From positions 171,831 to 235,830 of the forward strand of contig JAJEEM010000059.1 of NCBI GenBank assembly GCA_022820995.1: a stretch of 64,000 bases of DNA, read 5' to 3'. The position numbers and the translations under genes are program-made. Below, in pieces: positions 1-64,000 of this stretch (position 1 is its first letter; every line of letters begins with the position of its first letter). The notes below the pieces were generated by a model that was given only the letters and a program-made list of their open reading frames with translations, was not told the DNA's origin and searched no databases. This DNA comes from Gemmatimonadota bacterium (GTDB lineage Bacteria; Gemmatimonadota; Gemmatimonadetes; Palauibacterales; Palauibacteraceae).

Positions 1-206
1 CCGTCGCTGTCGAGTCGGCTGCCGGGCGCCACTTCCCGGCAGTACATCCAGTGGAAGAGCGGCGGCAGCGGATCGCCGTCGCCCGCGCCGTCCGGGTTCC
101 GGTCCAGCGTGGCCAGCATCCCGCGTACGAGCGCGAGCGAGGCCCGGTCCACGGCCTCGTCGGACCGGCCGATCCAGGCGTCCCACGCGCCGGCATCTCC
201 CTGCAC
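1..206 (-). CDS. FAS1-like (HTD2-type) acyl-thioester dehydratase, N-terminal fragment
   Basis: The gene runs off the left edge of the window; 68 N-terminal residues are visible from a GTG start. They contain WDAWIGR and, about 35 residues later, PLPPLFHWMYC followed by a DG pair, the N-terminal pattern of FAS1-like/HTD2-type dehydratases such as mesaconyl-C4-CoA hydratase. Members add water to, or remove it from, CoA thioesters. The second hot-dog half with the catalytic residues lies outside the window, so the substrate cannot be inferred. A GGGAGG ribosome site lies 9 nt before the GTG. The start is 17 nt after the acyl-CoA dehydrogenase stop, so both are probably one operon for acyl-CoA breakdown. 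Confidence 0.6.
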   Translation of the reverse strand, partial: MQGDAGAWDAWIGRSDEAVDRASLALVRGMLATLDRNPDGAGDGDPLPPLFHWMYCREVAPGSRLDSD

Positions 207-223
207 CCTCGGTCGCCTCCCGC

Positions 224-1387
224 TCAGAAAGACTTCGGGAGACCCAGGACGTGGGTCGCCACATGGGAGAGAATCAGGTTCGTGGAGATCGGCGCGATCT
301 GGTACAGCCGGGTCTCGCGGAACTTCCGCTCGATGTCGTACTCGGTGGAGAAGGCGAAGCCCCCGTACGTCTGCATGCACATGTCGGCCGCGGCCCACGA
401 GGCGTCGGATGCGAGGTACTTGGCCATATTCGCCTCGGCTCCGCACGGCGCCCCGTCGTCGAACAGCGCCGCCGCCCGCTCGACCATGAGCGCCGCCGCC
501 TCCGTCTTCATGTGGGCTTCGGCGATGGGAAACTGGATGCCCTGGTTCTGCCCGATGGGACGCCCGAACACCTCGCGGCCCTTCGCGTACTCCGCGGCAT
601 GCTCCACGAAGAACCTCGCGTCTCCCACGCACTCCGCCGCGATGAGCACGCGCTCCGCGTTCAGCCCGTCGAGGATGTAGCGGAACCCCTTTCCCTCCTC
701 GCCGATGAGGTTCGCCGCGGGCACGCGCAGTCCATCGAAGAACACCTCGGTGGTGGAGTGGTTGATCATCGTCTCGATGGGCCGGATCGTGACCGACTTT
801 CCGACCTCGTTCCGCAGGTCGACGAGGAAGACGGACATCCCCGCCGTGGGTTTCGCGCTCTCCTCGCGAGGCGTCGTGCGCGCGAGGAGGAGCATGAGAT
901 CGGAATGTTCCGAGCGGGAGATCCAGGTCTTCTGCCCGTGGATCACGTACGCGTCGCCGTCGCGCTCGGCCGTCGTCGCGATCCGGGTCGTGTCCGTGCC
1001 GCAGGTCGGCTCGCTCACGCCGAAGGCCTGCAGACGCAACTCTCCCGCCGCGATCCGGGGCAGGTACCGCCGCTTCTGCGCCTCGCTGCCGTGCCTGAGC
1101 AGCGTGCCCATGATGTACATCTGGGCGTGACAGGCGGCCCCGTTGCACCCGGTGCGCTGAATCATCTCGAGGATGACGCACGCCGCCCTGAGGTCGAGTC
1201 CGGCGCCGCCGTACTCCTCGGGGATGAGCGCCGCGAGATATCCCGCCTCGGTCAGCGCGTCGATGAACGCGGTCGGGTAGGCGCTCTCGCGGTCCCGCTC
1301 CCGCCAGTACTCGCCCGGAAAGCGCTCGCACAGGCTGCGGACGCCCTCCCGGATCGCCTCGTAACCGTATTCGGAACTCGTGAACAC
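224..1387 (-). CDS. Acyl-CoA dehydrogenase
   Basis: A 387-residue flavoprotein of normal family length that makes a trans-2,3 double bond in an acyl-CoA and passes electrons to ETF. The helical N-domain (1-120), the beta-domain flavin motif around AFGVSEPTCGTDT (121-133) and GQKTWIS (151-157), and the C-terminal helical domain with GREVFGRPIGQNQ (270-282) are all present. The usual C-terminal catalytic Glu of the MCAD type is absent (LYQIAPIST where YQIYEGT is expected). A Glu at 245 in NAERVLIA sits where isovaleryl-CoA and long-chain enzymes carry their base, so a branched or long acyl substrate is more likely than medium-chain (inference). It is transcribed with the dehydratase fragment downstream and diverges from the TPP enzyme genes. 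Confidence 0.93.
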   Translation of the reverse strand: MFTSSEYGYEAIREGVRSLCERFPGEYWRERDRESAYPTAFIDALTEAGYLAALIPEEYGGAGLDLRAACVILEMIQRTGCNGAACHAQMYIMGTLLRHGSEAQKRRYLPRIAAGELRLQAFGVSEPTCGTDTTRIATTAERDGDAYVIHGQKTWISRSEHSDLMLLLARTTPREESAKPTAGMSVFLVDLRNEVGKSVTIRPIETMINHSTTEVFFDGLRVPAANLIGEEGKGFRYILDGLNAERVLIAAECVGDARFFVEHAAEYAKGREVFGRPIGQNQGIQFPIAEAHMKTEAAALMVERAAALFDDGAPCGAEANMAKYLASDASWAAADMCMQTYGGFAFSTEYDIERKFRETRLYQIAPISTNLILSHVATHVLGLPKSF

Positions 1388-1503
1388 CTGGGCCGGTTTC
1401 CATCCGGGTTTCGTCGATCGAAGGGACGGGACGGAGGGTACGGGTTGCCGGCGGCCGCCGCGATGGCTCCCGCCGATGGCTCCGGGCGGAACGGGGCGGC
1501 ATA

Positions 1504-2088
1504 TTGTTCGACGTGAGCACAGTGGACGACCCGGACATCCCGCAGCATCGCGACGCGGAAGACTCCGATGGCGCGGATTGGGGGGAGCAGGTATTCCGAT
1601 CGCTCCCGGACCTCGGCATCCGTCACGTCGCCACGGTCCCGGACGCCGGCCTCGGGAGGTTCCTCGAACTGTGCGACGCGGACCCCGCGATCCGACTCAT
1701 CACGCTCACGACGGAGGAGGAGGGGATCGCCCTTGCCTGCGGAACGTGGCTCGGCGGCGAACTCGCGGCCGTCGCCATGCAGTCGAGCGGGGTCGGCAAC
1801 GTCGTGAACATGCTCGGACTCCCGAACGTGTGCCGGATTCCATGTCTCCTTCTCGTATCCATGCGCGGCGAAGCCGAGGAGCGGAACCCGTGGCAGGTCC
1901 CCGTGGGGCGCGCGGTGCCCGATCTCCTCGCCGCCCTCGGCGTGGACGTGTTCCGTCCTGAGTCCGCCTCCGGGGTGGCGCCGGCGTTCGTCGAAGCCGC
2001 CGGGCAGGCGCGGCGAACCGGACGCCCCGCCGCGGTGCTCGTCAGCCAGCGCATCATCGGCGCCAAGTCGTTCGCGGGCGGCGACTGA
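1504..2088 (+). CDS. TPP-dependent decarboxylase, PYR-domain subunit (sulfopyruvate/phosphonopyruvate decarboxylase alpha-like)
   Basis: The protein has about 194 residues and carries the pyrimidine-binding half of a TPP enzyme. TVPDAGL (about residue 44), TEEEGIALA with the cofactor-activating Glu, MQSSGVGNVVNML, LPNVCRIPCLLLVSMRGE and the NPWQ turn match ComD (sulfopyruvate decarboxylase alpha) and the N-half of phosphonopyruvate decarboxylase. The open frame starts at TTG 1504; in-frame GTGs at 1513 and 1522 are alternatives and no site has a clear ribosome site. It overlaps the next gene by one base (TGATG), which implies an obligate two-subunit enzyme. No coenzyme M or phosphonate gene is nearby, so the substrate (sulfopyruvate, phosphonopyruvate or another 2-oxo acid) is open. 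Confidence 0.8.
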   Translation: MFDVSTVDDPDIPQHRDAEDSDGADWGEQVFRSLPDLGIRHVATVPDAGLGRFLELCDADPAIRLITLTTEEEGIALACGTWLGGELAAVAMQSSGVGNVVNMLGLPNVCRIPCLLLVSMRGEAEERNPWQVPVGRAVPDLLAALGVDVFRPESASGVAPAFVEAAGQARRTGRPAAVLVSQRIIGAKSFAGGD

Positions 2089-2714
2089 TGCGGGACGCGG
2101 GACCGGACCGGCATGCGGGACTCGACCGGCGCGCGCTCGTCGCGGGGATCCTGGACCGGCGCGGCGACGCGGCCGTCGTCGCGGGGCTCGGTTCCCCGGC
2201 CTGGGACTGCCACGCGGCGGGCGACTCGCCGCTGAACTTCTACTTCTGGGGCGCGATGGGCGGCGCCGCGATGCTGGGACTCGGCGTCGCCCTCGCGCAG
2301 CCGGCCCGGCGCGTGCTCGTGGTCACCGGGGACGCGGAGATGCTGATGGGGGTGGGGAGCCTCGCCACGATCGCCGCCCAGGCCCCCTCCAACCTCGCCC
2401 TCCTCGTGCTGGACAACGAGGCGTTCGGCGAGACGGGACGGCAGGCGGGGCTCACCGGAAGGGACACGGATATCGCCGCGATCGCACGCGGTGCCGGCAT
2501 CGACGCCGCCTTCACGGTCGGCGCCGAAGTCGGGGAGGGGTCCGCGGGATTCGCGGCAACGGACTTCGACGCGCTGGCCGGTATGCTGTTCGCGGGGGAA
2601 GGCCCGGTTCTGTGCGTGGCGAAGATCGCGCTCAGCGCCGAATCGGACTCGTATCCGCCGCGGGACGGCGTCCTGCTTCAGGCCCGTTTCCGGGCCGCGC
2701 TCGCCGGCGACTGA
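2088..2714 (+). CDS. TPP-dependent decarboxylase, PP-domain subunit (ComE-like)
   Basis: This 208-residue subunit carries the diphosphate/Mg-binding half of the TPP enzyme. The cofactor motif is intact: GDAEMLMG (residues 81-88) followed at normal spacing by LVLDNEAFGETG, the GDG...N pattern. The N-terminal segment with PAWDCHAAGD and FYFWGAMGGAA matches ComE and phosphonopyruvate decarboxylase. The ATG shares one base with the previous stop, so the subunits are translationally coupled. Split subunits are typical of sulfopyruvate decarboxylase; many phosphonopyruvate decarboxylases are single-chain. It ends 15 nt before the convergent ispH stop. Confidence 0.82.
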   Translation: MRDAGPDRHAGLDRRALVAGILDRRGDAAVVAGLGSPAWDCHAAGDSPLNFYFWGAMGGAAMLGLGVALAQPARRVLVVTGDAEMLMGVGSLATIAAQAPSNLALLVLDNEAFGETGRQAGLTGRDTDIAAIARGAGIDAAFTVGAEVGEGSAGFAATDFDALAGMLFAGEGPVLCVAKIALSAESDSYPPRDGVLLQARFRAALAGD

Positions 2715-2729
2715 GCGCCGCCGCGGCAG

Positions 2730-3983
2730 TCAGGACTTCAGAAGGCCCGAAGGGTCGTAGCCCGTGCCCCGCAGGATGCGCTCCACGGCCTCCCCGAGCT
2801 TCGAGTTCGGCGTGGAGGCGCCCGCCGTGATGCCGATGCTGATGTTGCCGTCCGGCAGCCAGGCGGATTCCGTCACCGTCTCATCGGTTCCGATCCGCTT
2901 GTGGCTGATGCGTCCCCGCACGGTGTCGATGCAGGCGGCGTCCTCGATGTGATACGTCGTCGTGTACAGCCCGCAGAGGTACGCGAGCTGGTTCGTGTTC
3001 GAGGAGTTGTAGCCGCCGATCACGACCATGAGGTCCGGCGGATCCTCCATCATCTCCTTCACGGCGTCCTGCCGCTTCTGGGTGGCCGAGCAGATCGTGT
3101 CGAAGCTGCGGAAGCGGTCCGTCATCTCCTCCGGCCCCCAGCGATCCACGACCGCCTCGCCGAGTTCCGCCGCGATGGCCAGCGACTCGGAAGCCAGCAT
3201 CGTCGTCTGGTTGGCGACGCCGACCTTCCCGAGATGGAGGTCGGGATCGAACCCGTCGGACACCGATTCCGCGAACGCCTCCATGAAGGAAGCCCGTTCC
3301 CCTTCTCCGCGGATATACGCGCAGACGAGCCGGGCCTGCTCCATGTCGCGCACGATGAGGAACTTCCCGTTTTCGTGTTTCAGGACCTGGGAACTCGTCG
3401 CCCGCGTCTCCTCGTGCCAGTGCTTGCCGTGGATGATCGAGGTGAAACCATCGCGGGCGTAGCCGTCCACCCGCTTCCACACGTTGAGCACCGAGCCGCA
3501 CGTCGTGTCGACGAGAATGCAGTCGAGGGCCCGCAACGCCTCGAAATCGTGCAGCGTCACGCCGAAGGCCGGAATGATCACGACATCGTCCTCGGTGACG
3601 CCGCTGAAGTCGAACTCCCCGGCGTCGGAAGGATAGAGGAACTCGATCTCCATCTCCTGGAGCCGGCGGTTCACGTGCGGGTTGTGGATGATCTCGCCCA
3701 CGAGCAGGATCCGCCGATACGGGAACTTGCGGCGCGACTCGTACGCGTAGTCCACCGCGCGGTCCACGCCGTAGCAGAAGCCGGAACTCTTCGCGAGACG
3801 CAGGAGGATCCGCCCCGCCTGAAGCTCGAAGTCCCGCTCCCTGATAAGGGAGACGATGGCGCTCCCGTACTCGAAATCGATCACCGGCTGGATCTCCTTC
3901 TTCAGACCCAGCCCGCGCCGATAATATCGTTCCTCCGCGGTCGACGTCTTGCGACCGCCCGAACTCAGTACCTGTTTCGTCAT
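2730..3983 (-). CDS. ispH: 4-hydroxy-3-methylbut-2-enyl diphosphate reductase, long type
   Basis: IspH carries out the last step of the MEP isoprenoid pathway, reducing HMBPP to IPP and DMAPP with a [4Fe-4S] cluster. The three cluster cysteines are visible: C70 (SSGFCYGV), C162 (DTTCGSV) and C298 (DTICSATQKRQ). With 417 residues it belongs to the long plant/cyanobacterial-type branch, not the ~315-residue E. coli type; the N-terminal 60 residues and the VIPAFGVTLHDFE segment are typical of that branch. I chose the ATG at 3983 (MTKQV) because the 22 codons upstream look like frame read-through. The gene is alone, convergent with the TPP pair and divergent from lon. Confidence 0.95.
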   Translation of the reverse strand: MTKQVLSSGGRKTSTAEERYYRRGLGLKKEIQPVIDFEYGSAIVSLIRERDFELQAGRILLRLAKSSGFCYGVDRAVDYAYESRRKFPYRRILLVGEIIHNPHVNRRLQEMEIEFLYPSDAGEFDFSGVTEDDVVIIPAFGVTLHDFEALRALDCILVDTTCGSVLNVWKRVDGYARDGFTSIIHGKHWHEETRATSSQVLKHENGKFLIVRDMEQARLVCAYIRGEGERASFMEAFAESVSDGFDPDLHLGKVGVANQTTMLASESLAIAAELGEAVVDRWGPEEMTDRFRSFDTICSATQKRQDAVKEMMEDPPDLMVVIGGYNSSNTNQLAYLCGLYTTTYHIEDAACIDTVRGRISHKRIGTDETVTESAWLPDGNISIGITAGASTPNSKLGEAVERILRGTGYDPSGLLKS

Positions 3984-4122
3984 ATCTTGAAGATGGCGAA
4001 GTCCCGCTCGACTGCCAAGCAAGCGCCGTTGGCTGCCGTCTTGACGCACACCGCCCGCATCGGCAGACCTCTACGGGCGTCGTTGCGCCAGATCGGCGGA
4101 TGCGGGGGTCCGGGCGGCGAAA

Positions 4123-4193
4123 CCGGCGGGCCCGAAACCTGCACCGGAAGACGCGAATCCGGCGGGCGCAGGCACGTCAACCCGGCGGGCGCA
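4123..4193 (+). repeat. Three short direct repeats upstream of lon
   Basis: CCGGCGGGC occurs at 4123-4131, 4159-4167 and 4182-4190; the last two copies extend to CCGGCGGGCGCA. They fill the ispH-lon divergent leader just before the lon start. They could be a regulator binding array or chance in very GC-rich DNA. Confidence 0.3.
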
Positions 4194-4227
4194 CGCATCT
4201 CGCCCGAGGACATAGAGCTACGCAAGC

Positions 4228-6945
4228 ATGAGCGAAGAAAACGGACGCAAGGATCAGGCTGAAACGCTGCCCGCCGAGAACGGCGGCGTCCTGGTCGAGA
4301 TGAAGGTCACCGAGGTGGAGGGCGCCGAAGCGGCGGCCCCCGACGAAGGGACGGAACCCGGGCGCCAGACCGAATCGAAGCGCCTGCGGCTGCCGGTACT
4401 CCCCCTCCGGGGCACGGTCGTGTTCCCCGCCGTGGCCGCGCCGATCGCCGCGGGCCGGGAAAAGACGATGAAGGCCATCGACCGGGCGATCGCGGGGGAC
4501 AAGCTCCTCTTCGCGGTCGCCCAGCTCGATGCCGAAATCGAGAGGCCGGACCCCGAGCACCTGTACCGCATCGGGACCGTGTGCCGAATCGCGCAGATGC
4601 AGAAGGTGCCCGGCGGCATCCAGATGGTCATCCAGGGGGACACCCGCGCCGCCGCCCTCGAGTATGCCGAGCGCGACGGATACCTCGAGGTCGTCGCGCG
4701 CGAGATGGACGACATGGACCCGCTCGACCCCGACGAGCGGGCATTCGCGGCCCTCTACAAGGAGGTCCATGAGAGAGCCGCGGAAGTCAGCCGCCTGCGC
4801 GGCGTCCCCAAGGAAATCGTCGATCACCTCCTGGGCGGGGTGTCGACGGCCGGCGAACTGGCCGATCTCGTCGCCTTCTACACGGAGTTGGAGGTCGAGC
4901 AGAAGCAGGACCTTCTCGAGACGCTCGCCGTCGAGGCCCGGCTGCGCTCGCTGCTCGTGCACCTGCAGAAGCAGATCGGCCTGCTGGAGGCGCAGGAGGA
5001 GATCCGCGAGCAGGTGCAAGAGGAACTGGGGGAGAGGCAGCGCGAGATCTTCCTCCGCGAGCAGATGAAGGCGATCCAGAAGGAGCTGGGCGAGGACATC
5101 GACTTCCAGGAGACGAACGACCTCCGCGAGCGCATCGAGGCGCTGGAGTTGCCGGAGGAGGCGCGCCAGGAGGTCGACCGCGAGCTTCGGCGTCTCGAGC
5201 GCATCCCGCGCGAGTCCGCGGAGGCCCAGGTCGTGCGGACGTACCTGGAGATCGTCGCGGATCTCCCCTGGTCCGAGACGACCGAGGAGCAGTTGGACAT
5301 CCCTCGCGCCGAGGACATCCTGGAGCGGGACCACTACGGACTTCGCGACGTGAAGGACCGGGTCCTCGATTTCCTCGCGGTCCGGAAGCTCCAGGAAGAG
5401 GCGAGGTTGCGCGAAGCTCGCGAGCTGGAGGCCGAGGAGGCGGAGGCGGACGGCGACGGGGTGGCGGACGGCAACGCGGAAACCGGCGGCGACGCGGGGA
5501 CGGACGGCGACGCGGAGAGCGAGGCGTCGGGGAACGGCGACGCGCCGGACGAGGCGGATGGGGCAACCTCCGATGAGGAGGAATCCGGCGAGGCGGAGGC
5601 CGACCCGGTGCCGGGATACGAGGACGACCGCGCGGGGGAGACGCTGCTCTTCGTCGGGCCGCCGGGCGTGGGCAAGACCTCCATCGCGCGTTCCATCGCC
5701 GACGCCATGGGCCGCAAGTACGTCCGCGTGTCGCTGGGCGGGGCGCGCGACGAGGCGGACATCCGCGGACATCGACGCACGTACGTGGGCGCGATGGCCG
5801 GCCGCATCATCGAGGGACTGAAGCGGGCGGGAACGAAGAACCCCGTGTTCCTCCTGGACGAGATCGACAAGCTGGGCGTGTCGTTCCAGGGCGACCCCTC
5901 GGCGGCGCTGATGGAGGTGCTGGATCCGGCGCAGAACGAGGCGTTCGTCGATCACTACCTCGGGGTGCCGTTCGACCTCTCGCAGGTGCTCTTCATCGCC
6001 ACGGCGAACGTCTTCGAGCAGATCCCCGGCCCCCTGCGCGACCGGATGGAGTCGATCGAGTTCCGCGGCTACACGGAAGCCGAGAAGCTCGAGATCGCGC
6101 GCCGCTTCCTCCTGCCGCGGCAGAAGCGGCGGAACGGCCTGCTCCCGGAGCAGCTCGAGGTCGATGAGGGCGCGATCCGCGCGATCATCACGCGCTACAC
6201 CCGCGAGGCCGGCGTGCGGCAGCTCGAGCGCGAACTCGGGTCCGTCTGCCGGAAGTCCGCGCGGAAGATCGCGACGGGATCCGCGGAGGCGGCGGTGGAC
6301 GCGGACGACCTGCGCGAACTGCTGGGCCGGCCGAAGGTGCATGCGGCCGAGAAGATGGAGGAGGATACGGTCGGCGTGGCGACGGGCATGTTCTACACGC
6401 CGGTGGGCGGGGACATCATGCTCGTCGAGACGAGGGTCCTGAAGGGCAAGGAGGGGCTCGTCCTCACGGGACAGCTCGGCGACGTCATGAAGGAGAGTGC
6501 GCAGGCCGCCCTCACCTTTGCGCGCAGCCACGCGAATGGGCTGGATCTCACGGAGGAGCGGCTGCGGGACCACGAGATTCACATTCACGTCCCGGCCGGC
6601 GCCATCCCCAAGGAGGGGCCCTCGGCGGGCATCGCCATGGCGGTGGCGCTCGTGAGCGCCCTGGGCGACCACCCCGTGCGGCACGACGTTGCGATGACGG
6701 GCGAGATCACGCTCTCGGGACGGGTGCTCCCGATCGGCGGCGTGAAGGAGAAGGTGCTCGGCGCCGCCCGCGCGGGGATCGGGGAGATCATCCTCCCGGC
6801 GGTCAACGAGGGCGACCTGGAGGACCTCCCGGATCACGTGTGCGAGCAGCTCGAGTTCCACCTGGTGGAGACGCTCGACGAAGCGCTCGCCGCGGCGCTG
6901 GCCAACGGCTCGCTCGAAGAAGGGGCGCTCGCCTTCGCGGAGTGA
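4228..6945 (+). CDS. lon: ATP-dependent protease Lon with acidic insert
   Basis: Cytoplasmic AAA+ protease that degrades misfolded and regulatory proteins. Domains in order: substrate-binding LON domain (about 53-245), coiled helical region (250-345), AAA+ module with Walker A GPPGVGKT (477-484) and Walker B LLDEID (542-547), and protease domain with the Ser799-Lys840 dyad (PKEGPSAG and GGVKEKV). At 905 residues it is 100 or more longer than usual. The excess is an acidic N-terminal tail (1-50) and an insert (about 388-470) rich in Ala, Gly, Asp and Glu placed directly before Walker A, where ordinary Lon has a short loop. All catalytic residues are intact, so it should be active. Confidence 0.96.
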   Translation: MSEENGRKDQAETLPAENGGVLVEMKVTEVEGAEAAAPDEGTEPGRQTESKRLRLPVLPLRGTVVFPAVAAPIAAGREKTMKAIDRAIAGDKLLFAVAQLDAEIERPDPEHLYRIGTVCRIAQMQKVPGGIQMVIQGDTRAAALEYAERDGYLEVVAREMDDMDPLDPDERAFAALYKEVHERAAEVSRLRGVPKEIVDHLLGGVSTAGELADLVAFYTELEVEQKQDLLETLAVEARLRSLLVHLQKQIGLLEAQEEIREQVQEELGERQREIFLREQMKAIQKELGEDIDFQETNDLRERIEALELPEEARQEVDRELRRLERIPRESAEAQVVRTYLEIVADLPWSETTEEQLDIPRAEDILERDHYGLRDVKDRVLDFLAVRKLQEEARLREARELEAEEAEADGDGVADGNAETGGDAGTDGDAESEASGNGDAPDEADGATSDEEESGEAEADPVPGYEDDRAGETLLFVGPPGVGKTSIARSIADAMGRKYVRVSLGGARDEADIRGHRRTYVGAMAGRIIEGLKRAGTKNPVFLLDEIDKLGVSFQGDPSAALMEVLDPAQNEAFVDHYLGVPFDLSQVLFIATANVFEQIPGPLRDRMESIEFRGYTEAEKLEIARRFLLPRQKRRNGLLPEQLEVDEGAIRAIITRYTREAGVRQLERELGSVCRKSARKIATGSAEAAVDADDLRELLGRPKVHAAEKMEEDTVGVATGMFYTPVGGDIMLVETRVLKGKEGLVLTGQLGDVMKESAQAALTFARSHANGLDLTEERLRDHEIHIHVPAGAIPKEGPSAGIAMAVALVSALGDHPVRHDVAMTGEITLSGRVLPIGGVKEKVLGAARAGIGEIILPAVNEGDLEDLPDHVCEQLEFHLVETLDEALAAALANGSLEEGALAFAE

Positions 6946-6981
6946 CGGGCGGGAGGCCTCCGGCCAGGTGTCCGCCTCCGG

Positions 6982-7656
6982 CTAGCTGACCGCCTCCGGT
7001 CCCGCCGCGTATCCGACGATGTCCTCGATCGCGTCGAGCATGATGTGCGGGCGTTCGATCACCAGTTCCCGTTCCGAGAACGGCCCCCAGAGCGCCGCGA
7101 TCGTCGTCACGCCGGCCGCGTGTCCCGCCCGCATGTCCCACACGGAGTCGCCCACGTAGGCAGCGGTCTCGGCGGCGGCGTCCAGCCGCTCCAGCGCCAG
7201 GCGGATGGGGGCCGGGTCGGGCTTGTGCGGCACGGGCTCGTCGGACGTGACGATCACGTCGAACAGCGCCTGGTCCAGCGCGCACGCCGCCAGGCTTCGG
7301 GCCGTGCCGGCACTCGCCTTGCTCGTGACGACGCCCAGGCGCACGCCTCTTTCCCGGAGTTGAACGAGCGTCTCGGCGACACGCGGAAAGGAACGGATGA
7401 GCCGTTCGTGTTCGCGGAAGTTGTGGTCGATGTAGGTGTCGACCATGGCCTGAACTTCCTCGGCCGTGTCCACCAGGTAGCCGAGCTGGGTCCGCAGCGG
7501 CTGGCCCAGCGTCCTCAGCCACACCTCGTCCGGAGGGGGATCGTCGAAGTGGGTCCGCATCGTATGCCGCCAGGACTCGGCGATGAGGTGGGTCGAGTCC
7601 ACGAGGGTACCGTCGAGGTCGAACAGGATCGTGTCCAGCGGGCGGCGCGGTGACAT
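6982..7656 (-). CDS. HAD-family phosphatase (phosphoglycolate phosphatase/PpaX-like)
   Basis: A 224-residue HAD subfamily IA hydrolase. Motif I FDLDGTLVDS gives the nucleophile D13 and acid D15; motif II is VVTSKAS; motif III is the Lys in PHKPDP; motif IV is GDSVWDM. The all-helical cap lies between residues 20 and 90. Relatives include phosphoglycolate phosphatase (Gph) and pyrophosphatase PpaX, and sequence alone does not separate them. It is convergent with lon and its start is 90 nt from the divergent phosphofructokinase gene. A housekeeping role in phosphometabolite repair is plausible. Confidence 0.88.
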   Translation of the reverse strand: MSPRRPLDTILFDLDGTLVDSTHLIAESWRHTMRTHFDDPPPDEVWLRTLGQPLRTQLGYLVDTAEEVQAMVDTYIDHNFREHERLIRSFPRVAETLVQLRERGVRLGVVTSKASAGTARSLAACALDQALFDVIVTSDEPVPHKPDPAPIRLALERLDAAAETAAYVGDSVWDMRAGHAAGVTTIAALWGPFSERELVIERPHIMLDAIEDIVGYAAGPEAVS

Positions 7657-7746
7657 GGGGAGCGAGGGTGCCGACCCGAGGGCGTAGCGTCAACCCCCGC
7701 AGCGAATGGCTTTGCCACGCGCGGGCGGAGCGCCGATAATCGGGCC

Positions 7747-8916
7747 ATGGACAAGAGGAAGGCTGTACCCGGCGACGACGATCCCGGGACGACCGCCCCG
7801 CGCGCGGGCGGAGCGGGAGAGATCAGGAAGATCGCGATCAACACCGGCGGCGGCGACGCGCCGGGGCTGAACGCGGTGATCCGGGCCATCGTGCTGAGCG
7901 CGCGCCGCCGCGGCTGGAGCGTGGTGGGCATCGAGAACGGCTACGGGGGCCTGCTGCCCGACGATCCCGGGCGGGTGATTCCGCTGGGGGCCGACGAGGT
8001 GCGGGGGATCACGCACCGCGGCGGGACGATTCTGGGGACGACGAACCGCTCCGATCCGTTCGCATGGCCGGTGCGCCTGCCGGACGGTTCGATCGAAGCG
8101 CGGGACCGGTCCGGCGAGATCATCGAGAGCCTCCGGGAGCATGGCATCGACGCGCTGATCGCGATCGGCGGGGACGGCAGCCTCGACCTCGCGCACCGGC
8201 TGTCGAAGCGGGGGCTCCCGGTGGTCGGCGTGCCGAAGACGATCGACAACGACCTCTGCGGGACGAGCCTCACGTTCGGGTTCCTCACGGCGGTGGAGAC
8301 GGCGACCGACGCGATCGGGAAGCTTCACTCCACGGCGGAGAGCCACCGCCGCGTCATGGTGGTGGAGGTGATGGGACGGGACGCGGGATGGATCGCGCTC
8401 TACAGCGGGCTGGCCGGCTCGGCCGACGTCATCCTCATCCCCGAGATTCCCTTCGACATCGAAAGAGTGTGCGACAAGATCCGGGAGCGTGAGGCGGCGG
8501 GGCGCGATTTCAGCATCGTCTGCGTGGCTGAGGGCGCGACGCCCGCCGGCGGCGAGATGGTGATGAAGACGGTCCCCGGCGGTGGCGCGGACGACCAGGA
8601 GCGGCTGGGCGGGCTCGGCGACATGGTGGCGCTGGAGATTGCCCGGCGCACGGGGAAGGAGACGCGGTCGCTGACGCTGGGCCACCTGCAGCGCGGCGGC
8701 CAGCCGACCTCCTACGACCGCGTCATCTCGCTGCGCTTCGGCGCCGCCGCCGTGCGGTGCGTGGCCCGCGGCCGATTCGGAACGATGGTCGCGCTCGATC
8801 CGCCTCACGTACGCGCGATCCCGCTCGGCGAAGCGCTCGCCAACCTCAAACTGGTCCCGGTGGACGGCGACATCGTGATGACCGCCCAGGCGATCGGGGT
8901 CAGCCTCGGCGACTGA
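7747..8916 (+). CDS. pfkA: 6-phosphofructokinase (probably ATP-dependent, group III type)
   Basis: This 389-residue enzyme phosphorylates fructose 6-phosphate in glycolysis. Visible motifs are NTGGGDAPGLNA (32-43), IGGDGS (140-145), GVPKTIDNDL (161-170) with the catalytic Asp, and VEVMGRDAGWIA. The residue after GGD is Gly, as in ATP-using enzymes (PPi enzymes have Asp), while the PKTIDND Lys is the PPi-type residue. This Gly/Lys pair occurs in ATP-dependent group III enzymes, so ATP is favoured but not proven. The first 25 residues are a variable extension. It stands alone and diverges from the HAD phosphatase. Confidence 0.92.
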   Translation: MDKRKAVPGDDDPGTTAPRAGGAGEIRKIAINTGGGDAPGLNAVIRAIVLSARRRGWSVVGIENGYGGLLPDDPGRVIPLGADEVRGITHRGGTILGTTNRSDPFAWPVRLPDGSIEARDRSGEIIESLREHGIDALIAIGGDGSLDLAHRLSKRGLPVVGVPKTIDNDLCGTSLTFGFLTAVETATDAIGKLHSTAESHRRVMVVEVMGRDAGWIALYSGLAGSADVILIPEIPFDIERVCDKIREREAAGRDFSIVCVAEGATPAGGEMVMKTVPGGGADDQERLGGLGDMVALEIARRTGKETRSLTLGHLQRGGQPTSYDRVISLRFGAAAVRCVARGRFGTMVALDPPHVRAIPLGEALANLKLVPVDGDIVMTAQAIGVSLGD

Positions 8917-8982
8917 CCGGTTCTACACGCGCGGAACCTGTGCCTGAAGAACCTATATCACGTCAACGGGTAGAGGCTTGTC

Positions 8983-9108
8983 ATGAAACGGCCTCTCCGC
9001 GCTCCGCTCATCATCCTGGCCGCCGGTTGCAGCAACGCCCCACCGCTCCGTGGTCTGCCGGGCGCACAGGCGATCCCGAAGCGGCGTTGGACACGGATCG
9101 GAGCGTAG
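8983..9108 (+). CDS. Small putative lipoprotein (41 aa)
   Basis: ATG at 8983 is preceded by TAGAGGC, a fair ribosome site at good spacing. It opens a 41-codon frame with a positive N-terminus (MKRPLRAP), a hydrophobic stretch and the lipobox LAAGC (Cys16), then about 25 polar residues. It ends 4 nt before the next lipoprotein start. It could be a tiny lipoprotein, a translational leader, or a decayed copy of a longer lipoprotein. No family is recognised. Confidence 0.35.
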   Translation: MKRPLRAPLIILAAGCSNAPPLRGLPGAQAIPKRRWTRIGA

Positions 9109-9112
9109 TGCG

Positions 9113-9706
9113 ATGAGGAGCAAAGCGACGCTGATCGCCACCATGTGTGTCGCCGTCCATGCGTGTTCGAACTCGCTCGAGACTCAAGATGCGACGCTCC
9201 TGATACAGGTGAACGCCCGGGAACAGCGACTTCCCTGGCCGCCGGACGACAGCGGCCGGGAAGTGACGCTCGTCAATGCGCTCGACGATCCGCGCGGTTT
9301 GGCGGGCTTCGTACTCGAGATCGGCAGTGTCGACCCGCGCATGACGTTCACCGCTCCCGACTTCGCCGACGGCGTGCGGGAGTTCCGCGTGCCGGATTCC
9401 GGTGAGATGAGGTTCGCCGCACGGCTGGTGCAGGACGACCGTGTTGTCGCGGAAGGCTCAGGCGTGTGGACTCTCGAGCCGAACGTCGAGTGGCGACTAA
9501 GGGTGAACCGCGCGCCATTTCCGCCGGATCAACCGCTGGGGTTCACGTTGAACGACATCAACAAGAGGAACCCGCCCTGCGGCTGGTGGTGGTGCTGGCG
9601 TAACTGGCGGTTCCCGATTACGGACGATGCAGCGAACTACGAGTACGAGGCGCTGTGGCTGTCGCTTCACCGCATTCACCCCGACGAGTGCGTAGACGTT
9701 TGCTGA
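9113..9706 (+). CDS. Putative lipoprotein of unknown function
   Basis: A 197-residue product from ATG 9113; upstream in-frame codons (from 9050) would put an arginine-rich tail before the signal and were rejected. The signal MRSKATLIATMCVAVHAC ends in a lipobox, which predicts a lipid-anchored envelope protein. The middle (about 30-150) reads like a beta-sandwich, with alternating hydrophobics and a VAEGSGVWTLEPNVEWRL segment. The C-terminus is odd: PPCGWWWCWRNWRF is very rich in Trp and Cys, and the chain ends in DECVDVC, so two disulfides are possible. I do not recognise a family. Its stop codon lies inside a strong hairpin. Confidence 0.6.
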   Translation: MRSKATLIATMCVAVHACSNSLETQDATLLIQVNAREQRLPWPPDDSGREVTLVNALDDPRGLAGFVLEIGSVDPRMTFTAPDFADGVREFRVPDSGEMRFAARLVQDDRVVAEGSGVWTLEPNVEWRLRVNRAPFPPDQPLGFTLNDINKRNPPCGWWWCWRNWRFPITDDAANYEYEALWLSLHRIHPDECVDVC

Positions 9707-9731
9707 GCGGCGTTGGGGTGCCGCTCAGCAA
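9700..9731. terminator. Hairpin between convergent genes, probable bidirectional terminator
   Basis: A perfect 12-bp stem (TTGCTGAGCGGC / GCCGCTCAGCAA) with an 8-base loop lies between the converging lipoprotein and sod genes and includes the lipoprotein stop codon TGA (9704-9706). Neither side has a T-run, so it is not a textbook intrinsic terminator. Confidence 0.5.
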
Positions 9732-9772
9732 GGTCCGGGAGCGCCTGTGAACTGCTTCCGTAGCTGCTGGAC

Positions 9773-10384
9773 TCAGCCGGTGGCGGCGGCGTAGCGGGAG
9801 GCCACGGCGGCCCAGTCCACGACGTCCCAGAACGCGGCCAGGTAGTCCGCCCGGCGGTTCTGGTAGTTCAGGTAATACGCGTGCTCCCACACGTCCACGC
9901 CGAGGAGCGGGGTGTCTCCCTGCATCAGCGGGCTGTCCTGGTTCGCGGTGGAGTACACGGAGAGTTCGCCGCCGCCCCCGGCCACGAGCCACGCCCAGCC
10001 GCTGCCGAAGCGGGTGAGCCCGGCCTGCTGAAACGCCGCCTTGAAGTCGTCGAAGGAGCCGCAGGCGCCGTCGATCGCGGCCGCGAGGTGGCCCGAGGGG
10101 CCCCCGCCGCCGTCCGGAGACATCGACGTCCAGAACAGCGAGTGGTTCGAGTGGCCGCCGCCGTGGTTCCGCACGGCTCCGCGGATCGATTCGGGCACGT
10201 CGGCGATGCCGCGGAGCAGGTCCTCCAGGGAGAGGCTCGCAAGGTCGTCGTGACCCTCGAGCGCGCCGTTCAGCATGTTCACGTACACCTGATGATGCTT
10301 GCCGTGGTGGATCTCCATCGTGCGCGCGTCGATCGTCGGTTCGAGCGCATCGTGGGCGTACGGCAGGTCGGGCAAGGCGTGCAT
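9773..10384 (-). CDS. sodA: Superoxide dismutase, Mn/Fe family (Mn-type residues)
   Basis: A 203-residue cytoplasmic SOD that dismutates superoxide. The four metal ligands align with the E. coli Mn enzyme: H26 (MEIHHGKHH), H81 ([11 protein letters not shown]), D164 and H168 ([11 protein letters not shown]). The Gly-rich segment before HSNH and the Gln in TANQDSPL are Mn-type discriminators, though metal choice can be cambialistic. A strong ribosome site GAGGAGG precedes the ATG. The leader contains a GCCCCC/GGGGGC hairpin (10405-10420) of unknown role. The gene is monocistronic. Confidence 0.95.
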
Positions 10385-10562
10385 CCTACCTCCTCGGAAT
10401 CAAGAGCCCCCGGTCGGGGGCCATCGTGACGAAGACCGAATTCTTCAACCGTCTTCGGCAAGGTATGCGCGCGGTGGGGATCGTGACCAGCCGTCCCGCC
10501 TGCCCCGTGCGGTGACCCGATTCCCGCCGGTCTCGTCTTTCTCCTGTCCAATCGCTTCAACG

Positions 10563-11708
10563 ATGGCAGGAGGGATCGCAGTGGCGGGAAGATGTCGTGC
10601 CCTGGTGGCGGGGCTGCTCGTACTGGCAGCAGCGGGTTGCGGGGATGAACGGGGCATCGTCGGACCGCCGCTGCCCGATCCTCCCTTCGATCCGGAGTTG
10701 GCGGCGAACTCCATCTACTCGCTCCGGTTCGCCGCGGACAACGCGATCGTGGCGCAGGTGCGGACGATCGCCGAGGTGCTCGGGCTGTCCGAACCCCGGT
10801 CGAATCGGGTCGCCCACTCGGAGCTCCGCGGCTCGTCCGATCGCGTCGGTCTCCTCCGGGCGCTCAAGCCGCGTTCGCTCGAACGGGCGGTGGCGAACGT
10901 TGCCGCGAGCCGCGCATCGGGCGGGAAGACGCCGCTCTTCCCGATCAATTTTCTCGGCAAGGAGTTCATCTTCGACGCGTCCGTCGACGCGTACGTGGAG
11001 TACGGGGACGGCGGTCCGGAAAACGGGGTCAGGTTCGAGTTGTATGTCGTCGATCTTTCCTCCGGTCTCCCCGCGCTTCCGCTGCAGCCGTTCGGATTCG
11101 TGGATCTCACGGACGAGAGCGACGCGGTGTCCGCGCGGTTGCGGGTGCGGGCTTTCGACACGAGCGGGGGCGGGACCCGGCGCGTCGCGGACTACGTCGT
11201 GGACGGCGCCTTCGCATCCGACGCGAACGGCGTGTCGGTGAGCCTGCTCGCCGAGGGCTTCGCGGAAGACCATAACGGGCGCTTCGACTTCGAACTCGAC
11301 GAGCTGCTTGAGTTCGATGACGCGGCCGGCATGACCCATGTCAAGTCGAAACACCGCGTGCTCTCGGCCGAGGCGACCGAGGTGCGATTGCAGGTCGGCG
11401 GCGGCCTGTCGGCGGATGGGTCGCACGCGGATCTCGTCTTCCGCATGGACATCGATGGCTCGGCCGGGCGTACGTTCGTCGACCTCGCCGTCGTGAACGG
11501 GGCGCAGGAGGGAGAGATCCGCCAGGCGGGGCGCGTGGAGGCCCTCGTGGAGGGCACCGTCGAAGCGCCTGTCTTCGTCGATGCCGCGGGACGGGGATTC
11601 ACCAACTCCGAACTTGCGGCCCTCGACGAAATCCTGTTCGGCATCGACGACGTGCTGGCCTTCGCGGGCGAGGCCTACGTTCCGCTCGCCGACCTCTTCG
11701 CCTACTGA
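10563..11708 (+). CDS. Putative secreted lipoprotein of unknown function
   Basis: A 381-residue product. The start at ATG 10563 puts a signal with the lipobox LAAAGCGDE at the N-terminus (Cys near residue 22); an in-frame extension to 10299 is arginine-rich read-through. The mature part begins with a Pro/Asp-rich linker, then a helical segment (about 40-110) and repeated beta strands with SVSLLAEG, VRLQVGGGLSADG and FVDLAVVNGAQ. The C-terminus returns to helix. No catalytic motif or known family is recognised. It is flanked by the divergent sod gene and the convergent FAD/Fe-S subunit gene. Confidence 0.7.
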   Translation: MAGGIAVAGRCRALVAGLLVLAAAGCGDERGIVGPPLPDPPFDPELAANSIYSLRFAADNAIVAQVRTIAEVLGLSEPRSNRVAHSELRGSSDRVGLLRALKPRSLERAVANVAASRASGGKTPLFPINFLGKEFIFDASVDAYVEYGDGGPENGVRFELYVVDLSSGLPALPLQPFGFVDLTDESDAVSARLRVRAFDTSGGGTRRVADYVVDGAFASDANGVSVSLLAEGFAEDHNGRFDFELDELLEFDDAAGMTHVKSKHRVLSAEATEVRLQVGGGLSADGSHADLVFRMDIDGSAGRTFVDLAVVNGAQEGEIRQAGRVEALVEGTVEAPVFVDAAGRGFTNSELAALDEILFGIDDVLAFAGEAYVPLADLFAY

Positions 11709-11719
11709 TCCGAGGGGGG

Positions 11720-12715
11720 TCAGGCGGCGGCGATCTCGTTGAGGGCGCGGCGGACGAGCACGGGGATCATGGCGCGGCGCCACTCCGGATCGACCGTGAT
11801 GTTGGAGAGCGGGTGACACTGGCGGAACGCCTGCTCGGCCACCGCCTCGATCACGCTCGCGCCGAGGCGATTCCCCACGGCGGCGTCCTCGACCTTCCCG
11901 ACGTGGCGGGGATAGGCGCCCATCGCTGAGACGACGAGGCGAAAGTCGGACACGCGGCCGTCGTCGTCGCGCGCGACGCGCACCGCCAGGTTGGCGAGGG
12001 GAAAATCGATCGCCGCGCGGGGCCGGAGTTTCTGAAACGCAATCTGCGTACCTGGGGGCGGCCGCGGAACGCGGATCGCGACGACGAGTTCGCTCCTCCC
12101 GATGGATCGGTTCCAGATCCCGTCGGAAGTGAAGAACCGCCGTATCGGCACGTCGCGCGTCCCGTCCCCGTCCGCGACTTCGAGGACCGCGTCGAGCACC
12201 GCGAGCACGGGAGGCGTATCCGCCGAGTGCGCCGCGACGCAGCGGGTGCCGCCCTTCACGACGTGGCAGAGGTCGCCGTCCTTCTTCAGGCAGTAGCCGA
12301 GCGCCTTCCGCCAGAACTTCGTCTGGTTGTAGTACGCGCACCGCGTGTCGAGACAGACGTTGCCGCCGATGGTGCCGACGCGCCGCAACTGCGGACCCGA
12401 CACGAGTTCGGCGGCCCGGGCCAGGCTGGGGAGCTGCGCGAGGATGTCCGGGTGGGTCGCGACCGAAGTCAGCGTCTCCGCCGCCCCGATGCGGATCTCG
12501 TCCGCGGTGGAGACGATCCCGCGCATCTCCCGCACGCGGCTGAGGGCGACGAGGTGGCCGGGCGTGAACAGCCCGTGCTTCATGTTGGGGACGAGGTCGG
12601 TCCCCCCGGCGATGGGCATCGCGTCGTCGCCATGGTGGGCGAGCAGCGACAGCGCCTCGTCGAGCGCGCGCGGCATGTGGTATTCGTACGGATGAAGCCT
12701 GAGCATGTTCGGCAA
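11720..12715 (-). CDS. FAD-binding molybdopterin-dehydrogenase subunit, 4-hydroxybenzoyl-CoA reductase beta-type with extra Fe-S loop
   Basis: A 331-residue member of the CoxM/XDH FAD-subunit family: PIAGGTDLVPNMK (34-46), TIGGNVCLDTRC (115-126) and the CO-dehydrogenase flavin C-terminal domain (about 220-331). It also has the loop typical of 4-hydroxybenzoyl-CoA reductase beta: C126, C142, C150 and C159, spaced C-x15-C-x7-C-x8-C, which in HcrB ligates an additional [4Fe-4S] cluster. In characterised enzymes this subunit feeds low-potential electrons to a molybdenum subunit for reductive dehydroxylation. The Mo and 2Fe-2S partners are not in the window and the gene stands alone between oppositely oriented neighbours. 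Either the partners are elsewhere or the protein has another role. Confidence 0.85.
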   Translation of the reverse strand: MPNMLRLHPYEYHMPRALDEALSLLAHHGDDAMPIAGGTDLVPNMKHGLFTPGHLVALSRVREMRGIVSTADEIRIGAAETLTSVATHPDILAQLPSLARAAELVSGPQLRRVGTIGGNVCLDTRCAYYNQTKFWRKALGYCLKKDGDLCHVVKGGTRCVAAHSADTPPVLAVLDAVLEVADGDGTRDVPIRRFFTSDGIWNRSIGRSELVVAIRVPRPPPGTQIAFQKLRPRAAIDFPLANLAVRVARDDDGRVSDFRLVVSAMGAYPRHVGKVEDAAVGNRLGASVIEAVAEQAFRQCHPLSNITVDPEWRRAMIPVLVRRALNEIAAA

Positions 12716-12782
12716 ACTATCGTATGGGCCGGATGGCGCTCAAATGGGTCGGACGGCGCTCGAACCTGAGACCGGAGGAGAG

Positions 12783-13559
12783 GTGGACCCCGATTCGCTG
12801 AGGGAATTCGCGGCGGAACTGGCCGAGGAGTCGGGCCGGGCGATCGCGGGCATGTTCCGCCATCCCGACCTGGCCGTGGAATCGAAGACGGACGAATCGC
12901 CCGTCACCGTGGCGGACCGCTACGCCGAGACGCTCCTCCGCGACCGGATTCTGGAGCGCTTTCCCGACCATGGGATCGTCGGGGAGGAGTTCGGTCCGCA
13001 GAACGACGACGCGGAATACGTCTGGGTGCTGGACCCGATCGACGGGACGATCTCCTTCGTCGCGGGCGTCCCCCTGTTCGGGACGCTCATCGGGCTGCTG
13101 CGCGACGAGGAGCCGATCCTGGGGGTGATCCACCAGCCGATCACGCGCGAACTCGCCATCGGCACCCCGTCGGGGACGACCTTCAACGGGGAGGCGGTGA
13201 GGGTCCGCGAAGACGTCTCGCTGTCGGAGGCGACGCTCCTGACGACGGATCCGGGAGCGGTCGGCCGGCACCGGAACCTCGCCGGGTTCGAGGCGCTGTG
13301 GTCGAGAACGGCGCTGTACCGGGGCTGGGGCGACTGTTACGGATATCTCATGGTCGCGACGGGGCGGGCCGACATCATGCTCGATCCGATCATGCATCCG
13401 TGGGACATTGCGGCGCTGGTCCCGGTGATCAGGGGCGCGGGAGGGGTGATCACGACATGGGAGGGGGACGATCCCATCGGCGGCGCGTCGACGGTGGCGG
13501 CCGCGCCGGCGCTGCACAGCGAAGTGATGGAAATCCTGAACGGAACTGGAACGTCATGA
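12783..13559 (+). CDS. Inositol monophosphatase-family phosphatase (HisN/histidinol-phosphatase-like)
   Basis: A 258-residue Mg-dependent sugar/amino-alcohol phosphatase. Metal ligands are visible in IVGEEFG (66-71), WVLDPIDGTISF (81-92) and HPWDIAAL (205-212). The WVLDPIDGT-x-F-x-x-G-x-P-x-F-G-T-L pattern is closer to bacterial HisN and 3'-phosphoadenosine-type phosphatases than to SuhB. I prefer GTG 12783, which follows GGAGGAG closely; ATG 12744 is the main alternative and lacks a ribosome site. The stop overlaps the next start by ATGA, so it is coupled to the amidohydrolase-like lipoprotein although no functional link is obvious. Substrate unknown. Confidence 0.85.
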   Translation: MDPDSLREFAAELAEESGRAIAGMFRHPDLAVESKTDESPVTVADRYAETLLRDRILERFPDHGIVGEEFGPQNDDAEYVWVLDPIDGTISFVAGVPLFGTLIGLLRDEEPILGVIHQPITRELAIGTPSGTTFNGEAVRVREDVSLSEATLLTTDPGAVGRHRNLAGFEALWSRTALYRGWGDCYGYLMVATGRADIMLDPIMHPWDIAALVPVIRGAGGVITTWEGDDPIGGASTVAAAPALHSEVMEILNGTGTS

Positions 13560-14812
13560 CGGGAACGAAACGCTACCCGGCGGCGTTGGCCGCTCTTCTG
13601 GCCGGCCTCGCGGCGTGCGGCGGGCCGGGCGCGATCGTGGTCGACAACGCGAACATCATCGACGGCACGGGGGCCGTGTGGCCCACGGGGCGGCTCGTCG
13701 TAGTCGACGGCCTGGTGACGTGCGTGGGGGCGCAGGCCGACTGCGCCGAGCCGGCGGGCGTGGAAGTGCTCGACGCCGATGGCTTCTGGGTGGTGCCGGG
13801 GCTGATCGATGTGAAGGAGGCCACGGAGGTGCCGAGCAACGAGCAAGCCGCCTACCTGGCCTTTCTGCTCGGCGTCACGACGGCGGCCATCACGGAGATC
13901 GCGGAGGGGCCCGAGGGGGAGCCGCTGCCGCCGACGGGCAGCGATGACGCGCGCATTCCCGTGCCGCGGCCGGCAACGCCCGTCGACGAACCGACGTACC
14001 CGCTCGGTCTCTTCGGCCAGGCGCTCGCCGCCACGATCCCGACGGACGTGAGCGGGCCGCCCGGCCGCGAGGAGCGGGACCTCCAACTCTACGCGCGCTC
14101 GCGGTCGACGCTGGCCGACCGCGAGGCGCTGCTGGACTCCGCCCGCGCGATGGGGGCCCGGGGCGCCGCGTTCGCGCCGCGCCTCCTGGAGCAGGAGCGC
14201 TGGGCGGCCCCCTACCGGCTTCCGCACGGGATGAACCGCCTCGTCGGATTCGCGATGGTCGCGGAGCGCATTCAGGACCGGCTTCTTCCCGACCGCACGG
14301 CCGCCGAGGGCGAGCGGTTGAGTGCGGCGCTGGAGGTGCTCCGCGAGTTCGTGCGGGAGTTCCACGCCGCCGGAGGGTCCGTCTCCACGGCCACGAACGG
14401 CGCGCTCGCGCCGGGGCTGGCGCTGCATGAGGAGATGGACGCGCTCGTCGCGGCCGGACTGACGGCGGAGGACGCCCTCTACGCCGCCACGCGCGAGGCG
14501 GCCCGCCACCTGGGACTCGAGGAGTCGCGGGGGACGCTGGAGCCGGGCAAGCTGGGGGACTTTCTCATTCTCGAGAACGATCCGCGCCTGGACATATCGC
14601 TCACGCAGACGGTGTCCCGCGTGGGCAAGGGCGGAGTCCTGTACGATCCGCCCACGCTCTTCGACGCCCTGCTCGACACTCCCGGAAACCGGGTCTCCGA
14701 CAATCCCGTGCGGCTCGTGATCGGCGGGGCGGCGCTCCTGCTCACGCTGCTCCTCTTCGCGCGCGGCGTCCGCAACCATCGCCGTTCGCTGGGTCCGCGC
14801 ATCGTGTCCTGA
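13556..14812 (+). CDS. Amidohydrolase-like lipoprotein lacking metal-binding motifs
   Basis: A 418-residue protein with the signal lipobox LAACGG (Cys near 21). The start of an amidohydrolase/imidazolonepropionase composite domain is clear (NANIIDGTGAVWPTGRLVVVDG, then WVVPGLIDVK), as is its end (LHEEMDALVAAGLTAEDALYAATREAARHLG and GTLEPGKLGDFLILENDP). The HxH metal motif that should follow GLID is replaced by KEA, and the later metal histidines and Asp are not seen; the central barrel is shortened. A C-terminal membrane helix (LVIGGAALLLTLLLFARGV) is unusual for the family. It is probably not a metal hydrolase. It overlaps the upstream phosphatase gene by 4 nt. Confidence 0.75.
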   Translation: MTGTKRYPAALAALLAGLAACGGPGAIVVDNANIIDGTGAVWPTGRLVVVDGLVTCVGAQADCAEPAGVEVLDADGFWVVPGLIDVKEATEVPSNEQAAYLAFLLGVTTAAITEIAEGPEGEPLPPTGSDDARIPVPRPATPVDEPTYPLGLFGQALAATIPTDVSGPPGREERDLQLYARSRSTLADREALLDSARAMGARGAAFAPRLLEQERWAAPYRLPHGMNRLVGFAMVAERIQDRLLPDRTAAEGERLSAALEVLREFVREFHAAGGSVSTATNGALAPGLALHEEMDALVAAGLTAEDALYAATREAARHLGLEESRGTLEPGKLGDFLILENDPRLDISLTQTVSRVGKGGVLYDPPTLFDALLDTPGNRVSDNPVRLVIGGAALLLTLLLFARGVRNHRRSLGPRIVS

Positions 14813-14839
14813 CGGATACCTGGGCGGCTGCCGGCCCGG

Positions 14840-16333
14840 CTACCAGAACGGTTCCGCCGCGACGAAGGTGCGCCAGGACTCGATCAGGCCCGGCTCCGCG
14901 GAACGGACCCGTTCGTCGCACCAGTCGCGGACGCGCGACGCCCCGTCGACCGCGGTCGGATCGGCCGCGGCCAGCTCCCGCGAGATCTGCCGCGCGACCG
15001 CCGCGTCGTTCAGGCGGCCGAGATCGTCCTGCAGCGACGAGAGACGTCGAAGACAGCTTCCCGTCGCCTGGCCCGGGAACAGGCTCCGTGAGTAGTCGCC
15101 CGCATAGCGGAGCTTCTTGACCGCGATTCTGACCCGGTGACGCTCCGGCTCGCCGAGGCGGTCGAAGCCCTTACCCGCCTTCATCAGGCTGCGGTATCTC
15201 GCGGCCAGCCTGTCCCTCGCCGTCTCCACGAGGGGTTCGCCGCTGTCCCGCGCGACGAGTCCGCCGCCGTGCGCGACCTGTAGCAGATCGAGGATGAACC
15301 GGTTGAACCGCCGGCCGAGGATCAGCTTGCGGTTCGATTCATGGGCCGCGTCCCGCCGTTCCCGGGCGGCGTCGCGAAGCCGCAGCAACGACGAGACTCC
15401 CGGGTTCGCGTCGATCACGGCAGGCAGCGTATCGAGCAAAAAGACATCGAGGTCGCGTGCCGGGCCCAGCCGCTTGAGCGCACGCCGGGCCTCGCGGTTC
15501 AGGGCAGCGGCGCGGGACCCGAGATGGGGTTTGAGGAAGAGGAGCGCCGAACGCAGCCGCCGCAGCGAGACGCGCAGCTGGTGGATGCCATCGGGATCGC
15601 CGGCCTCCAGCACCGGAGCGAGATTCCCCGTCACGTGGACGGACGCCGCCCGGACCACCTTCGCGAGCGCCCGGTCGATCGAGTCCGCCGTATCGAGTTT
15701 CGCTCGGGCCGCCCTGACGGCGGGCGGGGAGGTGCCGAGGAGCAGATCCGTGCCTGTCGCCGCCTTGGAGCGCGTCCCGACCGCGAGGCGACGCTTCGCC
15801 AGGAGTTCGCGCGCGCCCGCCAGCATGTCCCTCACCGGCCCGCGCAGCAGTTCCAACTCCAGTTCGGCCACCGGCGTCTCACGTCCGCCCGCCGCGATCC
15901 GGCCCGTGTCCAGCGACGCCTCGACCCGCGCGTCGCCCATCCAGACCTCCCTTTTCGTGCGCTCGATATCGGTGAGGAAGGTGCGGTTCAGCGCGTCGGA
16001 GTCCGCGATCCCGAGGTCGCCGAGGGGCACCTCCGCGGGGAGTTGGTCGAGCCTCGGCGCCCCGTCGTCGCGGGTCGCGGGCGGCAGGGGTGATGTCCAC
16101 TCGCCACGGGTCAGTCCATCCCCTTCGTCCCGCTTCAGGGTCAACTCCCGGGCGCCGCCTCGACTTCGGATTCTGAGCGCGTAGCCGCGGCGCCGGAGAT
16201 GGCCTTCCGGCGTGTCGTAGTAGGTCGTCAGCAGCCGTTCGCGGGCCGGTCGACTTCCGCCAAGGTCGTCGAAGGCCGCGGACAGCTCATCGTCGACTCC
16301 GGTGAGCTTGACCTCGATTTCAACCGTGCTCAC
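14840..16333 (-). CDS. CYTH-CHAD domain protein (polyphosphate-associated)
   Basis: A 497-residue two-domain protein. The N-terminal CYTH/triphosphate-tunnel domain (1-200) begins with EIEVKL, the ExExK phosphate-binding signature, and continues with TTYYDTPEGHLRRRGYALRIR and ELELELL. The C-terminal CHAD domain (about 215-490) has the expected histidine-centred helices: GIHQLRVSLRRLRSALLFLKP and RHRVRIAVKKLRYAGDYS. CHAD domains bind polyphosphate and CYTH enzymes hydrolyse triphosphates. It starts 6 nt after the aminotransferase stop, so the two are co-transcribed. A PiT phosphate transporter is divergent from this operon, which fits a phosphate-storage role (inference). Confidence 0.92.
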   Translation of the reverse strand: MSTVEIEVKLTGVDDELSAAFDDLGGSRPARERLLTTYYDTPEGHLRRRGYALRIRSRGGARELTLKRDEGDGLTRGEWTSPLPPATRDDGAPRLDQLPAEVPLGDLGIADSDALNRTFLTDIERTKREVWMGDARVEASLDTGRIAAGGRETPVAELELELLRGPVRDMLAGARELLAKRRLAVGTRSKAATGTDLLLGTSPPAVRAARAKLDTADSIDRALAKVVRAASVHVTGNLAPVLEAGDPDGIHQLRVSLRRLRSALLFLKPHLGSRAAALNREARRALKRLGPARDLDVFLLDTLPAVIDANPGVSSLLRLRDAARERRDAAHESNRKLILGRRFNRFILDLLQVAHGGGLVARDSGEPLVETARDRLAARYRSLMKAGKGFDRLGEPERHRVRIAVKKLRYAGDYSRSLFPGQATGSCLRRLSSLQDDLGRLNDAAVARQISRELAAADPTAVDGASRVRDWCDERVRSAEPGLIESWRTFVAAEPFW

Positions 16334-16339
16334 GGGCCG

Positions 16340-17461
16340 CTACGCCACCGCCGCGTACGCCTCCTCGAGGAGGGCCGCCACCCGGTCGAGGGCCTCGTCG
16401 AGTTCCGCGGCCGGGTTTCCGAAACCGATCCGCAGGTAGCGATCCATGCCGAAATGGTCGCCCGGCACGAGCAGGACGCCCTTCTCGGCCCGCAGCCGCT
16501 CCGCCAGTTCGGTGGAGTTGATGTCGAGACCGTAGCGCACGTAGCAGATCGCGCCGGCATCCGGGGCGCGGTAGGAGAACAGGTCCGCGCGGTGATCGAG
16601 CCAGCGGGTGACGCGGGAGAGGTTGGTCCGGATGATCCCCCGGGTCCGCTCGAGTACGCGGGGGCGCACGTCGGCGCTCAGCACGCGGCGTGCCGTGACG
16701 TCCGAGAGCGTGGCCGGCGTGATCGTCGTGTAGTCCTTCCGGCTCCAGAACTCCTCGTGCATGTGCGCCGGCGCCGTGATCCAGCCGAGCCGGAGCCCCG
16801 GAAGCGCGTACGCCTTCGAGAGGGAGTTCGTCACGATCACCCGGTCGTAGCGGCCCCAGAAGCTCGGCGTCTCCGGGCCCTCGACCTCCGCCCCCGTGTA
16901 GACCTCGTCCGCCAGGATCCAGGCCCCGGCCGCCTCCGCCGCCTCGACGATCTCGTCCATTGCCGCTTCGGTGAGGACGGATCCCGTCGGGTTGTTGGGG
17001 TTCGTGACGATGACGAGACGCGTACCGGGCGTGATGACGTCGGCGGCGCTTCCCGGCTCGGGCTGCCAGCCGAGATCCTCCCTCAGTTTCCACGAGACGA
17101 CATCGGCGCCGAGCCCCCGCGCGATTCCCGGCGTCTGGCCGTAGGTCGGCTCCAGCGCCACCACGCGGTCTCCCGCCGAGACGAGGCTCCAGAGGACCAC
17201 GTAGTTCGCCTCGGCCCCGCCCGTCGTGGCGATGATGTTGTCGGGGACCGCCCCCTCGTACAGCTCCGCGATCGCCGCCTTCAGCGGATCGGAACCGTCG
17301 CTCTGGCCGTACTCCAGGCGAACGTCCGCCGGGTCCAGGTCGATGAGGTCCAGGAGTTCGGAAAGGGTGAGCGGATGAACGCCGCTCTCGGATATGTTGT
17401 AGTCCACGCGGTGCTCGAACGTGGACTGCCACCGCTCCATCAGGAATGGGGGGACACGCAT
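16340..17461 (-). CDS. PLP-dependent aminotransferase, class I/II
   Basis: A 373-residue fold-type I aminotransferase. The Schiff-base lysine is K216 in TNSLSKAYALPGLRLGW; VTNPNNPTG (152-160) and ADEVY (184-188) supply the usual PLP contacts, and the C-terminal substrate Arg lies in YLRIGFGNP. The N-terminus (MRVPPFLMERWQ, ESGVHPLTLSELL) differs from AspC/HisC and resembles uncharacterised aminotransferases related to capreomycidine-synthase-like proteins. Substrate not assigned. It is the first gene of an operon with the CYTH-CHAD gene; no metabolic connection is obvious. Confidence 0.85.
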   Translation of the reverse strand: MRVPPFLMERWQSTFEHRVDYNISESGVHPLTLSELLDLIDLDPADVRLEYGQSDGSDPLKAAIAELYEGAVPDNIIATTGGAEANYVVLWSLVSAGDRVVALEPTYGQTPGIARGLGADVVSWKLREDLGWQPEPGSAADVITPGTRLVIVTNPNNPTGSVLTEAAMDEIVEAAEAAGAWILADEVYTGAEVEGPETPSFWGRYDRVIVTNSLSKAYALPGLRLGWITAPAHMHEEFWSRKDYTTITPATLSDVTARRVLSADVRPRVLERTRGIIRTNLSRVTRWLDHRADLFSYRAPDAGAICYVRYGLDINSTELAERLRAEKGVLLVPGDHFGMDRYLRIGFGNPAAELDEALDRVAALLEEAYAAVA

Positions 17462-17643
17462 CTTGGCTCCTGCGGTTTGATCGGGTGTGTTCGCGTTCAG
17501 ATCTTGCGACTCTGGAGGATACCGAAATGGCGCCGGGACAGGAACAGAGAACCGCTGATCGCCTTGGGGAAGACGAGGGTGGGCGGGGCTGACGTAACAG
17601 TCTCGTCACGGCGCTTGCCCGCCCGCCGAAACGGCCTAGGGTT

Positions 17644-17658
17644 GGCGCTGAAAGCGCC
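17644..17658 (+). other. Small hairpin in the leader of the phosphate transporter
   Basis: GGCGCT-GAA-AGCGCC forms a 6-bp stem with a 3-base loop about 65 nt before the likely PiT start, in the 261-bp divergent region 17462-17722. The region also holds a short ATG frame (17677-17718) that stops before the transporter. Function unknown. Confidence 0.25.
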
Positions 17659-17722
17659 GCTCGCGCGACAGTCGGCATGATGGTGTTCCGGATCCAGACA
17701 GCCCCAGCCAGGCGTTGATCCC

Positions 17723-19252
17723 CTGTTCGAAACCGTCGCCCTCCTCCTGATCCTCGGCCTCGCCACCTTCGATCTCTGGGTCGGGGTCGCGAACGATGCG
17801 GTGAACTTCCTGAACTCGGCGTTCGGGTCGCGGGTGGCCCGGCGGCGCGTGATCATGGTCATCGCCACGGTGGGGATCCTGTTCGGCGCGCTCACGTCGA
17901 GCGGACTCATGGAGGTGGCGCGCCGCGGCGTGTTCGATCCCGGCCACTTCGTCGACGCCCAGGGCGCGATCATCCTGACCTCGATCCTCGCCCTCTACCT
18001 CGGCGTGATGGCGGCGGACGTCCTCCTACTGGACCTCTTCAACACGTTCGGCCTGCCCACCAGCACGACCGTATCGATCGTGTCCGAACTGGTGGGCGCC
18101 TCGATCGCGGTCGCGCTGTGGACGAACGGCGAGGGCGTCCAGGGTGCGCTGGGGGTGATCAACAGCGGCCCCGTGCTCGGCATCTACACGGCCATCTTCC
18201 TCTCGGTCGTGACCGCGTTCGTGAGCGCGGCCGCCGTGATGTTCCTGGTGCGGGTCGTGTACGGGCACGACCTGAAGGCGAGCTTCCCGCGCTGGGGCTG
18301 GCTGTGGACGGGCGTGTCCTTCGCCGCGATGGCCTACTTCGTCCTGTTCAAGGGACTGCAGGGCGCCGCGATCCTGGACGAAGGGACGATGTCGACGCTC
18401 CGCGACGGGATCTTCTGGATTCTGGGCGGCGTGTTCCTCGTGGCGGGCGGCATGGCCGTCGTCTGGCGGCACCGGCCCGCGAGGGTCATCGGGGCGATCG
18501 TCCTGACCGGGACCGGGGCGCTGTCGATCGCGTTCGCGGGGAACGACCTCGTGAACTTCATCGGCCCTTCGGTCGCGGCATTCCAGGCGGTGCTCGTCGA
18601 GGGGATCGACCTCTCCGGCCGCGTGGAGACGCCGGCGTGGGCCCTGTTGCTGGCCGGCGCGATCATGGTCACGGCGCTCGCGAGGTCGCAGAAGGCGCGG
18701 CGGGTGACGGATACGGAGATCCGGCTCGCCGCCCAGGGGCACACGAAACAGCGTTTCCGCAAGAGCCGGATCGGCGCGGCGCTCGTGACCCTGGGGTACG
18801 CGTGCCTGGGTCTGGTCGGGCGCCTGACGCCGGGCGGTCTCCGGTCGCGCGTCGAGGGCCGGACCGCGCCGCCGCCCCTGGATCCTTCGGCCCCGCCCTA
18901 CGACCTGCTGCGGGCGAGCGTGAACCTGACGGTCGCGGCGCTGCTCATTTCGATCGGGACGGCGAACGGACTCCCGCTGTCGACGACCTACATCACGTTC
19001 ATGGCCGCGATGGGCGCCTCGCTCGGCGACCGGACCTGGCGCGCCGCCGACGCCGAGCAGCGCGTGACGGGCATTCTCGTCGTACTCGGCGGCTGGCTCA
19101 TCACGGGACTCATCGCCGCCGCCGGCGCGTTCGTGATGGCGTCGCTGATCGTCCTCACCGGGACCGCCGGGCTGCCGATCGTGGCCGTCCTCGTCGCGTT
19201 CGGCGTGTGGCGGCTCGGACGGGTCCGGCAGCCCGAACCCGAGCACGGCTGA
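17723..19252 (+). CDS. Inorganic phosphate transporter, PiT family
   Basis: An inner-membrane phosphate:cation symporter with about ten membrane segments. The family signature FDLWVGVANDAVNFLNSAFGS is present, as is a second inverted signature TANGLPLSTTYITFMAAMG near the C-terminus; a 50-residue cytoplasmic loop joins the halves. The first standard start in frame is GTG 17801, but that would cut off half of the conserved FDLWVGVANDAVNF signature. The reading frame is open back to 17681 with no ATG, GTG or TTG. CTG 17723 gives LFETVALLLILGLATFDLWVG, which matches the N-terminus seen in related transporters, so I place the start there (509 residues). A sequencing indel is the alternative. It diverges from the aminotransferase/CYTH-CHAD operon. 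Confidence 0.85.
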   Translation: MFETVALLLILGLATFDLWVGVANDAVNFLNSAFGSRVARRRVIMVIATVGILFGALTSSGLMEVARRGVFDPGHFVDAQGAIILTSILALYLGVMAADVLLLDLFNTFGLPTSTTVSIVSELVGASIAVALWTNGEGVQGALGVINSGPVLGIYTAIFLSVVTAFVSAAAVMFLVRVVYGHDLKASFPRWGWLWTGVSFAAMAYFVLFKGLQGAAILDEGTMSTLRDGIFWILGGVFLVAGGMAVVWRHRPARVIGAIVLTGTGALSIAFAGNDLVNFIGPSVAAFQAVLVEGIDLSGRVETPAWALLLAGAIMVTALARSQKARRVTDTEIRLAAQGHTKQRFRKSRIGAALVTLGYACLGLVGRLTPGGLRSRVEGRTAPPPLDPSAPPYDLLRASVNLTVAALLISIGTANGLPLSTTYITFMAAMGASLGDRTWRAADAEQRVTGILVVLGGWLITGLIAAAGAFVMASLIVLTGTAGLPIVAVLVAFGVWRLGRVRQPEPEHG

Positions 19253-19291
19253 CGGCTTCCGGGCCGGGCCGGATTCAGCCGGGCCCGGGGG

Positions 19292-19699
19292 TCAACCCAG
19301 ACGCGCGTCGAGCGTCAGTTCGTCCTGGTCCATCGTGCCCCAGAGGACCATGGAGCCGGCGAGAATGATGATCGAGGGATAGAAGAGGACCTGCGATCCC
19401 TCGAGGACCCAGCCCCACGGATCGAGGATCGATTTCCACACCGCGAGCGCCGTGATGAGGAGGACGACGAACGCCACCGGGTACGCCCGCTTCCTCCACA
19501 GGCCCAACACCACGAGCAGCCCGAGGAGGATCTCCAGGCCGCCGAAGACGTTCTGGACGATCGCCTGCGAGCCGATTCCGAGATAGAAGCTCTCGGCCAC
19601 GCGCTGGCCGTGCTCCACGTTCGCGAACTTGTCGAGACCCCACATCACCAGCAGCCACCCCGTGCTTACTCTCAGCAGCAACAGACCCCAGCGTTTCAT
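19292..19699 (-). CDS. DoxX family membrane protein
   Basis: A 135-residue protein with four predicted membrane helices: LLLLRVSTGWLLVMWGLDKFAN (N-terminal DoxX signature), a QNVFGGLEILLGLLVVLGLW helix, an AFVVLLITALAVW helix and a SIIILAGSMVLWG helix. DoxX proteins are associated with quinone-linked redox reactions and with sulfur or oxidative stress. The short polar C-terminus contains no motif. It is convergent with the PiT gene and diverges from dsbD, itself a thiol-redox gene, but no functional link is shown. Confidence 0.85.
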   Translation of the reverse strand: MKRWGLLLLRVSTGWLLVMWGLDKFANVEHGQRVAESFYLGIGSQAIVQNVFGGLEILLGLLVVLGLWRKRAYPVAFVVLLITALAVWKSILDPWGWVLEGSQVLFYPSIIILAGSMVLWGTMDQDELTLDARLG

Positions 19700-19798
19700 G
19701 TCGGCCTCCGGATTCCGGTGTCGCGGGATGTTCCTCGTGGCTTTCAGAGTGGTCCGCCGCCTTTGCGCGCGTCAATCGCGATGGGCCTGACGGGTGTT

Positions 19799-19825
19799 TT
19801 GACGCGGGGGCCGGACGGCTAATTT
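19799..19825 (+). promoter_or_regulatory. Possible promoter of dsbD
   Basis: TTGACG (19799-19804) and TAATTT (19820-19825) are separated by 15 bases, slightly short for a sigma-70 promoter, 45 nt before the dsbD start. Confidence 0.25.
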
Positions 19826-19869
19826 CCCCCCGGCGTTGTCGGAAGCTCGAGTTCAAGGGATCGGGACGA

Positions 19870-21717
19870 ATGACGGTCGGTTCGAGAGGCAGGACATACG
19901 GAGGCGGGATGTGGATGGCGCGCGCGGCGCTGTTGGCCGCGGTCGCGGGATCTCTCCTCCCGCGCCCGGGCGTGGCGCAGCTCCCTCGACAGGGGACGCC
20001 GGATCTCGAGAAGGGGGACATCGCCGTCGCCCTCGACCGCACCGCCTACGTCGCCGGCGAGCCCGCGCAACTCGCGGTGCGCCTCACGATTGAAGACGGC
20101 TGGCACGCGAACAGCTACGAGCCGACCTACGACTACCTGATCGCGACGGAGATCGACGTGGAGGCGCCGCCCGACTGGCCGGCGCCGGAGACTCCCCGCT
20201 ATCCCCCCGGCGAGATGAAGCGCTTCGACTTTGCGCCTACCGCCATCTCCGTGTACGAGGGCGAGATCTTCATCCGAACCGTGCTGCCGACGTCGGCGGG
20301 AGCGGCGGCCGGCACGTATCCCATTCGAACGAACGTCACCTACCAGGCGTGCGACGACAAAATGTGTCTCGCCCCGGTGACGACGCCGGCCACGGTGGGA
20401 CTGACGATCGCCGCCGGGGGCGAGGTCGCGAACCCCGAGTTCTTCGCGGCGGAAACCACGACGGGCGGCCGGGGATCGCAGCTCGGCGGGGCCGGGCGCG
20501 GCTTTCTGTGGTTCGTGCTGCTCGGCTTTCTGGGCGGGCTGATCCTGAACGCGATGCCGTGCGTGCTTCCCGTGCTGTCGCTCAAGGTCTTCGGGCTGAT
20601 GAAGAGCGCGGAGGGGGGCAGGCGTGCCCTCACGACGGGAAGCCTCGCGACGGCGGCCGGGATCATCCTCTCCTTCCTGCTGCTGGCGGGGGCGGCGATC
20701 GGGGCGCGCGCGGCCGGCGTCGCTGTGGGCTGGGGGATCCAGTTCCAGGAGCCGCTGTTCGTCGGGGCGCTCGCGGTCGTGATCCTTCTCTTCACCCTCA
20801 ACATGTGGGGGCTGTTCGAGATCCACCTTCCGGGAGCGCTTGCGAAGGTGGGCTCGTCGGGTCCGTCCGAGGGGCTCGCGGGCCACCTGGTGACGGGCTT
20901 CTTCGCCACGCTGATGGCGACGCCCTGCTCCGCCCCCTTCCTGGGGACGGCGCTCGGCTTCGCGCTCACGCAGGATTCGGGCACGACGGCCGCGATGTTC
21001 GGCGCGATCGGCACCGGGATGGCCTCTCCGTACCTGCTTCTCGCGGCGTTTCCGGCGGCGGGGCGCGTGCTGCCGCGGCCGGGGGCGTGGATGGCGACCT
21101 TCCGGGTGGTGATGGGGTTCCTGCTCGCGGCGACGCTCGTGTGGCTCCTCTTCGTCATGTCGGGGCTCGTGTCGGCGCCGCGCGTGGCCTTCTTCGAGAT
21201 CGGGCTGCTCGCCGTGGCCCTCGCGATCTGGCTCGCGAGCCGGTCGCCGCGCGGTCGGCCGGGGCGCCGCCTGGCCGGGATCGCGGCGGCGGCGCTGACG
21301 GTCGCGGCCGTCTCCACGGTGGCCGCGGGTCGATCCGAAGCGGGACCCTCGACGATCGGCGTCGCGCCCGAGGACCGCCTGATCGCGTGGCAGCCCTTCG
21401 ACCGTGACCGGGCCGAGGAACTCGCAGCCGGGGGCACCTACGTGTTCGTCGACGTGACGGCGGACTGGTGCTTCACCTGCAAGGTCAACGAGACGCTCTT
21501 CCTGGAGACGGAGGAGGTGGCCGGCGCGTTCGAGCAGCATGGCGTCATCGCGATGCGTGCCGACTGGACGCGGCGCGACGATTCGATCGGCCGCTACCTG
21601 GCCGACTTCGGCCGCTACGGCATCCCCTTCTACGTGCTCTACCGGCCGGACCGGGAGCCGCACGTCTTCTCGGAGCTGATCTCGAAGTCCGCGATCCTCG
21701 ACCTGCTCGGGGATTAG
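19870..21717 (+). CDS. dsbD: Thiol:disulfide interchange protein DsbD
   Basis: A 615-residue inner-membrane protein that carries reducing electrons from cytoplasmic thioredoxin to periplasmic thiols. Domains in order: signal (about 14-36), periplasmic immunoglobulin-like domain (45-185) with C161 and C166 (ACDDKMC), eight-helix DsbD/CcdA core (210-485) with the membrane redox pair C231 (AMPCVLP) and C353 (ATPCSAP), and C-terminal thioredoxin domain (500-615) with DWCFTC (C534, C537). All six redox cysteines are present. ATG 19909 (MWMARAALL) would also give a complete signal peptide. Clients probably include cytochrome c maturation and periplasmic disulfide repair. Confidence 0.95.
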   Translation: MTVGSRGRTYGGGMWMARAALLAAVAGSLLPRPGVAQLPRQGTPDLEKGDIAVALDRTAYVAGEPAQLAVRLTIEDGWHANSYEPTYDYLIATEIDVEAPPDWPAPETPRYPPGEMKRFDFAPTAISVYEGEIFIRTVLPTSAGAAAGTYPIRTNVTYQACDDKMCLAPVTTPATVGLTIAAGGEVANPEFFAAETTTGGRGSQLGGAGRGFLWFVLLGFLGGLILNAMPCVLPVLSLKVFGLMKSAEGGRRALTTGSLATAAGIILSFLLLAGAAIGARAAGVAVGWGIQFQEPLFVGALAVVILLFTLNMWGLFEIHLPGALAKVGSSGPSEGLAGHLVTGFFATLMATPCSAPFLGTALGFALTQDSGTTAAMFGAIGTGMASPYLLLAAFPAAGRVLPRPGAWMATFRVVMGFLLAATLVWLLFVMSGLVSAPRVAFFEIGLLAVALAIWLASRSPRGRPGRRLAGIAAAALTVAAVSTVAAGRSEAGPSTIGVAPEDRLIAWQPFDRDRAEELAAGGTYVFVDVTADWCFTCKVNETLFLETEEVAGAFEQHGVIAMRADWTRRDDSIGRYLADFGRYGIPFYVLYRPDREPHVFSELISKSAILDLLGD

Positions 21718-21762
21718 CGGGCGCGGAGACCAGGGGGCAGCCCGGCTGCAGCGAGCTCGCGG

Positions 21763-23541
21763 CTAGCGGGCGGCTCCCACGCGGTCGAGGAACGGTCCCA
21801 CGTCGAGGAGCGCGATGTCGTCACGCTTCCGGAGTTCGCGGAGGAACGGCCCCTTGTGTCCCGCTCCGTAGGTGAGGAGGAAGCGGACGCCCTCCCCCCG
21901 GTGGCGGTCCAGCCCGTCCTCGATGTACGCCCAGTGCGAGGCGTTGATCGCCTCCCACCCCCCGGGGCCGAGATCCGCGTCGAACAGCCGGGCATACGTC
22001 CGCATGCGGATGTCGTAGGCTTCGTCGTAGGCATCGGTGTGGATCCAGCGCGGGTCGTCCGACGCGCCCGCGGCGAGCGCCTCGGCTGAAGCGTCCGCCG
22101 CCGCACGGTATTCCGCCCATCCTTCGGCCCGGGCCGGGTCCCGCGAGTAGGCGTCGAGATACGCGGCCCGGAAGTCCGACATCGGCTCCGTCCACCCCGC
22201 CGTGGGGATGACGTCGAACTCCAGTTCGCGGGAGAGGGGGAAGAGTCCCTCCATGTACTCGGGGAAGCGGCGGACCCGGGGCTCCTCGACCGTCCCCGCG
22301 GCCTGGAACTCGGCCCATGCCCGGTCCCAGCGGTTGGGCGGGATCTCCGTCAGCCAATAGTCCGGATCGATCTCCCGCACGAGGTCTCTCACGACTTCCA
22401 GGCTGAACATCTCGCTGGTCTCGTGACCCGAGTGGATCATCCCGAGCACGACGACCTCGTTCAGCGTTGCCTCCCCCTCGGAGGGAGCCGGCGACTCCGG
22501 CGCGGCCGGGGCCAGTTCAACGAGCGTGCCGGAGAGCTCGTTCGCCACGAACACGCGCTCGCCGTCCGGGTGCGCGCGGAGGACGATGGGTTGCTCGCCG
22601 ACCTCCAGCCGCTGCACGACGGCGCGGGACTCGAGGTCGACGACGGAGACGGTGCTCCCGCCCGCGTTGTTGACCAGCGCATGGCGACCGTTTCCGGGCA
22701 CCACGACGGAGAACGGCCGGGGGCCGATGCCCTCGGAGACGCGGCCCGTGATCGCGAAGGACGCGGTGTTGATGAAGGCCACCTCGTCGGATCCGCCGCA
22801 TGCGACGACGTAGGTGACCTGGTCGGGCGTGAGCGCGCCCCCCGGCGGGCCGGGACACCCCTCGACCGTGGCGTCCAACTCACCGTTCAGGAGGTCGATG
22901 ACGGAGACCGACCCGTCATCCAAGTTGGGCACGAAGGCGTGGGATCCGTCCCACATCACGTCCGCCGGGTAGGGGCGATCGCCGGTGGCCTGGAACGCGC
23001 GCGGCGTGCCCTCCCGGGTGTCCACCGTCCACAGCCGGTCCGAGAACTCGGTCGTGATCCAGGTCTCTCCGCGCACCGTCCCGGGTGTGAACAGCGACGG
23101 CCCCGCCCCCACGCCCCACACGGCGCCGGGGACGATCCGGCCCTCTTCGTCGAGCAGGATGAGCGTCGAATCCCGGAACTGGCTCACGAGCCAGCCGCCT
23201 TCGACGCGGACGAGGTCGAGCGGCGTGTCCCCGGCCTCCCAGCGCGCGACGACGGCGGACTCGGAGAGGTCCACGACCGCGATCCGGCCTTCGCCGCTCA
23301 GGGCCACCCAGGCCGTATCCCCGTCCGGATTGAACCGGATGCCGTGCGGGGCCGCCCCCACGTCGATCGTGGCGCCGACCCGGAAGGGAGCGTCGGCGTC
23401 GCCGGCCTGCGGCGGGGCCTCGCCGCAGGCGGCCGCCCCGAGCCACAGCGCGGCCGCTGCCTGCCGCAGCGGAAGGACCGTGGTCCGGGGGTGGGCGTTC
23501 ACGATCCGGGGCCGGCGACCGTGCGGACAGGGCGTCTCCAT
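21763..23541 (-). CDS. Lipoprotein with beta-propeller fused to a TraB/ChaN-like C-terminal domain
   Basis: A 592-residue protein. A signal with lipobox AAAC (Cys39) is followed by a beta-propeller of YVTN-like repeats (about 50-345), with blades such as GRIAVVDLSESAVVARWEAGDTP, GSVSVIDLLNGELDATV and STVSVVDLESRAVVQRLEVGEQP. After a Pro/Glu linker a separate domain (about 362-592) starts EVVVLGMIHSGHETSEMFS and contains DPDYWLTEIPPNRW and FLLTYGAGHKG. Its strand-turn-His opening recalls TraB/ChaN/DUF5694 proteins, but the match is only by eye. The start could be ATG 23541 or GTG 23502; both keep the signal. It lies 8 nt after the dipeptidase stop, so the two are co-transcribed. Confidence 0.8.
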   Translation of the reverse strand: METPCPHGRRPRIVNAHPRTTVLPLRQAAAALWLGAAACGEAPPQAGDADAPFRVGATIDVGAAPHGIRFNPDGDTAWVALSGEGRIAVVDLSESAVVARWEAGDTPLDLVRVEGGWLVSQFRDSTLILLDEEGRIVPGAVWGVGAGPSLFTPGTVRGETWITTEFSDRLWTVDTREGTPRAFQATGDRPYPADVMWDGSHAFVPNLDDGSVSVIDLLNGELDATVEGCPGPPGGALTPDQVTYVVACGGSDEVAFINTASFAITGRVSEGIGPRPFSVVVPGNGRHALVNNAGGSTVSVVDLESRAVVQRLEVGEQPIVLRAHPDGERVFVANELSGTLVELAPAAPESPAPSEGEATLNEVVVLGMIHSGHETSEMFSLEVVRDLVREIDPDYWLTEIPPNRWDRAWAEFQAAGTVEEPRVRRFPEYMEGLFPLSRELEFDVIPTAGWTEPMSDFRAAYLDAYSRDPARAEGWAEYRAAADASAEALAAGASDDPRWIHTDAYDEAYDIRMRTYARLFDADLGPGGWEAINASHWAYIEDGLDRHRGEGVRFLLTYGAGHKGPFLRELRKRDDIALLDVGPFLDRVGAAR

Positions 23542-23549
23542 GCCGCGGG

Positions 23550-24839
23550 TCAGCCCCCGGCCTGCAGATCCGCGGCGACTTCCTCGGCGGCGCGCCAGAT
23601 ACGGAGCGTGTTGCCGCCCCATAACTGCCGAATCTCCTCCTCGGAATAGCCGCGGCGCACGAGTTCGAGCGTGACGTTGAACGTCTCCGAGGCATCGCTC
23701 CACCCCTCGATTCCGCCGCCGCCGTCGAAGTCCGAGCTGATCCCGACGTAATCGATGCCGATCAGGTTGACCGCGTGGTCGATATGATCGACGAAGTCCG
23801 CGACGTTGACCGCCGGGTAACGCGTCCGGATCTCCGCCATCCCGTCCCGGAAGGCGACGCGCTGCTCATCGGTCATCTGCGAGAAGCTCGTGAAGCCGAT
23901 CGACTCCCGGAGCGCGGAAACCTCCGCCTGCTGCGCCTCCGGGGGCGACTTCACGAAGGCCCCCAGGGCGACGGCCTGGATCACGCCGCCGTTCTCGCGC
24001 AGGGCGTACAACTGCTCGTCGTCCATGTTGCGGGGATGGGCGTTCACCGCGTGGGCGCCGGAGTGCGACGCGATGACCGGAGCTTCGGAGAGTTGCATCG
24101 CCTCGAGACTCGCCGCCTTCGAGATATGGGAGACGTCGACCATGATCCCGAGCCGGTTCATCTCGGCGATCACCTCCTCGCCGAAGTCGCTGATCCCGCC
24201 GTTCTCCTCCGGCGTGTCGCCGAAGGCGAAGTTGGGCTGAGCCGAATCGGCGATGTCGTTGTTCCCGTTGTGCGCCAGGGTGATGTAGCGGGCGCCGAGT
24301 TCGTGGTAGCGCTCGAGGAGGGAGAGGTCCGTGCCGATCACATACCCGTTCTCGATTCCGATCGCGGCCACGAGACGGCCCTCGGCATGGATCCGCTCCG
24401 CGTCATCGGCCGTGTGGGCGAGACCGATGAGGTCCGGGTACATCTCGTCCGCCATGCGGTGGATCGCCGCGAACTTCGTCATCGCGCCCTGCTTCGCGGC
24501 CTCGTAGTTCTCGGGCGTGCGCTCGGTCTGTCCCACGTAGACGATGAAGAAGCCGACATCGAGCCCGCCCGCGCGCATCTTCTCGAGGTTCACCTGGCGG
24601 TCCGCGTTGAGCGGATCCACCTCCGGGGTGGCGAAGTTGTAGGGGATGTCGTCGTGCGTGTCGATCGTGAGCACGCGCTCGTGGATCTCAGGGGCACGCT
24701 GCAGGAGTTCGGCCTCGTCCATGGAGGCCGCATCTCCGGCCTCAGCGGCCGGTTCGCCGCAGCCGAAAGCGAGGAACGTGGCGAGAAAAGGGAACAGGGC
24801 GGGCCGGAGGGCTTGGTGCGGGGGCGCGGGCTGTCTCAT
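23550..24839 (-). CDS. Membrane dipeptidase (peptidase M19), lipoprotein
   Basis: A 429-residue renal-dipeptidase-family zinc peptidase. The start at ATG 24839 follows a GAGGGAG ribosome site and gives a signal ending in the lipobox LAFGC (Cys27). Metal ligands follow family order: H62 and D64 (TIDTHDDIP), Glu in AIGIENGY, His in VDVSHIS and IASHSGAH, and the acid in GISSDFDG. It hydrolyses dipeptides, often with D-residues at the C-terminal position, outside the cytoplasmic membrane. The propeller fusion gene follows in the same operon. Divergent 118 bp away is the PD40 lipoprotein gene. Confidence 0.94.
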   Translation of the reverse strand: MRQPAPPHQALRPALFPFLATFLAFGCGEPAAEAGDAASMDEAELLQRAPEIHERVLTIDTHDDIPYNFATPEVDPLNADRQVNLEKMRAGGLDVGFFIVYVGQTERTPENYEAAKQGAMTKFAAIHRMADEMYPDLIGLAHTADDAERIHAEGRLVAAIGIENGYVIGTDLSLLERYHELGARYITLAHNGNNDIADSAQPNFAFGDTPEENGGISDFGEEVIAEMNRLGIMVDVSHISKAASLEAMQLSEAPVIASHSGAHAVNAHPRNMDDEQLYALRENGGVIQAVALGAFVKSPPEAQQAEVSALRESIGFTSFSQMTDEQRVAFRDGMAEIRTRYPAVNVADFVDHIDHAVNLIGIDYVGISSDFDGGGGIEGWSDASETFNVTLELVRRGYSEEEIRQLWGGNTLRIWRAAEEVAADLQAGG

Positions 24840-24957
24840 CTTCAACTCCCTCGTGGATCCGGATCGGTCTGGCGCAAGCTCGTCCGCGTCCCGGTCCGAC
24901 GCAACGAGGGATCGGGCTGCGTGGAATCTCCCGAGACCTGGAGGACGGACGAACGTC

Positions 24958-25869
24958 ATGTACGCCTGGAGAGTGGCCGGCCGTCGGCCTCATGTGCTGC
25001 TGGCAGCAGTGCTGGCAGCGCTGGTGACGCTCGGGTGCGGGGACGCCACGGGTCCGGCGCCGCCCGCAGCGGGCGAGATCGTCTTCACGTCCATCCGCGA
25101 GAGATTCATGCGCATCTGGGTGGCGAACGCCGACGGGACGGGACAGCGGCCCCTCACGCCGGAAGGCGAGACGAGCCTCGAGCCCAGCTGGACGCCGGAC
25201 GGTTCGCGGATCGTGTTCACGAGCTGGCTCGACGGAAACCCCGACATCTTCCTCATGGACGCGGACGGCTCGAACTGGAGGCCGGTGACGCGGGACACGG
25301 CGTACGACCGCTCCGGGCGCTTGTCCCCGGACGGTAGGCGCGTGGTCTTCGTCTCCGAGCGCTCGGGGGATCCGGACATCTGGGTGATCGACATCGATGG
25401 ATCGAATCCGGTCAACCTCACGCGCAGCCCGTCGTCTTTCGACGTGGACCCGGAGTGGTCGCCCGACGGCGCCCGGATCGTCTTCGCCTCGGACCGCGGC
25501 GGGGGCCGACAGTTCTCGCTGTGGACGATGGGGGCCGACGGGACGGGGCTCACGCGGCTTCCCGCCGAGGGCGGCGCGCGTTCCCCGTCCTGGTCGCCGG
25601 ATGGATCGCGGATCGTCTTCACCTCCTACCGGGACATCGGCGACGCCGAGATCTACGTGATGCGGGCGGATGGCAGCGGCCAGACCAACCTCTCGGGCCG
25701 GGCCGGAGTGGACGAACTGCCGCGCTGGTCTCCGGACGGCGAGTTCATCCTCTTCTCGACGAAACGCGACGGGAACTCCGAGATCTACGCGATGGGCGCG
25801 GACGGATCGGGGCCGGTGAACCTCTCCCGTCACCCGCGCTGGGATGCCATGGCCGCATGGAGACCGTAG
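24958..25869 (+). CDS. TolB-like PD40 beta-propeller lipoprotein
   Basis: A 303-residue lipoprotein (signal ending LVTLGCGDA) made of about six PD40/WD40-like blades of roughly 42 residues. Each carries the TolB-type pattern PSWTPDGSRIVFTS...DIFLMDADGSN: for example PEWSPDGARIVFASDRGG, PSWSPDGSRIVFTSYRD and PRWSPDGEFILFSTKRDGNSEIYAMGADGSG. Such propellers bind envelope proteins or glycans; no enzyme motif is present. A GGAGG lies about 12 nt before the ATG. It lacks the N-terminal domain of TolB, so it is a propeller-only relative. Confidence 0.85.
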   Translation: MYAWRVAGRRPHVLLAAVLAALVTLGCGDATGPAPPAAGEIVFTSIRERFMRIWVANADGTGQRPLTPEGETSLEPSWTPDGSRIVFTSWLDGNPDIFLMDADGSNWRPVTRDTAYDRSGRLSPDGRRVVFVSERSGDPDIWVIDIDGSNPVNLTRSPSSFDVDPEWSPDGARIVFASDRGGGRQFSLWTMGADGTGLTRLPAEGGARSPSWSPDGSRIVFTSYRDIGDAEIYVMRADGSGQTNLSGRAGVDELPRWSPDGEFILFSTKRDGNSEIYAMGADGSGPVNLSRHPRWDAMAAWRP

Positions 25870-25906
25870 ACCACAGATCGCACCGACGACCTTGGTTGCC
25901 GAGCGG

Positions 25907-25935
25907 TTGACACCCTAGGTTACTTGATTAGGTAT
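25907..25935 (+). promoter_or_regulatory. Likely sigma-70 promoter of the small-gene pair
   Basis: A consensus -35 TTGACA (25907-25912) is followed after 17 bases by AGGTAT (25930-25935), in a conspicuously AT-richer patch. Transcription would start just before the ribosome site GAGGAG (25947-25952) of the next gene. Confidence 0.4.
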
Positions 25936-25957
25936 CACCCGAACATGAGGAGTGTCG

Positions 25958-26215
25958 ATGCTCACCATGGACATGCTTCCTCGCGTCATGCCGGACTTCT
26001 ATTGCGAGCGGTTCGCGGAGGCGGTGGAGGAAGTCGTCCGCCGGCAGGAAGCGCTATCAATGGAGAGCGCCATCACACGTTTCGAGGAATCACCCTTTGG
26101 AGGGTATGTCGTTTACAGCGTGTCGGCCGAAGCATTTGCGGCGGCGCTCGACGATGAGGTTCTGTCGCCATCGCCCGGTGACCTAATCATGCCTCCGAGG
26201 ACAGCCTACCAGTGA
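25958..26215 (+). CDS. Small protein of unknown function
   Basis: An 85-residue cytosolic-looking protein. ATG 25958 sits 5 nt after GAGGAG and is preferred over GTG 25952 and ATG 25967. The N-terminal half is an amphipathic helix (FAEAVEEVVRRQEALSMESAITRFEE) and the C-terminal half has a short strand (FGGYVVYSVSAEAF) and an acidic helix (AAALDDEVLSPSPGD). No family is recognised. Its stop overlaps the next start (GTGA), so the two proteins are probably partners. Codons and the upstream region are less GC-rich than the neighbours, a mild sign of horizontal origin. Confidence 0.6.
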   Translation: MLTMDMLPRVMPDFYCERFAEAVEEVVRRQEALSMESAITRFEESPFGGYVVYSVSAEAFAAALDDEVLSPSPGDLIMPPRTAYQ

Positions 26216-26622
26216 GCGAGGAGACCGGTGGCGCAGTTGTTCAGCATGACTCGAGGCAGATGGAGCTGTGGGCCGAGTTTCGAGCTGTCGAGCAGGAACG
26301 TATAGCGAGCGCTGATCGCCGCACCGAAGTGTTGCGTGAGGGGATCGCGCTGGCCCACCAGAACCAGCAGCAGCAGTTGGAATTTCACAGGGAGCGACTG
26401 CGTCGTGATGACGAACATCGTGACCGTCGCTGGGTCTCCAGAACCAAGATGGCTTGGGTCGGGATATGTGCCGGCCTGGCGCTTCTCGCGATACTCCTCT
26501 GGGCAGCGTTCCTCGGTGACGAAGGACAGCGCGCAACTTCGGTCCTGCTCTTGAGCCATGCTCTTTCGGGAGCTGCCTTCCTAGGTCTTGGCTATTATTT
26601 GGGAAATCGTCCATCGAGGTAG
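26212..26622 (+). CDS. Coiled-coil protein with two C-terminal membrane helices
   Basis: A 136-residue product from GTG 26212. Residues 15-75 form a long charged helix (ELWAEFRAVEQERIASADRR, QQQQLEFHRERLRRDDEHRD), probably a coiled coil. It is followed by two hydrophobic helices (MAWVGICAGLALLAILLWAAF and SVLLLSHALSGAAFLGLGYYLG) and a short basic tail. The architecture resembles small predicted membrane proteins of the DUF2335 kind, but I cannot confirm that. It is translationally coupled to the 85-residue protein and lies 5 nt before the gamma-glutamyltransferase start. A membrane-tethered two-component unit, possibly a defence or toxin pair, is conceivable but unsupported. Confidence 0.6.
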   Translation: MSEETGGAVVQHDSRQMELWAEFRAVEQERIASADRRTEVLREGIALAHQNQQQQLEFHRERLRRDDEHRDRRWVSRTKMAWVGICAGLALLAILLWAAFLGDEGQRATSVLLLSHALSGAAFLGLGYYLGNRPSR

Positions 26623-26627
26623 ATCGC

Positions 26628-28352
26628 GTGAAACCACATCGAATCTTCTCTTCTCACGTGGCAACGGCCTTCAGTGCTACCCTCCTCGCCTTAGCAGCCG
26701 TCGGCTGCGGCTCTGCGGACGCGGAGACCCTGCAGAACTCGTCAAGTCAGGAGGCCGCGATGAATGCTCCGGGGTCCATGGCGGGGCGATCCACCGTCTA
26801 CGCTCCGAACGGAATGGTCGCGACGAGTCAGCCCATGGCGTCGAGCGTCGCGCTCGGCGTGCTGCGCGACGGCGGCAACGCCTTCGACGCCGCGATCGCG
26901 GCCTCGTCCGTGCTCTCGCTCGTCGAACCGCACATGACGGGGCTCGGCGGCGACCTGTTCGCACTCTTCTGGTCCGCCGAGGAGGGCCGGCTCGTCGGCC
27001 TGGACGCGACCGGGCGGGCCGGGACCCACATGACGCCGGAACGGATCCGGGCGGACGGCTACGACCGCGTGCCGGGCTCGGGCCCGGGAGCGGTGACCGT
27101 ACCGGGGGCGATCGCGGGCTGGGGCGCCCTCAACGAGAAGTACGGGAGCCGGCCGCTCGCCGACCTCGTGGCGCCGGCCATCGCGCTGGCCGAGGAGGGC
27201 TTCCCCGTCACCCCGATCATCGCGGGCCAGTGGCGGGGGCAGTTGAACAAGCTGCAGGCGGACCCGGGGGCGGCGGCGACCTACCTGATCGACGGCGAAC
27301 GGGCGCCCGAAGCGGGCGAGTGGTTCCGGAACCCCGACTTCGCGCGGTCGTTGCGGACGATCGCGGCGGAAGGCCCGGCGGCCATGTACGGCGGTGAACT
27401 GGGCACGCGCGTGGCCGAGGGACTCGCGGAACTCGGCGGCTACCTCACGCCGGAGGACATGGCCGCGATGGAGGTGCGCTGGGTCGAGCCGCTGTCGATG
27501 GACTACAAGGGGTGGACGGTCTGGGAACTGCCGCCGGCCGGCCAGGGGGTCGCCGCCCTGCAGATGCTGGGGATGCTCGAGCCGTTCGACCTGGCGGGCA
27601 TGGGGCATAACTCGCCCGAGTACCTCCACCACCTGATCGAGGCGAAGAAGGTGGCGTTCGCGGATCTGGCGCGGCACGTCGGGGATGCCGATCACATGGA
27701 GATCGACCCGAAGGAGTTGCTGGATTCCGACTACCTCGCGGCGCGGCGGGCGCTCATCAACCCGTCCGTGGCCGCCGAGCGGGTCGAACCCGGAGAGTTC
27801 GCGACCGCCACGGAGACGATCTACCTCTCGGTCGCCGACCGGTACGGGAACATGGTCTCCTTCATCCACTCGATCTACGGCTCGTTCGGTTCGGGCGTCG
27901 TCGTGCCGGGGACGGGCTTCGTGCTGCAGAACCGGGGCGCCGGCTTCACGCTCGAGGACGGACACCCGAACCAGGTCGCGCCCGGCAAGCGGCCCTTCCA
28001 CACCCTCATCCCGGGGTTCGTGACCCGCGACGGGGAACCGCTGATGGCGTTCGGCGTGATGGGCGGCTCGATGCAGCCGCAGGGGCACACGCAGGTCGTG
28101 CTGAACATGATCGAGTTCGGGATGGATCCGCAGCAGGCGATCGACGCGGCCCGCTTCCGCCACATGGGCGGCCTGCGCGTCGCGGTCGAGCAGCTGACCG
28201 ACGGACTCGAAGACGGAATGAGCGCGTTCGGCCACGAACTCGTGGACTGGGAGAGCGCCTCGTTCGGCGGCGGTCAGCTCGTCATGAAGCTGGACCGCGG
28301 CTGGGCCGGCGCGTCGGACCCCCGCAAGGACGGCCTCGCCATCGGCCACTGA
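26628..28352 (+). CDS. ggt: Gamma-glutamyltransferase, lipoprotein
   Basis: A 574-residue N-terminal-nucleophile hydrolase that cleaves gamma-glutamyl bonds in glutathione and related peptides. The signal ends in the lipobox LAAVGC (Cys27), so it is envelope-anchored rather than soluble periplasmic. Large-subunit motifs include ATSQPMASSVALGVLRDGGNA and PHMTGLGGDLF. The autocleavage Thr aligns with T397 in ATET-IYLSVADRYGN, in place of the usual TTHYSVVD, so the residues around the nucleophile diverge. FGSGVVVPGTGFVLQNRG and the C-terminal GGSMQPQGHTQVVLN are typical. The group may be closer to acylase-type homologues than to E. coli Ggt. Confidence 0.9.
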   Translation: MKPHRIFSSHVATAFSATLLALAAVGCGSADAETLQNSSSQEAAMNAPGSMAGRSTVYAPNGMVATSQPMASSVALGVLRDGGNAFDAAIAASSVLSLVEPHMTGLGGDLFALFWSAEEGRLVGLDATGRAGTHMTPERIRADGYDRVPGSGPGAVTVPGAIAGWGALNEKYGSRPLADLVAPAIALAEEGFPVTPIIAGQWRGQLNKLQADPGAAATYLIDGERAPEAGEWFRNPDFARSLRTIAAEGPAAMYGGELGTRVAEGLAELGGYLTPEDMAAMEVRWVEPLSMDYKGWTVWELPPAGQGVAALQMLGMLEPFDLAGMGHNSPEYLHHLIEAKKVAFADLARHVGDADHMEIDPKELLDSDYLAARRALINPSVAAERVEPGEFATATETIYLSVADRYGNMVSFIHSIYGSFGSGVVVPGTGFVLQNRGAGFTLEDGHPNQVAPGKRPFHTLIPGFVTRDGEPLMAFGVMGGSMQPQGHTQVVLNMIEFGMDPQQAIDAARFRHMGGLRVAVEQLTDGLEDGMSAFGHELVDWESASFGGGQLVMKLDRGWAGASDPRKDGLAIGH

Positions 28353-28381
28353 CGGCGCGGAGTTCAGGCCAAAGCTCTGGA

Positions 28382-28672
28382 CTATCCGGCGGCTCGGGGG
28401 AGATCCGCAGATAGCGGGCGCTCTCTCTCCACATCCAGATCGTAACCCGTCTGGAGATTGAGCCAGAAGCGGGCCGACGTGCCGAAGTAGTGTGACAACC
28501 GCAGGGCCGTGTTGGCGGTGATCGCGCGCCTTCCATGCACGATCTGGTTGATGCGGCCGGGAGGCACCCGGATATCCGTGGCCAGGCGATACTGGCTGAT
28601 CCCCATGGGATCCAGAAACTCTTCCTGCAGCACCTCGCCAGGATGCACCGGCGCCAGCTTGTCCGTGGACAT
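28382..28672 (-). CDS. higA: HigA-family antitoxin, orphan
   Basis: A 96-residue XRE-type DNA-binding antitoxin. The N-terminus PVHPGEVLQEEFLDPMGISQYRLA, the recognition helix PPGRINQIVHGRRAITANTALRLSHYFG and the tail FWLNLQTGYDLDVERE are characteristic of HigA/VapI. I used ATG 28672; the open frame continues to 28711, but those codons overlap the remains of the toxin gene. An intact higB should lie immediately upstream; only its last codons remain, so this is an orphan antitoxin that may now act as a free regulator. Confidence 0.9.
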   Translation of the reverse strand: MSTDKLAPVHPGEVLQEEFLDPMGISQYRLATDIRVPPGRINQIVHGRRAITANTALRLSHYFGTSARFWLNLQTGYDLDVERERPLSADLPRAAG

Positions 28673-28682
28673 CGCTCTCACC

Positions 28683-28718
28683 TCAGTGGTAGTCGACGAT
28701 TTCGACGTCATGGGGGAT
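28683..28718 (-). pseudogene. Remnant of the HigB toxin C-terminus
   Basis: Directly before higA a frame reads IPHDVEIVDYH and stop. HigB/RelE-type toxins commonly end in a (D/N)V(E/D)(I/L)VDYH tail. Only about 11 codons remain; upstream of them the DNA is the 3' end of an unrelated gene in another frame. This marks a deletion that removed the toxin body. Confidence 0.65.
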
Positions 28719-31023
28719 CAGCAGTCCGAGGGGCCCAGGAGGGGTCGTGCGGCAAGTAGTTCGCGGGCGTGGGCGCTCACTTCGGACGCCTCGGCCGGAT
28801 CCAGGCCCAGGGCCTCGACCGCCGTCACGTCGGATGCGAGGCGATTCACTCGATCGGAGAGACGCTCCTCGGCCGTGGCCACTGCCAGGTAAAGCGCCGC
28901 CTTAAGGATCGCGACGCGATCCTCCGCGGATACCGAGGAGGACAGGGTTGGCTGCTCCCCGTCCAGGAAGTGGCTCGCGGTCGCGAGCATCAATGCGCGA
29001 ATCCGTGCCGGTTGCGCGCGAAGTCCTCCGCGCACGCTGATGTAGCCCAACTCCAGCAGACCCTCGGAGACGAGCCAGACGGGCGCTGCGTCTTCGATGA
29101 TCGCGCGAGTCATTTCCTCGACCGACATTTCGAAGAGATCCGGCGTCGTCCAGCCGCACGTGAGGGGTGTCCCGGCGCGAATCAGGGCGGGCACCCCCCT
29201 TGGATCCTCGAGGCGATTCACCGCATCGACCAGCGAATCGTGGCGACTGCGGTACGCCGGCCGGCCCGTCTCCCGAGTCTCGCTGTTCAGGTGCTCCAAC
29301 GCCTCGATCATCGCCACCCGCGCCTCTTCCGGCGTCTCCTCCCGCCACCGGCGGACGGCCGCGATCGCGAGGTCCTGTTCGGGACCGCTTTCTCCCTTGA
29401 TGAACGCACGCATGTGTGGCGCGACATCGGCCGGTTCGTACCCGGCTATGAGGGCGTTGGTCAGCGGTGTGCGCACATGGTACCAGCGCCATTCCACGGA
29501 GGGGGTTCTCGTATACGTCCACGCGTCAATCATCGCCGAGCGGAGTTCGTCGTCGATCTCTTCGGCAGGCATCCGTTCCAGTTGCTCCGCCGCTTCCCGT
29601 TGCGGGAGCGCGGGACGGGGACTGGAAGGGATCGTGCGCAATGTCGCGACCAGTTGCTCGGGGGATCGCACGACCGGCGACCAAGCGATCCGTTCGCGTA
29701 ACCGCCAGACCAGGTCGGCCGCATGTTGGGGCGCCACGCCGAAGCGGGTCAGTTGCCCGGGGTCCGCCGCCAGCCGCTCCAGCCTCTCGGTCAGCGCCGC
29801 GTCCTCCAGGGCGAGCGCCAGATCCATCGCGGGTTCGATGACACGCCCCTGGCCGTCGGATACCAATCCCTTGTCCCCCAGCGTCTCACCGTTCAGGAAA
29901 CCGTGTGCGACAGCACTCAGGGTCCTTCGGTTCTCAGCGGTGATGGGTCCGGCGGCGATCTGCGCAAGGTCCACGAGAAGGGATCGCTTCTGTTCCCGGT
30001 GGGCGTTCGGACTCCGCAGCACGGCAACCGCATGGGCGATCGCGGCTTCACCGAACGGGACCAGCGTTGATCCCGGCGCGGCGCTGCAAGAGCCGGCAGA
30101 GCAAGTGTATCTCCGATCGTCCCGAGCACCCGCGACAGCCCGCGCCTCCAAGAGGCTCCGCCCCTCCCGCGTTCGCGCCGCTCCCTCCAGATGCGTTCCT
30201 GGCCCGCTCTGTCACCCGCGACTCCGAGGCGCTCAATCTCGGACTCCGCCGCGTTGTGGATCGCGCTCAGCCGCTCCACCGCACCGATCATCGCCGACCG
30301 GAGGTCGCGTCCGGGGAGGTCGCGGACTCGATCCTCGTCAGGATAGGCCCAGTGCCGGAACGCCACTTGGATGGCGGCGGTCTGTTCGTAGGTGAGAGGA
30401 ACAGCCTCGATGGAGCCAATGACCCTGGCCAGTTCTTCGTCCGTGAACAGTTCGGCCAGGGCGTCCGTCAGGAGGCTGCTGTGCTGTGAGTACGCGTACT
30501 GATTTCCCCCTATCTCGGACACCGCCCGGTTCATGGCGGCGCGCAGCGCCTCGCTTACTTCCGAGGGGGGGAGACGGGCGGCGAGCACCGCTGCGGTCGT
30601 CTCCTCGGCGGTCGGTGCGGGACGCGAGGCGATGCCGGAGAGTGCCGCCGCCAAGTCGTCCGGCGAATAGAGAGGTGCGAGCAGATCCTCCAGCGTGCGC
30701 CGCACGTCCTCGAACGCCGAACCGCCAGCCAGGGTCGCGTAGGCAAAGGCTTCCGCCATCGCCGACCGAAGGTCAGCGCCGATCGCGCCGGACTCGATAC
30801 TCGCGACGTGCGACACGGCGCTCTGTTGTTCGGGCCGCACCTCTCCGGTCAGAATCGTACGGATCTCCGCGGCCAGCGCCTCCTGGCTGCGTCCCGGCTC
30901 CGAGCTCTCCGGGGGCGGCGCGCTACAGGCCCACGGAACGACTGCGAGCACGAAGGCGACGCGCCTGAGCGCCCTCCCTCCGGTCCATCTGCGAATCGCC
31001 GCCGTGAGAAGCGTCCACTCCAT
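28718..31023 (-). pseudogene. Helical-repeat lipoprotein interrupted by a frameshift
   Basis: Two reading frames together make one ~768-codon protein. The 5' frame (from ATG 31023) has a signal with lipobox PWAC and reads to LGTIGDTLALPALAAP. The sensible continuation, GSTLVPFGEAAIAHAVAVLRSP, is in another frame, so the shift lies at about 30070-30090 in a GC-rich GCAGCGCCGCGCCGG run. Both halves share a repeated helical unit (GADLRSAMAEAFAYATL, GRDLRSAMIGAVERL, DDELRSAMIDAWTYTR), which shows they belong together. The repeats look HEAT/ARM-like, but no family is recognised. It starts 6 nt after the large propeller gene's stop. Whether the shift is a mutation, programmed, or a sequencing error cannot be told. 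Confidence 0.7.
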
Positions 31024-31029
31024 CGGTCG

Positions 31030-34000
31030 TCAGCCGCCGGGGAGGGGGCGGCCGGGGGTCCAGGGGGCGCCGGCGGCTTCGAGGGCGGTCTCGGCGCCGG
31101 CGAAGGCGCCGTCCATGAAGTTCCGGAACTCGGTGAGCCAGCCGCCGAAGTCCGTTTCGGCGATCTCAAGGTTGCGGCGGTGCGTCGCCGTGGGCGTCTG
31201 GCGCGTGTCCCAGTGGCCGCCGATCACCCGTCCCACGCGGTTCGAGATCGAGGGGACGGTGGGCTCGTTCAGGCGCTGGCGGGCCGGGTCGCCGAAGAGA
31301 CGGATCGAGAAATCCTGCAGGCTCGCGCCGAGCGCATCCAGTTCGCCGAACAGTTCGAGCGGGGCATCCGGCGCCTCAAGGAGCGCGGCTCGCATGTGAC
31401 GCAGCCGGTCGCGGGCGCGGCCGACCTCCTGACCCGCCGAGGCGATGCGGCGCCTCAGCTCCGACGCTTCGTTCTGGAAGGCGACGACGACCCGGAAGTC
31501 CGTGCCCGGCTCAGCTGTGGGCACCGCCTTCACCTCGAACGCCTGCGCCCGTCCGACTTCCCGCGCGCCTTCGGCCGTCACCACGACGAGTTGCGCGGAG
31601 TAGTCGCCCGGGGCGACGAGGGGCCCCTGAGGCGGTCCCACCCACGGCGGCGTGAAGCCGGGCACCGTGAGTTCGATCGGATCCGGCGCCGGGGCCCGCA
31701 GATCCCAGCTCACGCGGTGCAGCCCCTCGCTCGCGGGGCCGGCGACCCAGCGCACGGTCCGGCCGCCCGCATCGGCGATCGCGATCAGCGCCCGGGGCCC
31801 GCTCTCCGTCGCCTCCTCGTTCAGCACGTCGTAGCCGGGGAACGCCACATCTCCCCCGGCCGCTCGCACCTCCCCTTCGGCAGCGCGGCGGGCCTCCGCC
31901 GCCGTCGTCGATGTCTCGGGCAGGTAGTAGGAGATCACGGCGCCGAAGTCCGGGTTCGGCGCGGTGTAGTCGTCCGTCCCGAGCGTCGGCTTGCCGCGCG
32001 CCTGCATGGGCACAGACGGGATGTACCACCACGCGTCGCGCACCGGGAACAGCGCGCCGCCCTCCGCCGCACCCGCGACGGTGTTCGTGCCCTCGGCAAG
32101 TTCGCGCAGCGGCGTGTAGTCATCGAGCACGTAGAAGCCGCGGCCGAAGGTCGACCCGACCACGTCGTTGTCCCGCCGCTGGACCTCCAGATCCCGGTGC
32201 GGGATCGTGGGACCGGGGAGCATGTGCCAGTTCTCGCCCCCGTTCACGCTCGCGTACATCCCGAACTCCGCCCCGAGGAAGAGGAGGTTCGGGTTCAGGT
32301 GGTCCTGCTCGATCGCCCACAGGATCGTGCCGTCCGGCAGGTCGCCGGAGATCGACTGCCATGAGAGCCCCGCGTCGTCGCTCCGGAAGAGGAGCGGCCG
32401 GAAGTCTCCCTCCTTGTGGTTGTCCGCCACCGCGAACACGGTCGAGGCGAGGTGCTGCGAGGCTTCGATGTCGTTGATGAAGGCCCGTTCCGGCACGCCG
32501 GGCAGCGGGGCCGCGAGCCGCCAGTTCGTGCCCCCGTCCTCCGTCACGTGGATGAGTCCGTCGTCACTCCCCGTGTAGATCACCCCCGCCGTCACCGGCG
32601 ACTCGGAGATCCCGGTGATCGTCGCGTACTTCGACATGGCGCCGTTGTCGATGAGGTCGTCGACGCTCCACACGCGGCCCATGAACTCCAGCTCGTAGCG
32701 GTTCACGTTCGTCGTCAGGTCGCCGCTGATCGCGGTCCACGAATTGCCCCGGTCGTCGCTCGCCCATACGCGCTGCGAGCCGTGGTAGATGCGGTCGGGG
32801 TCGTGCGGGCTGATGAGGACCGGCGAGTCCCAGTTCCAGCGCTCCGGCGGGTCGCCGGGGGCGGGCTGGGGCTGGATGTCGAGCGCCTCCTCGCTCTCCC
32901 GGTCGTAGCGGTAGAGGTTCCCCTGCTGCGTCTGCAGGTAGAGGATGTCGGGATCCCGCGGGTCGATCTGGACCGCGTACCCGTCCGCCCCCATCGGCAC
33001 GTACCAGTCCCGGTTCCGGACCCCCTCAATGTTCGTGGTGCGGGCGGGACCCCACAGGGTGCCGAGGTCCTGCGCTCCGCCGAGCACGTTGTAGAAGGGC
33101 TCCGCGTTGTCGAGCGCGAGCTTGTAGAACTGGGAGATGGGCATGTTCGGGAAGTGCCGGAACGTCCGGCCATCGTCAAAGCTCTCGTACAGCCCCGCGT
33201 CCGTCCCCACGAGCAGGTGCAGCGGGTCCTCGGGATCGATCCACAGCGCGTGGTTGTCGCTGTGCTTGTCGCGCGCCGTCTCGAGGTTGCCGAAGGTCGC
33301 GCCACCGTCCCGCGTGACCTGAATGAAGACGTCCATCTGGTACACGATGTCCGCATCGTGCGGCGAGGCTTCGATCTCCTGGTAGTAGTGCGGACCGGTG
33401 CCGCCGGAGATGTACGAGTTCCGCCGCTCCCAGCTCTCCCCCTTGTCGAGCGACCGGTAGAAGCCGCGCTCGTCGTCGTTCGCCTCCATGGTGGCGTACA
33501 CGACCTCGGGGTTCGCGGGGGTGACGGCGAGTCCGATCTTGCCCACATCGCCGCTCGGGAGTCCGGCCGAGATCCGGCGCCAGCTCTCGCCGCCGTCGGT
33601 GGACTTGTAGATGCCGGAATTGGGGCCGCCGGCGAGGTGCCCCCAGATCTTCCGGCGCCGCTCGTACGCCGCCGCGTAGATCATGTCCGGGTTGCCGGGG
33701 GCGAACTCGATGTCGGTGACGCCGGTGTTCTCGTCAATCTCGAGCACCAGCCGCCAGGAATCGCCGCCGTCGGTGGACTTGTAGACGCCGCGCTCCCCGC
33801 CCGCAGCCCAGAGCGACCCCTCCGCCGCCACCAGGATGATGTCGCTGTCGCGCGGGTCGACGAGGATCTTCCCGATGTGCTCCGAGGTGGGGAGCCCGAC
33901 GTTCTCCCACGTCTCCCCGCCGTTGCGGCTGCGGTAGACGCCATCCCCCCAGCCGACGTGGCGCCCGCTCACGTTCTCGCCCGTGCCCACCCAGATCACG

Positions 34001-34362
34001 TCCGGGTTGTTGGGGTCGATCGCGACGTCGCCGATCGAGTACACGGACTCGTCCTCGAAGATCGCGTCCCACGTCACGCCCGCGTTCGTCGTCTTCCACA
34101 CCCCGCCGGAGCCGACCGCGATGTACCACGTGCTGCTCCGGTGCGGATGCACGGCGATGTCCGCGATCCGGCCACCCATCAACGCGGGGCCAATCTCGCG
34201 CAGCGGGAGGCCGGCGACGACCTCCGCCACCAGCGCCTGATCGACCTCCTGCGCTTGAACTTCCGGCGCCAGCGGGGGCGATGCTGCCGGAAGCCCCATC
34301 AGGACGCCCAAACCGACCATCCACCGCGCGCGCGACGCGTATCGCCTCGACGAATCCCTCAT
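31030..34362 (-). CDS. Secreted BNR/VPS10-type beta-propeller protein
   Basis: A 1,110-residue exported protein with an AQA-type signal end (about residues 1-38). Two Asp-box-rich propellers follow: repeats such as GVYKSTDGGDSWR, GIYKSTDGGESWR, GFYRSLDKGESWE and GLIHVTEDGGTNWR, in blades like VWIGTGENVSGRHVGWGDGVYRS. This is the sortilin/VPS10 and sialidase-BNR architecture, common in Gemmatimonadota, Bacteroidota and Acidobacteriota and usually annotated as a glycosyl hydrolase without known activity. The C-terminal 300 residues contain an Ig-like fold (HRVSWDLRAPAP..., GDYSAQLVVV) and a helical end. ATG 34362 follows AAGGAGAG; a longer in-frame extension to 34566 was rejected. It is co-transcribed with the broken repeat lipoprotein. 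Confidence 0.9.
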   Translation of the reverse strand: MRDSSRRYASRARWMVGLGVLMGLPAASPPLAPEVQAQEVDQALVAEVVAGLPLREIGPALMGGRIADIAVHPHRSSTWYIAVGSGGVWKTTNAGVTWDAIFEDESVYSIGDVAIDPNNPDVIWVGTGENVSGRHVGWGDGVYRSRNGGETWENVGLPTSEHIGKILVDPRDSDIILVAAEGSLWAAGGERGVYKSTDGGDSWRLVLEIDENTGVTDIEFAPGNPDMIYAAAYERRRKIWGHLAGGPNSGIYKSTDGGESWRRISAGLPSGDVGKIGLAVTPANPEVVYATMEANDDERGFYRSLDKGESWERRNSYISGGTGPHYYQEIEASPHDADIVYQMDVFIQVTRDGGATFGNLETARDKHSDNHALWIDPEDPLHLLVGTDAGLYESFDDGRTFRHFPNMPISQFYKLALDNAEPFYNVLGGAQDLGTLWGPARTTNIEGVRNRDWYVPMGADGYAVQIDPRDPDILYLQTQQGNLYRYDRESEEALDIQPQPAPGDPPERWNWDSPVLISPHDPDRIYHGSQRVWASDDRGNSWTAISGDLTTNVNRYELEFMGRVWSVDDLIDNGAMSKYATITGISESPVTAGVIYTGSDDGLIHVTEDGGTNWRLAAPLPGVPERAFINDIEASQHLASTVFAVADNHKEGDFRPLLFRSDDAGLSWQSISGDLPDGTILWAIEQDHLNPNLLFLGAEFGMYASVNGGENWHMLPGPTIPHRDLEVQRRDNDVVGSTFGRGFYVLDDYTPLRELAEGTNTVAGAAEGGALFPVRDAWWYIPSVPMQARGKPTLGTDDYTAPNPDFGAVISYYLPETSTTAAEARRAAEGEVRAAGGDVAFPGYDVLNEEATESGPRALIAIADAGGRTVRWVAGPASEGLHRVSWDLRAPAPDPIELTVPGFTPPWVGPPQGPLVAPGDYSAQLVVVTAEGAREVGRAQAFEVKAVPTAEPGTDFRVVVAFQNEASELRRRIASAGQEVGRARDRLRHMRAALLEAPDAPLELFGELDALGASLQDFSIRLFGDPARQRLNEPTVPSISNRVGRVIGGHWDTRQTPTATHRRNLEIAETDFGGWLTEFRNFMDGAFAGAETALEAAGAPWTPGRPLPGG

Positions 34363-34475
34363 CTCGCTGCTCTCCTTCGTACCTCGGCCTCGGATTTCTG
34401 CGGAGACTGCGCCGAATACGCTATCCCGGGAAACGTGCCACAGACAGAGCGGGCGGAGAGCCGAAGACCGTCGCG

Positions 34476-34877
34476 TCAACTCCGGCGGGGAGACCGGGAA
34501 CGCCAAGCGGCGGCCAGCGCCCGGTCGAAGGTCATGAGGTGGTTGGGTTGACGTCGGATGCAGCACGCAAGATGAACAAGGTCGCGCGCTTCGAGTTCCG
34601 GGTGCATGGGGACTATGTCCCGGGCCATCTCCACATCCTCGCGGTCGACGGACCAGACTTCGGACATGGCGGCGTCCACGAGATCAAACGCCGCGTGGAG
34701 TCGTTGGTGCTGGTTCCTGCTGACGTGGACGTGGAGAAGTTCCTGAAGAACTTCGGAGGACGTCACCAGCGACGTACTGCGTTTCCTCGACTGGCTGAAG
34801 AAGGCCCGGACCTCCTCTCGGCGAGGATCATCGGGGCCGACGAAATACATGAAGACGTTGGCATCGACGAAGATCAA
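34476..34877 (-). CDS. PIN-domain ribonuclease toxin (VapC-like)
   Basis: A 133-residue PIN-domain protein. The acidic metal-binding residues are in place: Asp in IFVDANVF (N-terminus), Glu in SSEVLQELL, Asp in EARDLVHLA and Asp in MTFDRAL. The start is TTG 34877, overlapping the antitoxin stop as TTGA, the usual coupled arrangement for vapBC-type modules. PIN toxins cleave tRNA or rRNA when the antitoxin is lost. The active site looks intact. Confidence 0.88.
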   Translation of the reverse strand: MIFVDANVFMYFVGPDDPRREEVRAFFSQSRKRSTSLVTSSEVLQELLHVHVSRNQHQRLHAAFDLVDAAMSEVWSVDREDVEMARDIVPMHPELEARDLVHLACCIRRQPNHLMTFDRALAAAWRSRSPRRS

Positions 34878-35155
34878 AGCAGGCCGAGCTTTCTGGCGGA
34901 ACTGAGCTTTCCTTCGGCGATCAGGCGCTTCGTCTCCTCCCAATCCGGCTCCCTCGCGCCAGGCGGATGGAGCGCGTCGCACTCGGCGGCGAACGCCTCG
35001 AGTTCCTCGACCGTGTACAGGCGTGGCCGCGTAGCCTCCAGTCTCGCGTCGGCCGCCTCGCGCAGCCATTGCCCGAGAGACTTCCCCTCCCGCCCGGCCT
35101 GTGCCTGGTAGCGGACCTTTTCCGTCTCCTTCACCACGAAATGGATGCGGGACAC
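34874..35155 (-). CDS. Antitoxin of the PIN toxin, copy 1
   Basis: A 93-residue partner of the PIN toxin. The N-terminus MSRIHFVVKETEKVRYQAQA looks like a short DNA-binding strand-helix (ribbon-helix-helix-like), followed by GKSLGQWLREAADARLEA and a C-terminal toxin-neutralising tail (DWEETKRLIAEGKLSSARKLGLL). The start is GTG, with GGAAAGGAG just upstream. It is about 80% identical at DNA level over its length to the copy 340 bp upstream and overlaps the toxin start by 4 nt. Confidence 0.8.
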   Translation of the reverse strand: MSRIHFVVKETEKVRYQAQAGREGKSLGQWLREAADARLEATRPRLYTVEELEAFAAECDALHPPGAREPDWEETKRLIAEGKLSSARKLGLL

Positions 35156-35181
35156 GATCGTCTCCTTTCCGGTTGGAGCGT

Positions 35182-35217
35182 GGAGAAGATGAAGGCGATG
35201 GCGTGGACGAAGATCAA
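35182..35217 (-). pseudogene. Vestigial PIN-toxin start
   Basis: After antitoxin copy 2, a TTG overlapping the stop opens IFVHAIAFIF, clearly cognate to IFVDANVFMYF of the intact toxin but with the catalytic Asp changed to His. Homology ends after about 12 codons, where the ribosome site of antitoxin copy 1 begins. Confidence 0.65.
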
Positions 35218-35495
35218 AGGAGGCCCAGCTTTCTGGCGGAACTGAGCTCGTCCTCGGTGATCAGGCGCTTCACGTCCTCCCAGTCCGGCTCGCGGGCGCC
35301 GGGTGGATGGCGGGCGTCGCACGCGGCGTTGAACTTGCGTAGCTCCTCCAAGGTGAACTTCCGCGGACGGGCGGCCTCCAGTTTCTCATCGGCCGCCTCG
35401 CGCAGCCACTGCCCGAGGGACTTCCCCTCACGCTCCGCCTCCGCCTGGTAGCGGATCCTGGCGCTGTCCTCGACGACGAAGTGAATCCTCGACAT
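35214..35495 (-). CDS. Antitoxin paralogue, copy 2
   Basis: A 93-residue duplicate of the adjacent antitoxin (MSRIHFVVEDSARIRYQAEAE..., GKSLGQWLREAADEKLEAAR, DWEDVKRLITEDELSSARKLGLL). It differs mainly in charged positions of the DNA-contact strand and the toxin-binding tail. It has no full toxin of its own. It may still be expressed and co-regulate, or cross-neutralise, the PIN toxin downstream. Confidence 0.78.
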   Translation of the reverse strand: MSRIHFVVEDSARIRYQAEAEREGKSLGQWLREAADEKLEAARPRKFTLEELRKFNAACDARHPPGAREPDWEDVKRLITEDELSSARKLGLL

Positions 35496-35557
35496 GACCC
35501 CTCTGTGATGTGCATGATTCTGACACATGCACAAGATGTTGGTGCATGCCCGTCGGG

Positions 35558-37138
35558 TCAACCTCCCAGGGGCGGGGCGGTGGGCGGCGGGCGGCGGTGG
35601 TTCGTCGCCTGCTCGAAGGCGTAGCCGAAGCCGAGGAGCATCGCCTCGGTGAAGGGGCGGCCGAGGAACTCGAGGCCCACCGGGAGGCCGTCGTCCGTGA
35701 ACCCGGCGGGGACCGTGAGCGCGGGGAACGCGGTCAGCGGGCTCAGCGAGCGGTTGTCGCCGAGAGCGTAGCGGTCGGCCGGGGCGGGGTTCGTCGCCAC
35801 ATCCTCGGCGATCAGGTCCGGGGGATGGTCGAAGGTGGCGTAGACGAAGGCGTCGAGATCGTGTTCGGCCATCGTCGCGATGACGTCCTCCCTCACCTGG
35901 TCGCGCGCCAGGAGGTATTCCAGGTAGCCGGGGTCGCGGGTGGTCTTCCCCAAGAGGTCGGCCATGCCGGCGGCGCGCCACGGATTCACGCGGCCGCTCA
36001 GGAGAATGGACGCGAGCGTGCGGTACGGCGGATCGCGGAGTTCGGCGAGGTACTCGTCCGTCACTTCTTCCGTCTCGTAGGTATTGGCGCCGAAGATGGC
36101 CGCCACGCCCTCGATTCCGGGGATCTCGACATCCATCACCTCCGCCCCCAGGTCGCGGAGCGTCCCGAGCGCCGCCTCGATCCGGGCGCGCACCTGCCGG
36201 AAGCCTTCCGATGACGTGTCCACGGTTCGATCCATCGGCTCACGGATGACGCCGATCCGGGCCCCCGCCAGCGCACCCGCATCGAGTGCGGCCGCGTAGG
36301 ATTCCGGGATCTGCCCCACCGAGTACGCGGTCACGGGATCGTTGGGGTCGTAGCCGGCGATGACATCGAGGAGGATGGCCGCGTCCATCACGGTGCGGGT
36401 CATCGGGCCCATGGTGTCGGTGGTGGGGTTGGCGGGCATCATCCCGAAGCGGCTCACGAGGGGAAGCGTGGGACGGAGGCCGACGAGCGAGGCGACGGCC
36501 GCCGGGCCGCGGATGGAGCCGCCCGTGTCCTCGCCGATGCCGATCATGCCGAGGTTCGCCGCCACGCCGGAGCCGGTCCCGCCGGAGGACCCGCTGGGGT
36601 TCCGCTGCGGGTCGTAGGCGTTGCGGATGATCCCGAACCCGGACCCGACGTATCGCGAGGCGAATTCGCCCATGTTCGTCTTCGCGATGATGAGCGCGCC
36701 CGCGTCCTTCATCCGCGTGACGATGGTTCCGTCGCGCTCCGACATGTAGCCCGCGAAGAGGGCCGATCCGTAGGTCGTCGGCATGTCGCTCGTCTCGACC
36801 TGGTCCTTGAGGAGGACGGGGATGCAGTGCAGCGGTCCCGTGAGGCCTCCAGACGCGAAGGCGGCGTCGAGGCTTCGGGCCTCCTCGAGGGCCCGCGGGT
36901 TGACGACCGCGATCGAGTTGAGATTCGGCCCCTGCGGGTCGTACGCGTCGATGCGCGCCAGGTAGCGCGCGACGAGCCCCTCGCAGGTGAGGTCGCCCGA
37001 CCGGAAAGCGGCGTGGGCCTCCGCGACCGTCGCCTCCTCGACCTCGAATGCCTGTGCGTGGAGCGGGAGCGGGGCCGCCGTGAAGGCCAGGGCGAATGAG
37101 AGGGCCCACCGGATTGCGATCGACGTTCGAGCAGACAT
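35558..37138 (-). CDS. Amidase-signature family hydrolase, exported
   Basis: A 526-residue protein with a signal peptide ending LHAQA (about 1-29). The Ser-cisSer-Lys triad of the amidase signature family is present: K111 (VLLKDQVE), Ser in NPSGSSGGTGSG (about 184-185) and S208 (GEDTGGSIRGPA). The C-terminal PALTVPAGFTDDGLPVGLEFLGRPF is typical. It hydrolyses amides, but a periplasmic location rules out GatA; substrates could be peptide amides, aryl amides or nitrile-derived amides. The gene stands between the antitoxin duplicate and the M20 peptidase, with a 62-bp gap on the antitoxin side. Confidence 0.92.
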   Translation of the reverse strand: MSARTSIAIRWALSFALAFTAAPLPLHAQAFEVEEATVAEAHAAFRSGDLTCEGLVARYLARIDAYDPQGPNLNSIAVVNPRALEEARSLDAAFASGGLTGPLHCIPVLLKDQVETSDMPTTYGSALFAGYMSERDGTIVTRMKDAGALIIAKTNMGEFASRYVGSGFGIIRNAYDPQRNPSGSSGGTGSGVAANLGMIGIGEDTGGSIRGPAAVASLVGLRPTLPLVSRFGMMPANPTTDTMGPMTRTVMDAAILLDVIAGYDPNDPVTAYSVGQIPESYAAALDAGALAGARIGVIREPMDRTVDTSSEGFRQVRARIEAALGTLRDLGAEVMDVEIPGIEGVAAIFGANTYETEEVTDEYLAELRDPPYRTLASILLSGRVNPWRAAGMADLLGKTTRDPGYLEYLLARDQVREDVIATMAEHDLDAFVYATFDHPPDLIAEDVATNPAPADRYALGDNRSLSPLTAFPALTVPAGFTDDGLPVGLEFLGRPFTEAMLLGFGYAFEQATNHRRPPPTAPPLGG

Positions 37139-37258
37139 GGCAGCACCTGTCCTCAGGGGGAACTCGATGAGTAGCCGTTGATATGTGTACGCAGTCTCAA
37201 CCTTAGCGAGACGTGACCCGACCGGAAGGCGTATCCGGTTTCTGGACGGCCGGGCGCG

Positions 37259-38557
37259 TCAGGCCGCTCCGGTTCCGCAGAAGCGGATCGCGGTGACGGC
37301 GAGGATGCGGGCGAGCTCGACGAGGTCGGCGGCGCTAACGCTCTCGTCGGGGCGGTGGGCCTCGCGGACGTCGCCGGGGCCGAAGAGCACCGTGGGCACA
37401 TGGCCGTGGTTGACGAGGAGCCGCATGTCCGCGCCGTAGCGCACGCCCCCGATGCGGGGTTCCGTGCCGCCGAGTGACCGCGCGGCGCCGGCCAGGGTGT
37501 CGACCACGGGGTCGCGCGCGTCGGTGCGGGCGGCCGCGAACTGCGCCCCGACCCACTCGACGGCGGGCGGGTGGTCGCGCAGCCATGCGTCACCGGAAGC
37601 GGCCTCGGCCACGGCGTCCTCCAGCGCGCCGCGCGCCCCGGCGAGGTCCTCCCCGGGCGCGACGCCGTAGCGACCCTCCACGACGAGGCTCTCCGCCACC
37701 GTCGAGGGCCAGATCCCGGCCCGGAGCCGTCCCATGGTCAGGGCGTACGGCAGCGCTTCCCCGCGGAACAGCGGGTCGGCCACCTTGTGGTTCCGGTGCG
37801 CCTCGAGGGCTCGGAGTCGCCGGAAGATCGGAATGAACTTCTCGACCGGGTCCACGCCTTCCTCCCGCATCGCCCCGTGCGCGGCGAGGCCGGGGACGGT
37901 GAGGCGGAAGCTGAGCGCGCCGGCCTGCGCGGGCGCGATGACGAACCCCGTCGGCTCGACGACGATCGCCCCGTCCCCGGTGTGGCCGCGCTCGATGGTG
38001 GCCAGCATTCCCGAGCCGCCGTCCTCCTCGCCGATCACGCTCTGGACCTGGAGGGCGCCGTGCAGTTCGATCCCCGCGTCGCGCAGCGCCCACGCCGCCG
38101 CCAGCGCGCTGCACAGCTGCCCCTTCATGTCCACGACCCCCCGCCCGAACAGTCGTCCGCCGCGCTGCGTGAGTTCGAAGGGCGGGTGCGTCCAGCGCTC
38201 GGCCTCGCCCGCAGGGACGACATCGATGTGGCCGTTGAGGATCAGCGTCCGGCCTTCGCCGCGTCCCATGCTGCCGACGACACCCAGACCCTCATGGCGC
38301 TCCACGTCGGCGGTGTACGCGGGGTGCCGCCGCAGCCGCTCGAAGTCGATCTCCCACACGTCCGTCTCGAGGCCGAGATCGCGCATCTCCCCGGCCACCC
38401 GCTCCTGGGCCGGCGTTTCCCGGTTCGCGACGCTCTCGATCGCGATGAGGTCGGCGAGGAGCGCGAACAGCCGCTCCCCGTCCACCGCCGCCGCCGCGCG
38501 GCGTTCCTCGGACGACAGCGCGCCGCCGCCGGGCATGGTCTCCTCCCCTGTGTCCAT
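37259..38557 (-). CDS. M20 family metallopeptidase (ArgE/DapE-like)
   Basis: A 432-residue cytoplasmic di-zinc amidohydrolase. Metal and catalytic residues follow family order: H110 and D112 (NGHIDVVP), D143 bridging (GRGVVDMKG), E177/E178 (VIGEEDGG), Glu in VVEPTG, and His near the end (REAHRPDESV). A dimerisation lid lies around 220-320. It resembles acetylornithine deacetylase and succinyl-diaminopimelate desuccinylase, but its place among peptide- and amide-degrading genes suggests a catabolic peptidase or N-acyl-amino-acid deacylase. It diverges from the beta-lactamase-like gene. Confidence 0.9.
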   Translation of the reverse strand: MDTGEETMPGGGALSSEERRAAAAVDGERLFALLADLIAIESVANRETPAQERVAGEMRDLGLETDVWEIDFERLRRHPAYTADVERHEGLGVVGSMGRGEGRTLILNGHIDVVPAGEAERWTHPPFELTQRGGRLFGRGVVDMKGQLCSALAAAWALRDAGIELHGALQVQSVIGEEDGGSGMLATIERGHTGDGAIVVEPTGFVIAPAQAGALSFRLTVPGLAAHGAMREEGVDPVEKFIPIFRRLRALEAHRNHKVADPLFRGEALPYALTMGRLRAGIWPSTVAESLVVEGRYGVAPGEDLAGARGALEDAVAEAASGDAWLRDHPPAVEWVGAQFAAARTDARDPVVDTLAGAARSLGGTEPRIGGVRYGADMRLLVNHGHVPTVLFGPGDVREAHRPDESVSAADLVELARILAVTAIRFCGTGAA

Positions 38558-38684
38558 ACGCGGAGTATGTCACGGATCGGCTTCCCAGGGCGACCCGCCG
38601 TGGCGGACTCGTCCGGGCGCTGCGCAATGGCTACCGTACCGGCTGGAGCGGGATCCAGCTCAAACGAACCAGGGAGTAAGATCG

Positions 38685-40178
38685 ATGGGCCTCCGGACAC
38701 GTCATCACATCACCGGGCGGGCCGCCACGAAGCGGGCGGCGACGACGCTGGCCAAGGCGACCCTGACCACGGCGACCCTTGCGGTTGGGCTCGTGGCCGC
38801 CGTCCCTCTCGCAGCGCAGTCCGTCACGCCCGAGGGGGACCCGGGCCTTGGCCGTCTTCTGGCCGAGATCGAGCGGCTGGCCCCGAGCAGCGGGGGCACG
38901 GTGGGCGTGGGCGCCGTCCACATCGAGACGGGCCGCGCGGTGTGGTTCAACGAGGACGAGCGCTTCCCGATGGCCTCGACCTACAAGGTTCCGATCGCGG
39001 TCCAACTCCTGTCCCGCGTCGACCGGGGCGAGATCACGCTCGCGGACATGGTCGAACTCGAACCCGGCGACATCCATCCCGGCAGCGGCACGATCTCGAA
39101 CCTGTTCGACGATCCGGGGGTCGCGCTCTCCCTCCGGAACCTGCTCGAACTGATGCTTCTCATCTCCGACAACAGCGCGACGGACCTCACCCTGACCGCG
39201 GCCGGAGGCCCGGACGCCGTGAATGCCCGCATGAGTGAACTGAACGTGGACGGCCTCAGCGTGGACCGTCCGACGTCCATCCTCATCGGGGACTACTCGG
39301 GCGTCGAGACCCCGGCGGACGGACGGATTTCGATGGCGGAGTTCCGCGAGCGCGCGGGCGAGGTCTCCGCGTCCGAGCGGGAGGCGGCCCGGGAGGCGTT
39401 CTCGACCGACCTGCAGGACACCTCGACGCCCCGCGCCATGGCGCACCTGCTGGCCATGACCTGGGCGGGGAAGGCGCTGGGCTCCAAGAACACGGAGGTC
39501 TTCAAGGACGTCATGCTGCGCGTCCAGACCGGCACCGGCCGCATCAAGGGCGTGCTGCCGCCCGGCACGCCCGTCGGCCACAAGACGGGCACGATCGGCG
39601 GGACGACGAACGACGTCGGCTACATCTACCTCCCGGATGACGCCGGACACGTGATCACGGTCGTGTTCGTGAAGGACTCGGAGCGGCCGGTTCCGGCGCG
39701 GGAGGCGACGATCGCCCAGATCTCGCGCGCGATCTACGACTACTTCCTCTTCAACCCGGGGACCCCCGCGGATCCGGCCGCCGACCGCGCCAACCCGCGC
39801 TACGGCGTGTGGAAGTTGCGCTCCGACGCGCCGGCCCCGGCCCTCAACGTCATGACCTATGAGCCCTGGGGGGACGGGGGGATGAAGATCACCGTCGAGT
39901 CCACGAACGCCCGCGGCGGCGAGGCGAAGTGGAGCTACGAGACGATGTTCGACGGCGAGTTCCGGCCCGTGACCGGACGGGACGGGATCGAGACGGCGGT
40001 GGAGGTCGTCGACCGCTACACGAACCGGATCACGAGCCGGCAGGACGGCCGCGTCACGCAGGTCATCATCAACGTCCTGTCCGAGGACGGGAACCGGATC
40101 GACAACGAGTACCGGAGCACGGACGCGGACGGGAACGAGCGCGTCTCGCACGCGGTGTACGAGCGCATCGGCAGGTGA
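38685..40178 (+). CDS. Class A beta-lactamase-like serine hydrolase with a C-terminal accessory domain
   Basis: A 497-residue exported protein (signal about 1-45). The penicillin-binding core (50-355) has S98-x-x-K101 (MASTYKVP), SDN (161-163) and KTG (300-302, GHKTGTIGGT). The omega-loop Glu of true class A enzymes (ExxLN) is not evident; VDRPTSILIGDYSG stands there, so deacylation may be slow or the enzyme may be a peptidase/esterase. Beyond residue 370 a separate ~125-residue domain (GVWKLRSDAP..., YETMFDGEFRPVTG, DGRVTQVIINVLSEDGNRIDNEYRST) resembles lipocalin-like stand-alone proteins common in Acidobacteriota-type genomes. ATG 38685 follows GGGAG. The FAD oxidoreductase gene starts 8 nt later. 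Confidence 0.85.
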   Translation: MGLRTRHHITGRAATKRAATTLAKATLTTATLAVGLVAAVPLAAQSVTPEGDPGLGRLLAEIERLAPSSGGTVGVGAVHIETGRAVWFNEDERFPMASTYKVPIAVQLLSRVDRGEITLADMVELEPGDIHPGSGTISNLFDDPGVALSLRNLLELMLLISDNSATDLTLTAAGGPDAVNARMSELNVDGLSVDRPTSILIGDYSGVETPADGRISMAEFRERAGEVSASEREAAREAFSTDLQDTSTPRAMAHLLAMTWAGKALGSKNTEVFKDVMLRVQTGTGRIKGVLPPGTPVGHKTGTIGGTTNDVGYIYLPDDAGHVITVVFVKDSERPVPAREATIAQISRAIYDYFLFNPGTPADPAADRANPRYGVWKLRSDAPAPALNVMTYEPWGDGGMKITVESTNARGGEAKWSYETMFDGEFRPVTGRDGIETAVEVVDRYTNRITSRQDGRVTQVIINVLSEDGNRIDNEYRSTDADGNERVSHAVYERIGR

Positions 40179-40186
40179 AGAACGGG

Positions 40187-41494
40187 ATGTCCAGGGATTA
40201 CGACGCGATCATCATCGGGGCGGGCGTCATCGGCGTCTGCACCGGGTTCGAGCTGGCCAAGCGCGGGTTCCGCACGCTCAACGTCGACAAGCTCCCCGCC
40301 GCCGGGTACGGCTCGACCTCGAACACCTGCGCGATCATCCGTCTCCATTACTCGACGCCGGACGGCGTGGCGATGGCGCGCGAGTCCTACTTCTACTGGC
40401 TCGACTGGGGGAAGTACGTCGGCGTGCCGGACCCCTCCGGGCTGGCGCGCTACGTCAACACCGGCTGTCTCGTCACGAAGACGGAGAAGAACCACTACCT
40501 GCAGCGGGTGAAGGAGAGTCTCGACGAACTCCACGTCGCGTACGAGGACCTGGACGCGGAGGGGATGCGCGAGAAGCTCTCCGTCCTCGACACGCGGCAG
40601 TTCGGGCCTCCCGTGACGGAGGAGGACCCGGCGTTCGGCCGGCCGACGGGCGGGAACGTGGCCGGGGCCGTCTACATCCCGGAATCCGGCTACATCAACG
40701 ACCCGCAACTGTGCTGCCACAACGTTCAACTCGGGTGCGAGGCCCACGGAGGCGAGTTCCGCTTCAACACCGAGGTGACGGAGATCCTGCGGGAGAACGG
40801 GAGGGCCGCGGGCGTCCGCCTGAAGGACGGGTCCGAGGTGCGGGCGCCGGTCGTGGTGAACGTGGGCGGGCCCCACTCCTTCGTCATCAACCGGATGGCG
40901 GGGGTCGAGGACGGGATGAACATCAAGACGCGCGCCCTGAAGCAGGAGGTCTGTCACGTCCCCGCGCCGGAGGGCGTCGACTATAACGTGGTCGGGATGC
41001 TGATCTCGGACAGCGATATCGGCTGCTACTCGCGACCCGAGGTCGGCAACCACATTCTGATCGGTTCCGAGGATCCGCCCTGCGACGACCTGGAGTGGGT
41101 GGAGGACCCGGACGACTATGACAATACGTTCAGTTATCAGTGGAAGACGCAGGTCCTGCGCGAGGCGCAGCGGGTGCAGGGACTCCCCGTGCCGGAGGCG
41201 CGGCAGGGACTCGTCGACCTCTATGACGTGTCGGACGACTGGATCCCCATCTATGACAAGTCGGACCTGCCCGGCTTCTACATGGCGGTGGGGACTTCCG
41301 GGAACCAGTTCAAGAACGCGCCGGTCGCGGGCCAGCTCATGGCCGAACTCATCGAGCAGGTCGAGGGCGGGCGCGACCATGACGCGGATCCGGTCCGGTT
41401 CCACATGAAGTATACGAGACGGGACTGTGATCTCGGGTTCTTCAGCCGGCTCCGGACGATGAATCCCGATTCGTCCTACTCGGTCATCGGCTGA
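40187..41494 (+). CDS. FAD-dependent oxidoreductase, DAO family (sarcosine/dimethylglycine oxidase-like)
   Basis: A 435-residue flavoenzyme. The dinucleotide motif AIIIGAGVIGVCTGFELAKRG is at residues 7-27; GYGSTSNTCAIIRLHYS follows as in SoxB-type oxidases; YMAVGTSGNQFKNAPVAGQLMAELI is the C-terminal flavin-contact segment. It acts on a secondary or tertiary amine in the cytoplasm. It directly precedes soxB and is partly similar to it, so it probably oxidises a related N-methyl amine (dimethylglycine, sarcosine analogue) in the same pathway. The extended C-terminus (MKYTRRDCDLGFFSRLRTMNPDSS) is not typical of single-subunit sarcosine oxidase. Confidence 0.88.
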   Translation: MSRDYDAIIIGAGVIGVCTGFELAKRGFRTLNVDKLPAAGYGSTSNTCAIIRLHYSTPDGVAMARESYFYWLDWGKYVGVPDPSGLARYVNTGCLVTKTEKNHYLQRVKESLDELHVAYEDLDAEGMREKLSVLDTRQFGPPVTEEDPAFGRPTGGNVAGAVYIPESGYINDPQLCCHNVQLGCEAHGGEFRFNTEVTEILRENGRAAGVRLKDGSEVRAPVVVNVGGPHSFVINRMAGVEDGMNIKTRALKQEVCHVPAPEGVDYNVVGMLISDSDIGCYSRPEVGNHILIGSEDPPCDDLEWVEDPDDYDNTFSYQWKTQVLREAQRVQGLPVPEARQGLVDLYDVSDDWIPIYDKSDLPGFYMAVGTSGNQFKNAPVAGQLMAELIEQVEGGRDHDADPVRFHMKYTRRDCDLGFFSRLRTMNPDSSYSVIG

Positions 41495-41519
41495 CCCCTC
41501 ACCCGTCGACGCCTGTTCC

Positions 41520-42782
41520 GTGAGCCCTGGGCCGCTGGGGAGGCTGAAGTCCGCGCTGGGAGCGGGGGTCCTTCGCCCGGGCCGCCTGTGGGAGGAGAGG
41601 CCGCTCCGCCGCCACTACGACGTCGTGATCATCGGGGGTGGCATCCACGGGCTCGCCACGGCCTGGTATCTCGCGAAGGACCACGGTGTCCGGGACATCG
41701 CCGTGCTCGAGAGCGAGTACATCGGGTTCGGGGGTTCCGGGCGGAACACCGCGATCGTCCGGGCGAACCAGCGTACGCAGGAGAACGTCCCGCTCTATGA
41801 CGAGGGCCTGAAGCTGTGGCCCATCCTCACGGACGAACTCGACTTCAATCTCATGTTCCACAACTGCGGCAACCTCAACCTCGCGCACAGCGAGGCGGCG
41901 GTCGCCGCGTTCCGGCTCTCCGTCAACACGGCGAACTTCTGCGGCGTGCGCTCGGAGCTGGTGGATCCGCAGCAGTGCAAGGAACTGGTCCCGGCGCTGG
42001 ACGTGTCGGACCGGCCCGCGCATCCGATTCAGGCGGGCATGTACCACCCGCCGGGCGGCGTCGTGCGCCACGACGCGGTGGTGTGGGGACTCGCCCGGGG
42101 CGCCAGCCAGCACGGGGCCTCGATCCACCAGGGCGTCGAGGTTCAGGCGATCGACACGGAGGGCGGGCGGGTGACGGGCGTGCGGACGAGCGCGGGGCCG
42201 ATCGGGTGCCGCAAGCTGGGGATCATGGCGGGGGGATACGGGCCGGCGATCGCGGCGATGCTCGACATCGAACTGCCGGTGAACCCGCTCACGATCCAGG
42301 CGATGGTGACGCAGCCGCTCAAGCCGTTCCTCCACCACGTCGTGAGTTCGGGCGCCTACCACGTCTATGCGAACCAGACGCTGAAGGGGGAGATCGCGAC
42401 GGGCGCGCACATGGACCCGCAGGTGAACTACACGACGGACGTCACCGCGGGCTACTTCAAGCACCAGGCCGAGGCGCTGACGGACTTCATGCCGTGCCTG
42501 AAGGGCGTGCGGTTTCTGAGGGTGTGGGCGGGGCTGGCCGACATGACGCCGGACATGGCGCCGATCCTCGACGGCAACTTCGCGCACGAGGGGCTCTACC
42601 TGGACGTGGGCTGGGGATACTTCGGCTTCAAGTCCGGACCCGTGGCGGGAAAGTACATGGCCGAGTTCATGGCGCGGGAGGAGGCGCCGGAGATCCTGGA
42701 GCCGTTCGCGCTCCGCCGTTTCCTCGAGAACCGGTACATGGGGGAGACGGCCACGACGATGAAGTACGGCCAGTGGGACTGA
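41520..42782 (+). CDS. soxB: Sarcosine oxidase, beta subunit
   Basis: A 420-residue subunit of heterotetrameric sarcosine oxidase, which oxidises sarcosine to glycine with transfer of the methyl carbon to tetrahydrofolate. It has DVVIIGGGIHGLATAWYLAK (34-53), FGGSGRNTAIVRAN and DVGWGYFGFKSGPVAG. H184 in VVRHDAVVWG falls in the segment that carries the covalent-FMN histidine in characterised SoxB. The start is GTG 41520. It is followed by soxD and soxA, giving B-D-A order. The N-terminal ~30 residues, GRLKSALGAGVLRPGRLWEER, are normal for SoxB. Confidence 0.95.
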   Translation: MSPGPLGRLKSALGAGVLRPGRLWEERPLRRHYDVVIIGGGIHGLATAWYLAKDHGVRDIAVLESEYIGFGGSGRNTAIVRANQRTQENVPLYDEGLKLWPILTDELDFNLMFHNCGNLNLAHSEAAVAAFRLSVNTANFCGVRSELVDPQQCKELVPALDVSDRPAHPIQAGMYHPPGGVVRHDAVVWGLARGASQHGASIHQGVEVQAIDTEGGRVTGVRTSAGPIGCRKLGIMAGGYGPAIAAMLDIELPVNPLTIQAMVTQPLKPFLHHVVSSGAYHVYANQTLKGEIATGAHMDPQVNYTTDVTAGYFKHQAEALTDFMPCLKGVRFLRVWAGLADMTPDMAPILDGNFAHEGLYLDVGWGYFGFKSGPVAGKYMAEFMAREEAPEILEPFALRRFLENRYMGETATTMKYGQWD

Positions 42783-42834
42783 CGGTGGACCCGACGGTGG
42801 ACGCGACCTTGGACCCGACCCTGGAACGCCGCTC

Positions 42835-43188
42835 GTGACCTTCCGGTTGACGTGCCCGGTGTGCGGGAAGCGCGACGTGTACGAGTTCACCTACGGAGGG
42901 CCGGAGCGGGGCCCGCGGCCGGCGGAGGCGGATCCGGCGTCCGGGTCACAAGCCGCGGGCGGGTCGGACCCCGCGGCCGGATCGGACCCTGCGGCCGCCG
43001 CGGAGGCGCACTTTCGATGGGCGCAGTTCCGCATGAACCGCCCGGAGCCGCAGGAGGAGTGGTGGCACCACGGGGCGGGCTGCGGCGTCTGGTTCTCGAC
43101 GTGGCGCGACCCGGCCACGAACCGCGAGGCCCCGCCCGGCGGCGCCGAGGCAGGCGGGCACGAGGCGAGCGGGAGAGACTCGTCGTGA
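42835..43188 (+). CDS. soxD: Sarcosine oxidase, delta subunit
   Basis: The small zinc-binding subunit (117 residues) of sarcosine oxidase. Zinc ligands are C7 and C10 (CPVCG) and the His and Cys of WHHGAGCGVWF (H-x3-C). The usual region between the two sites is expanded by a low-complexity insert with repeats of GSDPAA (about residues 30-56), and the C-terminus is Gly/Glu-rich. Its stop overlaps the soxA start as GTGA, so translation is coupled. The core motif (FRWAQFRMNRPEPQEEWW) fits the family. Confidence 0.92.
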   Translation: MTFRLTCPVCGKRDVYEFTYGGPERGPRPAEADPASGSQAAGGSDPAAGSDPAAAAEAHFRWAQFRMNRPEPQEEWWHHGAGCGVWFSTWRDPATNREAPPGGAEAGGHEASGRDSS

Positions 43189-46100
43189 GCCGGCTGCCTC
43201 CTTCGTCGACGGAGCGGATCGACCGTTCGCGCCCGCTCGGTTTTCGCTGGTGTGGACGCGCGCTGGAGGGGTTCGAGGGCGACACGGTCGCCTCGGCGCT
43301 CTGGGGGGCGGGGGTCCGCACCTTCGGGCGCAGCTTCGAGTATCACCGGCCCCGCGGGCTCCATGACCTGGAGGGGGAAGGGTCGAGCCAGCTCGTCTCG
43401 ATCGACGGCGTGCCGAACCAGTCGGCGGGAACGACGCCGCTGCGCGAGGGGATGGACGTCGGCGCGCAGAACGTGAGGGGAGATCCGCGTTTCGACGTGT
43501 TCGGCCTTCTCGACCGGCTCGACCGGTTCATGCCGGCGGGCTTCTATTACCGGCTGTTCCACCGGCCCGCGTGGGCCGCCCGGTTCTTCCAGGAACGGAT
43601 GCGGGGGCTGGCCGGCCTCGGCGTGCTGCGACCCGACGTCCCTGACCGGGGGGAGCGAGCCGAACGCTATCTCAACGCCGACGTGGCGGTGGTCGGCGGC
43701 GGGCCGGCCGGGATGTCCGCGGCGCTCGAGGCAGGGCGGCTCGGCCTTCGCGTGTGCCTGTTCGAACGCCGGCCGTGGCTGGGGGGACATCTCGACTGGC
43801 GCGTGCGTGACAGTCGTCCGCTCGCGGGGGAGGTGTCCGCCCTCGCCGACGAACTCGAGCGCATGGAATCCATGCGTGTGTTCCGGCATGCGCCGGTCAC
43901 GGGGATCTGGGGGGAGAACCTCCTCACGGGCTTCCAGTACCGGGGTGCCGGCGGCCCGACCGACGGCTGGACCGGCAGCGGGACGGCGGAGGCGTTCGAC
44001 GAGACGCACTGGGAGTGCCGCGCGCGAGCCGTCGTGGTCGCGACGGGCTCGATCGAGCGGCCGCTCGTGTTCGAGCACAACGACCGGCCGGGCGTGATGC
44101 AGGTCGACACGGCGATCCGGCTCGCGCGGACGTACGGCGTCCGGCCGGGCACGGCCGCCGCCTTCAGCGTGGGCGACGACCTCGGGCTGGAGGCCGCCGT
44201 CGATCTGGCGTCGCTCGGGGTGGATGTGCGCATGGTCGCCGATGCGCGGCACGAGGGTCACGACGAAGCGCTGGTGGCCGCGCTGGTCGAGGCGGGGATC
44301 GACTTCCGGCCGGGCTGGGCCGCGACCCGGGTTCGCGGGCGGAGCCGGGTGCGTCGCGTCGAACTGGCCGACCGGACGACGACCGGCGCGGGGAGCGGCG
44401 CGACGGTCGGATCCGCGGGTGGCGGGGCGGGCGACTCGCTGCGCGTGGCGTGCGATCTGCTCGTGGCGAGCGCGGGACGCCAGCCGGACATCGGCGTCCT
44501 CTCGTGCGCCGGCGCGCGGTTCCGCCACGGCCAGCGCACCCGGACCTTCGAGCTCGAGCGGCTCCCGCCCGACGTGTTCGCCGCGGGCGGCGTCCTTCGG
44601 CTCACCGATGTCGAGGCGCTCACAACTTCCGGGCGGACCGCCGGGCTGGAGGCGGCTGCGGCCTGCGGCGCGGACGTCGCGGAAGCGCTGGCCCGGGAGC
44701 GCGCGCGTCTGGCCGACCTGCCGGGGCCCGCCCGGGGCTCCTCGATCGTCCGCGGGCCCGTCGCCGGACGCCGCCTCGCCCCCGGCCGCAAGGCGTTCCT
44801 CGACTTCGACGAGGACGGCACCTGGAAGAACGCGGCCCAGAGCGCCGCCTACGCCTTCGACGTGCCCGAACTCGCGAAGCGCTTCGGGAACTTCGGTCTC
44901 GGCCCGGGCCAGTACCGCGTGCCTGGCCAGAACCTCGCCATGGCGATGGCCGAGATCGCGGGACGGCCGATCGGCAGCTTCGCCGCCACCACGGTGCGCC
45001 CGCCGGTCATCCCCCCTTCCCTCGCGACGCTCGCGGGCCCGAACCACGACATCCACAAGCGGACCCCGCTCCACGACGATCAGGCGTCGCGGGGCGCCGT
45101 GTTCCGCCGGGCCGGGCCCTGGCTGCGGGCGCGCTACTTCAGCGCGGACCGCCAGTGTCTGGAGGAGATCCGCAACGTGCGGGAGAATGTCGGCCTCCTC
45201 GACAGTTCACCGCTGGGGAAGTTCCGGATCTGGGGACCCGACGCCCTGCGCGCACTCCAGCGCGTCTACATCTCCGACATGACGCGGGCCCGGCCCGGCC
45301 GCTGCACGTATTCGGCGATGTGCAACGACACCGGCAACATCATCGACGACGGCGTCGTCGTGAGGACGGGCGAGGACGAGTTCTACTTCACGACGAGTTC
45401 GAACCGGGCCGGGACCACCGTCGAGTGGCTTCGCTTCCACACGCGGTACGACGGGTGGGACTACAACCTCGTGAACCTCACCGACGCGCTCGCCTCCATC
45501 AACGTGGCGGGGCCGAACGCCCGGCGGGTGCTGGAGAAGATCACGGACGCGGAGCTGTCGGATGAGGCGTTCCCGTACCTCGGCTGCCGCGAGATCGAGG
45601 TGGGAGACGGCGTCGCTGCGCGGTGTCTCCGCCTCGGGTTCGTGGGCGAGTTGTCCTATGAACTGCACCTGCGGGCGAGCCACGCCCGGTACGTGTGGGA
45701 TCTGCTGTGGGAGGCCGGGGCGGAGTACGGCATCCGTCCGTTCGGGCTCGAAGCGCAGAACTGCCTGCGGGCCGAGAAGGGACACGTGATCATCGGGACG
45801 GAATCCGAGCAGCGCGTCACACTCCTCGACATCGGCATGGGCTGGCTCTGGGACCGCGAGGATACGGCCTCCGGCAAGGTGGGCGCCGCGGCGCTCCGCT
45901 ACTGCGAGGGGCAGTCCGGGCGACTGAAGCTCGTGGGACTCCGGGTCGACGACCCCGCGGGCGACGCGGGTGCCGGGACCGCTCGCGACCCCACCCACCG
46001 GCCCGAGGACGGGGCGCTCGTCGTGGACGGGGACCGGATCGCCGGCTTCGTCTGCACCACGCGGCACAGCGAGACGCTGGGGTGGCAGTACGGCCTCGCC

Positions 46101-46931
46101 CTCGTCGAGGACCGGCTGGCGGAGCGGGGCCGTTCGCTCGACCTGTACGAGTCGCTGGGCCGGCGGACCGTGCGCTGGACCGCGACCGTGGTGCCTCCCC
46201 ACTTCCACGATCCGAAAGGGCAGCGCCTGCGGATCGCCCCCGAAGGGCGCCCGCGCCGGCCCGGCAAGGCGCCATCGCCGCCGGCGCCTGCGGCCCATCG
46301 CCGGTCTCCGGTCCGCTTCGACGCCGCGCCCGCCCGCACCGAGCGCCGGGCCGGCTGGAACGTCGTGCTCGACTACGAATCGGACCGCGCCCCCGCCGAC
46401 GTCATGCGCCGGGCCAGCCTCGTCGACCTCAGCCATCGCGCGCGCTGGGACGTCCAGAACCGGGACATCGGGACCCTGCGGCCGTTCGGCCTCGACGTGC
46501 CCGGCACTCCCGGGAAAGTCGCGGTCCGCGACGGGCTGATGATCAACCGGATGAACGGGACCCAGGCCTCCGTCTGGCACGTCGGACCCGGCGCGGCGCC
46601 GGCCATGCCGGACGGCCCGCACTACACGGACACCACCGACTCCCACTGCTGGCTCGCCCTCCTCGGAGACTCCGTCCCCGAAGTGCTGGAGAGCGTCACC
46701 GGCCTCGACCTCTTCGACCCGGCGCGAGCACGGCCGTTCCTGACCCAAGGGCCCGTCCTCCACGTCCCCTGTCAGATCGTCACCTGGCGGGGCGACGCCG
46801 TCCTCCTCGCGTTCAGTCGCGGGTACGGGCAGACCTTCGTCGAAGCGCTCCTCGAATCGGGTCGCCACGCCGGGCTGCGCCCGGCCGGCGAGCGGGTCTT
46901 CACCGACTGGAGTCACGCGCTGAAGAGCTGA
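43185..46931 (+). CDS. soxA: Sarcosine oxidase alpha subunit fused to gamma subunit
   Basis: A 1,248-residue protein from GTG 43185. The SoxA part (1 to about 1020) has the N-terminal ferredoxin-like segment (RWCGRALEGFEGDTVASALWGAGVRTFGRSFEYHRPRG region), an NAD-type dinucleotide fold starting VAVVGGGPAGMSAALEAGRLG near 167, and a GcvT-type folate domain (about 620-1010) with the closing Glu/Arg-rich segments. After a Pro/Ala linker (about 1018-1050), residues 1052-1245 form a second GcvT-like unit beginning WNVVLDYESDRAPADVMRRASLVDLSHRARW. This matches SoxG, the gamma subunit normally encoded as a separate gene. No separate soxG follows. The fusion should give an obligatory 1:1 alpha-gamma arrangement. 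Confidence 0.93.
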   Translation: MSRLPPSSTERIDRSRPLGFRWCGRALEGFEGDTVASALWGAGVRTFGRSFEYHRPRGLHDLEGEGSSQLVSIDGVPNQSAGTTPLREGMDVGAQNVRGDPRFDVFGLLDRLDRFMPAGFYYRLFHRPAWAARFFQERMRGLAGLGVLRPDVPDRGERAERYLNADVAVVGGGPAGMSAALEAGRLGLRVCLFERRPWLGGHLDWRVRDSRPLAGEVSALADELERMESMRVFRHAPVTGIWGENLLTGFQYRGAGGPTDGWTGSGTAEAFDETHWECRARAVVVATGSIERPLVFEHNDRPGVMQVDTAIRLARTYGVRPGTAAAFSVGDDLGLEAAVDLASLGVDVRMVADARHEGHDEALVAALVEAGIDFRPGWAATRVRGRSRVRRVELADRTTTGAGSGATVGSAGGGAGDSLRVACDLLVASAGRQPDIGVLSCAGARFRHGQRTRTFELERLPPDVFAAGGVLRLTDVEALTTSGRTAGLEAAAACGADVAEALARERARLADLPGPARGSSIVRGPVAGRRLAPGRKAFLDFDEDGTWKNAAQSAAYAFDVPELAKRFGNFGLGPGQYRVPGQNLAMAMAEIAGRPIGSFAATTVRPPVIPPSLATLAGPNHDIHKRTPLHDDQASRGAVFRRAGPWLRARYFSADRQCLEEIRNVRENVGLLDSSPLGKFRIWGPDALRALQRVYISDMTRARPGRCTYSAMCNDTGNIIDDGVVVRTGEDEFYFTTSSNRAGTTVEWLRFHTRYDGWDYNLVNLTDALASINVAGPNARRVLEKITDAELSDEAFPYLGCREIEVGDGVAARCLRLGFVGELSYELHLRASHARYVWDLLWEAGAEYGIRPFGLEAQNCLRAEKGHVIIGTESEQRVTLLDIGMGWLWDREDTASGKVGAAALRYCEGQSGRLKLVGLRVDDPAGDAGAGTARDPTHRPEDGALVVDGDRIAGFVCTTRHSETLGWQYGLALVEDRLAERGRSLDLYESLGRRTVRWTATVVPPHFHDPKGQRLRIAPEGRPRRPGKAPSPPAPAAHRRSPVRFDAAPARTERRAGWNVVLDYESDRAPADVMRRASLVDLSHRARWDVQNRDIGTLRPFGLDVPGTPGKVAVRDGLMINRMNGTQASVWHVGPGAAPAMPDGPHYTDTTDSHCWLALLGDSVPEVLESVTGLDLFDPARARPFLTQGPVLHVPCQIVTWRGDAVLLAFSRGYGQTFVEALLESGRHAGLRPAGERVFTDWSHALKS

Positions 46932-46969
46932 GACGTTCGCGCGGGAACGCCTCCGGTGCGGTTGGGGGT

Positions 46970-48097
46970 TCAGCCGGCGGCGGCGAGGGCCCGGTCCAGA
47001 TCCTCCTTCAGGTCATCGACGTGCTCGAGGCCGACGGACATCCGGAGCAGGTTCTCCGGAGCCCGCGTCGTCGGACCCTCGACCGAAGCCCGGTGCTCGA
47101 TGAGGGAGTGGGTCCCCCCGAGGCTCGTTGCCCGGGCGATGACCTTCACTGCGGCCGCGACCGCGAAAGCCTCCTCCTGCCCGCCCGCGACGTCGAACGA
47201 CAACATCCCTCCGAAGTCCGACATCTGACGCGCGGCGAGCGCATGCCCGGGGTCGTCCTCCAGGCCCGGATAGTGCACCCGTTCGACGCGCGGGTGGGCG
47301 TCGAGGAAGCGGGCAAGATCCATGGCGTTGGCGCAGTGCATGGCCATGCGCGCGGCGAGCGATTCGAGTCCGCGTCTCGTGAGCCATGCGTCGAAGGGCG
47401 ACGGCACGAGGCCGCCGTCCTTCTGGATTTTCCGCAACGCATCAAGCGTCCCGCCCGGCTCGCGCACGATCACGGCCCCCCCGGTCACGTCGCTGTGGCC
47501 GCCGAAATACTTGGTCGTGGAGTGCATGACGAGATCCACGCCGAAATCCAGCGGCCTCTGCAGGAGCGGCGTCGCCCACGTGTTGTCGCAGCACGAGATC
47601 GCCCCGCCCTCCCGCGCGATGCCGGCGATCGCCTCGATGTCGGAGATGCGGATGAGCGGGTTCGACGGCGTCTCCATCCACACGAGACGCGTGTGCGTCC
47701 GCATGGCGGAGCGGACCGCGTCGAGGTCGGTCATGTCGACGAAGCTCGCCTCGATTCCGCGCTCCGCGAACGAGTCCCGCAGGAGGACCCCGGTCCCGTA
47801 GTACGCGTCGTCCGCCGCGACGACGTGATCCCCCGGCGAGAGCGAGAAGATGACGGAGAACGTCGCCGCCATCCCCGAGGGAAAAGCGACGGCTTCGGGC
47901 CCGCCTTCCAGCGCGGCCAGCGCCGCCTCCAGCGCGGCCCGGTTCGGGTTCCCGCTGCGGGAGTAATCGAACCCCCCGGGGTACGACCCGTCCTCCCCGC
48001 GCTCGAAGGTGGTCGAGAGCGTGATCGGAGGCGCGATCGCCCGGCTCGCCCCGTCCGGGTCCATCCCCGTCTTCACCGCCAGCGTTTCGATTCGCAT
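46970..48097 (-). CDS. Cystathionine gamma-synthase/lyase-family PLP enzyme
   Basis: A 375-residue Cys/Met-metabolism PLP enzyme. K196 in MHSTTKYFGGHSD is the Schiff-base lysine; DYSRSGNPNRAALE (44-57) provides the neighbouring-subunit phosphate contacts; WMETPSNPL and SCCDNTWATPLLQRPL are typical. The ATG at 48097 starts MRIETLAVKTG; the long frame upstream is read-through. Gamma-synthase, gamma-lyase and methionine gamma-lyase cannot be separated by eye. It is 9 kb from the methionine module and shows no SAM riboswitch, so a lyase (cysteine from cystathionine) is possible. It lies 23 nt downstream of a membrane-protein gene in the same direction. Confidence 0.9.
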   Translation of the reverse strand: MRIETLAVKTGMDPDGASRAIAPPITLSTTFERGEDGSYPGGFDYSRSGNPNRAALEAALAALEGGPEAVAFPSGMAATFSVIFSLSPGDHVVAADDAYYGTGVLLRDSFAERGIEASFVDMTDLDAVRSAMRTHTRLVWMETPSNPLIRISDIEAIAGIAREGGAISCCDNTWATPLLQRPLDFGVDLVMHSTTKYFGGHSDVTGGAVIVREPGGTLDALRKIQKDGGLVPSPFDAWLTRRGLESLAARMAMHCANAMDLARFLDAHPRVERVHYPGLEDDPGHALAARQMSDFGGMLSFDVAGGQEEAFAVAAAVKVIARATSLGGTHSLIEHRASVEGPTTRAPENLLRMSVGLEHVDDLKEDLDRALAAAG

Positions 48098-48120
48098 TTC
48101 GACCTTTCCGCGGCTCGGGA

Positions 48121-48588
48121 TCACCGCCGTCGGGTTCTGAGGGACCCGCCGATGAGGACGCCGACGGGGCCGATGACGAGCATCGCGATGGGGTACCGTG
48201 CAGGTCCGTACGGCTCGCCGGAGGCGGAGAGGCCGGCGAGCGAGGCGAGGCTGAAGAAGACGAGAATCGCCGCCAGGACGCCGGCGTGGAGCCGTGGCGC
48301 GCGCGGAGCCGCGAGGGCCGCGAGGAAGCCCGCCAGGATGGTGACGGCGAGTCGCACGCCCAGACTCGTGAAGATGAACGCGGCGCCCGGAGCCATCTCC
48401 GGTTCCACGCCGAAGAGCGACAGCATCAGCCGTCCGGTAAGGACCGAGCCCAGCGTCAGCGCGACGAACCCCAGGATGACGGCCGCGACGCCACGTAAAA
48501 TCGAGGCGTCGCCCATGCGGGACCACGTCTCGACCGCCTCGTCGAGGTCGGGACGGTAGCCCGGGGGCGGCGACTCGGATTGCGTCAT
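48121..48588 (-). CDS. Small membrane protein of unknown function
   Basis: A 155-residue protein with a polar N-terminus (MTQSESPPPGYRPDLDEAVETW) and four predicted membrane helices: ILRGVAAVILGFVALTLGSVL, GAAFIFTSLGVRLAVTILAGFLAAL, HAGVLAAILVFFSLASLAGL and IAMLVIGPVGVLIGGSL. It ends in a basic tail. No motif or family is recognised. Its ATG overlaps the upstream CocE-type stop (ATGA), which makes it the coupled second gene of that operon, followed by the PLP enzyme. Confidence 0.7.
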   Translation of the reverse strand: MTQSESPPPGYRPDLDEAVETWSRMGDASILRGVAAVILGFVALTLGSVLTGRLMLSLFGVEPEMAPGAAFIFTSLGVRLAVTILAGFLAALAAPRAPRLHAGVLAAILVFFSLASLAGLSASGEPYGPARYPIAMLVIGPVGVLIGGSLRTRRR

Positions 48589-50516
48589 CCGCCTCTCTCC
48601 ATGACGGGCAGCACGATGTGCGATGCCCGGTCTCCGGCGTGGTGAATCATGTTCTCCGCGACCTCCCACTCTGTCTCATCGTAGTTGTTGCCGCCCGTGT
48701 TCAGGTTGCGGTCGAAGCGGGGGAAGTTGGAACTCGAGACCTCGATCCGCACGCGGTGGCCGGGTGCGAACCAGTGCGCCACCGAATGGAGGTCGACCCG
48801 GACCGGATAGACCTGTCCCGCTTCCATCATCACGGGTTCCTCGTATCCGTCCCGGTAGCGCGCCCGCATGATGCCCTCGACGATGTTGATGGCCCGGCCG
48901 TCGGGGTGGACGTCGAGGAGCTTCACGGTGAAGTCGGTGTCCGGGGCGCTCGAACTCACGTAGAGCCGGGCTTCGAGCGGGCCCGCGATCTCGAGGCCGC
49001 CGTCGCCCACCGGATCGCCGGTGTACACGAGAACATCCTCGCGTTCCTCGATATCCGACTGGTCGAACGCGCCCGGCTGGTCTTCGGGGTTCCCGGTGCA
49101 GCAGACGGAGCCTCCGCGGGAGGGGACGGGGTCCGCCGGATCGTAGACGAACCGGTCGGGGGGTTCCTCGCCGGGGGCCTCGGCGGAGAGGGCGCCGTCG
49201 CCGAGCCTCGTGTTCGCGTTTCCTCCGCTGCGGAGATAGAGGCGGGTCGCCGCGGCCCCGGGGGGCGGCCAGGTGTCGGCGGACGCCCATTCGTTCCGGC
49301 CCATCACGTAGTAGTGGACCCGGGGGATGTCGGTGATCCCGTTGTCCGCGCCCTTCAACCAGTAGTCGAACCAGGCGAGATAGAGCGAGCGGTAGGGCAG
49401 GCGGGCGTCTCCGAAGTCGACGTCCCCGACCACCGTGTGTTCCGTGGCGCGCTCGGACATGCAGTGGCTGGTCGGAGAGAGGATGACGTACTGGTGCGCG
49501 CCGCCCCGGTCGCTCACCGCGTTGTCCCGCATCATCCGCCACTGCTGGAGCGTCTCGTTCGCGCCGAGGTCGTACCACGAGTTCACGTGGAGCGCCGGCG
49601 TGTCGAATCGGTCGACGTCGCTCAGGTAGCCGAGTCCGTCCCACCATTCGTCGGCGAGCGGCGTGCTCATGACCTCTTCCCAGTCCGTGTCGCGGTCGGG
49701 CGGACCGTACTTCCGCATGAGGTCGATGGTGGGAAGCTCGCGGAGCGCGGCGAACATCTCGACCGGGGGCGGCGGCTCCCCTCCCGGCCGCTTCCGGCCG
49801 TTGCCGCGGAACCAGCCGAAGCTCGCCGAGAGCCCGAAGGCGCCTCCCTCGAAGATGCCGAAGTAGCCGTACCGCCCGCCGGCCGACCCGACCGACCCGC
49901 CGGCGGCCAGGGGGATGGCGGCGGCGTGCGCCGGGTGCCGCTGCGTCATGAGTTGCGTCTGGTTTTCCCCCAGGTAGGAGCAGCCGAAGGTCCCGACCTT
50001 CCCGTTCGACCAGGGCCGGGTCGAGGCCCACGCGAGCGCGTCGTAGCCGTCCTCCCGGTCCGCCGCGGACAGGAGGTAAGATCCCTCCGATGCATACTTT
50101 CCACGCACGTCCTGGACGACGACGGCGTATCCCTGTCCCGCGAAGAACCGCGCCGGCGAGATCGCGCCGGCCCCGTAGGACGATTTGTCGTACGGCAGCC
50201 GGATCATGACGACGGGAAGGCGGTCGCCCCGGTCGGCGGGCTCGACCGGCAGGTAGAGGTCCGTCGCGAGGCGAACCCCGTCCCGCATCGGGACCATGAG
50301 ATCCGTCTCGACCCGCACCTCGAACTCCGCTTCCGGCGTCGCGTAGGGATCGTTCGGATCCGGGGCGAAGCGGTCGAGGGCGGCAGCTGCGTCGGGCTCG
50401 ACCCCGCCGCCGGAGACCCGGGTCTGAGGCGCGCCCCCATCTCCCGAACAGGCGGCCAGCGCAACCGCCAGCGCGATCGCCGGTGCAAGACCGAGTCCCG
50501 GCCGTGATTTGTCCAT
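48585..50516 (-). CDS. CocE/NonD family hydrolase, lipoprotein (X-Pro dipeptidyl-peptidase-like)
   Basis: A 643-residue serine hydrolase. The signal ends LAACSGD (Cys23). The S15-type alpha/beta core starts VPMRDGVRLATDLYLPV (75-91); the nucleophile is S180 in GTFGCSYLGE; LHVNSWYDLG carries the catalytic Asp region and LSPTSHC the His. The C-terminal jelly-roll domain (about 420-643) has FTVKLLDVHPDGRAINIVEGIMRARYR and RIEVSSSNFPRFDRNLNTGG. It probably cleaves esters or prolyl peptides outside the cell membrane. A GGGGAG ribosome site precedes the ATG. A cytosolic-looking paralogue lies at 53583-55307. Confidence 0.9.
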   Translation of the reverse strand: MDKSRPGLGLAPAIALAVALAACSGDGGAPQTRVSGGGVEPDAAAALDRFAPDPNDPYATPEAEFEVRVETDLMVPMRDGVRLATDLYLPVEPADRGDRLPVVMIRLPYDKSSYGAGAISPARFFAGQGYAVVVQDVRGKYASEGSYLLSAADREDGYDALAWASTRPWSNGKVGTFGCSYLGENQTQLMTQRHPAHAAAIPLAAGGSVGSAGGRYGYFGIFEGGAFGLSASFGWFRGNGRKRPGGEPPPPVEMFAALRELPTIDLMRKYGPPDRDTDWEEVMSTPLADEWWDGLGYLSDVDRFDTPALHVNSWYDLGANETLQQWRMMRDNAVSDRGGAHQYVILSPTSHCMSERATEHTVVGDVDFGDARLPYRSLYLAWFDYWLKGADNGITDIPRVHYYVMGRNEWASADTWPPPGAAATRLYLRSGGNANTRLGDGALSAEAPGEEPPDRFVYDPADPVPSRGGSVCCTGNPEDQPGAFDQSDIEEREDVLVYTGDPVGDGGLEIAGPLEARLYVSSSAPDTDFTVKLLDVHPDGRAINIVEGIMRARYRDGYEEPVMMEAGQVYPVRVDLHSVAHWFAPGHRVRIEVSSSNFPRFDRNLNTGGNNYDETEWEVAENMIHHAGDRASHIVLPVMERGG

Positions 50517-50595
50517 CGGTTCCCACTCCCCAAGATTCACGCGTTCGAGAATGTTCTCGAAGATGACACCACGCCCGGCCACCGAGCGAGTGACG

Positions 50596-50934
50596 ATGAC
50601 TTCCGCCGCGATCGAGACGCTGGACCTGCAGACCATTCCCGGCGTCGGCCCCAGCATAGCGGGCGACCTCACGGAACTCGGCATCCGCCGGGTCCGGGAT
50701 CTCGAAGGCCGCGATCCCAACGAACTCTATGAGCGACTTTCCGAGCGGCGCGGCGTGCGCATGGATCCGTGTGTGCTGTACGTCTTCCGCTGCGCCGTCC
50801 ATTACGCGGAAACCCGTGCCGCGGAGACCGGAAGGACCGACGGCGAACCGGCGAGCACGGACGGCGAACTGCTCAAGTGGTGGAACTGGAAGGGCCGCGT
50901 CCACGCCAACGAGCGCCCGGGCGCGGCGGCCTGA
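50596..50934 (+). CDS. Helix-hairpin-helix protein, Cdd1 (pathogenicity locus) family
   Basis: A 112-residue protein. The helix-hairpin-helix is visible as LQTIPGVGPSIAGDLTELGIRRVRDLEGRDPNELYERL (about 10-47), followed by MDPCVLYVFRCAVHYAE, the Cdd1 signature. HhH units bind DNA non-specifically; the family's function is unknown. ATG 50596 is the sensible start, 79 bp from the divergent CocE gene. The alkyltransferase-like gene begins 15 nt later, so the pair may act together on DNA damage (inference). Confidence 0.85.
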   Translation: MTSAAIETLDLQTIPGVGPSIAGDLTELGIRRVRDLEGRDPNELYERLSERRGVRMDPCVLYVFRCAVHYAETRAAETGRTDGEPASTDGELLKWWNWKGRVHANERPGAAA

Positions 50935-50949
50935 CGGGGAGGGACCGCG

Positions 50950-51291
50950 ATGGCTTCGGATCTCCACGAGCGCATCTGCGACGTCGTCGCCCGGATTCCC
51001 GCGGGTCGCGTCGCCACGTATGGGCAGGTCGCCCAACTCGCCGGACTCGGCGGACAGGCCCGTCTCGTGGGCTACGCCCTCTATGCCTCCGACCGGCCGC
51101 TGCCCTGGCACCGCGTGATCAACGCGCGCGGCGAGATCAGCCCCCGCGGCGACTCTTACTCCGAGATGATTCAGTACCAGTTGCTCGCGAACGAGGGGGT
51201 GGAGTTCGACAAGTGGGGACGCATCTCGCTCAAGCGCTTCCGCTGGAACGGGGAGATCCCGCCCTCCGCCAGCCCCTCGCCCCCCTCCTGA
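50950..51291 (+). CDS. Alkyltransferase-like protein (ATL), MGMT DNA-binding fold
   Basis: A 113-residue member of the O6-alkylguanine-DNA methyltransferase C-terminal family. RICDVVARIPAGRVATYGQVAQLAG and ARLVGYALYAS give the winged-helix DNA-binding part. The active-site PCHRV is PWHRV here (Trp in place of Cys), the hallmark of ATL proteins, which bind O6-alkylguanine and flag it for nucleotide excision repair instead of removing the alkyl group. A GGGGAGGGA ribosome site precedes the ATG. It overlaps neither neighbour and is probably co-transcribed with the Cdd1 gene. Confidence 0.93.
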   Translation: MASDLHERICDVVARIPAGRVATYGQVAQLAGLGGQARLVGYALYASDRPLPWHRVINARGEISPRGDSYSEMIQYQLLANEGVEFDKWGRISLKRFRWNGEIPPSASPSPPS

Positions 51292-51305
51292 TTCCGGAGC
51301 ATCGC

Positions 51306-52919
51306 ATGTGTCGTGATCCCCGCATTCGTCCGGTTCGTACGCTCGCTGGCGTGCTCCGCGCCGCTCTCCTTCTCGTCGCCCTGGCCGCCGGCAGCTTCGG
51401 GGCGCCGCTGCACGCGCAGGACACCCGCGTCGAGACCGCCTCGGGGAACGTCGACGGCATGCTGGCAGACGGCATCCGCTCCTACAAGGGGATTCCGTTC
51501 GCGGCGCCGCCGGTCGGGGACAGGCGCTGGAAGCCGCCCCAGCCGGTCGAGGCGTGGGGGCAGCGGACGCTGCGCGCGCACAGCTTCGGCCCGGAGTGCA
51601 TGCAGACCCCCTACGGCGCGGGGTCGTTCTTCGGAGGTCCGCCCGCCCCGACCGCCGAGGACTGCCTGTACCTGAACGTCTGGACCGGGGCTGCCGATGC
51701 CTCGGAACGGCGGCCGGTCATGGTCTGGATCCACGGCGGCGCGCTCACGCGGGGGTCCGGCTCCACCGGCATCTACGACGGCACGGCGCTGGCGGCGAAG
51801 GGCGCCGTCGTCGTCACGATCAACTACCGGCTCGGACCGTTCGGCTACCTCGCGCATCCGCTCCTCTCGGCCGAGTCCGAACACGGATCGTCCGGCAACT
51901 ACGGCGTCCTCGACCAGGTCGCCGCGCTCGAGTGGGTGCGCGACAACATCGCGGCGTTCGGCGGGGACCCGGACCGCGTGACGATCTTCGGCGAGTCGGC
52001 CGGCTCGTGGAGCGTGAACACGCTGATGGCGACACCGCTGGCGGCGGGACTCTTCCACCGCGCCATCGGACAGAGCGGAGGGCGGTTCGGCCCCATGATG
52101 CGTCTCTCGGACGCGCCGGAGGGCGGACGCTCCGCCGAGGAGATCGGAGCGGCGTTTCTCGCGGCGCTCGGGGCGGAGACGCTGGAGGACATGCGGAGGC
52201 TCTCCGCCGCCAGCGTGCTCGCCGGCCTCGCGACGCCCGCCGGACGCGGCTTCAGGACGGCCGAGAACGTGGACGGCTGGGTGCTGCCGACGGACGTGAC
52301 GACGGCCTTCGCCGGGGGAACGCACAACAACGTCCCGGTGCTCGTCGGATTCAACGCGGATGAGATGACCTCTCTCTCTTCCCCGAGATCCGTGCCGGAG
52401 ACGATCGACGCGTGGCGCGAGTGGGTAGCCGGCCGCGTCGGCGACGATGCGAAGAGCTTCGACGCCGCCTACCCGGTGGAGGAGGAAGGCGAAATCTTCG
52501 ACGCCTTCATGCGAAGCCGCGGCGACGCCCTGTTCGGCATCCAGATGCGGACGTGGGCGCGGGCGTCGGAGGCCGCCGGCGCGGGCGCCTGGCTCTACTA
52601 CTTCACGCATGAGCCGCCGGGACCCGCCAAGGACTATCTCAAGTCGTACCACGCGGCCGAGATCGTCTATGCGTTCGGCAATGTCGGTCCCGGCGAACGG
52701 GAGGCCGCGGACCGTCAACTGGCGGACACGATGTCCTCCTACTGGGTCAACTTCGCCGCGAACGGCGACCCGAACGGCCCCGGACTGCCGCCGTGGCCGG
52801 CGTACACGCGCGACGCCGAGGCCCATCTCGTGCTCGGGCCGACGGTCGAGGCGGGAAGCGAACTCCGCACGGCCCAGCTCGATTTCTGGGACCGGCGCCT
52901 CCGCGCCGGCACGCCGTGA
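51306..52919 (+). CDS. Type-B carboxylesterase, exported
   Basis: A 537-residue alpha/beta-hydrolase with a signal peptide ending PLHAQ (about 1-38). The oxyanion segment MVWIHGGAL (139-147), nucleophile S231 in IFGESAGSWS, acid in VGFNADEM, and His in KSYHAAEIVYAFGN form a complete catalytic set. EDCLYLNVWTG (119-128) is the type-B signature. It hydrolyses carboxylic esters in the periplasm or outside the cell. The stop shares one base with the ATG of the peroxiredoxin-like selenoprotein gene (TGATG). Confidence 0.93.
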   Translation: MCRDPRIRPVRTLAGVLRAALLLVALAAGSFGAPLHAQDTRVETASGNVDGMLADGIRSYKGIPFAAPPVGDRRWKPPQPVEAWGQRTLRAHSFGPECMQTPYGAGSFFGGPPAPTAEDCLYLNVWTGAADASERRPVMVWIHGGALTRGSGSTGIYDGTALAAKGAVVVTINYRLGPFGYLAHPLLSAESEHGSSGNYGVLDQVAALEWVRDNIAAFGGDPDRVTIFGESAGSWSVNTLMATPLAAGLFHRAIGQSGGRFGPMMRLSDAPEGGRSAEEIGAAFLAALGAETLEDMRRLSAASVLAGLATPAGRGFRTAENVDGWVLPTDVTTAFAGGTHNNVPVLVGFNADEMTSLSSPRSVPETIDAWREWVAGRVGDDAKSFDAAYPVEEEGEIFDAFMRSRGDALFGIQMRTWARASEAAGAGAWLYYFTHEPPGPAKDYLKSYHAAEIVYAFGNVGPGEREAADRQLADTMSSYWVNFAANGDPNGPGLPPWPAYTRDAEAHLVLGPTVEAGSELRTAQLDFWDRRLRAGTP

Positions 52920-53575
52920 TGGCGACCGGGCCGCTCTGCCGGCGACTCGCCGAGATCCGCGCGGAGAAGGAGGCCGCGCGCCCTGCCGCCGCCACGGCAG
53001 TCATGGCCGCGGGAACGGAGGCTTTGCGGGCTTCCGGGATCCTCGATCGTCTTCCCCGCGTGGGCGACCGCGCACCCCTGTTCGCGCGCCCGAGCGTGGC
53101 CGGCCCCACGGTCCGGCTGAAGACGCTCCTGAAGCGCGGCCCCGTGGTGCTCAGCTTCTTCCGCGGCCGCTGGTGACCGTACTGCCGCGAGGAGCAGGTT
53201 GCTCTTCAGTCGGTTCTTCCGGAGATCGAAGCGAAGGGCGCGCGCCTCGTCACGCTCTCCCCGCAGCTCGCCGAGTTCGCCCGGGGCTGGATCGAGGAGG
53301 ACGGCATCGAGTTCGACGTCCTGCTGGACCTCGGGCTGGGGGTGGCTCGTGACTACGGCCTGACGTTCCGGATCGAGGGCGAACTGCGCACGCTCTACCG
53401 CGACGGCCTCGGCATCGATCTCGCGCGCTTCAACGGCGACGAATCCTGGGAACTCCCGCTCACGTCCACCTTCGTCATCGATCGCGACGGAACCATCGTC
53501 TACGCCTCCGCCGATCCGGACTACACGGTCCGCGCCGAGCCCCACGAAATCGTCGCCGCCATCCCGGAGATCTGA
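52919..53575 (+). CDS. Peroxiredoxin-like (AhpC/TSA) protein, predicted selenoprotein with UxxC
   Basis: A predicted 218-residue thioredoxin-fold redoxin in which codon 86 is an in-frame TGA (53174-53176). Upstream, RVGDRAPLFARP and GPVVLSFFRGRW are the normal lead-in to the peroxiredoxin-like CPYC site. Downstream the same frame continues PYCREEQVALQ, then LVTLSPQLAEFARGW, DYGLTFRIEGELR, LPLTSTFVIDRDGTIVYASADPDY, without any damage. The TGA therefore replaces only the catalytic Cys, giving U86-P-Y-C89. A SECIS-like hairpin follows directly. The protein would reduce peroxides with thiol partners. It is coupled to the esterase gene by TGATG. A plain nonsense mutation (TGC to TGA) is the alternative; SelA/B/C/D genes are not in the window. 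Confidence 0.82.
53174..53215 (+). promoter_or_regulatory. Bacterial SECIS-like stem-loop directly after UGA
   Basis: RNA 53175-53215 folds with GACCG/CGGTT (starting inside the UGA; one G-U), ACTG/CAGT, and upper stem AGGAGC/GCTCTT around the loop AGGTT; U53180 and CCGCG (53185-53189) bulge on the 5' side. The loop starts 19 nt after the UGA and has GG at positions 2-3, within the known bacterial SECIS range (fdhF loop AGGUCU). Confidence 0.75.
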
Positions 53576-53582
53576 GGGCCTT

Positions 53583-55307
53583 TTGCCCGGCACTCCGCGG
53601 GAGGTGCGGCTGCTTCATGGGCTTCGGGGCCGGATGCGCGATGGGGTGCGGCTGTCGGCGGACGTTTATCTGCCCGCTTCCGGGGGCCCCTTTCCCACGA
53701 TCCTGACGCGGACGCCGTACGAGAGCGGTAGGGATGTGTTCATCGAGAACGGCATCTGGTGGGCGGAGCGCGGGTACGCGTTCGTCGTTCAGGACTGTCG
53801 CGGCCGTTTCAACTCGGAGGGTGTATTCCACGCGTACGTCCCCGAGATCGAGGACGGCTGCGACACGCTCGAATGGGTGGCGGGGCAGGCGTGGTGCGAC
53901 GGGAAGCTCGGGATGTGGGGGCGCAGCTACGGGGGCCTCACGCAGTGGCTGAGCGCGCCGCTCGGAAGCCCCCACCTCACCTGCATGGCGCCGCACGTGA
54001 TCTGCGACGACCACTTCGGGGACTGTCACTACCTGGGCGGGGCCTTCCAGTTGCTCCTCTCGCTCGGCGCGGCCGTGATCTGGGAGACGAACCTCGCGAT
54101 CGTGACCGGCAGGCAGGCCGCGCGTCTGTTCCAGAACCCGAAGTTCTGGGCCCACCTGCCGATCATCGAGATGGACGAGCGCGCGATCGGGCGGAAGATC
54201 CCGTATTGGCGGGAGTGGCTGGAGCACCCGACGCGCGACGAGTACTGGCGGCGCCTCAGGGTCACGGACCAATACGGCGGTGTCACGGCACCGGCGTTTC
54301 AGCAGGGCGGGTGGTACGACGCGTATCCGGGGTCGGCGCTCCGCATCCACGAGGGGATGACGGCGGGAGCCGCGACTCCCCGGGCCCGCGCGCAGAACCG
54401 GACGCTCATCGGCCCCTGGTCGCACGAAGTCCCGGAGACGAGGACGGTCGGGGACCTCGACTTCGGACCCGACTCCTGGGTGGATGTGCGGGAGGAGGAG
54501 CGGCGCTGGTTCGACTGGCAGCTTCGCGGCGTGGACGACGGGATCGGCGAGGAACCGCCGCTGCGCTGGTTCACGACGGGCGCCAACCGGTGGCGGGACG
54601 GCGCGGAGTGGCCGCCGCCGGGGACGGAGGAAGTGCCCTGGTATCTGCACAGCCACGGGCGCGCGAACCGGGACGACGAGGCCTGGCTCGATCCGGAGCC
54701 GCCGGGGGACGAGCCCCCCGACCGCTTCGAGTACGATCCGCGGGACCCGGCGCCCTCGCTGGGCGGCAATCTCTCGTCCCGGCTGATCACGACCCACGCC
54801 GAGACGCCGATGCGGGGCGGACCCGTCGAGCAGGCGCCGCTCGAGCGGCGTCCGGACGTGCTCGTGTATACGTCGCGGGTCCTGGAGGACGATCTCGAGG
54901 TCACGGGGCCGGTCGAGGTCGTGCTTTACGCCGAATCGTCGACGCGGGACACGGACTTCGTGGCGCGGGTGACGGATGTCGATCCGGCGGGAGGATCGTT
55001 CGTCCTCACCGAGGGGATCCTGCGCGCGCGGTATCGCGGCGGGCTGAGCCGAACCGAACTGCTCGAACCCGGCGAGGCGGCGGAGTTCCGGATCCGGCTC
55101 TACCCGATGAGCCACGTGTTCCGGGCCGGCCACCGGATCCGGCTTCAGATCACGAGCAGTTGCTTCCCCCGCTTCAGCCGCAACCTCAACACCGGCGAGG
55201 ACGTGGGGACCGGGACCCGCATGCGGACGGCGCGGAACACGGTTCTGCACTCGGCGACCTTTCCCTCGCACCTTCGGCTGCCGATCCGCGCTTGCTCATC
55301 CGGCTGA
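53583..55307 (+). CDS. CocE/NonD family hydrolase, no signal peptide
   Basis: A 574-residue S15-type serine hydrolase. It starts GRMRDGVRLSADVYLP (15-30); the nucleophile is S115 in MWGRSYGGLTQW; GGWYDAYPGS carries the acid region and IGPWSHE the His. The C-terminal jelly-roll (about 400-565) includes DFVARVTDVDPAGGSFVLTEGILRARYRG and RIRLQITSSCFPRFSRNLNTGED. TTG 53583 is the longest start; ATG 53634 would still keep the core. It lacks a signal, unlike its paralogue at 48585-50516, so it is likely cytoplasmic. Its 3' end overlaps the convergent metX gene by 12 bp. Confidence 0.9.
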   Translation: MPGTPREVRLLHGLRGRMRDGVRLSADVYLPASGGPFPTILTRTPYESGRDVFIENGIWWAERGYAFVVQDCRGRFNSEGVFHAYVPEIEDGCDTLEWVAGQAWCDGKLGMWGRSYGGLTQWLSAPLGSPHLTCMAPHVICDDHFGDCHYLGGAFQLLLSLGAAVIWETNLAIVTGRQAARLFQNPKFWAHLPIIEMDERAIGRKIPYWREWLEHPTRDEYWRRLRVTDQYGGVTAPAFQQGGWYDAYPGSALRIHEGMTAGAATPRARAQNRTLIGPWSHEVPETRTVGDLDFGPDSWVDVREEERRWFDWQLRGVDDGIGEEPPLRWFTTGANRWRDGAEWPPPGTEEVPWYLHSHGRANRDDEAWLDPEPPGDEPPDRFEYDPRDPAPSLGGNLSSRLITTHAETPMRGGPVEQAPLERRPDVLVYTSRVLEDDLEVTGPVEVVLYAESSTRDTDFVARVTDVDPAGGSFVLTEGILRARYRGGLSRTELLEPGEAAEFRIRLYPMSHVFRAGHRIRLQITSSCFPRFSRNLNTGEDVGTGTRMRTARNTVLHSATFPSHLRLPIRACSSG

Positions 55308-56360
55308 CCGAACCAGGCTCTTCGGTTTCCGGTTCGGCGGCGCCGTCGCGAAGAGACTCTCCCTCAGAGCCGTCTCGTAGTCGGGCGCGTGGAGCAGAAA
55401 CGCGTCGTGTCCGGCGTCGGAGCTCAGAACCCGAAGGTGCGAAGGCGCGCCGATCCGGCTTTCGGTCTCCCGGAGCAGCCAGGGCGGGACCAGCGTGTCC
55501 TCCTCCCACCCGATGAGCCAGGCGGGAACGCCGAGTTCTTCCGGGCGCAGATCGCACAGGTCGACCGAGGCCGAAAGCGTCAGATAGGTCTCCGCCTCGA
55601 ACCGATCCGCGAACTCCCGTCCCCGTTCCTCCAGGTAGCGGCCGACGGCGTAGACCGGGGCGCCATGCTCCCACTCCCAGTCGTGCGGGAAGCGGGCGTC
55701 GAGCCCGGCCGCCGACTTGTAGGTCGTGAACGCCAGCGCCCTGGCGAGCGCCACGCCTTCGCTCCCCCGGCCGTGCCGGAGCGCGAGTTCGACGATCCAC
55801 CGTTGCACCGCGTGTATGCCGATGGCTTGCGGATGGCCGCAGTGCGCGGCCCCGATCAGAACGACGCCGCCGAGGCGCGCGGGATGGCGGATCCCCATCG
55901 CCAGTGCGACCATCCCGCCGTACGAGGCGCCCAGCATGCGGTGGGCCCGTTCGACGCCGAGGTGGCGCAGCGCAACCGCCACGGCCTCCGCCTGATCTCC
56001 GGGCGTGAGGTAAGTCCGGTCCGGCGAAAGACCATTCGAAGGATCGGCGGACTCCGTCGGCTCGAATGTCCCGGGAGATCCGAGGAAGTCGATCGCGAGA
56101 AGCCGCCAGCGGTGCGTATCGATGGCCAGACCCGGGCCCGCCAGCTTCCGCCACCAGCCGGGCGCGGGATCCAGGACGTTCGCGCAGACGTGGCGGTCGG
56201 CGGAGATGCCCCCCATCGCGATGAGCAGCGGGGCGTCCTCGGGCCCGGCGAGTTCGTAGCGCACCCGGAAGCGGGCGTCGACCCCGGCCGCGAATTCCGG
56301 CCTCCAGTCCGCCGGCATCGCGACGGCGCCCCTGCGCCCCTCCGGCAGTACGGCGTTCAC
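55296..56360 (-). CDS. metX: Homoserine O-acyltransferase (MetX family)
   Basis: A 354-residue alpha/beta-hydrolase-fold acyltransferase that activates homoserine with an acetyl or succinyl group for methionine synthesis. The catalytic triad is S146 (MLGASYGGMVALA), D288 (GWEEDTLVPP) and H318 (SDAGHDAFL). FLGSPGTFEPTESADPSNG replaces the longer N-terminal loop of typical MetX, so acyl specificity is uncertain. GTG 56360 has GGAG 7 nt upstream and is preferred over TTG 56390 and ATG 56318. A SAM-I riboswitch lies in its leader. It is the divergent arm of the methionine module. Confidence 0.9.
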   Translation of the reverse strand: MNAVLPEGRRGAVAMPADWRPEFAAGVDARFRVRYELAGPEDAPLLIAMGGISADRHVCANVLDPAPGWWRKLAGPGLAIDTHRWRLLAIDFLGSPGTFEPTESADPSNGLSPDRTYLTPGDQAEAVAVALRHLGVERAHRMLGASYGGMVALAMGIRHPARLGGVVLIGAAHCGHPQAIGIHAVQRWIVELALRHGRGSEGVALARALAFTTYKSAAGLDARFPHDWEWEHGAPVYAVGRYLEERGREFADRFEAETYLTLSASVDLCDLRPEELGVPAWLIGWEEDTLVPPWLLRETESRIGAPSHLRVLSSDAGHDAFLLHAPDYETALRESLFATAPPNRKPKSLVRSAG

Positions 56361-56426
56361 TCGGCTTCTCCATGTTGTTCGCGACGCCAACTCCGGAGCA
56401 GCCGACCGACCCGTGCGGGTGCGACG

Positions 56427-56547
56427 CTCATCTCTCGGATCCCTGTTCGAGGGTCCGCAGGAGTTGGCACCGCTGGGCTGCGCGCGAGCGCGCGTGCCCC
56501 GGTTGCCCCGGCTTCAAAGGGCCCGTCCCTCAGCCGGTCTCGATGAG
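56427..56547 (-). ncRNA. SAM-I riboswitch controlling metX
   Basis: On the minus strand the leader shows the full SAM-I order: P1 5' strand CTCATC (56547-56542), GAGACCGGCTGAGGGACGGGCCC, GAAGCCGGGGCAACC, a GC-rich P3 (CGCGCGCTCGCGCG region), GGTGCCAACTCCTGC, a P4 hairpin and P1 3' strand GATGAG (56432-56427). No T-run terminator is seen before the start, so control is likely at translation initiation. SAM binding should shut off metX. Confidence 0.93.
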
Positions 56548-56556
56548 TAGCGGCCG

Positions 56557-56585
56557 AACCTGGCGGCTTGGGGAGCGATGGTCAA
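56557..56585 (-). promoter_or_regulatory. Promoter of the metX transcript
   Basis: On the minus strand TTGACC (56585-56580) and CAGGTT (56562-56557) are spaced by 17 bases; transcription would begin a few bases before the riboswitch P1 stem at 56547. Confidence 0.5.
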
Positions 56586-56639
56586 GAAACGCGCGCAGGC
56601 GCTTCTCGCCTGGCGTCGCCCGACGTCTTCCGCAAAAAC

Positions 56640-56668
56640 TTGACGCGCGATCCACGACCCTGTAGCCT
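56640..56668 (+). promoter_or_regulatory. Promoter of the aspartokinase-asd transcript
   Basis: TTGACG (56640-56645), 17-base spacer, TAGCCT (56663-56668); the predicted start is about 8 bases before the riboswitch P1 at 56683. It is head-to-head with the metX promoter, 55 bp between the -35 boxes. Confidence 0.55.
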
Positions 56669-56682
56669 CCGCGCCCTCAACG

Positions 56683-56795
56683 CTCATCGAGACCGGTCGA
56701 GGGACAGGCCCGAAGACACCGGGGCAACCTGTGGAAGGTGGCTCTTCCACTGATGTGCCAACTCCTGCGACGGATGTGATCCGTTGGTAGATGAG
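56683..56795 (+). ncRNA. SAM-I riboswitch controlling aspartokinase-asd
   Basis: SAM-I elements appear in order: P1 CTCATC (56683-56688), GAGACCGGTCGAGGGACAGGCCC, ACCGGGGCAACC, P3 hairpin GTGGAAG/CTTCCAC, GTGCCAACTCCTGC, P4 CGGAT-GTG-ATCCG and P1 closing GATGAG (56790-56795). About 98 nt follow before the aspartokinase start. CTTCTCC (56846-56852) could pair with the GGGAGG ribosome site, so translational control is likely; no terminator T-run is seen. Confidence 0.94.
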
Positions 56796-56893
56796 TCGCC
56801 CGCCGCGCTTCGTCAGCACGGCAGCTGTCGTTCCCAGGGCGTCGCTTCTCCGGAGTCCGCTGAGTGTGGATCGAGACTCGGGGAGGCGTTTCA

Positions 56894-57673
56894 TTGCGCG
56901 AAGTTCGCCGCGTTCACGTACTCAAATTCGGCTCATCCGTGCTGGCGCGTCCGTCCGCGTACCGGTCGGTGGCCGAGGAGATCCGGGCCGAAGTCGCCGG
57001 CGGCGCGAGCGTCGTCGCGGTCGTGTCGGCCATGGGTGACACCACCGACGACCTGCTCGCCGCGGCGCGCGAAGTCGCTCCGTCGCTTCCGGACGATCTC
57101 ATGGGGTCGCTTCTGGCGACGGGCGAAGAAGCGTCCGTCGCCCTGCTCCGCCTCGCGCTGGCGACCGCGGGCGTGCGCGCCGTGGGCATGTCGTTCTGGC
57201 ACCTGCCCGTCCGCACCCGGGGTCCGCTGGGATCCGCCGATCCGGTGGCGGTGGATGCCCGCCGGATCGAGACGGCCTTCACGACTCACGATGCGGTCGT
57301 CCTTCCCGGGTTCGTGGGCGTCGACGCGACGGGCGTCACGTCGCTGTTGGGGCGGGGAGGCTCCGATCTCACGGCCCTCTTCGTGGGCCACGCGCTCGGC
57401 GCCGCGGAGGTCCGGCTCGTGAAGGATGTGGACGGCATCTTTCCGGCCGATCCGAAACGGTTCCCGAACATCGCGCCGCTGCGCACGGCGACGTGGACCG
57501 AGGCCCGGCGGACGGGCGGTGGCGTCGTGCAGGACCGGGCGCTCCGTTTCGCCGAGCACCACCGAATCCCGTTCCGGGTGGCGGCGCCCGGCGGCACAGG
57601 CACCTGGGTCGGCCGGCACGACGCGACACCGGACCTCGAAAGCGGCCGGAAGGCGAGCGTCCGATGCGCATGA
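56894..57673 (+). CDS. Aspartate kinase, catalytic domain only
   Basis: A 259-residue amino-acid-kinase-fold protein. VLKFGSSVL (9-17) is the KFGGSS-type ATP/substrate motif with K11; SLLGRGGSDLTALFVGHALGA and LVKDVDGIFPADPKRFP are aspartokinase-specific. It phosphorylates L-aspartate, the first step to homoserine, lysine and threonine. The two C-terminal ACT domains that normally sense lysine or threonine are missing (usual length 400 or more). TTG 56894 has GGAGG 7 nt upstream; GTG 56864 is an alternative. It sits behind a SAM-I riboswitch and overlaps asd. Confidence 0.88.
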   Translation: MREVRRVHVLKFGSSVLARPSAYRSVAEEIRAEVAGGASVVAVVSAMGDTTDDLLAAAREVAPSLPDDLMGSLLATGEEASVALLRLALATAGVRAVGMSFWHLPVRTRGPLGSADPVAVDARRIETAFTTHDAVVLPGFVGVDATGVTSLLGRGGSDLTALFVGHALGAAEVRLVKDVDGIFPADPKRFPNIAPLRTATWTEARRTGGGVVQDRALRFAEHHRIPFRVAAPGGTGTWVGRHDATPDLESGRKASVRCA

Positions 57674-58704
57674 CCCATCGGTCGGACGAACGCCTGCCGG
57701 TGGCCGTCCTCGGCGCGACCGGAATCGTCGGGCAGCGGCTGATCCGTATGCTGGACGGGCACCCGTCCCTCCGGCTCGCCTCCGTCGCGGCGTCCGAGCG
57801 GCGCGCGGGCGAGAGGTACGGCGACGCGGTCCGCTGGAGCCTCGGCGGAGACCCGCCCGCGGAGGCGGCCGAACTGCCGCTCCGCGTCGCCACGGAACCG
57901 CCGGAGTGCCGGATCGTGCTCTCCGCGCTTCCGTCGGGCGTCGCACGCAAACTCGAGCCGGCGCTCGCGGAAGCCGGACACCTCGTGAGCACGAACGCCT
58001 CGGCGCACCGGCTGAGGGCGGACGTGCCGCTCCTGGTGCCCGAGGTGAACCCGCGCGCGCTCGCCCTCACCGCCGAACAGCCCTGGTCGGAGGGGGGCGG
58101 CCGGCTCGTCGCCAACCCGAACTGCGTCGTTGCCGGACTGGCGCTGGCCCTGGCCCCGCTGCACGACGCCTTCGGGATCGAGGCCGCCACGGTCGTCACC
58201 CTCCAGGCGGTGACGGGCGCGGGCCTGACCGGAGTCGGTTCCGTCCAGATCGAGGGGAACGCCATCCCCTGGATCCCCGGCGAGGAAGAGAAGATCGAAC
58301 CGGAACTCAACAAGATCCTGGGGTCGGAGATCGCCGTGGCGGTGAGCGTCAATCGAGTCGCGGTGCTCGACGGCCACACGGCGAACGTGTTCCTGAAGTT
58401 CGCCTCCCCGGCGAGTCCGGGAGACGCGGCCCGGGCGCTGGCGGAGTTCCGGGCTCCGCCGTCGCTGCCGGACCTGCCTTCGCTCCCGGAACGGCCGCTC
58501 ATCGTGCGCTCGGAGCCGGACCGTCCCCAGCCGCGCCTGGACATCGGCGCGGCCGGAGGGATGGCGGCGAGCGTGGGCCGGATCCGCGCGGCGCCGCCGC
58601 ACGACCTCGCGATGACCGTGGTCGCGCACAACGGCATCCGGGGCGCGGCCGGCGCCTGTCTGGCCAACGCCGAATTCTGTCTCGCGGGCTGCGCGCGCGG
58701 CTGA
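57664..58704 (+). CDS. asd: Aspartate-semialdehyde dehydrogenase, archaeal/fungal type
   Basis: A 346-residue NADP-dependent enzyme that reduces aspartyl phosphate to the semialdehyde. It has the N-terminal AVLGATGIVGQRLIRML (14-30), C154 in ANPNCVVAGL as the catalytic thiol, and QAVTGAGLTGVGS plus GNAIPWIPGEEEKIEPEL, which mark the archaeal/fungal branch rather than the E. coli branch. The start may be ATG 57664 or 57670; the latter overlaps the kinase stop as ATGA. It is coupled with the kinase behind the SAM-I riboswitch. Confidence 0.94.
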   Translation: MRMTHRSDERLPVAVLGATGIVGQRLIRMLDGHPSLRLASVAASERRAGERYGDAVRWSLGGDPPAEAAELPLRVATEPPECRIVLSALPSGVARKLEPALAEAGHLVSTNASAHRLRADVPLLVPEVNPRALALTAEQPWSEGGGRLVANPNCVVAGLALALAPLHDAFGIEAATVVTLQAVTGAGLTGVGSVQIEGNAIPWIPGEEEKIEPELNKILGSEIAVAVSVNRVAVLDGHTANVFLKFASPASPGDAARALAEFRAPPSLPDLPSLPERPLIVRSEPDRPQPRLDIGAAGGMAASVGRIRAAPPHDLAMTVVAHNGIRGAAGACLANAEFCLAGCARG

Positions 58705-58822
58705 TCGACACGGAGTACCGGTCCGCGTTCCACAGCCGTTCCGCAGCGACGAGACGATCGGCGGGAGGCGCGGACATTCACCGCCCGAGAGATCGGGCCC
58801 CATCGGAGAGAAGACGGAGATC

Positions 58823-60118
58823 ATGAGAGACGAGACAGTAGCGATCCACCTCGGATACGAATCCGAGCCCACCACGCACGCCGTGGCGGTCCCGCTGTAC
58901 CAGACCGTGGCGTACGAGTTCGACGACGCGCAGCACGGCGCAGACCTCTTCAACCTCGAAGTCGAAGGCAACATCTACTCCCGCATCATGAACCCCACGC
59001 AGGCCGTGCTCGAGGAACGGCTCGCCCAGCTCGAACGCGGCCTGGCGACGCTTGCGCTCTCCTCGGGCAGCGCGGCCGTCAACTATTCGGTCCTCAATCT
59101 CGCCGCCTCGGGGGACAACATCGTCTCGGTGCCCCAGCTGTACGGCGGCACCTACACGCTCTTCGCCCACATGCTGCCGCAGCTGGGGGTCGAAGTGCGC
59201 TTCGCCGAGGGCGACGGCCCGGACGACCTGGCCAGGCTGATCGATGACCGTACGAAGGCGGTCTTCGTCGAGAGCATCGGGAACCCGGCGGGCAATATCG
59301 TCGACCTCGCGGCGGTGGCCGACGTGGCGCACGCCCACGGCGTCGCCACCATCGTCGACAACACGGTCGCCACGCCGGCGCTTCTGAAGCCGATCGAGCA
59401 CGGGTTCGACATCGTCGTGCACTCGCTGACGAAGTACATCGGCGGGCACGTCAACTCGCTCGGCGGCGCGATCGTCGATTCCGGGAAATTCCCGTGGACC
59501 GAACATGCGAGCCGCTATCCGCAGTTCACGACGCCGGAACCCAGCTACCACGGAGTCGTCTACACGGAGGCGCTGGGGCCGGCCGCCTACATCGGGCGGG
59601 CGCGCACGGTGCCGCTGCGCAACACGGGGTCGGCGATCTCGCCCTTCAACGCGTTCCAGATCATCCAGGGGATCCAGACGCTGAACCTCCGGATCGAGCG
59701 CCACTCCGAGAACGCGCTGGCGGTGGCGAAGCACCTGGAGGACCACCCCGCGGTGGAGTGGGTGAGCTACGCCGGACTGCCGGGCGATCCGTACCACGAG
59801 CTGGCCCTGAAGTACCTCGACGGCCGGGCTTCGGGGATCCTGACCTTCGGGGTGAAGGGCGGCTTCGAGGCGGGCGTGAAGTTCTACGACGCACTCGAGC
59901 TGTTCAAGCGGCTCGTGAACATCGGGGATGCCAAGTCGCTGGCGTGCCACCCGGCCTCCACGACGCACCGGCAGCTCACGGAGGAAGAGCAGATCAGCGT
60001 CGGCGTGCGCCCGGAGACCATCCGGCTCTCCGTAGGGATCGAGCACATCGATGACATCATCGAGGACCTCGACCGCGCGCTGGACGTGGCAGCGTCCGCC
60101 CGGCCGGTCGCGGCATGA
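58823..60118 (+). CDS. metY: O-acetylhomoserine sulfhydrylase (MetY)
   Basis: A 431-residue PLP enzyme of the Cys/Met family. K204 in VVHSLTKYIGGH is the Schiff-base lysine; NIYSRIMNPTQAVLEERLAQLE (50-71) and VDNTVATPALLKPIEHG are present. FTTPEPSYHGVVY and the ~430-residue length separate O-acetylhomoserine sulfhydrylases from cystathionine synthases. It makes homocysteine directly from O-acylhomoserine and sulfide, completing the route started by metX. It starts 118 nt after asd with GGAGAAGACGGAG before the ATG; no riboswitch is seen in that gap, so it probably belongs to the same transcript. Confidence 0.93.
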   Translation: MRDETVAIHLGYESEPTTHAVAVPLYQTVAYEFDDAQHGADLFNLEVEGNIYSRIMNPTQAVLEERLAQLERGLATLALSSGSAAVNYSVLNLAASGDNIVSVPQLYGGTYTLFAHMLPQLGVEVRFAEGDGPDDLARLIDDRTKAVFVESIGNPAGNIVDLAAVADVAHAHGVATIVDNTVATPALLKPIEHGFDIVVHSLTKYIGGHVNSLGGAIVDSGKFPWTEHASRYPQFTTPEPSYHGVVYTEALGPAAYIGRARTVPLRNTGSAISPFNAFQIIQGIQTLNLRIERHSENALAVAKHLEDHPAVEWVSYAGLPGDPYHELALKYLDGRASGILTFGVKGGFEAGVKFYDALELFKRLVNIGDAKSLACHPASTTHRQLTEEEQISVGVRPETIRLSVGIEHIDDIIEDLDRALDVAASARPVAA

Positions 60119-60140
60119 CCGAGCCGCGCGGCCGTTGACG

Positions 60141-60179
60141 GCCGAGCCGGGCGCCGGCTACGGTGGCGCCCGGCTCGGC
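60141..60179 (+). terminator. Strong hairpin after metY
   Basis: A perfect 15-bp stem (GCCGAGCCGGGCGCC / GGCGCCCGGCTCGGC) with a 9-base loop lies 22 nt after the metY stop and before the symporter gene. It lacks a T-run but is stable enough to end or attenuate the methionine transcript. Confidence 0.6.
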
Positions 60180-60213
60180 TGCGGCAACCTCATGACAGGA
60201 GCGTCTCCATCCC

Positions 60214-61917
60214 TTGAGCGCCCTGGACTGGCTGATCGTCCTCGGACTGAACGGTGCGATCATCGCCTACGGGCTGCGCCGCGCCCGCGGCACCTCCACG
60301 AGCGGCGAGTGGTTCCTGAGTTCGCGCGCGCTGCCGTGGTGGGCGGTCGGCCTGTCCCTCTTCGCGACCAACATGGACAACTCCGAGTTCGTGTCGGCCA
60401 CGGGGACGATCGCGAGCGAGGGCCTGCACTTCCTCTCCGCGCACACCTTCGGCGGACTCATCGGCGTGACGATCGCCACCTTCGTGATCGTCCCCGCCAT
60501 CTACCGGGCCGGACTGTACACCAACTCCGAGTACCTCGAGCACCGCTTCGGTCCCGGGACCCGCGTCCTCGGCGCACTCATCCAGATCCAGTACCGGACC
60601 TCCGTGCTGGGACTCATGATCTGGGCCGTCCATCTGACCCTCGTCGGAGTCGGCGGGCTGAGACCGGAGCTGTCCTGGGCGCTGATCGTGTCGCTCGTCG
60701 TCCTGTCGGGCGCGTACACCGCCGTGGGCGGGCTGCGGGCGGTCGTCGCGACGGACGTGCTGCAGAGCGTGCTCGTGATGGCGGGAGGCCTCGCGGTGTG
60801 CATCGCCGTCTGGCGGACGGTGGGCGGATGGGACGCGATGGTCGCTCAACTGGAGAGCCTGGGGACGACGGCCGAGGGACTCGCCCCGGGACTCGCCGCC
60901 GCGGACCTGACCCACGTGGGCGCCTTCCGGGGACGGGACGGGACGACGTCGCCGGCCGTCATCTTCGTCGCGTGGATCCTCATCTCCTCCGGCTGGTGGA
61001 CGGTGAGCCACACCTCGACGCAGCGGATGATGGGCGCCCGTTCGCTGTGGGACATGAAGATGGCCGGCGTGCTCGGTGCCGGCGTGAGCCTCGTCATTCT
61101 GCTCTTCACCGACATGCTGGGGCTCTTCGGACGGGCGCAGTTCCCGGATTTCGCCCGGCCCGACGAAATGTACCCCCACCTGATCTCCACCTATCTGGGG
61201 ATCGGCGCCAAGGGGCTCGTCGTGGCCGGGGTCGTGAGCGCCGCGGTGAGCACGTTCGACTCGATGGGTTCGTCGATGTCGGCCGTCTTCACGCGTGATA
61301 TCTATGCACGCTTCATCTCGCGGGACCGCGACGACGCCCACTACCTCCGCGTGGGACGCATGGCGACGGTCGCGATCCTGGCGCTGGGGTTCGCCTACCT
61401 GCCGCTGATCCTGCGCGCGCCGACGATGCTCGCCGCCTTCCGCTCGGTCACCTCTGTTTTCGTCACGCCGCTTCTCATCGTCTACCTGGTCGGAGCCGTG
61501 ACGCGCACGAACCGGCGGGTGGGAATGGCCGGTCTGGCGACGGGCGGGTTGTACGGAGTCGTGGGTTTCGTGGACCGCGAGGTGATCGACGTCTCCTGGC
61601 TGCCGTCCTGGCTCACCGGACAGTGGGAGGCCTTCGTGTGGGCGGTCGCGTTCACGGCCGCCGGCTGCGCCCTCGCGGCGCTCCACCCGCGCTGGCGAAG
61701 GTCGGCCCGCGTGCTGGCGAGCGGCGGCGAAGCGCCGCCCCACGGTGATGCGCCGCCCACCGGTGCCGGCGACTGGCTCGCGCAGAGTTCCGGCGAACTC
61801 GGTCCGATCCGCCTCCACCCCTTCAGGGAGCGCGTGCCGCTGCTCGCCAGTCCCGCGCTCTACACGGGAGTCCTCCTGGCGATTTCCGCATGGCTCGTCT
61901 TCGGCGTCTTCTGGTAG
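60214..61917 (+). CDS. Sodium:solute symporter (SSS family)
   Basis: A 567-residue polytopic membrane protein with about 13 helices. The family is shown by SGEWFLSSRALPWWAVGLSLFATNMDNSEFVSATG near the N-terminus, TNSEYLEHRFGPGTRVLG, GGLRAVVATDVLQSVLVMAGG, and VVSAAVSTFDSMGSSMSAVFTRDIY in the conserved sodium-site helix. A ~50-residue polar loop precedes the last helix (LYTGVLLAISAWLVFGVFW). The start is TTG 60214. The substrate (sugar, amino acid, proline or pantothenate type) cannot be assigned. It sits behind the metY hairpin, so it is only loosely tied to the methionine module. Confidence 0.9.
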   Translation: MSALDWLIVLGLNGAIIAYGLRRARGTSTSGEWFLSSRALPWWAVGLSLFATNMDNSEFVSATGTIASEGLHFLSAHTFGGLIGVTIATFVIVPAIYRAGLYTNSEYLEHRFGPGTRVLGALIQIQYRTSVLGLMIWAVHLTLVGVGGLRPELSWALIVSLVVLSGAYTAVGGLRAVVATDVLQSVLVMAGGLAVCIAVWRTVGGWDAMVAQLESLGTTAEGLAPGLAAADLTHVGAFRGRDGTTSPAVIFVAWILISSGWWTVSHTSTQRMMGARSLWDMKMAGVLGAGVSLVILLFTDMLGLFGRAQFPDFARPDEMYPHLISTYLGIGAKGLVVAGVVSAAVSTFDSMGSSMSAVFTRDIYARFISRDRDDAHYLRVGRMATVAILALGFAYLPLILRAPTMLAAFRSVTSVFVTPLLIVYLVGAVTRTNRRVGMAGLATGGLYGVVGFVDREVIDVSWLPSWLTGQWEAFVWAVAFTAAGCALAALHPRWRRSARVLASGGEAPPHGDAPPTGAGDWLAQSSGELGPIRLHPFRERVPLLASPALYTGVLLAISAWLVFGVFW

Positions 61918-61980
61918 ACACGACAGGCGGCGCGGCTGTTCGGTTCGGCGATGCGCCATGCGCGTCAAGGGAGGGAAGTC

Positions 61981-62616
61981 TCATATTTGGAACACTACAC
62001 CCGCACGGAGCGCCAGGTTGCCCGTCCGCTCCCAGCCTTCAACCTGTGGCAATCCGAAGTCGCCCTCGCGGATGGAGGGTTGGTCGATATCGGTGACATC
62101 GGTAAGGCCCATGTGGTAAACCGCCCCGATGTGGATGGCGACACCGCCTGTGATCCCGTAGGAGACCCCCAAGCCGCCTCCAAACCCTAGATCCGCCTCC
62201 CTGATGTGCAGTCTCCCCTCCACTCCGGACGCGCCGGTCCTGAACGCGAACCACGGTCCCGCCTCCACGTCCAGGAAAAGGCGGCCCCGGCTGACGACCC
62301 GATGCCGGGCCACTGGAAGAGAAAGCTGGAGATAGCGCTTTGGCCCCTTCCTCACGTAGGACAGGCCCGGACGCAGAGCCAGCGCTCCGCCCAGCGGCAG
62401 CCCGAAGTCCACGCCGACAAGGAGGTTCCCGGCCGCTCCCCTGTACCCGTAGCGCTCATCTCCGAAGGGAAGGTACCCCTCTCCGACGGAAGAGAACCCA
62501 ATGCCGGTTCTCAACGTGATATCTGTGACGTCCTGGCCTGCAAGCGGCGTGGCGAACACAAACACGGCCGCCACCATCAGCCTCCGCACTTGGGGCGCCG
62601 AAGGGGCCGACGTCAT
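61981..62616 (-). CDS. Outer-membrane beta-barrel protein
   Basis: A 211-residue protein with a signal peptide (MTSAPSAPQVRRLMVAAVFVFATPLAGQ) and about eight amphipathic strands: ITLRTGIGFSSVG, NLLVGVDFGLPLGGALALRPGLSYV, RLFLDVEAGPWFAF, GFGGGLGVSYGITGGVAIHIGAVYHMGL and NLALRAGVVFQI. It ends in an aromatic/hydrophobic C-terminal strand, as outer-membrane barrels do. It resembles PorT/OmpW-size barrels without a specific match. It is the last gene of a three-gene operon with the Ig-like lipoprotein and truncated subtilase. Confidence 0.8.
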   Translation of the reverse strand: MTSAPSAPQVRRLMVAAVFVFATPLAGQDVTDITLRTGIGFSSVGEGYLPFGDERYGYRGAAGNLLVGVDFGLPLGGALALRPGLSYVRKGPKRYLQLSLPVARHRVVSRGRLFLDVEAGPWFAFRTGASGVEGRLHIREADLGFGGGLGVSYGITGGVAIHIGAVYHMGLTDVTDIDQPSIREGDFGLPQVEGWERTGNLALRAGVVFQI

Positions 62617-62683
62617 TCGATGTCGTCGACCCCTTGGCACCCACCCTGATGCCCGGTGCGGCGTCCTCACTCCGCGCGTCCCT

Positions 62684-63190
62684 TCACCTACCGACGTCCG
62701 CGTTGCTTCGCCGCGGGCGCCAGTGTTGCGGCCTGTCCGGTTCGGCAAGGTTCGACGAAACGTCGTCGGCGTCCGTGGACGGAGCCACTACTTCCAACGG
62801 CACCGCACGCTGAATATCAGCAAGCTCACCGTACTGTAGCCGGATTAGCGTTTCGCCGACGGCCAATCCCGTAATCGTCACGACAGCCTCGCTGTACGGT
62901 TCGACCCGGGCGACATCCGGGTGGTCGACGCTCCATTGGAACCATTCGAGCGACATCTGAGGACAATGCGAGAAGTCCTCCCCGCGCGGCAGCTCCCCTT
63001 CCTCGGCGAACCGCACGCGCAGCCGACGCGAGCCTCCCACGGGTATCACGACGGACCCCGCAGGGTCCTCCCGAAACAGATGCCCGCAGGATGGCGGCAC
63101 GGGCGGAATCTCGACCGTGTCCTCGCACCCTGCCGTCAACGCCACGAGCACCATGGTCAGCAGCCACCCGCGCACACACGGCATCCTCAT
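62684..63190 (-). CDS. Lipoprotein with bacterial Ig-like (BIG2) domain
   Basis: A 168-residue lipoprotein; the signal ends VALTAGCED. The core SVVIPVGGSRRLRVRF ... WSVDHPDVARVEPYSEAVVTITGLAVGETLIRLQYGE is a BIG2-type Ig fold, which in other proteins mediates surface adhesion or linkage. ATG 63190 overlaps the subtilase stop (ATGA); GTG 63199 is an alternative. The C-terminal 25 residues are polar and probably disordered. Confidence 0.75.
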   Translation of the reverse strand: MRMPCVRGWLLTMVLVALTAGCEDTVEIPPVPPSCGHLFREDPAGSVVIPVGGSRRLRVRFAEEGELPRGEDFSHCPQMSLEWFQWSVDHPDVARVEPYSEAVVTITGLAVGETLIRLQYGELADIQRAVPLEVVAPSTDADDVSSNLAEPDRPQHWRPRRSNADVGR

Positions 63191-63834
63191 TTTGTGCACG
63201 CCTTACTCGCGCAGCCCGTGTTGACCGGGACATCCCACGTCACGGACGGTCGCTCGCCGAAGTCGTTCGTCACGGTCAGCTTCAGTGAAAGTGTACGGTT
63301 CTCATTGTCACCGAATGATCGTGTGTAACGGCTCGTGGTGCCGACGGAGGTCCACGTCGCTCCGCCGTCCGTGCTGGCCTCCCACAGATACGTGAGTGAG
63401 TAGCCGCCCCACCCCCGTCCGGTCCACGTGTAGGTGCCGCTTGACGTCACGGAGGACGGCCCACCGACCCACGCGACGGAGCGCGGTGCGTATAGGAACG
63501 CGTCCGGTCCACTGAAGACGGTCAACTCGTCCTCTGTCGCGCTTGACCGAATGACCTCCTTGATGTGAGCTGGTGAGGCTCGGTTGTTTTCCTCCCCAAG
63601 GATCAGCCACGCCACTGCCGTGACGTGGGGTGCCGCCATCGATGTGCCGTTTTCGACGTGGACATCAAGCGTTGTGTTGGCACCAAGCGTTCCATGTTGG
63701 GCAGCTGCAACGGCTGTGCCGGGTGCCCAGATGTCGACACACCGGCCGTAGTCTGCGAGTTGACGGTCGCCAAGAGACCAGATGGAACGAAGTCCTTCGC
63801 TATCCACAGCCGAGACCGTAATGACTTCCTGAAG
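63187..63834 (-). pseudogene. Subtilisin-like (S8) serine protease, 5' end removed by IS insertion
   Basis: The visible part begins EVITVSAVDSEGLRSIWSLGDRQLADYG, contains the catalytic NGTSMAAPHVTAVAWLIL (Ser in GTSMA) and ends with an Ig/PKD-like C-domain (YTWTGRGWGGYSLTYLWEASTDGGATW, ending SVTWDVPVNTGCASKACTK). The signal, propeptide, and Asp and His of the triad are missing; the reading frame enters the terminal repeat of the IS3 element at 63835. The gene is therefore a 3' fragment unless its 5' part resumes beyond the IS. Its stop overlaps the Ig-lipoprotein start. Confidence 0.85.
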
Positions 63835-64000
63835 TGACCCCCAAAAGTTGGACACCCGGCCTCCGGGTTTATTGTGCTGCTCAGCCCTCTCGGTAGAAGT
63901 CCTCGATGATCTTCAGGGGTGGCCGGTCTCCGAGGGAGGAGTGACGACGCACCCGATTGTAGTACCTGATTCGGTCCCGGACGACGGCCGCGAGTTCATC
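63835..64000 (-). mobile_element. IS3-family insertion sequence, one end
   Basis: The terminus begins TGACCCCCAAAAGTTGGACA at 63835, an IS3-family-type terminal repeat. The transposase C-terminus is read on the minus strand and the element continues beyond the window. It is inserted in the subtilase gene; the target duplication cannot be seen from one side. Confidence 0.85.
63881..64000 (-). CDS. IS3-family transposase OrfB, C-terminal end
   Basis: Thirty-nine C-terminal residues are visible: RIRYYNRVRRHSSLGDRPPLKIIEDFYREG and stop. The YYNxxRxHSSLGxxxP motif is the end of the rve/DDE integrase core of IS3-family OrfB, just after the catalytic Glu. The coding region continues off the right edge. 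It ends 46 bp inside the IS terminus, as expected. Confidence 0.9.
   Translation of the reverse strand, partial: DELAAVVRDRIRYYNRVRRHSSLGDRPPLKIIEDFYREG

Follow-up and report, generated by a model that had tools for sequence, protein, structure and literature searches.

A peroxiredoxin-like gene, predicted to encode a selenoprotein, lies at 52919..53575 (+) of the window, by which is meant the whole stretch of 64,000 nucleotides that was analysed. Its frame is broken only once, by a TGA at 53174..53176 (+) in the place of the first Cys of the family's CPYC site, and coding is intact on both sides. When this TGA is translated as selenocysteine (Sec, U), the product has 218 residues with one internal U, residue 86, in the context RGRWUPYC. 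The TGC at 53183..53185 (+) encodes Cys89, the presumed resolving residue, which is C in 99 of 99 database proteins spanning both columns among the listed matches. The product matches PF00578 at 86 bits (cut-off 26), and its predicted structure has a model pLDDT of 97.3. Alignment with solved structures spans residues 41-218; the N-terminal helices (residues 5-38) are hardly covered by the listed structures. The nearest named relatives are Gemmatimonadota records; three of them, with 89-90% protein identity, belong to Candidatus Palauibacter, and the bacterium is probably related to that genus.

All six frames of the window were scanned for TGAs flanked by coding-like codon usage, with 50 codons on each side and thresholds set by the analyst. 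Two were found, at 53174-53176 and at 50932. Since the second marks the junction of two adjacent genes, the TGA of the peroxiredoxin-like gene is the sole intragenic case found in the window. Translation and scan together confirm the first-pass annotation in its claim of a single TGA at the first Cys of CPYC within an intact frame.

Upstream, a carboxylesterase-family gene occupies 51306..52919 (+; PF00135, 360.9 bits), and its stop codon (52917-52919) overlaps the start codon of the selenoprotein gene (52919-52921). An S15/CocE-type hydrolase gene follows downstream at 53583..55307 (+; PF02129 199.4 bits, PF08530 151.3 bits). Both are neighbours in the closest species only. There, all 8 named loci (L055-L062, 89-97% identity) have, one after the other, an alkyltransferase-like gene, the esterase, the selenoprotein and the S15-type hydrolase, with about 830 bases ahead of the hydrolase in two of them. 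The 21 named loci L063-L083 show no esterase match; of these, L064 is without upstream sequence and L069 has only 1.2 kb. In L039 and L043 an alkyltransferase-like gene is directly ahead of the selenoprotein gene. The coupling to an esterase gene, offered earlier as a general point, is thus confined to the closest species, and synteny rejects a conserved esterase-selenoprotein-hydrolase unit beyond them.

The carboxylesterase gene and two S15/CocE-type hydrolase genes, the downstream one (53583-55307, +) and another at 48585-50720 (-), all lie within 7 kb. Two divergent SAM riboswitches (RF00162) are found at 56425-56549 (-) and 56681-56797 (+), with 77.6 and 73.2 bits. They are flanked by an alpha/beta-hydrolase-fold gene on one side and an amino-acid-kinase gene on the other.

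The in-frame UGA at the catalytic Cys position is very probably read as Sec, giving a predicted redox enzyme with a peroxiredoxin fold and a U-P-Y-C site. The support lies in sequence. Besides the codon itself, the genome encodes the Sec machinery; close relatives within the phylum also have UGA, relatives in other phyla have Cys instead, and the UGA is followed by a hairpin that has the bSECIS form.

The first-pass annotation had named selA, selB, selC (tRNA-Sec) and selD as the genes to look for, and all four are present in the genome. Matches were obtained for selA (492 bits, cut-off 267.9, contig C34), selB (367.7 bits, cut-off 242.25, C74:9924-11786, about 5 kb from tRNA-Sec) and selD (371.6 bits, cut-off 125, G000:C78:177779-178705). 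One tRNA-Sec match exceeds its cut-off (79.7 bits against 47), with the anticodon tca according to ARAGORN. The other 13 listed matches fall below the cut-off, and ARAGORN assigns those that were checked to Ser, Leu and Tyr. tRNA-Sec above the cut-off is found in 53 of 60 relatives, in 16 of 17 within the genus, and in 27 of the 28 examined genomes having the selenoprotein gene; G016 has the UGA gene and SelB, with no tRNA-Sec above the cut-off. Given how widespread tRNA-Sec is in the phylum, its co-occurrence with the gene is weak evidence.

Among the 17 genus genomes (own included), the gene is present with TGA in 15. The other two are without the stretch: in G004 the contig runs out and the match stops at residue 83, while G012 gave no match. 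A search of a sample of 395 genomes of the phylum gave 41 matches at E<=1e-30 in 40 genomes, with TGA in 41 of 41. All 32 mapped matches have TGA at the Sec column, the remaining 9 being unmapped. At the 15 loci from other phyla at E<1e-25 (L070-L084), this column is TGC or TGT in every case; L084 additionally has a stop shortly upstream of the active site. Cys/Sec exchange, the sign to be looked for at this column, is therefore present, with TGA in close Gemmatimonadota relatives and TGC or TGT in other phyla. The wider family also has distant Gemmatimonadota members, L045, L046 and L051, in which the residue is Cys.

A locus of lower similarity, L086 (Acidobacteria record JAPKZP010000050.1, base 2440), has TGA at the Sec column in the context FHRGTW-U-PNC. 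Its hairpin has 7 bp in a register unlike that of the Gemmatimonadota UGA rows.

Database searching found 373 proteins at E<=1e-20. Among the 120 listed, the Sec column is C in 87, D in 10 and W in 2, while 21 start past it; these are exactly the 21 listed entries more than 60% identical. In several database and genome searches the query protein (P0001) carried one extra terminal residue, its own stop codon having been translated. Asp stands at the catalytic Cys (RGRW-D-PFCC) in P0046, P0060, P0074, P0076, P0086, P0092, P0096, P0098, P0110 and P0121. One branch of the family has therefore abandoned the catalytic Cys residue.

Could the UGA instead be a genuine stop, with two shorter proteins, the second made from an internal start? 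Database entries of 120-134 residues starting past the UGA would agree with this arrangement. However, the break would separate the two active-site residues, and the full-length Cys relatives (87 of the 120 listed) are continuous. The fragment entries also have varied start points, as gene-caller guesses would give. Two separate proteins are very unlikely.

Less probable still is a nonsense mutation in a dying gene, where the TGA would be a true stop and the remainder would be decaying. An in-frame TGA does normally terminate, and gene callers treat it so, as the 21 of 120 listed database proteins that begin after it attest. Yet all 32 matches mapped in the phylum, some with identity as low as about 43%, have the identical codon in the identical column, and in each of the 15 genus rows the reading frame past it remains open over 131-134 codons. 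In six of seven pairwise comparisons, those with unsaturated dS, dN/dS is 0.066-0.261 past the TGA and 0.065-0.322 ahead of it; the seventh, with L038, is saturated. Purifying selection thus continues past the TGA, about as strong as ahead of it. The earlier description of 129 codons showing no decay holds for the decay but not for the number, which is 132 between TGA and stop.

Genome-wide reassignment of UGA to Trp, Cys or the like, without selenium, is just as improbable as a dying gene. Two JGI proteins, known as protein records only, have W at the Sec column, possibly a UGA called as Trp. Reassignment is opposed by the presence of tRNA-Sec(UCA), SelA, SelB and SelD, and by there being a single intragenic TGA of this kind in 64 kb. 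Moreover, 10 of 15 genus orthologues terminate with TAG at about the same place as the TGA that ends the gene here, so TGA still functions as a stop in the genome. Finally, a TGC miscalled as TGA through assembly error or strain mixture might be suspected in a 3.72 Mb genome of 78 contigs (94.7% complete, 3.1% contamination), but the chance is negligible and the idea is already refuted by independent assemblies, with TGA in 15 of 17 genus genomes and the other two lacking the stretch (contig end; no gene).

The history of the Sec codon was followed in a tree of 60 rows, made by a quick method with SH-aLRT supports in place of bootstrap and with the Sec column masked. Its rows are 25 first-set loci, 7 of 16 second-set loci and, from the 120 listed proteins, 28 that include both W rows and 3 of the 10 D rows. 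Branches are long for L082 and L083. Eighteen UGA rows, this gene among them, form a clade (SH-aLRT 100) nested among Cys rows. Three further UGA rows and the two W rows fall in a mixed adjoining group. This tree calls for two changes of the UGA label, only one of which is forced by well-supported branches.

A predicted SECIS hairpin occupies 53189..53207 (+), downstream of the UGA. It reads GAGGAGCA-GGU-UGCUCUUC, an 8-bp stem (53189-53196/53200-53207) closed by the loop GGU (53197-53199), 20 nt past the UGA. The bSECIS model, as given in PMC13188914, has an upper stem of 4-16 bp and a loop of 3-9 nt with G in its first two positions, 16-37 nt past the UGA. The predicted hairpin agrees with it in loop, stem length and spacing. 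The minimum-energy fold of this sequence alone adds a possible lower stem, GCCG (53184-53187) with CGGT (53211-53214), spanning 53184..53214 (+).

Over 32 distinct UGA rows, 82.8% of the cells of the 8-pair helix are paired. These rows comprise 22 distinct first-set loci and 10 of 16 second-set loci; L135, L136 and L143-L146 were dropped because they repeat other rows exactly or nearly so, and L086 from Acidobacteria, with TGA and its other hairpin register, was excluded. The four core pairs GAGC/GCUC are present in 32 of 32 rows, and the three outer stem pairs are kept in 17-20 and fail in 12-15. Of five covariation measures, three (the share of paired cells, the 9 double-change cells and the covariation score) were attained by none of 500 shuffles, and the remaining two by 49 and 33 of 500. 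In the 12 distinct Cys rows 47.9% of cells are paired, which is at the level of shuffles, 194 of 500 attaining it.

Codon choice was compared with the helix in the genus alignment. Its rarest-codon columns (3 of 179) are +9, with GCT in 15 of 15 rows (usage 2.4%), +13, with GTT in 10 of 15, and +10, with CTT in 13 of 15. The third bases of +9 and +10 are paired, in the 3' arm of the hairpin. That of +13, the second rarest, lies outside the helix, and its first two bases could join the lower stem. The idea that all three columns lie in paired arms therefore fails.

With the register fixed, rows were tested against 5000 synonymous recodings. In the genus, 7 rows were used, and in none of them does any recoding reach the helix that is seen. 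Of the distant rows with UGA, 13 were used and 9 give p<=0.05; of the 15 rows with Cys, 14 were used (all but L084) and 2 give p<=0.05. The comparison favours UGA rows because the register was picked from them. When the hairpin position is left free, the evidence is mixed overall: p is 0.008 for this gene, 0.07-0.76 in four of 14 UGA orthologue rows (L064-L067), and 0.001-0.23 in seven paralogue rows. Folding energy of the whole region is not unusual (z -1.3). Taken together, the Sec machinery, the TGA column, selection past the codon and the hairpin strongly support the view that a selenoprotein is encoded, as first proposed.

Two Cys (TGC) homologues from Pseudovibrio, L075 and L078, have at bases 3253-3303 a 6-bp hairpin, AGAGCU-UGA-AGCUCU, in SECIS register. 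Synonymous recoding gives p 0.015 and 0.009. Perhaps it is a remnant SECIS left after a Sec-to-Cys change, or merely the codons of ELEAL. A remnant is a lead only, as these are just two near-identical rows of 14.

The genome holds at least four selenoprotein candidates: this gene, a paralogue, a further peroxiredoxin and SelD. The paralogue, FYRGHW-U-PYC, is on the same contig at C35:74741-75445 (L002:1294-1998). It is found in 18 of 60 relatives, with TGA in 18 of 18, and its hairpin has a 7-bp stem with a GGA loop 21 nt past the UGA. The SelD gene has its own in-frame TGA (GAG-U-ACKLG; L023, locus base 1531) and a hairpin with a 9-bp stem and a GGA loop 20 nt past the UGA; SelD is likely a selenoprotein itself. 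The hairpins of the paralogue and of SelD likewise agree with the bSECIS model. Searching the genome with PF00578 yields 12 matches, three of them with an internal TGA: the gene, the UPYC paralogue and the RTRG-U-TVQM peroxiredoxin. This last (L156, G000:C2:49008-49403, minus strand) fits the classical TxxU Sec peroxiredoxin.

A mechanism can be proposed from these features. SelB and Sec-tRNA(Sec) would bind the hairpin and insert Sec86. Placed just ahead of a helix in the structure model, this residue would be the one to attack the substrate, a peroxide or disulfide. A selenenylsulfide would then form with Cys89 as the resolving residue, and the enzyme would be recycled by a reductant such as thioredoxin. 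No signal peptide is evident in the selenoprotein, which is probably cytosolic. The UPYC paralogue has a lipoprotein-like signal at its N-terminus. The paralogue is probably exported, so the same chemistry is likely on both sides of the membrane.

UxxC Prx-like selenoproteins are already known and have been in print since 2005, and the first-pass annotation was right to place them in marine metagenomes. The reports give 22 sequences from the Sargasso Sea (PMC1088965) and 225 'Prx-like 1' in the GOS set (PMC2398784), and a 2026 review counts the Prx-like UXXC group as predicted with high confidence (PMC13188914). What seems to be new is an all-Sec Gemmatimonadota clade with truncated database entries, together with a second UPYC paralogue.

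No selenoprotein report for Gemmatimonadota was found in the literature searched, which was covered mostly as listings. In PMC13188914, PMC5029168, PMC9312934 and PMC1794560, 'gemmatimon' has 0 hits by text search, and 'seleno' is absent from the Palauibacterales paper PMC10469786. PMC3281104 gives SELO homologues in Gemmatimonadetes, and PMC8318568 mentions a Gemmatimonadetes genome.

An active-site selenocysteine in a redox enzyme is indicated across one Gemmatimonadota branch. The 2026 review has selenoproteins rarely retained by aerobic bacteria (PMC13188914), while a 2016 survey has Sec users aerobic about as often as anaerobic (PMC5029168). Palauibacterales are predicted facultative aerobes (PMC10469786), so a fixed Sec enzyme in this order would bear on the question. 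There is also a practical fault of annotation, the nearest listed database proteins being C-terminal fragments without the selenium-binding residue. It is possible, if short of probable, that there exists a Sec-only UPYC subfamily, without an NCBIfam model over cut-off, truncated in databases and fixed in a Gemmatimonadota branch including predicted facultative aerobes; that it forms a two-compartment selenol redox pair with the lipoprotein-type paralogue; and that the Pseudovibrio hairpin is a remnant SECIS marking a Sec-to-Cys reversal.

Several known systems can be compared with this gene. No NCBIfam model matches its product above cut-off. Profile similarity to the SelL-related NF040769 is weak (33.6 bits, far below the cut-off of 120); the SelL motif is UxxU, whereas one U is present here. 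AhpE and Bcp of known structure are 19-24% identical to the product, and by family motif they have no UxxC site. The full-length relative P0006 is called 'peroxiredoxin-like family protein' by NCBI, a name probably tied to cd02970. That peroxiredoxin-like group has UxxS in the table of PMC13188914 and this gene has UPYC, although the broad family is likely common to both. The Sec peroxiredoxin (TxxU) shares the fold but differs from this gene, which has Gly83 at the Thr position and Cys89 past the U; residues 79-86, SFFRGRWU, depart from the PxxxTxxU motif given in PMC13188914. Prx-like thiol:disulfide oxidoreductases, as described in PMC1088965, PMC2398784 and PMC13188914, have in common with this gene PF00578, UxxC and Cys homologues, and marine bacteria are among their known sources. 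The product has both the PF00578 domain and the UxxC site by which that group is recognized. The likeness is one of description (representative WP_010940744.1), and the site, UxxC or UxxU in that group, is fixed as UPYC in the Gemmatimonadota clade.
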